DNA of 39,017 nt from Lentisphaera araneosa HTCC2155 (GTDB lineage Bacteria; Verrucomicrobiota; Lentisphaeria; Lentisphaerales; Lentisphaeraceae): positions 1 through 39,017 of the forward strand of contig CAMCSH010000002.1 in the NCBI GenBank assembly GCA_945877655.1, read 5' to 3'. Numbering within the stretch: position 1 is the first letter of the stretch; every line of letters starts with the position of its first letter. The translations under genes and the position numbers were made by a program. Below the pieces are notes generated by a model. The model was not told the DNA's origin. It was given only the letters and a program-made list of their open reading frames with translations, and did no database searches. Positions 1 to 39,017 of the stretch are shown piece by piece.

Positions 1-40
1 CGACCCTGGGCTACCATGTGCGACCCGCAAGGGGTCGAGC
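1..40. repeat. Truncated copy of a composite hairpin repeat (ACCCTGGGCT arm plus CGACCC-GCAAG-GGGTCG hairpin)
   Basis: ACCCTGGGCT at 3-12; hairpin arms 21-26/32-37; resembles the right half of the element at 38911-39005. Confidence 0.5.
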
Positions 41-89
41 GACAGAACTCACCGGCTAAAGCAGGGACTACAAACTTGCGGGGAAAACC

Positions 90-323
90 ATGAACAGCCC
101 CGATCCAGACTGCCTGAAATGCCGGCATTATTTCGTCACCTACGAACCCGCCTGTCCGCGCGGCTGCCGAGTCTTCGGAGTCAAATCGGAAGAGCTCCCT
201 TGCCGGGTGGTTCGCGCCGCCTCGGGCGAAGCCTGCCCGGCTTTTGAGCCGCGTTCGCGTCCCGACTTTCCGAGCTCCAACCCGCCGTCCAACGGCTCGG
301 GTGGACGCGAATGGCAAGCGTGA
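90..323 (+). CDS. Small Cys-containing conserved hypothetical protein (CLKCRHYFVTYEP..PRGCRVFG..SGEACPAF)
   Basis: ORF with the CxxCRHYFVT..PRGC..F motif of a recurrent small bacterial protein family (recalled). Confidence 0.75.
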   Translation: MNSPDPDCLKCRHYFVTYEPACPRGCRVFGVKSEELPCRVVRAASGEACPAFEPRSRPDFPSSNPPSNGSGGREWQA

Positions 324-994
324 GCTCAGTCCCTCTCCTGGTCATCGGTTGCGGCTACTCCGGCCGCGCCATCCGCAAGCTGGTGCCTGGCTCCCTCGGC
401 ACCGCGCTTCCAGGGGAAATTCGCGACGATGAAATCCCCTTCGGTCTCGAGCTGAATAGCGATTGGAGCTGCCTGCCTGAAGCTGACAAACTGATCGTCA
501 CCTGCAAGATCGACGACAGTGCCTTGGCGATTCGAATCCGCGATCAACTTCTGCCGCGATTCCGGTCTTGCCTTTTCCTTTCCAGCGCCGCGTCCTTGCG
601 TTGCGATGGACCGCTTCTCGGAGAAAGTGCCGGCCCCGCCGAAACGCCGCGGGCGCAAGCGGAAAAACTGCTCGCTCCCGTCGCTCCCTTGTTGGCGCTG
701 GGCTTGATCACTGGCCCCGGACGCGAGACGACGAAATGGCTGCAGGAAGGGCGCATCGCCAGCCGCCATAAAATCGTCAACTTCATCGGCGTCGACGAGC
801 TCGCGTCGATCGCTCTTAAGCTCCTCGATCACCCCGAATCCCCTCGCGGCTGGATCCTCTGTTCCGACGGCCGTCCCCGCACCTGGGGCGAAGTCGCGAC
901 AGAGCTCCATCTGGATCTGCCGCCCGATGTGCCGCCGCAACGCGACAGCCGGGCCTTTGACATCAGCCGGCTGAAGTCGCTGCTGCGAAAGTGA
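311..994 (+). CDS. NAD(P)-binding SDR/epimerase-like protein
   Basis: N-terminal LLVIGCGYSGRAI Rossmann-like glycine motif; overlaps the upstream ORF. Confidence 0.6.
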   Translation: MASVSSVPLLVIGCGYSGRAIRKLVPGSLGTALPGEIRDDEIPFGLELNSDWSCLPEADKLIVTCKIDDSALAIRIRDQLLPRFRSCLFLSSAASLRCDGPLLGESAGPAETPRAQAEKLLAPVAPLLALGLITGPGRETTKWLQEGRIASRHKIVNFIGVDELASIALKLLDHPESPRGWILCSDGRPRTWGEVATELHLDLPPDVPPQRDSRAFDISRLKSLLRK

Positions 995-1000
995 TGGGAC

Positions 1001-2299
1001 TCACTCAAACGCCGCTTTCGGCGCCCAGAGTCCAAGAGCCGGATTGGAGACGAAGAAGATCTCTTCGCCGTCGGGCAGGGTGGTCCAGCCGTCGGCAAGC
1101 GTCTCGGGATTGTAGCGTTTGATCGTCTCGGCATAGTCCTGCCAAGCAAAGCCGACGCCTTCGACTTCTTCGCGGGTGATGTCGGGTCCACAGGCGTAGG
1201 TGATCTTGAATCGGCCTTCGCTGGAGCCGTGGATGAGGTGGGCGGCGGCGCTGAGATTTTTCGCCATTTCGGGGTCGGTCTCGACCGCTTTCATGGTCGC
1301 GGGGGTGCCGCGGTAGCCGTGGCGACGGATGAGTTTGTCGATCTCGGGGTCTTCGCCGAACATGTGCAGCGCGGGAGCGAGAACGAGAAGTTCGCCGCCG
1401 GTGGCCATCGCCATACGGGTGCGGTAGACGCTCTTGTTGCCGAGCCAGGTGGTCTTGAACTCGTGCGGATCAAGGAAGACCACGGCCTTCTGGATCGGCT
1501 TGTCGAGAAGGTCGAGATTGACTCGTTGCGACAGGCGGCCGGCGGCTTCGAAGGTGGCATCGTCGTCGCCGCAGTAGAGTCCGCGCAGCTTGAGCTGGTT
1601 GTCAGCCTTGTCCTTGCTGACCACGGTGAGCAGGTAATGGATCGGCAATTTACCGCGGAGGAAACGATCGAAACCGGTGTTCAAGCATTTGCGGACCGGA
1701 GTATCGAGGCGGCCCATCATCCGTTCCATGCCCCAGGCAGCGCCGAGGAAGTGGCTGACGTGGATGGTGCCGGCTCCGCCGACGCCGATGAGGATGTTTT
1801 TGGTGTAGTTGGCGAGGCCGACGACTTCGTGGGGGACAACCTGGCCGACGGAGAGGATGAGATCGTAGCCGGCATAGAGTTCACGGTTGACCGCGACCTT
1901 CATTTCCTGCTTGATCAGGCCTTCGGAGATGGCTTCCATCTCGTTTTGGGGGATCGCGCCGAGCTCGACCAGGTCAGTGCGCCAGCGGTGCGGCAGGAAG
2001 CGTTCGAGCGGGATATCGGGTCCGAAAAACCAGCGCAGCTCGCCTTCGTTCATCGGCACATGGGTGCCAAGCGCCGGCATGAACCAGATGTCGGCTTGCG
2101 ACGAGCGCAACTTCCAGATGATCTGGCTGATCTGGCCGGCGCGGGAATTGCCGCGGGTGTGGTCGGGCGGGATCACCAGAATGCGCTTGGCGGGGCCGAG
2201 TTTGTCGAGGTAGGCGGCAACGTGGGCTTCGAGTTCGGCGTCGCTGATACAGCGGGTGGGAGAGCCATCGGAGATGAGAGTGGGCATCGGGGACCTCAT
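1001..2299 (-). CDS. LarA-like (DUF2088) nickel-dependent hydroxyacid racemase/epimerase family protein
   Basis: DHTR, ALGTHVP, and VVPHEVVGLANYTKNILIGVGGAGTIHVSH with H-x9-K-x15-H spacing as in LarA. Confidence 0.8.
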   Translation of the reverse strand: MRSPMPTLISDGSPTRCISDAELEAHVAAYLDKLGPAKRILVIPPDHTRGNSRAGQISQIIWKLRSSQADIWFMPALGTHVPMNEGELRWFFGPDIPLERFLPHRWRTDLVELGAIPQNEMEAISEGLIKQEMKVAVNRELYAGYDLILSVGQVVPHEVVGLANYTKNILIGVGGAGTIHVSHFLGAAWGMERMMGRLDTPVRKCLNTGFDRFLRGKLPIHYLLTVVSKDKADNQLKLRGLYCGDDDATFEAAGRLSQRVNLDLLDKPIQKAVVFLDPHEFKTTWLGNKSVYRTRMAMATGGELLVLAPALHMFGEDPEIDKLIRRHGYRGTPATMKAVETDPEMAKNLSAAAHLIHGSSEGRFKITYACGPDITREEVEGVGFAWQDYAETIKRYNPETLADGWTTLPDGEEIFFVSNPALGLWAPKAAFE

Positions 2300-2318
2300 G
2301 GGGGTTGGAAGAAAGGGT

Positions 2319-2409
2319 TCACCACAGAGGCACAGAGTACACAGAGTATGAAGATCTGATTTTTGAGCTTAAAAAACAAACTCTGTGTTCTCTGTGTCTC
2401 TGTGGTGAA
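2319..2409. repeat. Inverted repeat of CACAGAGG-type units (30-nt arms, 31-nt spacer)
   Basis: Arms TTCACCACAGAGGCACAGAGTACACAGAGT (2319-2348) and ACTCTGTGTTCTCTGTGTCTCTGTGGTGAA (2380-2409); 28/30 complementary. Confidence 0.95.
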
Positions 2410-2416
2410 TAAAGTG

Positions 2417-3796
2417 CTATTCCGGCAGCGGCTTGCCCTTGGTTTCAGGCAGGAAGGGGAGGACCAGCAGGCCAGTGAGGAGGACGAGGCTCATCCAAAA
2501 GCCGGCATCGCGGAAAACGACGAGTTTTTCCGCTTCGGTGGACAGGCCGGAGGTCATCTTGGTGGTCCAAGCGGCGAGGGTGAAGGGGGCGGTAGCGGCG
2601 ACGAAGCGACCGATGTTGTAGCAAAAACTGACGCCGGTAGCGCGTTGGGATGAGGGGAAGAGTTCCGGCAGGTAGATGGCGAAACCAGCGAAGAGGGAGA
2701 GCTGGGTGGCTCCCATCAGGGGAATCATCCACCAGATCTCCTGGTAGGTGTCTAGGCACTTGAAGACCAGCATGGTGGCGGCGGTAGCCGCGACAAAGCC
2801 GACGGCGAAGGCGGGGCGGCGGCCCCAGACTTGCGCCATTTTGGCGAGCAGGAGCATACCGAAGAAACCACCGAGGTTTTGGGCCATCAGGGCCCAAGCC
2901 TTGGCATTGGCGACAGCGGCAGAGAGGGCTTTTTTCTGTTCGTCGCTGGGGGCTCCGTTGATGCCAAGCAGGAGCTTTTGCTGCTCGGAAATGATGGCGC
3001 CGACAATTTTGGGCTGGAAGTTGCCCAAGCCCCAGAGACCGATGATGCCGGCGGAACAGAGCACCAAGCCAAGCAGGGCATTTTTGCGAGTCTGCTTATT
3101 GCCGAGCAGTTCCGTGTAAGATCCGGCTTTCTCGCCTTTCGCCTTGCCGGCGGCACGGGCATCGATCCATTTCTGCGGTTCACGCAATTTTAAGGCGATG
3201 AAGCCGGTGATCAAGGCAGGGATGGCGCCGACCAGGAAGAGAACCTTCCAGTTCAGTGCAGGAGCGATGACCCCGGCGGTAATCAATGCCGCAACGCCCA
3301 AAGCCACCGCGCCAGCACTGATGTTGCCGATGGTGGAAAGCGCTTGGAAAGTGCCTAGGGCTTTCGGTCTCTTGTCGCCTTCGACGACATCGGAAACCAA
3401 GGCGACCGCAAGGCCGAAGACGCCGCCGACGCCGATGCCGGTGAGGAGTCGATAGAGACAGAAGTCCCAGATGCTGACTGAGAAGGCGCTGAGCCCGGTG
3501 AAGGCGGCGTAGAGGAAGATGCAGAGAGTGAGGATTTTAGCGCGGCCGAGGCGGTCGCCGAGAGCGCCGAAGTACATGCCACCGATGCCCCAGCCAACGA
3601 GGAAGGCGCTCATCGTGTAGGGAGCCAGGTCGGTGCTGCCGGTGATAGCCTTCACCGCGTCTTCGCGCGCCAAGTTGAAGATCTGCTGGTCGAAGCAGTC
3701 GAAGAACCAGGCGGAGGAGGCGATGGCGAAGGCGAAGAGCTGGTAGCGGCTGAGGCCGCGCCACCAGGGACCGGAAGGGGAATTCTCTTGTGACAT
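2417..3796 (-). CDS. MFS transporter
   Basis: Multiple hydrophobic helices; GALGDRLGRAKIL and LYRLLTGIGVGG motifs typical of MFS. Confidence 0.85.
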   Translation of the reverse strand: MSQENSPSGPWWRGLSRYQLFAFAIASSAWFFDCFDQQIFNLAREDAVKAITGSTDLAPYTMSAFLVGWGIGGMYFGALGDRLGRAKILTLCIFLYAAFTGLSAFSVSIWDFCLYRLLTGIGVGGVFGLAVALVSDVVEGDKRPKALGTFQALSTIGNISAGAVALGVAALITAGVIAPALNWKVLFLVGAIPALITGFIALKLREPQKWIDARAAGKAKGEKAGSYTELLGNKQTRKNALLGLVLCSAGIIGLWGLGNFQPKIVGAIISEQQKLLLGINGAPSDEQKKALSAAVANAKAWALMAQNLGGFFGMLLLAKMAQVWGRRPAFAVGFVAATAATMLVFKCLDTYQEIWWMIPLMGATQLSLFAGFAIYLPELFPSSQRATGVSFCYNIGRFVAATAPFTLAAWTTKMTSGLSTEAEKLVVFRDAGFWMSLVLLTGLLVLPFLPETKGKPLPE

Positions 3797-4281
3797 CAGT
3801 TTTTCTCCGCTAGGTTTTTGAGGATGAATTGCACTTGCTGCTCGGGACTCAAAGCGAGATCGACATGCAGGGCGTCGGACGGGATTTCGAGGGTGGCCAG
3901 CTGCGAGTCGAGCAAGGCCGGATTCATGAAGTGGCCTTGGCGTCCGCCGAGGCGCGCAGCGAGGAGCTCTTTCGGGCCGTGGACGAAGATGAATCGCACG
4001 CCGTCGCCGGAGCGCAGGATGTCGCGATATTTCTCCTTCAGGGCCGAGCAGGCGAGCACGGCGCCGCCTTGCGTGTTACACTGGCGGATATGCGCCGCGA
4101 GGTTTTCCAGCCAGGGTTGCCGGTCCTCGTCGTTGAGCGGGATGCCCGCCTTCATCTTGGCGACGTTGGCCGCAGGATGAAAGGGGTCAGCGTCGTGAAA
4201 AGGCAAGCCCAGCGACTTGGCCAAGGCCTCGCCGACAGTGGATTTGCCGCTACCGCAAACACCCATGATGATGTAGGTCAT
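3796..4281 (-). CDS. gntK: Gluconokinase
   Basis: MGVCGSGKSTVGEALAKSLGLPFHDADPFHPAANVAKMKAGIPLNDEDRQPWL, typical GntK; stop overlaps the MFS start. Confidence 0.9.
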   Translation of the reverse strand: MTYIIMGVCGSGKSTVGEALAKSLGLPFHDADPFHPAANVAKMKAGIPLNDEDRQPWLENLAAHIRQCNTQGGAVLACSALKEKYRDILRSGDGVRFIFVHGPKELLAARLGGRQGHFMNPALLDSQLATLEIPSDALHVDLALSPEQQVQFILKNLAEKN

Positions 4282-4300
4282 GAAAGAGCTCCAGATGGAT

Positions 4301-4330
4301 TTACCACAGAGGCACAGAGGACACAGAGAT
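4301..4330. repeat. CACAGAGG-type repeat copy
   Basis: TTACCACAGAGGCACAGAGGACACAGAGAT, immediately 3' of the GxxExxY gene stop. Confidence 0.9.
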
Positions 4331-4331
4331 T

Positions 4332-4718
4332 TTAAAGAACGAATCTCTTGATGCCATTGCGCAGGAGTGGTGTGTTGAAGTTGATGAGCAGACCGCGATG
4401 GATCTTAGAAAGTTTGAGATAGGTGAGGAGCTGAGCTTCATGAATAGATTCTAATTGACTTACAGCTTTGAGCTCGAGAATGACCTTGTCGTCGACCACA
4501 AGATCGAGACGATACTTGCAGTCTATCTCGATACCTTTATAGATCACCGGGAGCTCGATTTGCTGCTTGACCTTGAAGCCAGCCAAACGCAATTCGTAAG
4601 CGAGGCAGTTTTCGTAGGCAGACTCAAGCAAGCCCGGGCCGAGCTCGCGATGGACTTCAATTGCGCAACCAATGATCTTTGCCGTCAGAGCATCTTTTTC
4701 CTGGTTGTGCAGATCCAT
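4332..4718 (-). CDS. GxxExxY family protein (PD-(D/E)XK-like)
   Basis: GCAIEVHRELGPGLLESAYENCLAYELRLAGFKVKQQ...LDLVVDDKVILELKAV; internal start MDLHNQEKD preferred over the 4784 start, which reads through the repeat. Confidence 0.85.
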   Translation of the reverse strand: MDLHNQEKDALTAKIIGCAIEVHRELGPGLLESAYENCLAYELRLAGFKVKQQIELPVIYKGIEIDCKYRLDLVVDDKVILELKAVSQLESIHEAQLLTYLKLSKIHRGLLINFNTPLLRNGIKRFVL

Positions 4719-4768
4719 CGTCGAACTCCTTTTGATTGCTGTGTACATGCTCAATAGCAGAAATATTG

Positions 4769-4858
4769 CGCCACAGAGACACAAAGATCACAGAGGCTCA
4801 AGAAAAATCATTGCGCTTCTGCAGCTCATCTCTGCGTCCTCTGTGCCTCTGTGGTGAA
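4769..4858. repeat. Inverted pair of CACAGAGG-type repeats
   Basis: GCGCCACAGAGACACAAAGATCACAGAGG (4769-4797) and TCTCTGCGTCCTCTGTGCCTCTGTGGTGAA (4829-4858). Confidence 0.9.
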
Positions 4859-4867
4859 TTTATTGTT

Positions 4868-5680
4868 TCACACCCCGGCAAAGGCCGAGAAGCCGCCGTC
4901 GACGGGGAGGATGACGCCGTTGACGAAGCTGGAATCGGGATGCACCAGGAATTTCAAGGCGGTCTTCAGTTCCTTCGCTTCGCCGAAGCGCGAGAAGGGG
5001 GTGTTGCGCAGGATCTTGTCGCCACGCGGCGTCAGGCCACCTTCCGTCGTGGTGAGAAGAAAGCGGTTCTGCTCGGTGAGGAAGAAGCCGGGGGCGATGG
5101 CGTTGACCCGGATGCCTCGCGGCGCGAGATGCACCGCCAGCCACTGGGTAAGGGAATCCACCGCCGCCTTGGCGTTGGAATAAGCGATCACCTTGGTCAG
5201 AGGACGATCGGCGCTCATCGACGACAGGTTGACGATGGTGCCGCGTCGACGCTCGGCCATGCCGTCGCCAAAGACCTGGCAAGGTAGCAGGGTGCCCTTG
5301 AGGTTGAGATCAAAAACCTCGCCGTAAGCTTGTAGATCGACGCCGAAAAAACTCTTCTCTTTTGCGGTCTCCGCCGTGTAAGTCTCGGCCTGGGCCGTCG
5401 CCTTCGGGCTGTTGCCGCCGGCGCCGTTGACCAGGATGTCGACCGGGCCGAAGCTCGCTTCGATCTTGGCTCGGGCCGCTTCCAGAGAGCTGCGGTCGAG
5501 GACGTCGGCCGCGACCACGAGGGTCTCGGTCAGGCCTTTCGCCGCGAGCGCTTTTTGCAGCTCAACGAGCTTGCTTTCGGTGCGTCCGAGAAGGGCGACG
5601 CGATGGCCTTCCTCAAGCAGAGCTTCGACCAGGGCGGAGCAAAGGACGCCGGCGGCGCCAGTGACAAGTGCTGTGCTCAT
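4868..5680 (-). CDS. SDR-family oxidoreductase, D-mannonate oxidoreductase/fructuronate reductase-like
   Basis: MSTALVTGAAGVL start; VNGAGGNSPKAT...FDLNLKGTLLPCQVF resembles SDR-type UxuB; YSNAK catalytic motif. Confidence 0.75.
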   Translation of the reverse strand: MSTALVTGAAGVLCSALVEALLEEGHRVALLGRTESKLVELQKALAAKGLTETLVVAADVLDRSSLEAARAKIEASFGPVDILVNGAGGNSPKATAQAETYTAETAKEKSFFGVDLQAYGEVFDLNLKGTLLPCQVFGDGMAERRRGTIVNLSSMSADRPLTKVIAYSNAKAAVDSLTQWLAVHLAPRGIRVNAIAPGFFLTEQNRFLLTTTEGGLTPRGDKILRNTPFSRFGEAKELKTALKFLVHPDSSFVNGVILPVDGGFSAFAGV

Positions 5681-5712
5681 TGGGACTCCAGTTTCATGGT
5701 TTAAATAAAAAA

Positions 5713-5737
5713 TTCGTGGACTTCGTGTCTTCGTGTT
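5713..5737. repeat. Three-unit TTCGTG repeat
   Basis: TTCGTGGAC TTCGTGTC TTCGTGTT in the intergenic region. Confidence 0.8.
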
Positions 5738-5753
5738 GAGAGGTCTTCCGTTC

Positions 5754-6809
5754 TTAGAGCTCGACACTTTTTCCGCTCTTCGCCGAGCGGTAGATCGCGT
5801 CGATCAGTTCGACCGAGCGACGACCTTCCTGTCCGTTGACTCGAAGGGGCTGGCCGAGACGGATGGCGTCGCAGAAATCCTGCAGGTTGCGGGCGTGCCA
5901 GGAGGCGTCGATCGCCTTGGGATCGGCGGCACCAGCGCCGGCGGCGGCACTGTTGAGGCCGAAACGTTGGCGGATGCTGTCGTCAGCCGGGCTTTCGTCG
6001 CGGAATTCCCAGTGGCGGAACTTGTCATCGCTCATGATGACGCTGCCATGATCGCCGCCGATTTGGATCTCCGCCGGATGCCCTTTGCGGCTCCAGCAAG
6101 CGGTGGTGGCTTGCACCACGCCCTTAGCGCCATTGGCGAAGTCGAGGATGGCGACGGCGCTGTCTTCGACTTCGATGCGTTCATGGGCGATCAGACCGAC
6201 GCTGGCGCTGACCCGTTTCACCGGCCCCATCAGATGCAGAAGCAGGTCGATGGTGTGAATGCCTTGGTTCATCAGGGCGCCGCCGCCGTCCAGGGCCCAG
6301 GTGCCACGCCATTTACCGGAGTCGTAATATTCCTGGGTGCGCCACCACTTGATGCTCGCCTCGGCCAAGGCGATGCGACCGAAACGGCCTGCCTCGATCG
6401 CCTCTTTCAGTACTATGGTGCTGGGGTTGAAACGGCGCGGGAAAATTCCCGACAGCAAGACCCGGTTTTTTGCAGCCGCAGCAATCATCTGGTCGATCCG
6501 ATCCGGCGTCACTTCCAAGGGCTTTTCGCAGATCACATGCTTACCCCCATCCATCGCCGCGAGCGAGAGCTCAAGGTGTGCACCGCTGGGGGTGCAGACA
6601 CTCACTGCTGACAGGCCCTCGTGCGCCAGAAAGGCGTCAAAATCCGAATAACTCGCACAGCCGTGGCGAGCCGCAAAATCCGCTCCTTTGGCGGCGTCGC
6701 GGGCGTAGATCGCGCTCAACTTGGCGCCCGTCACCGAGCGTAGCGCGACGGCGTGAAATTCCGAGATCATTCCGGCACCGATGATGCCTAATCCAACTGG
6801 CTCTGACAT
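5754..6809 (-). CDS. Gfo/Idh/MocA family oxidoreductase
   Basis: GLGIIGAGMISEFHAVAL N-terminus; HVICEKPLEVT motif. Confidence 0.92.
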   Translation of the reverse strand: MSEPVGLGIIGAGMISEFHAVALRSVTGAKLSAIYARDAAKGADFAARHGCASYSDFDAFLAHEGLSAVSVCTPSGAHLELSLAAMDGGKHVICEKPLEVTPDRIDQMIAAAAKNRVLLSGIFPRRFNPSTIVLKEAIEAGRFGRIALAEASIKWWRTQEYYDSGKWRGTWALDGGGALMNQGIHTIDLLLHLMGPVKRVSASVGLIAHERIEVEDSAVAILDFANGAKGVVQATTACWSRKGHPAEIQIGGDHGSVIMSDDKFRHWEFRDESPADDSIRQRFGLNSAAAGAGAADPKAIDASWHARNLQDFCDAIRLGQPLRVNGQEGRRSVELIDAIYRSAKSGKSVEL

Positions 6810-7123
6810 ATCAAGTTCTCCTTGGCTTCTTCAAGGCGAATATCAGGCAATTCGAAAAAACCACATCGAGTTGCCTTAAAAAATTCGGGGGAAACTTCAA
6901 ATCGAGCCAAAGCTCTTGGCAAAAATAAGGCAAGAACCTAGGCAAGATGCCTGTTTTCAGAAATTCAGGTAGAGCTCGGGACAGCCGATCAGCGATGCAA
7001 ATGGCAAGGTGATTGATTTTCCTCAGCTTCATTTATGACATTGATGACTGCCCCTAACATTGCTTGCAATGACAGCAAACACTGAGTAGATTCGAATCAA
7101 CAAATAACCAACGGGAATTCAAC

Positions 7124-10100
7124 ATGTTCGCATCCTTCAATTGCCCGGCCTGCCAAAAAGAGACGCCTGTCAAATCGCCTCTCAAGCGTCAGAAAATTCA
7201 TTGCAAGTTCTGCCAGACCCCCATTCTGTCGCTCAGCGGAGCGGCAGAAAAAGATTTTATCGTCAATGACGTCTATCATCTCCGCCATCTCATCAATTCA
7301 GACCAATTCAGCCGGATGTTTGCGGCCCTGAATTTGCAGGATAAAAATCTCTGTCTGGTGCGGGTCTACGATTCTGAATTCTGCGCCGCACTTAGCGACA
7401 TTCAAGGAATCGGAGAAGTTTTGCAATCCGCCTCGAAAATGGCGGGACGCAATCACTTGGAGGTGATGTCCTGGGGCATCGATGAGGGCTGCCTCTTTCA
7501 AGTCAGCCCCTATGTCGAAATTGAGCCCCTCGACGAGATCATCAAAGCCAACCAATGCCTGGAGCTGATCGACGCATTGAATCTCAGCCGTGAACTTCTC
7601 ACCTCGCTTGATGAAGCCCACTTGGCTTGTAACACCAGCCACTTCAATTTGACCCCGAAAAACATTTATATCGGGCGCGACAGCTGCGTTTATTTCGCCG
7701 ACTTCGGCATGGTCTCGCAATTGATCAAAGACACGCGTTTCCTGAACTCGCAATTCCCCATCTATGACCTGTCCTTTTTGGCTCCGGAAATGGGTCTGGA
7801 AGGCAAGTTTCCACGCGTCTCTTCCGATCTCTACAGCATCGGCTGCTTGATCTATTTCATCGTCACCGGCACCAGCCCCTACGCCAATTGTCAAAGTCCA
7901 GCTGAAGTCGCCTACGGGACCCTATTCTTTCCGCCTTCCTTGAGAAACAGCCTGGCGCCTTCCTTCTTCAAGCTTTTCGAACAGTTTATCGCCACCAATC
8001 CCAAGGACCGCTTCAATTCCTATTCGGACGCCGTTGCGGCGATTGATCAATTCACGAAATCAAGCTTGGGCGTCGCGGCACCGACACGAGCCGTCCGTCA
8101 CACCTCAATTTACGATGCAGAGATTTTTGCCGACCTCAAAAACGCCCCGCGAGCCGCGGCATCAAGCCGGAGCTCCAAACTCAAATCGGTCAACGCGGAA
8201 TCGGCCCGCGCACGCTTAAACACCTTGCGCGATCTTGAGCTGTCGCCGGAAGACATGCGGAAAATGGCGGCCCACACCAAGCGGCGGGGCAAGGCGAAGC
8301 CCGACTCCTCTCCTTCCATAGGTCTCATCGTCTTCTGCGCGGTGTCCGGCCTCTCGATCTTGATCGGCCTGCTCTGGATGATGTCTGGCGGCGTCAAGAA
8401 CCCCGCCGAAGAACCAGCAATCGCCGAAAAGACCAACAACAATTCCGCCGAAAAGACCAACAGCAAACCCGCCGAAAAGACCAACAGCAATTCCGCCGAG
8501 AAAACGGTCGGTGCGGCGTGGGAGCAGGAACTGAAAGCTCTGCGGACCGAAATGAATCGCCTGCCGCTCAATCCGGATGGCTTCGCCGCCAGCCTGCAGA
8601 GGGCGCGTGTCCTGGCGTCCGCTGACATCACGAAAAACACCTTGCTCGACACCTTTGAAACGACGATCAAGTCACGAGTGGAGAAGGAGGTCCAGGTGGC
8701 GATGGTGGCGCTTCGCAGCGACGTCAACTGCTTGGTTTTAGAAAACAAGTTTTCCGAAGCAGTGGACAAATGCACCAACTACTCCGGAAACCTAGCTTCT
8801 TCCACCCTGGAACAACGGGAGGCGATGATTGTCAAAATCCGCGAACGGCAATTGCAGAAAGCTATAGAGCCCATTGGTGATGTAGTCAAAAAAGTCGAGC
8901 CACTGACTGCTGTATCCTTATCGCCCGAAGAGGAATTGGCCAAGACGAAAAATGACTTGCTATTGAACAGCCTTTCAATTAACTTGACGAAGAAAAATCT
9001 GGTGCTTTGCGCTAAGGATCTCAAGGAACTCAGAACTCTTAATCCAGAAGATTTAGAAATTATAAAACTAGAGAAATTGATTGATAAATTAGACACTAAG
9101 GCGCTGGACTCTTTGATCATCGAGAACATCTCCTTTGACAAGAATTCAAAGATTATTTACAAGAAGATGGGGATTGAGTATAGCGGCAAGGTGGTGTCAA
9201 ACAACGAAAGTTCAGTAGTGATAGAAATCTATTACGGCGGAAAAAAAATTCAAACACGTCTCAGCCTCAATGAAATCGATCCCCTGCAATTGCTGCAGTG
9301 GGTGAAGACCAACAACGCCTCCGACTCAGCCTTGATCCGGGCTTATTTCTTGTTAAAGAACAATTTCTATGCGCTTGCCGCAAAAGAGATCCACGATTAC
9401 AAAGGTCTGGCAGCAAAGCTATTCGCCGATGAATTCCAAGAGCAGATCAGCGGCGAAGCCGAGACCGCTTATTTGAAATTGCTGGCTCAAATGAGTATCG
9501 AAAGAAGCTGGCTGATGAAGGAGGAGGATTTCAAATTTTCCGAAGATCAGGCGTGGACAGCGCAGCCAGAACTGAATAATTATCTCGAAAAATTCCGAGG
9601 TGTTTCTTATCTTGAGAAAAACGGCAAGGAAATCGACTTTCTTAAGAATAAAATACGCTCGACACTGCCTGCCAAAATCCCCAATGGAACAATCTTCGCC
9701 AGCTCTGAAGGCAGCCGGGGTACGATAGATTTGCAGAGCGCCCTGAAACAGGAAGGAGTCAAGATCATCCGTCTGCTGCCGGGGATATACGAAGGCAAAT
9801 ACACCCTGAACCAGAAAGGCCTCACCGTGATCGGTCACCCTGAAGCGGTGTTCAGCACCGGCTTAACGGTGGCCAGCTCGGAAGTCATCCTGCGGCGTCT
9901 GCGCTTGCAAGAAGGCAATCTCGACATTGCCAAGAAGTCGGACAAAATCACGGTGGAATCCTGCCGGTTCAAAAACTGCGGCATTAATCTCGGTGGCGAC
10001 AACGACTTGATCTCAATCGATAACTGTTTGATTTTTGGCTTGAGCGGCCCTGGCAACATGCGCAATGTGGAACTGAAAAACTGTACCATTTTGACCCAGA

Positions 10101-10489
10101 AGCCGAAAGGTGGCACAGCCTTCACCGTGCGAGGATTCAACAAGGGCGCCAGCTTTGTCAACTGCATTCTTGAAGCCCAGGAAGGTTACACCATGGAATT
10201 TGACAACCTGACCAATCACAACCTCAAACTCAGCCACTGCCTGATCGCCGGTAAACATGGTTTGGCTCTCGCCTTAAAAGAAGAGCTCAGAATCGATGAT
10301 ATCAGCATCTTCAAAGACAAAATCGCTCGCTTGACCAAGGTGACTAACACCAGAGCACAATTCAAAGATCCAGCCAATGACGATTACCGCCTGAAAGACT
10401 TGACCCCCGGCTTCCTCGAAGGCTCCGACCAGAAATCCATCGGCATCCAAATGAACGATCAGCTCGAGTTGGTCAAAGACAAAAACTGA
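7124..10489 (+). CDS. Zinc-ribbon / kinase-fold (probable pseudokinase) / TM / C-terminal beta-helix-like protein
   Basis: CPACQK...CKFCQTP; SHFNLTPKNIYI replaces HRDLKPxNI; ADFGM; LAPEMG; TM VFCAVSGLSILIGLLWMMSGG; C-terminal repeated short strands (GLTVIGHPEAVFSTGLTV...ITVESCRFKNCGINLGG). Confidence 0.8.
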   Translation: MFASFNCPACQKETPVKSPLKRQKIHCKFCQTPILSLSGAAEKDFIVNDVYHLRHLINSDQFSRMFAALNLQDKNLCLVRVYDSEFCAALSDIQGIGEVLQSASKMAGRNHLEVMSWGIDEGCLFQVSPYVEIEPLDEIIKANQCLELIDALNLSRELLTSLDEAHLACNTSHFNLTPKNIYIGRDSCVYFADFGMVSQLIKDTRFLNSQFPIYDLSFLAPEMGLEGKFPRVSSDLYSIGCLIYFIVTGTSPYANCQSPAEVAYGTLFFPPSLRNSLAPSFFKLFEQFIATNPKDRFNSYSDAVAAIDQFTKSSLGVAAPTRAVRHTSIYDAEIFADLKNAPRAAASSRSSKLKSVNAESARARLNTLRDLELSPEDMRKMAAHTKRRGKAKPDSSPSIGLIVFCAVSGLSILIGLLWMMSGGVKNPAEEPAIAEKTNNNSAEKTNSKPAEKTNSNSAEKTVGAAWEQELKALRTEMNRLPLNPDGFAASLQRARVLASADITKNTLLDTFETTIKSRVEKEVQVAMVALRSDVNCLVLENKFSEAVDKCTNYSGNLASSTLEQREAMIVKIRERQLQKAIEPIGDVVKKVEPLTAVSLSPEEELAKTKNDLLLNSLSINLTKKNLVLCAKDLKELRTLNPEDLEIIKLEKLIDKLDTKALDSLIIENISFDKNSKIIYKKMGIEYSGKVVSNNESSVVIEIYYGGKKIQTRLSLNEIDPLQLLQWVKTNNASDSALIRAYFLLKNNFYALAAKEIHDYKGLAAKLFADEFQEQISGEAETAYLKLLAQMSIERSWLMKEEDFKFSEDQAWTAQPELNNYLEKFRGVSYLEKNGKEIDFLKNKIRSTLPAKIPNGTIFASSEGSRGTIDLQSALKQEGVKIIRLLPGIYEGKYTLNQKGLTVIGHPEAVFSTGLTVASSEVILRRLRLQEGNLDIAKKSDKITVESCRFKNCGINLGGDNDLISIDNCLIFGLSGPGNMRNVELKNCTILTQKPKGGTAFTVRGFNKGASFVNCILEAQEGYTMEFDNLTNHNLKLSHCLIAGKHGLALALKEELRIDDISIFKDKIARLTKVTNTRAQFKDPANDDYRLKDLTPGFLEGSDQKSIGIQMNDQLELVKDKN
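8423..8506 (+). repeat. In-frame 24-bp tandem repeat (AEKTN[NS][NK][SP], ~3.5 copies)
   Basis: GCCGAAAAGACCAACA(A/G)CAA(TT/AC)CC repeated at 8423, 8447, 8471, with a partial copy at 8495. Confidence 0.95.
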
Positions 10490-10499
10490 AAGCCATCCA

Positions 10500-11951
<1,452 letters not shown>

Positions 11952-11963
11952 GCTCGTTTTGAC

Positions 11964-11995
11964 CTCAAAAAAACAAGCACCGCTTTCGCGGTGCT
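11964..11995 (-). terminator. Rho-independent terminator of the tRNA-Arg pair
   Basis: AGCACCGC-TTTC-GCGGTGCT stem followed on the minus strand by a T-rich tract. Confidence 0.8.
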
Positions 11996-12000
11996 GAAAG

Positions 12001-12077
12001 TGGTACACTCGTGAGGGGTCGAACCTCAAACCTTCTGGTTCGTAGCCAGATGCTCTATCCAATTGAGCTACGAGTGC
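12001..12077 (-). tRNA. tRNA-Arg (ACG), CCA encoded
   Basis: Reverse complement folds: GCACTCG TA GCTC AATTGGATA GAGC A TCTGG CTACGAA CCAGA AGGTT TGAGG TTCGACC CCTCA CGAGTGT ACCA. Confidence 0.95.
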
Positions 12078-12094
12078 ATAAATCTCTGTCGTCC

Positions 12095-12171
12095 TGGTAC
12101 ACTCGTGAGGGGTCGAACCTCAAACCTTCTGGTTCGTAGCCAGATGCTCTATCCAATTGAGCTACGAGTGC
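12095..12171 (-). tRNA. tRNA-Arg (ACG), identical second copy
   Basis: 77 nt identical to 12001-12077, 17-nt spacer. Confidence 0.95.
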
Positions 12172-12419
12172 GTCGGACGGCCCAAAGAATACAAGCATGC
12201 CGCAAGTCTGCAAGCTGCCTGCAAAAGATTTTCAGAAGAATTTTCACTGCACTCAAAAGACCATCTAACCCCCGCGGAAACGACGATTATAAAAAATTCC
12301 TCGCACAGGCGCGAAATTTGGCTGGTAAGCATAAATCAAGCTCATATCTTCAGCATCAGAACATGACCCGCGACAATTTGCGGTCTGCGCATAAACCCCT
12401 CATCCCCCAAGGTTCTCAC

Positions 12420-13004
12420 ATGCCCCAGCGACTCCTCGCCGCAGCCATCTCCCTCGCCCTGATCAGCTCATGCGGTTCCAGCAAGCCCAAAGCCAAGCAT
12501 ATTAACGATCAAGACAAGGTCGCCATTCCCGAAAAATCCGGGAACACCACCGCCGACGACAAGATCAAACTCGGCAGCTCCTTGACTGACATTGAAACCC
12601 TCACCAAGGTTGATGGCGAAGGCAATAGCAAGCTCAATCAACTCCCCATCGTCAAGCACGATGTCGCCGCCGTCCACTTCGACTTCGACTCCGCCGCCAT
12701 CGCCGCCGCCGAGTTCCCCAAGGTCCAGGCCATGGCCGCCTTCCTCACCGCTAACCCCGATTACGTCTGTGTCGTCAAAGGCTACTCCGACGAACGCGGC
12801 AGCGAAGAATACAACCGCTCACTCGGCGAGCGCCGCGCCCTCGCCGTCAAAGACGCCCTGATCAAAAACACCGCTGCTCTCGCCTTGCGCTTGAGCTCGC
12901 AGTCGATGGGCGAAGAAAAAGCCGCCGCCAACGGCAATGACGCCGTCTGGAGCGCCGACCGCAAGGCCGAATTCGAAGTCCTCGACGCCAGCAAAACCAA
13001 GTAA
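12420..13004 (+). CDS. OmpA/Pal-type lipoprotein
   Basis: Lipobox LISSC; FDFDSAAI...GYSDERGSEEYNRSLGERRA; start moved to ATG 12420. Confidence 0.88.
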   Translation: MPQRLLAAAISLALISSCGSSKPKAKHINDQDKVAIPEKSGNTTADDKIKLGSSLTDIETLTKVDGEGNSKLNQLPIVKHDVAAVHFDFDSAAIAAAEFPKVQAMAAFLTANPDYVCVVKGYSDERGSEEYNRSLGERRALAVKDALIKNTAALALRLSSQSMGEEKAAANGNDAVWSADRKAEFEVLDASKTK

Positions 13005-13039
13005 TTTTCCCCTCTCAAGAAAACTCAGGAAACTCCACC

Positions 13040-13654
13040 ATGATCAAGAAAATCCTCGTCGCCGCCGTCGCACTCTCCCTCTTCACCGCCTCCTGCGGTA
13101 AATCGCGCGCAGTCTATGCCCGCAATAACACTGTTGAACCCGGACCCGTCGATGGCGCCGGCCCCGGCGCTGGCGGCACCGGCGGCTTGGGCGATATTGG
13201 CGCTGGCGGAATTGGCACGGGTGGCGGCACCATCGGCAGCCTTGACACCGGCGGCGGTAATGGGATCGGCGAGTTTGGCACCGACCTCAAAGGCACTCCC
13301 GTCGCCCACGGCGTTGAGCACGTCTACTTCGGCTTCGACTCGGCCGCCGTCGCCGCTTCCGAAGACCATAAATGCGCCTCCATCGCCGAACTGCTGGTGC
13401 AAAACCCCGCCTACGTCTGCATCATCAAAGGCCACTGCGACGAACGCGGCAGCGAAGAGTACAACCGCGCCCTCGGCGAGCGCCGCGCCATCGCCGTCAA
13501 GGACATCCTGGTCAAGATCCGTCCCGAGCTCGAAAGCCGCATCACAACCCAGTCGATGGGTGAAGAAGTCGCTCAGCTCGGCGGCAGCAGCGATGACGTC
13601 TGGAGCAAGGACCGCAAAGGCGAGTTCGAAGTTCTCGACCAATCGAAGAAGTGA
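13040..13654 (+). CDS. OmpA/Pal-type lipoprotein with Gly-rich linker
   Basis: Lipobox FTASC; GHCDERGSEEYNRALGERRA. Confidence 0.92.
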   Translation: MIKKILVAAVALSLFTASCGKSRAVYARNNTVEPGPVDGAGPGAGGTGGLGDIGAGGIGTGGGTIGSLDTGGGNGIGEFGTDLKGTPVAHGVEHVYFGFDSAAVAASEDHKCASIAELLVQNPAYVCIIKGHCDERGSEEYNRALGERRAIAVKDILVKIRPELESRITTQSMGEEVAQLGGSSDDVWSKDRKGEFEVLDQSKK

Positions 13655-14238
13655 TCTCGCCGCCGGTGCGACTCATCGGCATCCTGCTGGCCTCGGCTCT
13701 GGCCTTGGCCAGCTGTCAGCAAGGCGTCGCGGCTAGAAGCCGCGGCGTTTTGCCGTCAACGCAAAACACACTCTATTTGACCGCCTCCCCCAAAGTCACT
13801 GGCCACTTCATCCTGCCCAAGGCCGATAAAGGAGCCTCAGGCATCGCCGCCAACAGCGATAACAGCGGCATCGTCGATGAACTCGGCGACAAGGTTGAGA
13901 CCTCCTATCCGCCGATCCTTTTTGATTTCGACAGCACCGCCCTCCCCAAGGGAAGCGACACCCTTCTCGTCCAGCTCGCCTCGGCACTCGGAAAACACGA
14001 TAACTGGACCTTGATCATCGGCGGCCACACCGACCAGCAAGGCAGCGAAGAATACAACCGCGCCCTCAGCGAACGCCGCGCTCTCATGGTTCAGGAACGC
14101 TTGATCAAACTTCATCCATGGACCAAAGACCGCATCCGCAGCGTCGCATGGGGCTCCGAACGCCCCGCCCTCGAAGCCTCCGATCCCGCCAGCCAAGCTC
14201 GCAACCGCCGAGTCGAATTCGAATTCTGGGCTCGCTGA
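13651..14238 (+). CDS. OmpA/Pal-type lipoprotein (divergent)
   Basis: GTG start overlapping the previous stop; lipobox ALASC; GGHTDQQGSEEYNRALSERRA. Confidence 0.85.
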   Translation: MISPPVRLIGILLASALALASCQQGVAARSRGVLPSTQNTLYLTASPKVTGHFILPKADKGASGIAANSDNSGIVDELGDKVETSYPPILFDFDSTALPKGSDTLLVQLASALGKHDNWTLIIGGHTDQQGSEEYNRALSERRALMVQERLIKLHPWTKDRIRSVAWGSERPALEASDPASQARNRRVEFEFWAR

Positions 14239-14278
14239 GCCCAAGCCTTAACAACAACACAAAACCCAGGAAAAACCC

Positions 14279-14899
14279 ATGATCAAAAACATCCTCGTCG
14301 CCGCCGTCGCACTCTCCCTATTCACCGCCTCCTGCGGCAAATCGCGCTCCGTCTACGCCCGCAACAACAGCGTCGAGCCCAATGCCGCCAGCGACCTCAA
14401 CAGCAAGAACAACTCCGGCGACAATCTCAACAATCTCGACAACCTGAATAACAAGAACAAAAACGCGGAAGATCTCGCCAACCTCAATGACGGCAAGAAC
14501 AACATCCTCGACCCGAATGGACTTCCCGGCACTGGTGGCACTCCCGTCGAGCACGGCATCGCCCCGGTCTACTTCGCCTTCGACTCCGCCGCCCTCGCCG
14601 CTTCCGAAGACAGCAAGTGCGCTGCCATCGCCGAGTTGCTGGTCCAGCACCCTGCCTATGTCTGCATCATCAAAGGCCACTGCGACGAACGCGGCAGCGA
14701 GGAATACAACCGCGCCCTCGGCGAGCGCCGCGCCATCGCCGTCAAGGACATCCTGGTCATGATCCGCCCCGAGCTCGAAAGCCGCGTCACCACCCAGTCC
14801 ATGGGCGAAGAAAAAGCCCAGCTAGGCGCCGGCAGCGACGCCGTCTGGAGCCAGGACCGCAAAGGCGAATTCGAAGTTCTCGACCAGTCGAAAAAGTAA
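14279..14899 (+). CDS. OmpA/Pal-type lipoprotein with Asn/Lys-rich linker
   Basis: Near-identical ends to the 13040 gene; linker NLNNLDNLNNKNKN. Confidence 0.92.
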   Translation: MIKNILVAAVALSLFTASCGKSRSVYARNNSVEPNAASDLNSKNNSGDNLNNLDNLNNKNKNAEDLANLNDGKNNILDPNGLPGTGGTPVEHGIAPVYFAFDSAALAASEDSKCAAIAELLVQHPAYVCIIKGHCDERGSEEYNRALGERRAIAVKDILVMIRPELESRVTTQSMGEEKAQLGAGSDAVWSQDRKGEFEVLDQSKK

Positions 14900-14925
14900 G
14901 TCGCAAAGACTCCTTACTTCAATCA

Positions 14926-14959
14926 AGCCCGGCACTCAGTCCTGAGTGCCGGGCTTTTT
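14926..14959 (+). terminator. Rho-independent terminator
   Basis: AGCCCGGCACTCAG-TC-CTGAGTGCCGGGCT followed by TTTT. Confidence 0.92.
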
Positions 14960-14964
14960 ATCCC

Positions 14965-17448
14965 TTACGGCGCCACTTCGATCTCCTGCTCCTTGCTGGA
15001 GCGCGGCACGCCGCCGTCACGCACCAGCATCACCAATTTGCGAGGCGCGGTCAATGGCTTGAGCAGACGCAGTTCGCCGCTGCTCCGATTGAGATCGAAA
15101 ACCCCGTCTTCATTGCCGCTTTTCAACGTGAATTCATGCAAGTCGCGCGGGTCGGCGTCTTCGGCCTTGTAAACCCCGAGAATTCCGGGTTTGGCTGCGG
15201 CGATTTTCGCTTGACCGAGAATCGCCGTCACCGGACGATTGCCGCACCAGGTCGGACCAGATTTCTTCGCCGTTTCACGTGCCTTGGCGCCGAGCGGGAA
15301 TTCGCCCTTGCCGAGGCCGTAGCGCTCGAACCAGGAAGCCAGATCGGCATGGGCCGCGCCAGACAGGCAGACCAGCATCCGGTCGCGTCGCCGCTGTCCT
15401 TCATCGCCGTCAGTCAAAGCCGCCAATTCGGCGTCTTCCTGCGGCTTGTCGTGGAATCGCCCGAGACGACCCAGGGCATCGCGCCAAATCTCCCAACCGA
15501 AGGACTCGGCGAGGCCGAAATGAAAGTCGTAGGCGACCGGCGATTCGCAGGCCGCCGTCCAGCTCCGGTCCTTCTCCGGCAAGGCGAGGAAATCCTTCAT
15601 CGCCGCCAGGCGCGAGGAGCCGTCCCAGGTCGAGTGCGTCTCGACGTCCCAGGGACCGCGGTGATGCAGCTTCATGTAGACGATCGCCGGCAGGAGATTG
15701 ACGTCGACCTCAGCGTGAGTGGCGATGGTGTACTCATCGCGGTAGCACGACTGGAAGCCGTGACCGAGTTCGTGGTAGAGCCCCCAGTCGCCGTCGCGGA
15801 AGAGATTGGGCTTGATCAGGAGATGATCGCCATCACCGGGACCAAGCATGAGCGGATAGCCGGAGTGGTGCAGTCCGACGCTGACCTGAATGTCTTGCAC
15901 CGCAGTCTCCGGACGTTGGCGCCAAGGGCCGAAGCCCAGCCATTCATCACCAAGGCGGATGACCTCGTCCCAGTGCTTGGCGTAAGCCTGTGGATTGTCG
16001 AGTTTGCTCAGCTCGCTGCGCGGCAGATACGAGACCATGTGCGACGAGCGCAAATAACCCCAGGCTCCGGGATTGAGGCGGGCCTGTTTCCACTGTTCCG
16101 GAGTGGTCACTCCGAGCTCATAGACCGGAGCTTCCAAGGCGCCTTCAAGTACCACCTCGACCTCGCCGAGATCGAGCCCCGGTTCGACATGGAAACGGAT
16201 CAGCCCGCCAAAGGGAGTGCCGAGTTTCGTCTCGTTCAATTCAAGCTTGAAATTACGGACGATCGAGGGGAAGCGGCGCAGCTCTTCCTTGGCGTTCTCA
16301 GCCCGCCACAACTGGTCTTCGTGGATGCCGATCATCAGCTCAAGTCCCTTGCCGGCGAGTGCCGCCGGAATTTTCACCGTCACGACCTGTCCCGCCGGAG
16401 CGTAGAGTCCGGTCTCGATCCAAGTGCCCTGTTCGACGCAATTCTGCAGTGTCGTATTGGCCGGCGAGGCGGCCCGGAAGCGCCGTGTCTGCGGCTGGCT
16501 TTTGCCCTCTGCGCAAAGCCCAGGAAAAGCCGCCGCTGCGGAATGCACAAAGAGCTTCTCGGGACTGATTTTATCGAGCTCGAGCCGCTCTTGATTGAGT
16601 AGGATGTCGGCGACCGGATCGAGGCCCATCTTCCAAGGTTTTTCTGCGCTCGGCGCAATCCAGCCCCACTTCTGACGCTGATCCTGAATCAACTTGGCGA
16701 GAATCGGCGGCGGATTGTCCAAGGCGAGGGATTCTTCGACGCTGCGACAGGCGAGGAGGCGCTCCTTTTCCCCGAGCTTGCCCGCAGCCAGGGCAGCGGC
16801 GGCCTTGGGGATCGAATGAAGCGGATTCGAATGATTAGGGAAAGCCAAGGGTTTGTCATTAGAAGAGATGTCGGCACTGAGCCTGAGTCCGGCATCGGCG
16901 AGGAGGCTGTCGAGGGTCTTGCGGCTCTTTTCGTCGAGGGCCCAGACGGTGCACAGGACGATCAAGCCTTCGCCTCGCTCAAGACGGGTTTTGACATCCA
17001 GCAGTGTCGCCTCGTGGTTGAGGCCATCCTGCTGGATCAAGCAGAAGCCACCAGGCATTTCCCCGCACTCGCTCAGACCGGCGTTTTTTGCGGCTTCCGC
17101 AAGGCCGTCGTGGCAATACAGGCGGCCCGCCGTTTTGCCGCGTCCGCACCATTTCGCCGCGCGGCTTAAAAGCTTGGGATCGGCGTTGAGCATGCTGTCG
17201 TGACCAAAAACCAGGACGCGAGATCTTTGCGGGTCGTCTTTCCAGAAGCCGAGGGCGGCTGGGATGCGACCATCTTCTTCGATCGCCAGGAGCTGGCTGT
17301 TTTCGCCGGAGAGCAGGAAGCTGCCGCTGTCGCCGTTGAACTTGATCCCGGTGGAATCCCCGATGATCTCCTGGCGGTCGGATTCGGCGGCCGCGAGGCT
17401 GGCGACAAACAGGCTCAAGGAGGCAAAAAGGCAGAGACACGGGCGCAT
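14965..17448 (-). CDS. Secreted M60-like (HExxH) metallopeptidase
   Basis: Signal peptide MRPCLCLFASLSLFVASLAAA; LYHELGHGFQS with downstream acidic residues. Confidence 0.75.
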   Translation of the reverse strand: MRPCLCLFASLSLFVASLAAAESDRQEIIGDSTGIKFNGDSGSFLLSGENSQLLAIEEDGRIPAALGFWKDDPQRSRVLVFGHDSMLNADPKLLSRAAKWCGRGKTAGRLYCHDGLAEAAKNAGLSECGEMPGGFCLIQQDGLNHEATLLDVKTRLERGEGLIVLCTVWALDEKSRKTLDSLLADAGLRLSADISSNDKPLAFPNHSNPLHSIPKAAAALAAGKLGEKERLLACRSVEESLALDNPPPILAKLIQDQRQKWGWIAPSAEKPWKMGLDPVADILLNQERLELDKISPEKLFVHSAAAAFPGLCAEGKSQPQTRRFRAASPANTTLQNCVEQGTWIETGLYAPAGQVVTVKIPAALAGKGLELMIGIHEDQLWRAENAKEELRRFPSIVRNFKLELNETKLGTPFGGLIRFHVEPGLDLGEVEVVLEGALEAPVYELGVTTPEQWKQARLNPGAWGYLRSSHMVSYLPRSELSKLDNPQAYAKHWDEVIRLGDEWLGFGPWRQRPETAVQDIQVSVGLHHSGYPLMLGPGDGDHLLIKPNLFRDGDWGLYHELGHGFQSCYRDEYTIATHAEVDVNLLPAIVYMKLHHRGPWDVETHSTWDGSSRLAAMKDFLALPEKDRSWTAACESPVAYDFHFGLAESFGWEIWRDALGRLGRFHDKPQEDAELAALTDGDEGQRRRDRMLVCLSGAAHADLASWFERYGLGKGEFPLGAKARETAKKSGPTWCGNRPVTAILGQAKIAAAKPGILGVYKAEDADPRDLHEFTLKSGNEDGVFDLNRSSGELRLLKPLTAPRKLVMLVRDGGVPRSSKEQEIEVAP

Positions 17449-17528
17449 GAGGAACTCCGGGCTGGGGGGGAGATACTCAGTAGGATAGCGTCGTGACCGG
17501 GCGGTTCCCTCGCGCCGGGAGGAAGAAT

Positions 17529-18386
17529 CTACAAATCGGGACGGCGGAAGCGGCGCTCTTTAGACAAGAGGAAGGAGCTTAAAAAGCCCCATATGGCGCC
17601 GAGGGCCGCTGCAGCCGCCTGGGCGGTGGCGGGCACCTGGTCGGCCATGAAGCTCATCGGCTTCGGCTGGAACAGCAATTCCAAGACTAGCCAAATGGCA
17701 AGGATGAAGGCGACGGCACCGGAAAACTGGCCGCAATAATATTTATCCATCCGGCTGCGAGCCCAGAGAAATCCAGCGAAGCCGAAGGTCAGCGGACCAA
17801 AGCCATAACAGCTCAGCGGGCCGGTATGCCACGCTTGCAGGATGAACACCGGCAGACCGAGGCCGAGAGTCAAGACCGCGAGGTAAAGCTTGCCGCTGAC
17901 CTGCTCAATCCGGGCCGCAAAAAGACCGCCGAGACCGACGGTGATGGCGAAGAGGAGCGGATGGCTCTGCAGGAACAGCGGCGAGATCAAACGCCAGGGC
18001 TGGCGCCAAGGGACGGGCACATGCTCGCGCAGGACCGCCACATCGATCAGGCGCGGCTGCTCCGGGCTGATGTAAAAAAACACCTGCAGTCGCTCCATGT
18101 GCCGTCCCCAGTCAGCTACGGCAAAGCCGAGAGTCGCGACGAAAAGCAGGAGGAAAGTCACTGGATGTGCCCGGATCCACGACCACAGACGGTCGATGGA
18201 GCTTTCCGGATTCAGCGTCGTATGCTCCGCCAAGATGCTGCGCGCCGCCGCCATCAAAGGCTCGTCGACCAGGAGCTGATAGCCATCTCCTCCCGGTTCG
18301 AGCCGGTGCGGGATGCCATACTGCTCCAACAAGCGACTGATCGCCTGGGCATTTTCTTGTTTGCGGATGCTGATCAAAGCTTTCAT
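17529..18386 (-). CDS. GlpG-like rhomboid family protein, likely catalytically inactive
   Basis: GlpG-like N-terminal domain (MKALISIRKQENAQAISRLLEQYGI...); QPWRLISPLFLQSHPLLF; YGFGPLTFGFAGFLWAR at the usual GxSG position. Confidence 0.7.
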   Translation of the reverse strand: MKALISIRKQENAQAISRLLEQYGIPHRLEPGGDGYQLLVDEPLMAAARSILAEHTTLNPESSIDRLWSWIRAHPVTFLLLFVATLGFAVADWGRHMERLQVFFYISPEQPRLIDVAVLREHVPVPWRQPWRLISPLFLQSHPLLFAITVGLGGLFAARIEQVSGKLYLAVLTLGLGLPVFILQAWHTGPLSCYGFGPLTFGFAGFLWARSRMDKYYCGQFSGAVAFILAIWLVLELLFQPKPMSFMADQVPATAQAAAAALGAIWGFLSSFLLSKERRFRRPDL

Positions 18387-18520
18387 CGCCGCCTCCAGAG
18401 CTACCTCAAAATAACCCCGGAAATAGAAGATGAGGAGCGCTCCGCCAAAGAGCTTGATACAGCACTGGAGAGCGGGCATTTCGGCGCTAAGATGGCGGAT
18501 TACCCAAAGAGGAGCTTTCC

Positions 18521-19423
18521 ATGCCTGCGTTTTCCCTGCACCCCGGCGACAGCGTCGCCTTCATCGGCATCGGTGTCATGGGGCGCTCCATGGCCGCCCA
18601 TCTGATCAAAGCCGGCTTCAGCGTCCGCATCCACACCCGCACCGCAGCCAAAGCCGCCGAATTGCTGGCCCAGGACGCGATCTGGTGCGATTCGGCGAGC
18701 GAGGCCGTTCGCGGTGCCAAAGCAGTGATCACCATGCTCGGCTATCCCGACGAAGTCCGCCAGGTCCTGCTCGGTTCCAAGGGTCTGATCTCGGCTTGCA
18801 TCGCCCCCTGCCTGATCATCGATATGAGCACCTCCGAACCCAGCCTCGCGGTCGAGATTGCGGCCGCCGCAAAAGCCCGCGGTCTTGACGCCCTCGACGC
18901 TCCGGTTTCCGGCGGCGATCTCGGCGCCCGCAACGCCGCTTTGTCGATCATGGTCGGCGGCGACGCTGAAGCCTTCGAAGCCGCTCGTCCGCTCTTCGCA
19001 GCGATGGGCAAAACCATCGTCCACCAGGGCCCGCCCGGCACCGGCCAGCACACCAAAATGGCCAACCAGATTGCCATCGCCGGCAACATGATGGGGGTGA
19101 TGGAAGCCCTCCTCTACGCCCGCCGCTGCGGACTTGATCCGGAACAAGTCCTTGCCAGCATCGGCAGTGGCGCCGCCGGCTCTTGGAGCTTGAACAATCT
19201 CTACCCTCGCGTCCTCCGCAACGACTTCGCTCCCGGCTTCTACATCAAGCACTTCGTCAAAGACATGGGCATCGCCCTGAGCGAAGCCAAGTCGCGCAAT
19301 CTCCGCCTCCCCGGCCTCGAACTGGCACACAGCCTGTATAGCGACTACATGCAAGCCGGCGGCGGCGATGAAGGGACCCAAGCGCTGTACAAGGCGCTGG
19401 ACCGGTTCAATGGAGCGAAGTAA
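18521..19423 (+). CDS. NAD(P)-dependent beta-hydroxyacid dehydrogenase (3-hydroxyisobutyrate dehydrogenase/GarR-like)
   Basis: FIGIGVMGRSMAAHLIKAGF; DAPVSGGDLGARNAALSIMVGG. Confidence 0.9.
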   Translation: MPAFSLHPGDSVAFIGIGVMGRSMAAHLIKAGFSVRIHTRTAAKAAELLAQDAIWCDSASEAVRGAKAVITMLGYPDEVRQVLLGSKGLISACIAPCLIIDMSTSEPSLAVEIAAAAKARGLDALDAPVSGGDLGARNAALSIMVGGDAEAFEAARPLFAAMGKTIVHQGPPGTGQHTKMANQIAIAGNMMGVMEALLYARRCGLDPEQVLASIGSGAAGSWSLNNLYPRVLRNDFAPGFYIKHFVKDMGIALSEAKSRNLRLPGLELAHSLYSDYMQAGGGDEGTQALYKALDRFNGAK

Positions 19424-19485
19424 GCTCTTCGCAGCTCCAGACCTCAAGGTCATTGGACCTTTTCTGAGATAGAAAACTCACAACT

Positions 19486-19516
19486 CCTTGACCTTGTGAC
19501 CCTGTGACCTGTGACC
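19486..19516. repeat. Tandem TGTGACC-type repeat
   Basis: CCTTGACCTTGTGACCCTGTGACCTGTGACC; partial inverted counterpart CAAGGTCA at 19445-19452. Confidence 0.75.
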
Positions 19517-19562
19517 AACTAGCACCCTTACTCCCTCACTCCCCAACCTTCAAAGGCTCCCC

Positions 19563-20186
19563 ATGAAAAACCTCATCCTCCTCGCTTCGCTTCTCGCCGC
19601 TGGCTGCACCACCACCATCGTTTCGGCGCCGCAACACCTGATGCCCGCCAATGCCCTCGGCCGCTTCGAACCGTGCAACTTCACCGGCACTCCCACCGAA
19701 GCGGAAATCAAGGACGGCGTTCTTACCCTGCCGATGGGCCAGCCGCTCAGCGCCGTCGCCTGGAAAGGCGAGCCGCCGCAGCGCGACATGTATCGCCTCA
19801 GCTACGAAGCGCGCCGGATCGACGGCCTCGACTTCTTCGCCGCCTGCACCTTCCCGGTCGGCCAGAACTCACTCACTCTTGTCCTCGGCGGCTGGTCCGG
19901 CGCAGTCTGCGGTTTGTCCAACATCGACGACAACGATGCCGCCCACAACAGCACCACCCGCAATGACGTCCTGTTCGAAAACGGCCGTTGGTACAAGATC
20001 GACATCGAAGTCCGCCACGGTCTCATTGAAGTCTTTCTAGACGGCAAGAGCTTCATGAAAGCCGACACCAATGGCAAAAAAGTCGACACCCGTCCCGAAG
20101 TGGAACGCACCAAGCCTCTCGGATTCTGCTCCTTCGAATCGAAAAGCGAAATCCGCAAGATGATGATTCAGAAGCTGCACGAGTGA
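19563..20186 (+). CDS. Lipoprotein with DUF1080/concanavalin-like domain
   Basis: Lipobox LAAGC; NGRWYKIDIEVRHGLIEVFLDGKSF. Confidence 0.6.
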   Translation: MKNLILLASLLAAGCTTTIVSAPQHLMPANALGRFEPCNFTGTPTEAEIKDGVLTLPMGQPLSAVAWKGEPPQRDMYRLSYEARRIDGLDFFAACTFPVGQNSLTLVLGGWSGAVCGLSNIDDNDAAHNSTTRNDVLFENGRWYKIDIEVRHGLIEVFLDGKSFMKADTNGKKVDTRPEVERTKPLGFCSFESKSEIRKMMIQKLHE

Positions 20187-21079
20187 TGAAGATTCTCCTC
20201 ACCGGCGCCACTGGCCTGCTCGGACGGGCGATTTCCCGCGAACTCAAGTCGCATGAAGTCCTCGGCCTGAGCTGGAGCCGCAGCGCTCCCGGACTGCGCC
20301 GCTGCGACCTCACCGATGCCGCGGCATTGAACTCGGTGCTGGAAGAATATCGGCCCGATTTCATCATTCACGCCGCTGCTGAAAGACGCCCCGACGTCTG
20401 TGAGAAAAATCCCGTCGCCAGCGCCGCTCTCAACCTCGGCTCGACCCGTCAACTCGCGGACTGGGCCGCAAAAAACTCATCGCGCCTGCTCTTCGTCTCC
20501 ACCGACTACGTCTTTGATGGCAGCACCCCGCCTTATGCGGAAGACGCAAAACCCAACCCTCTCAACGCCTACGGACTGGGCAAGCTCGAAGGCGAAAAGA
20601 TCTGCCGGAACAGCTCGGATCGGGCTTTGGTCCTGCGTGTTCCGGTGCTCTACGGCGAAGTCGAGCACTGGGGCGAAAGCTCGGTGCTGGATGTCGTCCC
20701 ACGTCTTCAATCGGGCGAGAGTCTCAAGCTCGATGACTGGGCCACCCGCTTCCCCACCTACACCGGCGATGTCGCACTTGCGCTTGCCGCAATGACCAAG
20801 CACCTCGCATCGCATCAAGATCTACCGGGCGGGATCTATCATTTCTCCGGAGACGAAGCTCTGAGCAAATACGCCATGACTGGTCTGATCCAAGCTGTCG
20901 GAGGCTTTGATTCCGAGCTTGTGCCCATCCCCTCCCCGCCCGCGACCGCGGCGCCGCGTCCCCGCAACGCTCAGCTCAGCTGCGGCAAACTCGATCGGCT
21001 CCTGCCCGGTCTGCGCCGCAGCCGCTTCGCCGAGGTGCTGACGGGATTAGACTTGACCGCAAAAAAAACTTTGACTTAA
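20186..21079 (+). CDS. dTDP-4-dehydrorhamnose reductase-like/MAT2B-like SDR
   Basis: MKILLTGATGLLGRAI; FIIHAAAERRPD; STDYVFDG; NAYGLGKLEGE. Confidence 0.85.
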   Translation: MKILLTGATGLLGRAISRELKSHEVLGLSWSRSAPGLRRCDLTDAAALNSVLEEYRPDFIIHAAAERRPDVCEKNPVASAALNLGSTRQLADWAAKNSSRLLFVSTDYVFDGSTPPYAEDAKPNPLNAYGLGKLEGEKICRNSSDRALVLRVPVLYGEVEHWGESSVLDVVPRLQSGESLKLDDWATRFPTYTGDVALALAAMTKHLASHQDLPGGIYHFSGDEALSKYAMTGLIQAVGGFDSELVPIPSPPATAAPRPRNAQLSCGKLDRLLPGLRRSRFAEVLTGLDLTAKKTLT

Positions 21080-21183
21080 CATTTCAATCCATTGATAACA
21101 AAAGCCTTGCAATAAATCCAAAGATCGAATTTCTGGCAATCTGCTAAGAATCTCCGCAAGCCTCCCGAATCATCCGGAGGCGG

Positions 21184-21879
21184 ATGGAGATAAGAGTCAT
21201 GTTGGCGGCGGGAATCATATTGGGCTTGGCGGGGAGTCTGCACTGCATCGGCATGTGCGGCCCTCTCAATCTTGCCTTGCCCCTGCCGCAAAATCAGCGA
21301 CGAGCTTATCAGATCTCCCTTTTTCAGCTTCAGCTCGGCCGCATTATCGGCTACAGCCTGCTTGGCGCCTTGGTCGGCAGTTTCGGCTTCCTCTTGCACG
21401 ACCTGCTCTTGCAGCAAAGCCTGTCCCTCGGCCTCGGCCTGCTTCTCTTCCTCTTCCTCGTCCTCACCTGGGTCGGCAAACAGCCGTCGCCGCCGCCTTG
21501 GCTGCGCCGCGCCTGGGGCGCCTTGATGCGTCGCGAAGCTTGGCTGCTGGTCGGCCTGCTCAACGCCCTCCTCCCCTGCGGATTGAGTTTCGCCGCCCTC
21601 ACTGCCGCAGCGGCCGAAGCCAGCCCTTGGCGCGGTGCCGCCTTCATGGCGATCTTCGGGCTCGCCACCGTTCCCGCCCTCTTGGCGACCGCCGCGACGC
21701 GGCAGAAACTCCTTTCCTGGCCTAGGCTCCGCCGCCTCGCGCCGTCGCTCTCCATCGGCATTCTCGCAGCTCTCTTGATGATCCGCGGCCTCGGCCTCGG
21801 TATCCCTTGGCTCAGCCCCTCCGTCACCCATGATTCGGGTAAAGTCAAAATCAGCTGCTGTCACGAGGACTCGCCATGA
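21184..21879 (+). CDS. TauE/SafE (UreH-like) membrane protein
   Basis: GSLHCIGMCGPL motif; several TM helices; start could be 21199. Confidence 0.8.
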   Translation: MEIRVMLAAGIILGLAGSLHCIGMCGPLNLALPLPQNQRRAYQISLFQLQLGRIIGYSLLGALVGSFGFLLHDLLLQQSLSLGLGLLLFLFLVLTWVGKQPSPPPWLRRAWGALMRREAWLLVGLLNALLPCGLSFAALTAAAAEASPWRGAAFMAIFGLATVPALLATAATRQKLLSWPRLRRLAPSLSIGILAALLMIRGLGLGIPWLSPSVTHDSGKVKISCCHEDSP

Positions 21880-23408
21880 GCCGCAAAACACTTAGATTGT
21901 CTCCGCAAACGGAGACTCCGATGATCTTTCCTTCCGACCTCAGCCCCTCGCAACGCCTGCACGAATTAGAAGCGCTCAGCGCCGCCCTCGACGAAACCTC
22001 GATCGTTGCCGTCACCGACCCGTTTGGCATCATCAATCACGCCAATCGCCGCTTCTGCGACATCTCGGGTTACACCCTCGAAGAGCTGCTCGGCAAGAAT
22101 CATCGCATCCTCAATTCCGGCACCCATCCGAAATCCTTCTTCACTGCCATGTGGCAGCACATCGGCGCCGGCAAGATCTGGCGCGGCGACATCTGCAACC
22201 GGGCCAAAGACGGCTCGCTCTACTGGGTTGACACCACCATCGTCCCGATCACCGGCACGAATGGTCAGGTCGACCGCTACATCTCGATCCGCCACGTCAT
22301 CACCCAACGCATGGAGTTGATGAGCGCCCTCAACGCCTCCGAAGCACGTCTCAACGCCATTCTCGATGCTTCCGCCGACGGCGTCGTCGTTCTCGAATCA
22401 AACTCCCAGGTCCGCCGCATCAACGCCTCCGCCGCGGCCATGCTCGGCTGCTGCCCCGCTATCGCCATCGGCCGCGATGCCCGCGACTGGCTCCCCGGTT
22501 GGGAACCCGGCATCGGCACCCGCGAAATCCTCGCACGAAATGAAGCCGGTCAAGACCTGCCGCTCTTCCTCAACGAACGCAGCCTCGTCCATGGCGGCGA
22601 AAACCTCACCCTGCTCTTCCTGCGCAACCTCTCGGAACAGAAAGAGACCGAACGCACCCTCGATTTGATGCGCCATCAGCTCGACGTCCAGACTCTCTTC
22701 AATCAGCGTCTCTCCGCCCTCGCCGCCATGGCCGGCGGCATCGCCCACGAGCTCAACCAGCCGCTCTCCGGCATCCGCGTCTATGCCGACATGGTCGCCA
22801 ACAGCATCGACAACAAACAAGTTCTCGATCCGCAGTCCACCGGCATCACCATGGGCAAGATCATCCGCCTCGTCGACCGCGCCGCCTCGATCATCGAACA
22901 CATGCGCCAGTTCGCCTCGGAAAAATCCCCCGGAGACCTCCGCTCCGAACGCCTGCCCCTGCGCCAGGCCGTCGATGCCTCCCTCGAACTCGTCGGCCAA
23001 CAACTGCGCAACCGCGGCATCGCCTTCCGCAATGAAATCGACGCCTCGCACCTCGTCCTTGGCAATCAACACCGGCTCGAACAGGTCTTCATCAACCTCT
23101 TCACCAACTCGCGTGACGCCATCGTCGATAAACCCGTCCCGCCCCTCGGCGGCCACTTCATCCGCCTCCGCTCCCACCTGTCGCCGCAAGGTCTCGAAGT
23201 CATCGTCGACGACTCCGGTCCCGGCGTGCCGGAATCGGTGCGCGACAAGCTCTTCGACCCCTTCGTCTCGAGCAAGGCCCCCGGCGCCGGCACGGGGCTC
23301 GGCCTGCCCATCTGCCACGGCATCCTGAAAGATTGCGGCGCCAGCATCCGCCTGCATCGCACCAGTCCCGACGGCACCAGCTTCATCCTCAACTTCCCGC
23401 GCTGCTGA
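21876..23408 (+). CDS. PAS-domain sensor histidine kinase
   Basis: PAS region TDPFGIINHANRRFCDISGYTLEELLGKNHRIL; H-box GGIAHELNQPLSGIR; DDSGPGVPE and GTGLGLPIC. Confidence 0.93.
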   Translation: MSRKTLRLSPQTETPMIFPSDLSPSQRLHELEALSAALDETSIVAVTDPFGIINHANRRFCDISGYTLEELLGKNHRILNSGTHPKSFFTAMWQHIGAGKIWRGDICNRAKDGSLYWVDTTIVPITGTNGQVDRYISIRHVITQRMELMSALNASEARLNAILDASADGVVVLESNSQVRRINASAAAMLGCCPAIAIGRDARDWLPGWEPGIGTREILARNEAGQDLPLFLNERSLVHGGENLTLLFLRNLSEQKETERTLDLMRHQLDVQTLFNQRLSALAAMAGGIAHELNQPLSGIRVYADMVANSIDNKQVLDPQSTGITMGKIIRLVDRAASIIEHMRQFASEKSPGDLRSERLPLRQAVDASLELVGQQLRNRGIAFRNEIDASHLVLGNQHRLEQVFINLFTNSRDAIVDKPVPPLGGHFIRLRSHLSPQGLEVIVDDSGPGVPESVRDKLFDPFVSSKAPGAGTGLGLPICHGILKDCGASIRLHRTSPDGTSFILNFPRC

Positions 23409-23424
23409 AACCAAAGGCAAAATC

Positions 23425-24888
23425 ATGATTGACCCGATCCTGAATAAATTCGACGTCCTGGTGGTGGATGATGACGAAGCCGTCCGCGACTCGCTGTCCT
23501 CCTTCCTCGGCTCCGTCGGCATCCAGGTGCGCACCGCCTCGACCCCGGAAGAAGCCCTCGGCATCGCCCGCAACGAAGGCGTGCAAGTGGTGATCTCCGA
23601 TGTCCGCATGCCTGGCATGGACGGCATCACCCTGCTTGGGAAGCTGCACGAAATCTGCCAGGACACCGAGGTCCTGATCGTCACCGGCCACTCCAACGAA
23701 CAGCTCGCCATCGACGCCCTGCGAGCCGGCGCCTTCGACTACTTCCGCAAGCCCCTCAACGCCCGCGAAATCGTCGAATCTTTGCGGAAGACGAGACAGT
23801 TCCAACTTCTCCGCGCCGAAAACCGCAATCTCAAGGCCCTGATCGAACGCACCCAGGAAGCTGTCGGCGCGCCGGTCTTCGGCAGTGCCCCCGCTTCGCA
23901 AGAACTTCTCGCCCGCCTGCAACGCGCTGCCGCCGCCACCGAAACCACCGTCCTCCTCTGCGGCGAAACCGGCACAGGCAAAGAAGTCGCTGCCCGCTTC
24001 CTGCACCAGCACTCGCGACCCTCGGACGCCCCCTTCGTCGCCGTCAATTGCGGCGCCTTCCCCGAACAGCTGCTCGAAGCGGAACTCTTCGGCCACGAAA
24101 AAGGCGCCTTCACCGGCGCCGACAAGCAGAAGCCCGGCATCTTCGAAATGGCCCAGGGCGGCACGGTCTTTCTCGACGAGGTCTCGGAGATGAGCCTCGG
24201 CGCCCAATCGCGTTTCCTCCGCGTCCTCGAAGAACGCAAATTCCGCCGCGTCGGCGGCACCCGAGAAGTCGAGCTCACCGGCGTCCGGGTCATCGCCGCC
24301 ACCAACCGCGACTTGAAGATGCTGGTCGAGGAAAAGAAATTCCGCGAAGATCTTTACTGGCGCCTGTCGGTGGCCCGAATCGAGCTACCTCCCCTGCGCG
24401 AACGCCGCCAGGACGTTACTCCCCTGGCCCGTCGTTTCCTCGACGAACTCAGCACCCGCTTCCGCCGTAAAATGAGCTTGGGGAAACCCGCCGAACGAGC
24501 CCTCGCCGTTTACAATTTCCCCGGCAACATCCGCGAACTCCGCAACCTCCTCGAACACGCCGCAGTTTTCGCAGCCAACACCGTCATCAGCCCGCGCGAT
24601 CTCGGCATCCCGAATGCCCCCGGCGACGTCCCCGACCTCCCCGATGCCCCTTTGGCCCCCCTCCCCGTCGCCGCGCCCCCTGTTGCCACGGCACCCGCGA
24701 ACAAAACCGCAGCTCCCGCCATCGGCGACAACCTCGACCTCGACCAGATGGAACACAACCTGGTCAAAGAAGCCCTGCGTCGCCACCCCGGCAACCATAC
24801 CCGCGCGTCCAAAGCCCTCGGCATCACCCCGCAAGCGCTCTACCGCAAACTCGAAAAATTTGGCATGAAGAAGCTCAGCGGCGAGTGA
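23425..24888 (+). CDS. Sigma-54-dependent response regulator (NtrC/AtoC type)
   Basis: Receiver DVLVVDDDEAVRDS; GETGTGKE; GAFTGAD; C-terminal Fis-type HTH. Confidence 0.95.
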   Translation: MIDPILNKFDVLVVDDDEAVRDSLSSFLGSVGIQVRTASTPEEALGIARNEGVQVVISDVRMPGMDGITLLGKLHEICQDTEVLIVTGHSNEQLAIDALRAGAFDYFRKPLNAREIVESLRKTRQFQLLRAENRNLKALIERTQEAVGAPVFGSAPASQELLARLQRAAAATETTVLLCGETGTGKEVAARFLHQHSRPSDAPFVAVNCGAFPEQLLEAELFGHEKGAFTGADKQKPGIFEMAQGGTVFLDEVSEMSLGAQSRFLRVLEERKFRRVGGTREVELTGVRVIAATNRDLKMLVEEKKFREDLYWRLSVARIELPPLRERRQDVTPLARRFLDELSTRFRRKMSLGKPAERALAVYNFPGNIRELRNLLEHAAVFAANTVISPRDLGIPNAPGDVPDLPDAPLAPLPVAAPPVATAPANKTAAPAIGDNLDLDQMEHNLVKEALRRHPGNHTRASKALGITPQALYRKLEKFGMKKLSGE

Positions 24889-24910
24889 TGGCCGCCCGAT
24901 TCGACGACTA

Positions 24911-24942
24911 AAAAACGCCCCGGTTTTCACCGGGGCGTTTTT
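24911..24942. terminator. Bidirectional rho-independent terminator
   Basis: AAAAACGCCCCGGT-TTTC-ACCGGGGCGTTTTT between convergent genes. Confidence 0.95.
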
Positions 24943-24960
24943 GCGTGAATCGCACAGCGA

Positions 24961-26103
24961 TCAGAGATCGAAGCCGGCGAAGGCGTCTTCGTGGACGGCG
25001 TTGTCGATCTGGCCGACGACATAGGAGGAGATTTCGGCTTCTTGGGGAGCGACCTGGACGTTGTCGGACACCAGCCAGGAATTGATCCACGGCAGGGGGT
25101 TCTGAGTCGTCGAGAAGACGTTTTTGAAGCCGATGGCGCGGAGGCGGTTGTTGGTGATGTACTCGACGTATTGGCAGAGGATGTCGGCATTGAGACCCAT
25201 CATCGAGCCATCCTTGAAGAGGTACTTGGCCCATTCTTTTTCCTGCTCGGCGGCGGTGATGAAGATCTGGTAGACCTGACCTTCGCACTCGCGGGCGATC
25301 TCCTGCATTTCGGGATCGTCTTTGCCTTCGTGGATGATCTTGATGATCTCCTGGGTGCCGGCAAGGTGCAAGGCTTCGTCGCGGGCGATGAAGCGGATGA
25401 GCTTGGCGTTGCCTTCCATCAATTGACGTTCGGCAAAGGCGAAGGAGCAGGCGAAGCTGACGTAGAAACGCACGGCTTCGAGGACGTTGACGCTGACCAT
25501 GGTCAGGTACAGACGGCGCTTCAGGTCGCGCTTGCTGACGCGGATGCTCTTGCCGTTGATCTCGTGCACGCCTTCGCCGAGGAGCGAGTAGTAGTTCGTG
25601 CCTTCGATCAAGGCATCGTAGTACTGCGAGATCGAGGCGGCGCGCTTGATGATCTCGGGGTTCTTGACGATGTCGTCGAGGACGACCGAGGGGTTAGGGA
25701 AGATGTTGCGGATTATGTGGGTGTAGGAACGCGAGTGGATGGTCTCGAAGAAAGACCAGGTCTCGATCCAGGTTTCCAGCTCGGGAGTGGAGACGATCGG
25801 CAGGAAGGCGATGTTGGGCGAGCGGCCCTGGATCGAGTCGAGCAGAGTCTGGTACTTCAGGTTGGAGACGAAGATGTGGCGCTCATGTTCATCAAGCTTC
25901 TCCATGAAGTCGATGCGATCGCGCGACAGGTCGATTTCTTCAGGACGCCAGAAGAAGCTGATCTGCTTATCGATGAGCTTTTCGAAGATCGGGTGGCGCT
26001 GCTCGTCGTAGCGCGACACGTTGACGTTCTCGCCGAAGAACATCGGCTGCTTCAGATGGTTGTAAGCAGTGCGGTTGAAGACGCTGAATTGCATGGTTCT
26101 CAA
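24961..26103 (-). CDS. nrdB: Ribonucleoside-diphosphate reductase beta subunit (class I)
   Basis: [23 protein letters not shown]; start could be 26094 (MQFSVFN). Confidence 0.95.
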
Positions 26104-26105
26104 CT

Positions 26106-26212
26106 AGGTTGAAAGGTTGAAAGGTTGAAAGGCGAAATCAAGCAATGAACTAGGCTAAACGGCAGTCTGGTTTCTGGGCTCATCGCCTTTCAACCTTTCA
26201 ACCTTTCAACCT
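26106..26212. repeat. Perfect 30-bp inverted repeat made of AGGTTGAAA units, 47-nt spacer
   Basis: AGGTTGAAAGGTTGAAAGGTTGAAAGGCGA (26106-26135) and its exact reverse complement (26183-26212). Confidence 0.98.
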
Positions 26213-26219
26213 CTTTTCT

Positions 26220-28490
26220 TCAGATCTTGCAGGCACCACCGGCGCAGGAGTCGTTGCCGTCTTCCTGGGCGTCATCGGCGCCGTCGCGGGTGTTGTGGTA
26301 GTAGAGGGTTTTGACGCCCCATTTGTAGGCGTTGAGGATGTCTTGAAGAAGAGTCTTCATCGGCACCTTGCCGCTGTCGAAACGGGCGGGGTCGTAGTTG
26401 GTGTTGGCGGAGATGGTCTGGTCGACGAATTTCTGCATGGTGGCAACGAGCTGGAGGTAGCCGGTGTTATTGGGCATGGTCCAGAGCAGTTCGTATTTGT
26501 GGCCGAGGCGTTCGATCTCGGGGACGACCTGTTTGGTGATGCCGTCTTTCGAGGCTTTGACGGAGACCAGGCCGCGGGGCGGCTCGACGCCGTTGGTGGC
26601 GTTGGAAATCTGCGACGAGGTTTCGGAGGGCATCAAAGCCGACAGGGTGGAGTTGCGCATGCCGTATTTGAGGACGTCGGAGCGCAGAGCTTCCCAGTCG
26701 AGGCGTAGCTCTTCCTTGCAGAAGCTATCGATATCTTTTTTGTAGGTCTCGGTGGGCATGATGCCTTTCGAGTAGGTGGTCTCATGGAATTTCGGGCAGG
26801 GGCCGAATTCCTTGGCGAGTTTGACCGAGGCTTTCATCAGGTAGTACTGCATCGCTTCGAAGGCGCGGTGGGTCAGGCCGATGGCAGAGCCGTCGGAGTA
26901 ACGGACGTTGTTCTTGGCAAGGTAATAGGCGTAGTTGATGACGCCGACGCCGAGGGTGCGGCGGTTCATCGACGAGTTCTTCGCCGCGGGCAGCGGGTAA
27001 CCCTGGTAGTCAAGCAGCGAGTCAAGGGCGCGGACGACGATCTCGGCCAGATCTTCGAGCTCATCGAGATTGCCGATAGTGCCGAGGTTGAAGGCGGAGA
27101 GGGTGCAGAGGGCAATCTCGCCTTCGGCGTCGTCGATCTGCTGCAGCGGCTTGGTCGGCAGGGCGATTTCGAGGCAGAGGTTGGATTGGCGGATCGGTGC
27201 GACGGCGGGATCGAAGGGACTGTGAGTGTTGCAGTGGTCGACGTTCTGAAGGTAGATGCGGCCGGTGTTGGCGCGCTCGGTGACGAAAAGGCCGAAGAGA
27301 TCGATGGCTTTCAGGGTTTTCTTGCGGATGTTCGGGTCCTGCTCGTACTTGAGGTAGAGCTCGTCGAATTTCTGTTGGTCGGCGAAGAAGGCGTCGTAGA
27401 GCCCGGGCACGTCGGAAGGAGAGAAGAGCGAGATGTTGCCGTTGGCAATCAGGCGCTCGTACATCAGCTTGTTGAACTGGACGCCATAGTCCATGTGGCG
27501 GACGCGGTTGTCTTCAGTGCCCTTGTTGTTTTTCAGGACGATGAGCGATTCGACTTCGATGTGCCAGAGGGGGAAGAAGACGGTCGCGGCACCGCCACGG
27601 ACACCGCCTTGCGAGCAGCTCTTGACGGCGGTCTGGAAGTATTTGTAGAAGGGGATGCAACCGGTGTGGAAGGCTTCGCCGCCACGGATCGGCGAGCCGA
27701 GGCCGCGGATGCGACCGGCGTTGATGCCGATGCCGGCGCGCTGCGACACGTACTTGACCACGGCGGAGGCGGTGGCATTGATCGAGTCGAGGTTGTCATC
27801 GCATTCGATCAGGACGCAGGAGGAGAATTGGCGGGTGGGGGTGCGAACGCCGGACATGATCGGGGTCGGCAGGGAGATCTTGAATTGCGATGCGGCGTCG
27901 TAGAAGCCCTTGATGTGCTTGAGTCGGCTGTCGCGGGGATATTTCGAGAAGAGACAAGCGCCGACCAGCATGAAGAGGAACTGCGGGCTTTCGTGGATCT
28001 GGCCGGTGACGCGGTTCTGGACCAGGTATTTGCCTTCGAGCTGCTTGACTGCGGCGTAGGCGAAATTGAGGTCGCGGCTGTGATCGATGGCGCGGTCCAT
28101 CTCGGCGAAGTCGTCTTCGGTGTAGTCGCTGAGCAGGTGCGAGTCGTATTTACCCATCTCAACCATTTTGCGCACGTGGGTGTGCAGCGAGGGAGGTTCG
28201 AACTGGCCGAAGGCCTTTTTGCGGAGATGGAAGATGGCGAGGCGGGCCGCCATGTACTGATAGTCGGGTTGATCCTTGGAGATCAGGTCGGCAGTGGTCT
28301 TGATCAAGGTTTCATGGATCTGGCTGGTCTTCATGCCTTCCATGAACTGGATGTGCGACTTGAGCTCGACTTGCGACACCGAGACATTGTTGAGTCCCTT
28401 CGAGGCCCAAGTCAAAACCTTGTGGATCTTGTCGAGATCGAGACGCTCGCGGCGTCCGTCACGTTTGGTCACTTGAATGTCGTTGCTCAT
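26220..28490 (-). CDS. nrdA: Ribonucleoside-diphosphate reductase alpha subunit (class I) with N-terminal ATP cone
   Basis: VTKRDGRRERLDLDKIHK ATP-cone start; FSSCVLIECDDNLDS; NLCLEIALPT; C-terminal Cys near DSCAGGACKI. Confidence 0.95.
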   Translation of the reverse strand: MSNDIQVTKRDGRRERLDLDKIHKVLTWASKGLNNVSVSQVELKSHIQFMEGMKTSQIHETLIKTTADLISKDQPDYQYMAARLAIFHLRKKAFGQFEPPSLHTHVRKMVEMGKYDSHLLSDYTEDDFAEMDRAIDHSRDLNFAYAAVKQLEGKYLVQNRVTGQIHESPQFLFMLVGACLFSKYPRDSRLKHIKGFYDAASQFKISLPTPIMSGVRTPTRQFSSCVLIECDDNLDSINATASAVVKYVSQRAGIGINAGRIRGLGSPIRGGEAFHTGCIPFYKYFQTAVKSCSQGGVRGGAATVFFPLWHIEVESLIVLKNNKGTEDNRVRHMDYGVQFNKLMYERLIANGNISLFSPSDVPGLYDAFFADQQKFDELYLKYEQDPNIRKKTLKAIDLFGLFVTERANTGRIYLQNVDHCNTHSPFDPAVAPIRQSNLCLEIALPTKPLQQIDDAEGEIALCTLSAFNLGTIGNLDELEDLAEIVVRALDSLLDYQGYPLPAAKNSSMNRRTLGVGVINYAYYLAKNNVRYSDGSAIGLTHRAFEAMQYYLMKASVKLAKEFGPCPKFHETTYSKGIMPTETYKKDIDSFCKEELRLDWEALRSDVLKYGMRNSTLSALMPSETSSQISNATNGVEPPRGLVSVKASKDGITKQVVPEIERLGHKYELLWTMPNNTGYLQLVATMQKFVDQTISANTNYDPARFDSGKVPMKTLLQDILNAYKWGVKTLYYHNTRDGADDAQEDGNDSCAGGACKI

Positions 28491-29049
28491 ACCGCCCCTT
28501 TCTGCTCGATTTTGACTCGCCGACAATCCCCTCGCCCAAGAACAGCGAACGTAAATTCGCATCTTCAGAAGAATCCGGCACCCCATCCCTTTAGCGGCTC
28601 GGCGGCTGCCTTTCCACCCCTACCAAGTGACTTGTCTCGAATTTTTCATTGGTTTTTCTACGGATAGGGGGCTTGACATGCACAAGGCACTACAGCTAGG
28701 GCTCAAGCCAAGTTATCAACAGAAAAAACCGCCGAATTTGTGCGTGGAGCATTTTTCCACCATTTTGTCTAGTAGCGATTTCATGAAAATCATCGTAAAG
28801 CCCTCAGGAGAGGGCAAACCCCGTCGCTGCATGAAAGATGGAAAAAAATTCCTTGACTATAGATGATCACCCCGGATCCACGGCCCCCAGGAGTTTGATC
28901 CCTAATAAAAATCAGCACTCCAGAGGCTCACTTATAAGCGACTGCTTGCCAGCGCTTTCGCCATGATGCTTATTCATTTGGCCAAGCCCCTGCGGCGTTG
29001 CGCTTGCCGCGACAGCGTTTAAGGTGGCGGATGACCGCAGGAGACAACG

Positions 29050-29367
29050 ATGTTCAAAAGCCTCGAAATCAGCCTTGATGACTGCATCATAGATCTTGAT
29101 GAGGTCGAACTCCGTTTGCGCCATGCTTTAAAGGGATACCGGCTCACCGGCGCCATGCAGCGTCGCGACCGCCTCCTCTTCTGCTTTGAAAAAGGCGGCG
29201 CCGGGGAGGTCTGGCGCCTCCGCCCCCTGCTCAGCGCCGGCGCCCCGCAGCTTCGTGATGACATCGAAGCTCATTGGCGCGGCGATCAGATTTTCCTCAC
29301 CGCCTTCTGGCTTAACGACAACGAGGCCATCGGCCTCTTCAGAGATGAAAAAGGAACCCGCCCATGA
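29050..29367 (+). CDS. Hypothetical protein
   Basis: ORF start preceded by GGAG; overlaps the next gene's start. Confidence 0.5.
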   Translation: MFKSLEISLDDCIIDLDEVELRLRHALKGYRLTGAMQRRDRLLFCFEKGGAGEVWRLRPLLSAGAPQLRDDIEAHWRGDQIFLTAFWLNDNEAIGLFRDEKGTRP

Positions 29368-30305
29368 TCCGTTGCCTCCTTCTATCCTGCCTCTTCAGCA
29401 GCCCCCTTCTCGCCGCCCCGGAAACTCCGGCGCCCCAAACTGAACTGCGCGATGCCGCAAAACTCTCACGTCCCTGCCGCATCCTCGTCGACAAGGATTT
29501 CGGCATCTTGGTCAGCAACGTCCGCGGCGACGCCTCCAGCGATGACAAAGAAGCCAGTATCGCACGGATCAAGATCGATGGCGTCGACAAAGCCGGCAAA
29601 GCCCTGCCGCCGAGCTTCTCCGCGGCCATCGCCACCGGCGGCAAGGACAAGGTCATCCTCAGCGCCCCCAAGGGCATGGCGATGATGGACGGCAAGATGC
29701 TTGTCTGCGACCTCGACAAGATCGCCGTCTTCGAGCTCAATGAAAATGGCGTCATGCGTCAGATCAACCTCATCCCCGTAACCGGCGCCAAGAACCTCGA
29801 GGCCATCGTCTGCCAAGGGAAAGACGCCTTCGTCACCGATCCGGCTTCCGGCCGCATCCTCGCGATCCACGACCTCCTGGACAAGGCCAGTCGTAAAGTC
29901 GAGATCCTTCTCGATAAAGCCCCTGCTCCACGCGGCATGATCCTTGATGGCAGGCAGCTGAAATTCATCTGCGCCCGAGATTCATCGCTGTGGTCACTCA
30001 GCCTCGCAGGCGGCGCTCCTGAGCGCATCAGCAAGCTGCCGATGCCGAAGGATTTCGATCCCAAGAATCTCGATGCCTGCGTCTACGTCGACCTGTTGAA
30101 AAACGCTGCCGGCGAAATCTATCTCCTGAATCAAGCCGAAGGCAAGATCATCGTCCTCGACCCCCTCGACGGCAAGCCGCACGTCTTCGCCAGCGATCTC
30201 CGCCGTCCGACTTCTTTCGCCCTGCTCAATGACGAGAATCTGGCCGTGGTGCAGACCTACTCCAACAGCATCATCCTCCTGCCAGCTCTCAAGCCTCTCA
30301 AATAA
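29364..30305 (+). CDS. Secreted NHL/beta-propeller-like hypothetical protein
   Basis: Signal peptide MIRCLLLSCLFSSPLLA; recurrent propeller-like blades. Confidence 0.6.
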   Translation: MIRCLLLSCLFSSPLLAAPETPAPQTELRDAAKLSRPCRILVDKDFGILVSNVRGDASSDDKEASIARIKIDGVDKAGKALPPSFSAAIATGGKDKVILSAPKGMAMMDGKMLVCDLDKIAVFELNENGVMRQINLIPVTGAKNLEAIVCQGKDAFVTDPASGRILAIHDLLDKASRKVEILLDKAPAPRGMILDGRQLKFICARDSSLWSLSLAGGAPERISKLPMPKDFDPKNLDACVYVDLLKNAAGEIYLLNQAEGKIIVLDPLDGKPHVFASDLRRPTSFALLNDENLAVVQTYSNSIILLPALKPLK

Positions 30306-30399
30306 GAATGTCGCTTAGGACTCAGAATTCCGGCCGCGGCACTTGAGTCGCGGCCGCACTTCTCTAGATTCGGTGCAGTCAAAACAAAGGTTGGAAATT

Positions 30400-33090
30400 A
30401 TGGACAAGCGTCGCAACGACTTCAAAGATGAAATCCGCTTCCTCGGCTTCGAGCTCGGCAAAGTGCTCCGCGATCAGGGCGACGCCGAACTCTTCAACCG
30501 GGTCGAGACCGTCCGTCTCCTCGCCAAGGCCCGCCGCGCCGCCACCAGCGACGAAGCGCGCCAGCTCGCCGAAACCTCGCTGCGCACCAGCATCGCCGGG
30601 CTCGAGGAAAACCGCCTCGCCGAACTGGCCCGCGCCCTCGCCCTCTTCTTCGACCTCGCCAACCTCGCCGAAGACCGCCAGCGAATCCGCCTTCTGCGCC
30701 AACGAGAAGACGAAGACTTCCCCCGCCCCCGCAGCGGCTCCCTCGGCGAAATCATCGAACAGCTCGCCGGCAAAGGCGCCGATGCCGACACCATCCGCGG
30801 CGTCCTCGCCAAGCTCCGGATCGAACCGGTCTTCACCGCCCACCCCACCGAAGCCAAACGCCGCAGCGTCCGCGACGCCCTTTCCCGCGTCCGCGAACAG
30901 CTCAGCATCCTCGACCGCGAAGACTCGCTCCGCCGCGAACGCGAACTCGCCGTCGTCCGCCTCCGCGCCGAACTCTCGATCCTCTGGCACACCGAAACCC
31001 TGATGGACGGCAAACCCGGCCCGATCGATGAAGCCCGTTGGAGCCTGTCGATGGCCCCCGTCCTCTGGGCCAGCGTCCCCCGCCTCTTCCGCCAGGTCCG
31101 CCGCGTCCTCGGACGCACCCACCCGGAAGCCGATTTCAGCGATCTCCCGCCCTTCATCCGCTTCAGCTCGTGGATCGGCGGCGACCGCGATGGCAACCCC
31201 TTCGTCACCGCCGAAGTCACCGCTACGGTGCTCGATCTCGCTCGCGACGAAGCCATCCGTCTCCACCTCGTCGCCTGCCAGCAGATGCTCGACATGTTGT
31301 CGATCTCCTGCCGCCGCGTCTCCCTGCCGGGCGAAATGGTCCAGGCCATCGCCGCCGGCCGTCTCGACGATGCCGAGCTCGATCGCCGCCTGTCGCTACA
31401 CCACAGCGCCGAGGGTTATCGCCTCTTCGTCGAGCTGATCCGCCGCCGACTCGAACTCGCCCGCAGCCGCGCCCCCGGCGGCTACCGCGGCGGCGCCGAC
31501 TTGCTGCGCGACCTGCGCCAGCTCCGCGCCGCGCTCGAGCTCGCCCGCTACTTCGACATCGCCCGCGGCGAAGTCCAGGGATGGATCGACCGCGCCGAAG
31601 TCTTCGGCCTGCATTTCTGGCGCCTCGACATCCGCGAAGACTCGCGCATCCTGGTCGAAACCGTCGAGGCCCTCAACCCCGGCTATGCCGCACTCAGCGA
31701 AGAAAAACGCCTCGAATTCCTGCGCCAGCCGATCGCCGCCCGGATCCCGATGATGGATCCCCGCGGCCTGCCGCCTAACGCCCAGCGCAGCGTCGGCCTC
31801 TTCGACCTGCTCGCCCGCATCGAGGAAGAAGGCCGCCTCGGTGACTCGGTCAACTGTTTCATCACCGCCATGACCCACAGCGCCAGCGACGTCCTGCAGG
31901 TCCGTTGGTTGTGGGAGCTCGGCCGCATCCGCCGCCGCTCGAAGCTCTGCGACACGCCGATCCCGGTGCCTCTGGTTCCCCTGCTTGAAACCATCGAAGA
32001 CCTGAATCAAGGCGTCGAACTGTACAGCACCCTGCTCGCCGATCCGCACTTCGCAGCCACCGTGAAACACTGCGGCAACGAAGCTCAGGTCATGGTCGGC
32101 TATTCCGACTCCTGCAAAGACGGCGGCGCCCTGATGAGCACCTGGAGTCTCTACAAGGCGGAAGAAGCACTCACCGCTCTCGCCAAGGAACGCGGGCTCC
32201 GCCTGGTCTTCTTCCACGGCCGTGGCGGCGCCCTCGGCCGCGGCGGCGGCCATGCCTCGCGCAGCATCACCTCGCTGCCGCCCGGCTCGGTCGACCTCGC
32301 CCTCCGCGTCACCGAACAAGGTGAAGTCCTCGCCGATCGCTACGACGACCCGGAAATCGCCACCCGTCACCTCGAACAGCTCTTGCACGGCACCCTCGCC
32401 GCCTCGTTGCTGCCGCCCCCGCCCGCCGAACCGGCTTTCAGCGCCGCCATGGAAACCGCCGCCAATGCCGGTATGGCCCATTATCGCGGTCTCCGCAACG
32501 ACACCTCATTCATGGAGTTCTTCGGCCAGGCCACCCCGATCGAAGTGATCGAACGCATGCCGATGGGCTCGCGCCCCGCCCGCCGCGCCCGCCGCCAATC
32601 GCTCGACGACCTCCGCGCCATCCCCTTCACCTTCGCCTGGACCCAGACCCGCCAGCTCCTCACCGCCCTCGATGGCGTCGGCACCGGACTCCAAGCCGTT
32701 GGCAAACCCGAGCTCCTCGCCCGCATGCACGAGGAATGGCCCTACTTCCGCAACCTGGTCGAAAACATGCAGCTCGCCCTCGCCAAGGCCGACCCAGGCA
32801 TCGGCCGCTGGTACGCCTCGCTGCCCGCCAACCAGGAGGCCGCGCAACGACTCGAAAGCCGCATTTCCGACGAGATCGAGCTCGCCCGCAAGGTGATGGG
32901 CCAAATCTCCGGCGGCGGCCTCGATTCCCGCCTTCCTTGGCTCGCCGACGGCGTCAAGGCCCGCAACCCCTATGTCGACGCCCTCAACGCCATCCAGGTC
33001 GAACTCCTGCGTCGCCAAGCCGACCCCGGCGGCCCGGCCCTGCGCCTGACCCTGCAAGGCATTGCCGCGGGATTGAGAACCACCGGCTGA
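30400..33090 (+). CDS. ppc: Phosphoenolpyruvate carboxylase
   Basis: VFTAHPTEAKRRSV; WIGGDRDGNPFVT; GYSDSCKDGG; FFHGRGGALGRGGG. Confidence 0.96.
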   Translation: MDKRRNDFKDEIRFLGFELGKVLRDQGDAELFNRVETVRLLAKARRAATSDEARQLAETSLRTSIAGLEENRLAELARALALFFDLANLAEDRQRIRLLRQREDEDFPRPRSGSLGEIIEQLAGKGADADTIRGVLAKLRIEPVFTAHPTEAKRRSVRDALSRVREQLSILDREDSLRRERELAVVRLRAELSILWHTETLMDGKPGPIDEARWSLSMAPVLWASVPRLFRQVRRVLGRTHPEADFSDLPPFIRFSSWIGGDRDGNPFVTAEVTATVLDLARDEAIRLHLVACQQMLDMLSISCRRVSLPGEMVQAIAAGRLDDAELDRRLSLHHSAEGYRLFVELIRRRLELARSRAPGGYRGGADLLRDLRQLRAALELARYFDIARGEVQGWIDRAEVFGLHFWRLDIREDSRILVETVEALNPGYAALSEEKRLEFLRQPIAARIPMMDPRGLPPNAQRSVGLFDLLARIEEEGRLGDSVNCFITAMTHSASDVLQVRWLWELGRIRRRSKLCDTPIPVPLVPLLETIEDLNQGVELYSTLLADPHFAATVKHCGNEAQVMVGYSDSCKDGGALMSTWSLYKAEEALTALAKERGLRLVFFHGRGGALGRGGGHASRSITSLPPGSVDLALRVTEQGEVLADRYDDPEIATRHLEQLLHGTLAASLLPPPPAEPAFSAAMETAANAGMAHYRGLRNDTSFMEFFGQATPIEVIERMPMGSRPARRARRQSLDDLRAIPFTFAWTQTRQLLTALDGVGTGLQAVGKPELLARMHEEWPYFRNLVENMQLALAKADPGIGRWYASLPANQEAAQRLESRISDEIELARKVMGQISGGGLDSRLPWLADGVKARNPYVDALNAIQVELLRRQADPGGPALRLTLQGIAAGLRTTG

Positions 33091-33203
33091 GGGTCGGTTT
33101 CCACACGGAGGAAGCGGAAACAGAACGACAGCTCACTACCGTTGCCCTTCACCGCGACGCAGGTAGAATTGGCGAAGTCTAAAATCAGAAGGAGTTTTTT
33201 ATC

Positions 33204-34127
33204 ATGGCCGGCAGCAGTCTCTTTGTCCTGATCGATGACATTGCCACGATGCTCGATGACGTTGCGGTGATGACAAAGGTGGCGGCGAAAAAAACCGCCG
33301 GCGTCCTCGGCGATGACCTTGCGCTCAACGCGCAACAGGTGCAAGGGATCCGCGCCGAACGCGAGCTGCCGGTGGTCTGGGCCGTCGCCAAAGGCTCGTT
33401 CGTCAACAAAGCCATCCTCGTCCCCGCTGCACTGCTAATCAGCATCTTCGCCAACTGGGCGGTCGTGCCTCTGCTGATGATCGGCGGCGCCTACTTGTGT
33501 TATGAAGGCGTTGAAAAACTCGTCCACAAGTTCCTTCATTCCCCGGACGAAGACGAGAAACATCACGCGGAGCAAATCGCCGCTCTCAGCAACCCCGACG
33601 TCGACATGGTCGCCTTCGAAAAAGACAAGATTAAAGGAGCGATTCGCACCGACTTCATCCTCTCCGCCGAAATCATCGTCATCGCCCTCGAATCCTTCAA
33701 GGATAAAAGCCATTCCTTGCAGTTTTCCGCCCTTGTTCTCGTCTCGATCCTCATGACCATCGGGGTCTACGGTCTTGTCGGCACCATCGTCAAACTCGAC
33801 GACGTCGGCTTCTGGCTGGAGAAAAAATCCTCGATCGTGGCCAAGCGCTTCGGCATGATTCTGATCAGCGCCGCACCGAAGCTGATGAAATTCCTCTCAG
33901 TCGCCGGCACAATCGCGATGTTCCTGGTCGGTGGCGGCATCCTCTGCCACGGTGTCCACGCCGTCGATCAGGCCTTCCATCAATGGACATCCGGCTTCGG
34001 TGCCTTTAGTGGCATCTCAGTTGCCATCCTGCAAGGAATCGCCGGAGTGCTTGCTGGCACCGTCGTCCTCGGCCTTGTCTTGGCCTTCCAAAAGCTTTTC
34101 AAGAAGAAGACTAGCTCCGCATCCTAA
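33204..34127 (+). CDS. DUF808 family inner membrane protein (YedI-like)
   Basis: MAGSSLFVLIDDIATMLDDVAVMTKVAAKKTAGVLGDDLALNAQQV typical of DUF808. Confidence 0.92.
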   Translation: MAGSSLFVLIDDIATMLDDVAVMTKVAAKKTAGVLGDDLALNAQQVQGIRAERELPVVWAVAKGSFVNKAILVPAALLISIFANWAVVPLLMIGGAYLCYEGVEKLVHKFLHSPDEDEKHHAEQIAALSNPDVDMVAFEKDKIKGAIRTDFILSAEIIVIALESFKDKSHSLQFSALVLVSILMTIGVYGLVGTIVKLDDVGFWLEKKSSIVAKRFGMILISAAPKLMKFLSVAGTIAMFLVGGGILCHGVHAVDQAFHQWTSGFGAFSGISVAILQGIAGVLAGTVVLGLVLAFQKLFKKKTSSAS

Positions 34128-34269
34128 GCCCTAGGCCGGGCGAATTCCTTGTCGCCCCCTCTCCGGCCCTTTTGCGATTGGTATCCGCCAAGATGCTCTT
34201 GCCGCGCTTGAGCTCATTGCACCCTGCACGCTTGGGATTATCTTCGCTGACAACCCGAAGAGACCCCTC

Positions 34270-34998
34270 ATGACCAAGCTCAGCGTCAACGTCAATAAAA
34301 TCGCCCTTCTGCGCAATTCGCGCGGCGGCAACGTCCCGAATGTCCTGCAGTTCTCCCTCGACTGCCTCAAATACGGCGCCGACGGCATCACCATCCACCC
34401 CCGTCCCGACCAGCGCCACATCCGCTACAGCGACGCTTACGAGCTGAAAGCCGCTCTCACGCCGCTCGGTGTCGAACTCAACATCGAAGGCTACCCGGAC
34501 GAACGCTTCCTGCAGATGGTCCTCGAGGTGCGCCCGGCTCAGGCCACCCTGGTTCCCGACAAACCCGGGCAGCTGACCAGCGACCACGGCTGGAACTGCC
34601 TCCAGGAAGAAGTTTTTCTCAAGGACCTTGTCAGCCGTCTGAAGTCCGCCGGCATCCGCGTCTCGCTTTTCCTCGATCCCGATCCGGCCCAGGTCGCCGC
34701 CGCCGCCGCCACCGGCTGCGACCGCATCGAACTCTATACCCAAGCCTACGCCGAAAGCTACCCGACGTCGGAGCGCGACCAGGTCTTCGCCGCTTACGCC
34801 GCCACCGCCGCCGCCGCGGCAAAGGCCGGCCTCGGGATCAACGCCGGCCACGACCTGAGCCAGGAAAACCTCGCCTATCTGGCCCAAAACATTCCCGGAC
34901 TCGAAGAGGTCTCCATCGGCCACGCCCTGATCGCTGAAATGCTTTACCAAGGCATGGAAAGCAACATCCGCGGCTACTTGAAATGCCTCGGCCGCTGA
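34270..34998 (+). CDS. pdxJ: Pyridoxine 5'-phosphate synthase
   Basis: LSVNVNKIALLRNSRGG; ADGITIHPRPDQRHI; GINAGHDL. Confidence 0.96.
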   Translation: MTKLSVNVNKIALLRNSRGGNVPNVLQFSLDCLKYGADGITIHPRPDQRHIRYSDAYELKAALTPLGVELNIEGYPDERFLQMVLEVRPAQATLVPDKPGQLTSDHGWNCLQEEVFLKDLVSRLKSAGIRVSLFLDPDPAQVAAAAATGCDRIELYTQAYAESYPTSERDQVFAAYAATAAAAAKAGLGINAGHDLSQENLAYLAQNIPGLEEVSIGHALIAEMLYQGMESNIRGYLKCLGR

Positions 34999-35016
34999 AA
35001 TCATTCAAGAAATAAC

Positions 35017-35046
35017 TGGCAATTGAGCCGCATTTAGGCTTATAAT
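35017..35046 (+). promoter_or_regulatory. Candidate promoter upstream of the phosphoesterase fusion gene
   Basis: TATAAT at 35041-35046 with TGGCAA 18 nt upstream; TGG..GC at 35017-35031 also fits GG-N10-GC. Confidence 0.4.
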
Positions 35047-35076
35047 CTGATCAACACTCCTGAGAGGATTTTTTTC

Positions 35077-38000
35077 ATGCGCAGTGCCATCGTCACCGAT
35101 ATCCACGCCAACATCCAAGCTTGGGAAGCTGTCCTCAAGGACATCGACAAGATGGGGTGCAGCGAGATTCTTTGCCTGGGTGACGTCATCGGTTACGGCC
35201 CCAATCCGGCCGAAGTCATGGACAGCGCCTACGGTCGCCTCAACGCCTGCATTCTCGGCAACCACGACGCGGTCATCGCCGGGCGCCTCGACAAAGAGCT
35301 CTTCAACGACAACGCCAAGATGATCATCGAGTGGACCGAGAAGCAGCTCTCCCGCGATGCCGTCGCCTATTTTGCCGACATGCCCTTGGTGATGGAATGC
35401 GACGACTTCCTCTGCGCCCACGCTGAACTTGCCTCCCCCGGTCGCGTCAATTACATCTACGACACCCCGGATGCGGTCGCCAGTTTCGAGGCCGTCACCC
35501 AGCCCCTGATGTTCGTCGGCCACACCCACCTGCCCTGTTATTTCGAGCTCGATCCGCAAAGCAACCTCCGCAAAAAGCCCAGCCAGGATTTCATCGTAAG
35601 CCCCGGCAGCCGCTTCCTCGTCAATGCCGGATCGGTCGGCGACCCGCGCGACGGCCGCGTCGCCGCCAGCTACGTCATCTACGATCATGATCTGCGCAAG
35701 GTGATCTTCCGTCAGGTGCCCTTCGACATCCAGCGTTTCCGCCGCAACCTGCTCGCCTCCGGCCTGCCCACCACGCCTTTTTTCCTCCGCGTCGCCGATG
35801 GTCAGATGCAAGAGACCCAGACCCTCAAGGACATGATCGTCTCCGACAAGGCGGTCAAAGACAACAGCCCCGGCATTGCCCGGATCGGCAGTCAGACCCA
35901 GCCCCAGGCCGGACGCAAGCTTAACTTCGCCGCCAGCAGCACATCGTCGCGCTATCAGGTTGCCAAAGAGCAGAAGGCAGCCATCGCCGCGCCCTCCAGC
36001 AAAAAAGGCCTCTACATCGGCGCCGGACTTGTCGGGCTTGCCGCCCTCGCCATTGGCGGCATGATGATCGCTCCTAGTGGAGATGCTCCGACACCCGCTC
36101 CGATCGCCGTCAACAACGCCTCCCCGGTAAAGACCTCTGCCACCGCCGCTGCGCCTGCCACAGCCGGTCTCGTCGATGGCGGCAAGTTGCTCCGCGTCCA
36201 GATCGAAAGAACCCAGTTGCAGACCAAGTCCTCCGGCATTCCCTATGTCATCGACATCAAAGCCGGCAGCGGCGACATCCTGGTCAGGGAATTGACCCGG
36301 GACGCCAAGGAATTCACCGAGCCCAGCGGCAAAGGCACGACTATCAAGATACCCGAAGGACTGAGCGTCGGCACAGACGTGCGTCTGGTCTTCTGGCACG
36401 ACGGCACCAACTACAGCAGCAGCCCGGAAATCCTCATCAGTCAGATCGGCGGTAAAAGCGCCCCCCTGAACCTCGATGACCCAGAGAAAAAGACGCACCA
36501 GGGGAATTTTCTCACTCTCACCAAACTGACCGAGGTCGTCCCAGCCGGCCTCGCTCCCGTCAGCACCCTCTCCCATCATCGCAGCACCAGGAAATTCCCT
36601 GCCTCTGTGGCTCAATACTACGAGGACGACGACACTGGCGACATCCAGCTCAAAATTCAGATTCCGAAAGAGGGCCTGGCCGAACCCGTCCTCAAACTGG
36701 TGCTTCAATCCCAGCTGAAGGAACTCATCGATGGACGCAGCGGCATTGCCCTGCCTGTTTTGAATCAGAGCAGCCTCTACGACCAGCAGGTGATGGTCTA
36801 CAATGTCGACCTTTCGAAACTGAGCCCTGGCAGCACCGTGCTGACCCTCAAGGGCAAGAACAAACCTCGCCTGGTCAGCGCCACCTTAGGATCTCGCCTC
36901 CCTTTAGCGAACACCGATTTGCGCTTCGGCGAAGTCGAACTTCCTGTCATCGGCAAGGTCCAGCGCAGCGGCTCATGCATCTCCTCCACGAGTGGCATGG
37001 AATTCTCCCTCCCAAGCTATGACTTGCCCAAGCAAGGTTTCACCTTCGACCTGGTGGTGAAGATCGACGAGACCGAGTCCGAATCCGCCCTCTTTTCCTT
37101 CTGCAAGGAACTCGACGACAAAATCACCGAAGGCTTCCGCATCAAGAGCACCAGTCGCGGCCTCATCCTCGAAGCTCCCGGCCAGAAAAGCGCCGCCCTG
37201 CCGCTCCACAAAGGCAAGTGGCAACGAGTCGTCTTCAGCTGGAATCCCGCCAAAAAGAAAGCCCTACTCTGTGCCAACGGCATCGCTCAAGTCCTTGAAC
37301 TCAGCGCCATCCCGAAGATCCCCGCAGGCCCCTTGGTCATCGGCGCCTTCCGCGACGACAACCAGAAAACCTCCCCGGCTCTGAAAGGCGCTCTGCATCA
37401 CGCCCGAATCTTGCCGGGCCCGCTGAATCAAATGACGGCCACCGCCCTTTCCGCTGCCTGCCCGACGGAAGATCTGCTCAATTCCGGTCTCTCGCCTAAC
37501 GACATTCCTGCCGTCTATCCGCCCGATGATGTCGCACCCCTGTTCACCCTCGCCGCCGCCAGCGGCAAGGAGCCGAAGGTCGTCGCCGGCTGGTATCCCG
37601 TCCAGAATAGCGACATCGCTTCGTGGAAAAAAGACATCGACGAAGCGCCCTCCACCGTCACCGCAGCAGCGGAAAAAGAGCTGCTCGCCAAACAGAAAGC
37701 CTTGAATCAACAAGCATCGAAGCTCGCCGGCCCGATCGAAGCTTTGATGGAGGGCCGCAGTGACACGGCTCTGACAGCTCTGAAATCGCTGCCAGACAGC
37801 ACTCCCTTAAAAGACGAAACGATTAAACTGGTCGCCGATGAGAAAATGGCCGTCCACGACCTGATGAAAACCCTGTTGCTCGGCAGAACACAGACCTTGT
37901 CACTCGTCGGCGACACCAAACTCGACTTCAAGCCCACAAAATATGAGCCGAAAACCATGACGTGGACCGGCAAAAAAATGAACGGCACGAAGGAAGTCAA

Positions 38001-38676
38001 CACGGTCGATGTGTGCTACAGCAAGCTAGCCTCTTCAGAGATCGAAGAAAGAATCAAGAAGCTCGAGTTATCCCCTGAGTGCAAGACCCTTTTGCTTCTT
38101 CGCGCCGGCCTGACCGAAGCCGCCAAAACCGAAGCCGAAGCAGCCGGCAGCGAACTCGCCGGGGTCTTGCTCGAATTGGCTAGCGACAAAATCGAAACCC
38201 TCCTCTCCAAGGCTGATTACAAGCTCGGCGGGGTCGATGCCAGCAGCCAGTACATCGGTAAGGCCAGTGTCGAAACCGGCGAGTTCGTCATCTGGATCGT
38301 CGCCGAAAACATCACCAAAGCAGGTCGGCTCCTGGCAGTCCTCGATACCAAAGGGAGCCCCCTTTTCTTCTTCGACCAGAACGGCGCTCGGCTCTTCATC
38401 ATTGAGAAGTCCTCTCCCAGTACTCATGAAAACAAGGTGGCGGTAAAATCACTGATCAAGATCCGCTACAAGGACAAGCAGATGAGCTTCGCCGACCTCT
38501 GCGGCGAAGGCAAGGCCACAGGCACCATCGGCCTACCGGAGTCGCTCAAAGGAGCTTACCTGAACCTAGGCCGCGGCTTCACCGTGCAACAGCTCTGCGG
38601 CTTCAACACCGTACCAGACGAGGCCAGCGAGAAGATGATCGAGGCCTCCCTGAAGAAGAAATGGAAGCTCCCCTGA
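35077..38676 (+). CDS. Calcineurin-like metallophosphoesterase fused via a TM helix to a large C-terminal region with a LamG/concanavalin-like domain
   Basis: DIHAN, GDVIGYGPNP, GNHD, GHTHLP; TM GLYIGAGLVGLAALAIGGMMIA; GFTFDLVVKIDE...GKWQRVVFSWNPAKKKALLCANG. Confidence 0.85.
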   Translation: MRSAIVTDIHANIQAWEAVLKDIDKMGCSEILCLGDVIGYGPNPAEVMDSAYGRLNACILGNHDAVIAGRLDKELFNDNAKMIIEWTEKQLSRDAVAYFADMPLVMECDDFLCAHAELASPGRVNYIYDTPDAVASFEAVTQPLMFVGHTHLPCYFELDPQSNLRKKPSQDFIVSPGSRFLVNAGSVGDPRDGRVAASYVIYDHDLRKVIFRQVPFDIQRFRRNLLASGLPTTPFFLRVADGQMQETQTLKDMIVSDKAVKDNSPGIARIGSQTQPQAGRKLNFAASSTSSRYQVAKEQKAAIAAPSSKKGLYIGAGLVGLAALAIGGMMIAPSGDAPTPAPIAVNNASPVKTSATAAAPATAGLVDGGKLLRVQIERTQLQTKSSGIPYVIDIKAGSGDILVRELTRDAKEFTEPSGKGTTIKIPEGLSVGTDVRLVFWHDGTNYSSSPEILISQIGGKSAPLNLDDPEKKTHQGNFLTLTKLTEVVPAGLAPVSTLSHHRSTRKFPASVAQYYEDDDTGDIQLKIQIPKEGLAEPVLKLVLQSQLKELIDGRSGIALPVLNQSSLYDQQVMVYNVDLSKLSPGSTVLTLKGKNKPRLVSATLGSRLPLANTDLRFGEVELPVIGKVQRSGSCISSTSGMEFSLPSYDLPKQGFTFDLVVKIDETESESALFSFCKELDDKITEGFRIKSTSRGLILEAPGQKSAALPLHKGKWQRVVFSWNPAKKKALLCANGIAQVLELSAIPKIPAGPLVIGAFRDDNQKTSPALKGALHHARILPGPLNQMTATALSAACPTEDLLNSGLSPNDIPAVYPPDDVAPLFTLAAASGKEPKVVAGWYPVQNSDIASWKKDIDEAPSTVTAAAEKELLAKQKALNQQASKLAGPIEALMEGRSDTALTALKSLPDSTPLKDETIKLVADEKMAVHDLMKTLLLGRTQTLSLVGDTKLDFKPTKYEPKTMTWTGKKMNGTKEVNTVDVCYSKLASSEIEERIKKLELSPECKTLLLLRAGLTEAAKTEAEAAGSELAGVLLELASDKIETLLSKADYKLGGVDASSQYIGKASVETGEFVIWIVAENITKAGRLLAVLDTKGSPLFFFDQNGARLFIIEKSSPSTHENKVAVKSLIKIRYKDKQMSFADLCGEGKATGTIGLPESLKGAYLNLGRGFTVQQLCGFNTVPDEASEKMIEASLKKKWKLP

Positions 38677-38761
38677 TGAAACCGGGCAGAATCAAGTCGG
38701 GCACCAAAATTGCCGGATTTGAAGTGCTTTCCTACCTCAAAAGACTTCAAGCTGCCCTGAG

Positions 38762-38861
38762 CCCTGGGAGCGCGCTAGCCCCCTAGCGCTGTGCTCTTTT
38801 GCTTTTGCACTTTCGCTTTCCGCGAAAGGAAGGGCGCCAGAGGGCTGGCGCGCTCCCAGGG
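38762..38861. repeat. Nested inverted repeat with three internal hairpins (cloverleaf-like)
   Basis: CCCTGGGAGC/GCTCCCAGGG closing stem; GCGCTAG-CCCC-CTAGCGC, CTTTCGC-TTTCC-GCGAAAG and GCGCCAG-AGGG-CTGGCGC hairpins. Confidence 0.9.
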
Positions 38862-38910
38862 GATGAAGCTAAAAACCGCTGTCGAACTTGTTTGAGCTCA
38901 ACTGCAGCTT

Positions 38911-39005
38911 GACCCCAAAGGGGTTTCAGATTTTAGCCCAGGGTTGAGCCGCATCGGCGACACCCTGGGTTGGAATGAGTTATGATTTTTGACCCTGAAA
39001 GGGTC
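38911..39005. repeat. Composite three-hairpin repeat
   Basis: ACCCC-AAA-GGGGT; AGCCCAGGGT...ACCCTGGGTT enclosing GCCG-CAT-CGGC; GACCCT-GAA-AGGGTC. Confidence 0.85.
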
Positions 39006-39017
39006 GCGGAAAGTCCT

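Follow-up and report, generated by a model that had tools for sequence, protein, structure and literature searches.

Which way does mannonate take in a bacterium whose fructuronate reductase gene lies in one block with genes for a gluconokinase, a transporter and a LarA-like protein? The question is raised by the window analysed here, 39,017 nucleotides of Lentisphaera araneosa HTCC2155. The first-pass annotation had proposed that the LarA-like enzyme turns mannonate into gluconate, so that hexuronate carbon bypasses mannonate dehydratase (UxuA) and reaches, as 6-phosphogluconate, the pentose-phosphate or the Entner-Doudoroff pathway. We consider that the block probably forms the middle of a route from glucuronate, a sugar acid of plants, to the pentose-phosphate pathway, in which mannonate would be epimerised to gluconate by a nickel-cofactor enzyme of LarAH group 18 (LarAH18) in place of UxuA.

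The block and its neighbours

The four genes announced by the first-pass annotation were all found at their places, co-directional on the minus strand (Table 1), gntK and the MFS gene overlapping by 1 base. The mechanical ORF of the SDR extends to 5767; counted from the ATG at 5680, preceded by GGAG, the protein has 270 aa and is of the PRK08277 type. GntK is close to the gluconate kinases of PDB entries 1KNQ (6e-31) and 3T61 (3e-36). For the MFS protein, none of the specific NCBIfam families listed was above its cut-off; from the gene context we predict an importer of hexuronates or aldonates.

Table 1. Features of the block, with the matches on which their names rest
Feature	Coordinates	Strand	Evidence
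larA homolog of LarAH group 18; NPN(nickel) enzyme predicted to interconvert the C2 epimers D-mannonate and D-gluconate	1001..2299	-	NCBIfam NF052594 NPN_18_hexonate, "putative hexonate epimerase", 587.1 bits (cut-off 500, whole protein)
Lone copy, between MFS and larA, of the inverted repeat that flanks the GxxExxY gene	2318..2409		Repeat search; arms 2318-2350 and 2377-2409, 91% complementary
MFS transporter	2417..3796	-	Pfam MFS_1 104.9 bits, Sugar_tr 98.2 bits
gntK, gluconokinase	3796..4281	-	TIGR01313, 168.6 bits (cut-off 113.75)
GxxExxY-family PD-(D/E)XK gene, repeat-bounded insertion	4332..4784	-	TIGR04256, 162 bits (cut-off 35)
SDR-type UxuB, D-fructuronate reductase / D-mannonate oxidoreductase	4868..5680	-	NCBIfam NF006132, 356.6 bits (cut-off 281)
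Gfo/Idh/MocA oxidoreductase	5754..6809	-	Pfam GFO_IDH_MocA families

Between the SDR and gntK, the GxxExxY gene splits the block; the repeat search found it flanked by inverted repeats (4299-4330 and 4828-4859, 94% complementary), and it is an insertion whose product lies outside the pathway. Directly upstream of the SDR lies the Gfo/Idh/MocA gene; 73 bases separate its stop from the true start of the SDR, and a homolog 55-58% identical is found near the larA operon of five family relatives, at a different position.

A group 18 member of the LarA superfamily

The nearest solved structure is 4NAR, that of GntE2 from Thermotoga, an enzyme with demonstrated D-mannonate/D-gluconate 2-epimerase activity on unphosphorylated mannonate (PMC7583248). 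It matches the LarA-like protein at 1.2e-31 by sequence, and is the top structural match of its AlphaFold model (E 2.7e-31, TM 0.79/0.81), the next one being at E 1.8e-19. The equivalents of the NPN-binding R75, K184 and H200 (R49, K167, H183) and of the catalytic D72, H108, H174 and K298 (D46, H80, H157, K289) are invariant in 22 homologs. So are E158 V159, W285 and A353, which answer to the signature described for hexonate enzymes, i.e. E-V/S after the catalytic His, W in alpha 11 and A/V in alpha 14 (PMC7583248). The protein falls into a predicted hexonate-epimerase group and not with an unrelated substrate class. Fold, NPN-binding and catalytic residues and hexonate signature are common to the GntE enzymes of LarAH19, LarAH20 and LarAH15 (PMC7583248, PMC11770544), from which group 18 stands apart; its function here is predicted, and the literature names its substrate only as "a hexonate", without giving the pair.

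Four residues invariant in LarAH18 (R295, H357, S360 and R363) differ from GntE2, which has Q in place of R295 and T in place of R363. These two arginines would suit an order of steps in which the kinase acts first, GntK or a PfkB protein phosphorylating mannonate and LarAH18 epimerising 6-phosphomannonate to 6-phosphogluconate. Such an order also accords with the high KM of characterised GntEs for free mannonate (9-120 mM; PMC7583248, PMC11770544), which weighs against our main reading, and with the position of the kinase gene, upstream of larA or fused to it. Both activities, mannonate kinase and 6-phosphomannonate epimerase, were measured in extracts of Lactobacillus suebicus (PMC6978723), whose pathway, like the one proposed here, leads from the upper isomerase pathway into 6-phosphogluconate without passing through UxuA, but with the kinase before the epimerase, a further point against our main reading. 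The kinase of the window belongs however to the gluconokinase family, and GntE2 takes the unphosphorylated substrate, so that we hold the kinase-first order for rather unlikely. If it were true, LarAH18 would indicate the kind of gene behind the L. suebicus activity and would be, to our knowledge, the first NPN enzyme using a sugar phosphate.

Gene complement and the exchange with UxuA

Protein family searches of the genome found the three genes for the nickel cofactor above cut-off: larB (266.6 bits, G000:C1), larC (183.8 bits, C103) and larE (288 bits, C118). UxaC, located outside the block, and Gnd are present too, and make up, with UxuB, the GntE-like protein and GntK, the gene set of the Thermotoga maritima-type mannonate-gluconate route. 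UxuA, searched as the UxuA type of mannonate dehydratase, is absent or divergent: nothing exceeded the curated cut-offs. A divergent UxuA-like protein on G000:C28 reaches 102.1 bits against 199.55 (TIGR00695) and 138.4 against 191 (NF003027); it keeps the metal-ligand residues, which counts against our main reading.

The best match to Edd in the genome has 224.9 bits, for a cut-off of 708.25, and none of 60 relatives has Edd above it. As Gnd is above cut-off and Edd is not, the product should enter the oxidative pentose-phosphate pathway; the Entner-Doudoroff fate of 6-phosphogluconate was rejected. Gene families, cofactor genes and operon thus support, as far as sequence can, the bypass of UxuA and the pentose-phosphate half of the fate that had been proposed, but not its other half.

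In the family, uxaC, SDR, gntK and larA form one operon in all five relatives, none of which has UxuA. Beyond it, the neighbours of the block are met again across phyla, so that its grouping is not due to chance. Among 80 larA loci from many phyla, Gnd and a UxuB-type SDR are each found at 43, the 6-phosphogluconate dehydrogenase gene adjoining larA in many phyla. In two distant genomes (G053 and Catenovulum maritimum) gntK is fused to larA; considering all larA ORFs examined, including the over-long L058, L069 and L071, the fused GntK occurs only in L061 and L105.

UxuA was counted only from matches of at least about 350 bits; a first PF03786 count, giving UxuA in half of the relatives, was rejected, many of its matches being divergent short paralogs. 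On this basis, the 52 UxaC-positive relatives comprise 32 with LarAH18 only, 15 with UxuA only, one with both and four with neither. Phylum-wide, LarAH18 and UxuA occur together in 17 of 388 genomes for 33.7 expected, co-occurrences that count against our main reading; these statistics ignore kinship. In the relatives having UxuA, a homolog of the SDR is paired with uxuA, and sister species of one genus (g18) carry the same SDR followed either by uxuA (no gnd) or by gnd-larA. Gene identities, residues, cofactor genes, conservation of the operon and near-exclusion of UxuA can thus be read from the sequences.

The constant linkage to UxaC, UxuB, GntK and Gnd, together with the exchange with UxuA, indicates mannonate and gluconate. 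Another pair of hexonates (e.g. L-gulonate/L-idonate or D-galactonate/D-talonate), the SDR being a 5-keto-gluconate or similar reductase, would agree with the loose prediction for group 18 and with the gluconate 5-dehydrogenase models that also match the SDR, but below cut-off; in front of this linkage we find it improbable. Still less credit goes to a reverse flow, in which LarA would serve the use of gluconate, made into mannonate for UxuA, and not the use of uronates. UxuA does lie in the larA neighbourhood at 8 of the 80 loci, a point against our main reading as well; but most carriers among the relatives miss it, GntK alone could manage gluconate, and UxaC and UxuB are within the operon.

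The cofactor genes larB, larC and larE are all missing from six LarAH18 genomes, which also speaks against the main reading; genus g18 has none of the three either, and our literature search on NPN scavenging gave nothing relevant. A PfkB kinase in the gluconokinase slot, at L066:11082-12155, is a candidate gluconokinase, maybe a new one: no PfkB gluconokinase is reported in the titles and abstract openings of the literature searched.

The proposed route and its meaning

We infer the substrate, the direction and the order of the steps as follows. UxaC would convert D-glucuronate to D-fructuronate, which the SDR would reduce to D-mannonate; LarAH18, using as cofactor the nickel-pincer nucleotide that LarB, LarE and LarC synthesise, would remove the C2 hydride of mannonate and give it back on the other face, yielding D-gluconate. 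GntK would form 6-phosphogluconate, pulling the reversible epimerisation forward, and Gnd would decarboxylate it to ribulose 5-phosphate. UxaC and UxuB are common to the canonical isomerase (Ashwell) pathway, UxaC-UxuB-UxuA-KdgK, which dehydrates mannonate to KDG whereas the proposed route epimerises it; this route would stand in for UxuA-KdgK-KDPG aldolase and regain one reducing equivalent.

The route itself is an already known proposal, made for T. maritima in 2012 (Rodionova 2012, as reported in PMC6978723 and PMC3750489), and GntE activity was demonstrated in 2020 (PMC7583248). The clustered T. maritima genes UxaC-UxaE-UxaD-GntE-GntK-Gnd (Rodionov 2013, PMC3750489) likewise lead from hexuronate through fructuronate, mannonate and, by a LarA homolog, gluconate to 6-phosphogluconate and Gnd. 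That epimerase belongs however to LarAH group 20 and shares, by structural alignment, 23% identity with the LarA-like protein, the PRK08277-type SDR is unlike the T. maritima route, and the T. maritima cluster serves galacturonate via UxaE, where glucuronate would be the substrate here; besides, T. maritima has retained a uxuA operon, whereas LarAH18 carriers are usually without UxuA.

The function of group 18 is already predicted too. What is new here is strong genomic evidence for group 18 as a replacement of UxuA, with the gntK-larA fusions and the candidate PfkB kinase; our literature search found no paper joining the nickel-pincer cofactor with glucuronate, nor lactate racemase with uxuB and gluconate. 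LarAH18 appears to stand in for UxuA in many bacteria. If this is true, LarAH group 18 gains a function, natural bifunctional gluconokinase-epimerases are predicted, the PfkB-type kinase may be a new gluconokinase, and some lineages seem to rely on a nickel-pincer cofactor that they do not produce themselves. Many gut and uncultured bacteria would then degrade uronates by a nickel-cofactor epimerase in place of the textbook dehydratase, and annotation that calls glucuronate use from UxuA alone would therefore misread them.

The gene block and its putative hexonate epimerase

The first-pass annotation had claimed a co-directional block of SDR, gntK, MFS and LarA-like genes. This is borne out: all lie on the minus strand, and the LarA-like protein, the UxuB-type SDR (fructuronate to mannonate) and GntK clearly exceed the curated cut-offs of their families by profile score.

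Genes of the block in the window, with family assignments
Gene	Position	Strand	Remarks
LarA-like gene	1001-2299	minus	NF052594 'nickel-dependent putative hexonate epimerase', 587 vs cut-off 500 bits
MFS gene	2417-3796	minus	without specific family
gntK	3796-4281	minus	TIGR01313, 169 vs cut-off 114 bits
GxxExxY PD-(D/E)XK protein gene	4332-4784	minus	between SDR and gntK
SDR	4868-5680	minus	NF006132 D-mannonate oxidoreductase, 357 vs cut-off 281 bits
Gfo/Idh/MocA oxidoreductase gene	5754-6809	minus	within first 7 kb of window

Inside the operon, 32-nt inverted repeats (94% complementary) flank the GxxExxY gene (4299-4859), and a lone copy of the repeat is found as a hairpin between the MFS gene and larA (2318-2409); the gene and its repeats look like a mobile or repeat-borne element. 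Elsewhere the window encodes a 1121-aa protein (7124-10489) with a Ser/Thr-kinase-like N-terminal part and a long C-terminal region, and two tandem tRNA-Arg(acg) (12001-12171, minus strand).

By sequence, the sole PDB relative of the LarA-like protein is 4NAR, GntE2 of T. maritima (1.2e-31). 4NAR is also the top structural match of its AlphaFold model (pLDDT 92.5; E 2.7e-31, TM 0.79/0.81, 23% identity), followed by lactate and malate racemases at 1.8e-19 or weaker. The equivalents of LarA D72, R75, H108, H174, K184, H200 and K298 are invariant in 22 homologs of the protein, as are the hexonate residues: the E-V that follows the catalytic His, the W of alpha 11 and the A of alpha 14. Residues common to hexonate groups 18-20 were defined by Desguin et al. 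2020 (PMC7583248), where groups 19 and 20 were assayed as D-gluconate 2-epimerases and for group 18 (LarAH18, that of the window) a hexonate substrate was merely hypothesised; LarAH18 is unmentioned in the text of the 2024 follow-up (PMC11770544).

The proposed route would run from mannonate to gluconate (LarAH18), 6-phosphogluconate (GntK) and Gnd, instead of through the mannonate dehydratase UxuA. The cofactor genes to be looked for are all present above cut-offs in the source genome: LarB (C1, 266.6 bits), LarC (C103, 183.8) and LarE (C118, 288). The genome also encodes UxaC (C274), which scores 557 bits against the glucuronate isomerase model (cut-off 387), and Gnd (C125, 777 bits); the family search gave no Edd above cut-off (225 vs 708 bits). 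For the absence of uxuA the outcome is mixed: no protein passes either NCBIfam UxuA cut-off in the own-genome search, but the single UxuA-family protein (C28, 376 aa), although divergent, retains the metal-ligand motifs HPDDPP, C, H and DH. Because these are kept, C28 may have a dehydratase role.

Neighbourhoods and fusions in other genomes

In all five family relatives (G001-G005) uxaC-SDR-gntK-larA stand on one strand in that order, and PF03786 has zero matches there. In G001 and G003 gntK is separated from larA by a gene for a PfkB kinase. The order is larA-uxaC-SDR in G016, and SDR-gnd-larA in G023, G034 and G050 of genus g18.

A GTDB scan surveyed 80 of at least 582 confirmed loci, from Lentisphaerae, Verrucomicrobia, Kiritimatiellae, Bacteroidota, Ignavibacteria, Acidobacteria, Planctomycetes, Gammaproteobacteria, Spirochaetes and Bacillota. 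Among these 80 listed loci, larA has nearby Gnd in 43 (43/43 same strand), UxuB-type SDR in 43 (42/43 same strand), UxaC-type in 21 and UxuA in 8. A PfkB that shares 63% identity or more with the G001 protein lies near larA in 30, always on the same strand and in 25 cases no more than 300 bases away. GntK has a gene of its own in 6, and in none of the 80 is it found together with this PfkB. At L086:4025-7189 and L087:3689-6948, UxaC-like, SDR and short UxuA-like genes stand together in a further cluster, possibly for a separate sugar-acid pathway.

In G053 (Lentisphaeria) gntK and larA form a single 615-aa frame (L061:9368-11215), preceded by the SDR and followed by gnd, that scores 169 bits for GntK and 623 bits for LarAH18; a second fusion (591 aa, 177 and 613 bits respectively) occurs in the gammaproteobacterium Catenovulum maritimum Q1 (L105:7515-9290). 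Fusions in two separate phyla give strong evidence that kinase and epimerase would act in consecutive steps. In Lactobacillus suebicus 6-phosphomannonate is formed first, i.e. the kinase precedes the epimerase (PMC6978723); this order may also apply to LarAH18.

Kinase partner and cofactor supply

Among the relatives, GntK is found only in the window's family and G053. Elsewhere the predicted occupant of the gluconokinase slot is an unnamed PfkB (L066:11082-12155), 63-73% identical across phyla and nearly always in LarAH18 genomes. At 61-100% identity it occurs in 22 genomes, all 22 with LarAH18 (p 2e-6), the sole PfkB genome without LarAH18 being G024, with a partial copy. The structures closest to it are those of KDG kinases (2AFB, 28% identity), and a KDG-kinase-like PfkB, about 33% identical, adjoins UxuA in G043. 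Since PfkB stands beside Gnd and UxuA is missing, it is best read as a candidate kinase for gluconate (or mannonate) that the route would have recruited from the KdgK branch. The presence of both kinases in G001 and G003 argues for some difference in role; 8 LarAH18 relatives have neither.

Genome family searches found no LarB, LarC or LarE above cut-off in six LarAH18 carriers (G023, G034, G050, G035, G037 and G043). All cofactor residues are present in LarAH18 of G023, G034 and G043, and in G023 a canonical LarA (L083:8018-9436) is encoded as well. Assembly gaps are an unlikely cause, since three genes are missing from six genomes each 88-98% complete; our guess is scavenging of the nickel-pincer nucleotide or another maturation path. 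In G025, G027, G045 and G047 the same searches gave no LarE above cut-off, though LarB and LarC are present; a different sulfur-insertion protein may serve there.

LarAH18 and UxuA

The concept of the route is already known, since it was proposed for T. maritima from gene clusters (Rodionova et al. 2012, as cited in PMC6978723) and GntE2 activity was proven (Desguin 2020, PMC7583248); the operon there is aldH-pelB-gnd-uxaRED-gntEK (PMC3750489). According to PMC6978723, the 2012 work further pointed out homologs of gntE in Acidobacterium and Terriglobus; group 18 may be among them. In the literature searched we found no report of group 18 as carrier of the mannonate-gluconate route, nor of a near-exclusive LarAH18/UxuA distribution among relatives, GntK-LarAH18 fusions or the PfkB partner.

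For this distribution a match was counted as UxuA from about 350 bits upwards; short divergent UxuA-like paralogs are present in LarAH18 genomes and UxuA genomes alike. Of the 60 class-level relatives, 52 have UxaC; when genes cut off at contig ends are counted too, 32 of these 52 have LarAH18 only, 15 UxuA only, 1 both and 4 neither, an exclusion with Fisher p about 1e-8 without phylogenetic correction. Counted per genus, 23 have LarAH18 only, 7 UxuA only, 1 both in one genome and 2 neither, while g18 is mixed, with 3 LarAH18 species, 3 UxuA species and no genome with both among the 52. The g18 LarAH18 species have SDR-gnd-larA; in its UxuA species uxuA directly follows the SDR (G028, G036), and the genome family search found no gnd in G028, G036 and G056. 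Phylum-wide the effect is weaker: 17 of 388 genomes have both genes vs 33.7 expected (p about 2e-5), two more g18 genomes (G213 and G270) being among the 17. As a rule, though with exceptions, LarAH18 is thus an alternative to UxuA.
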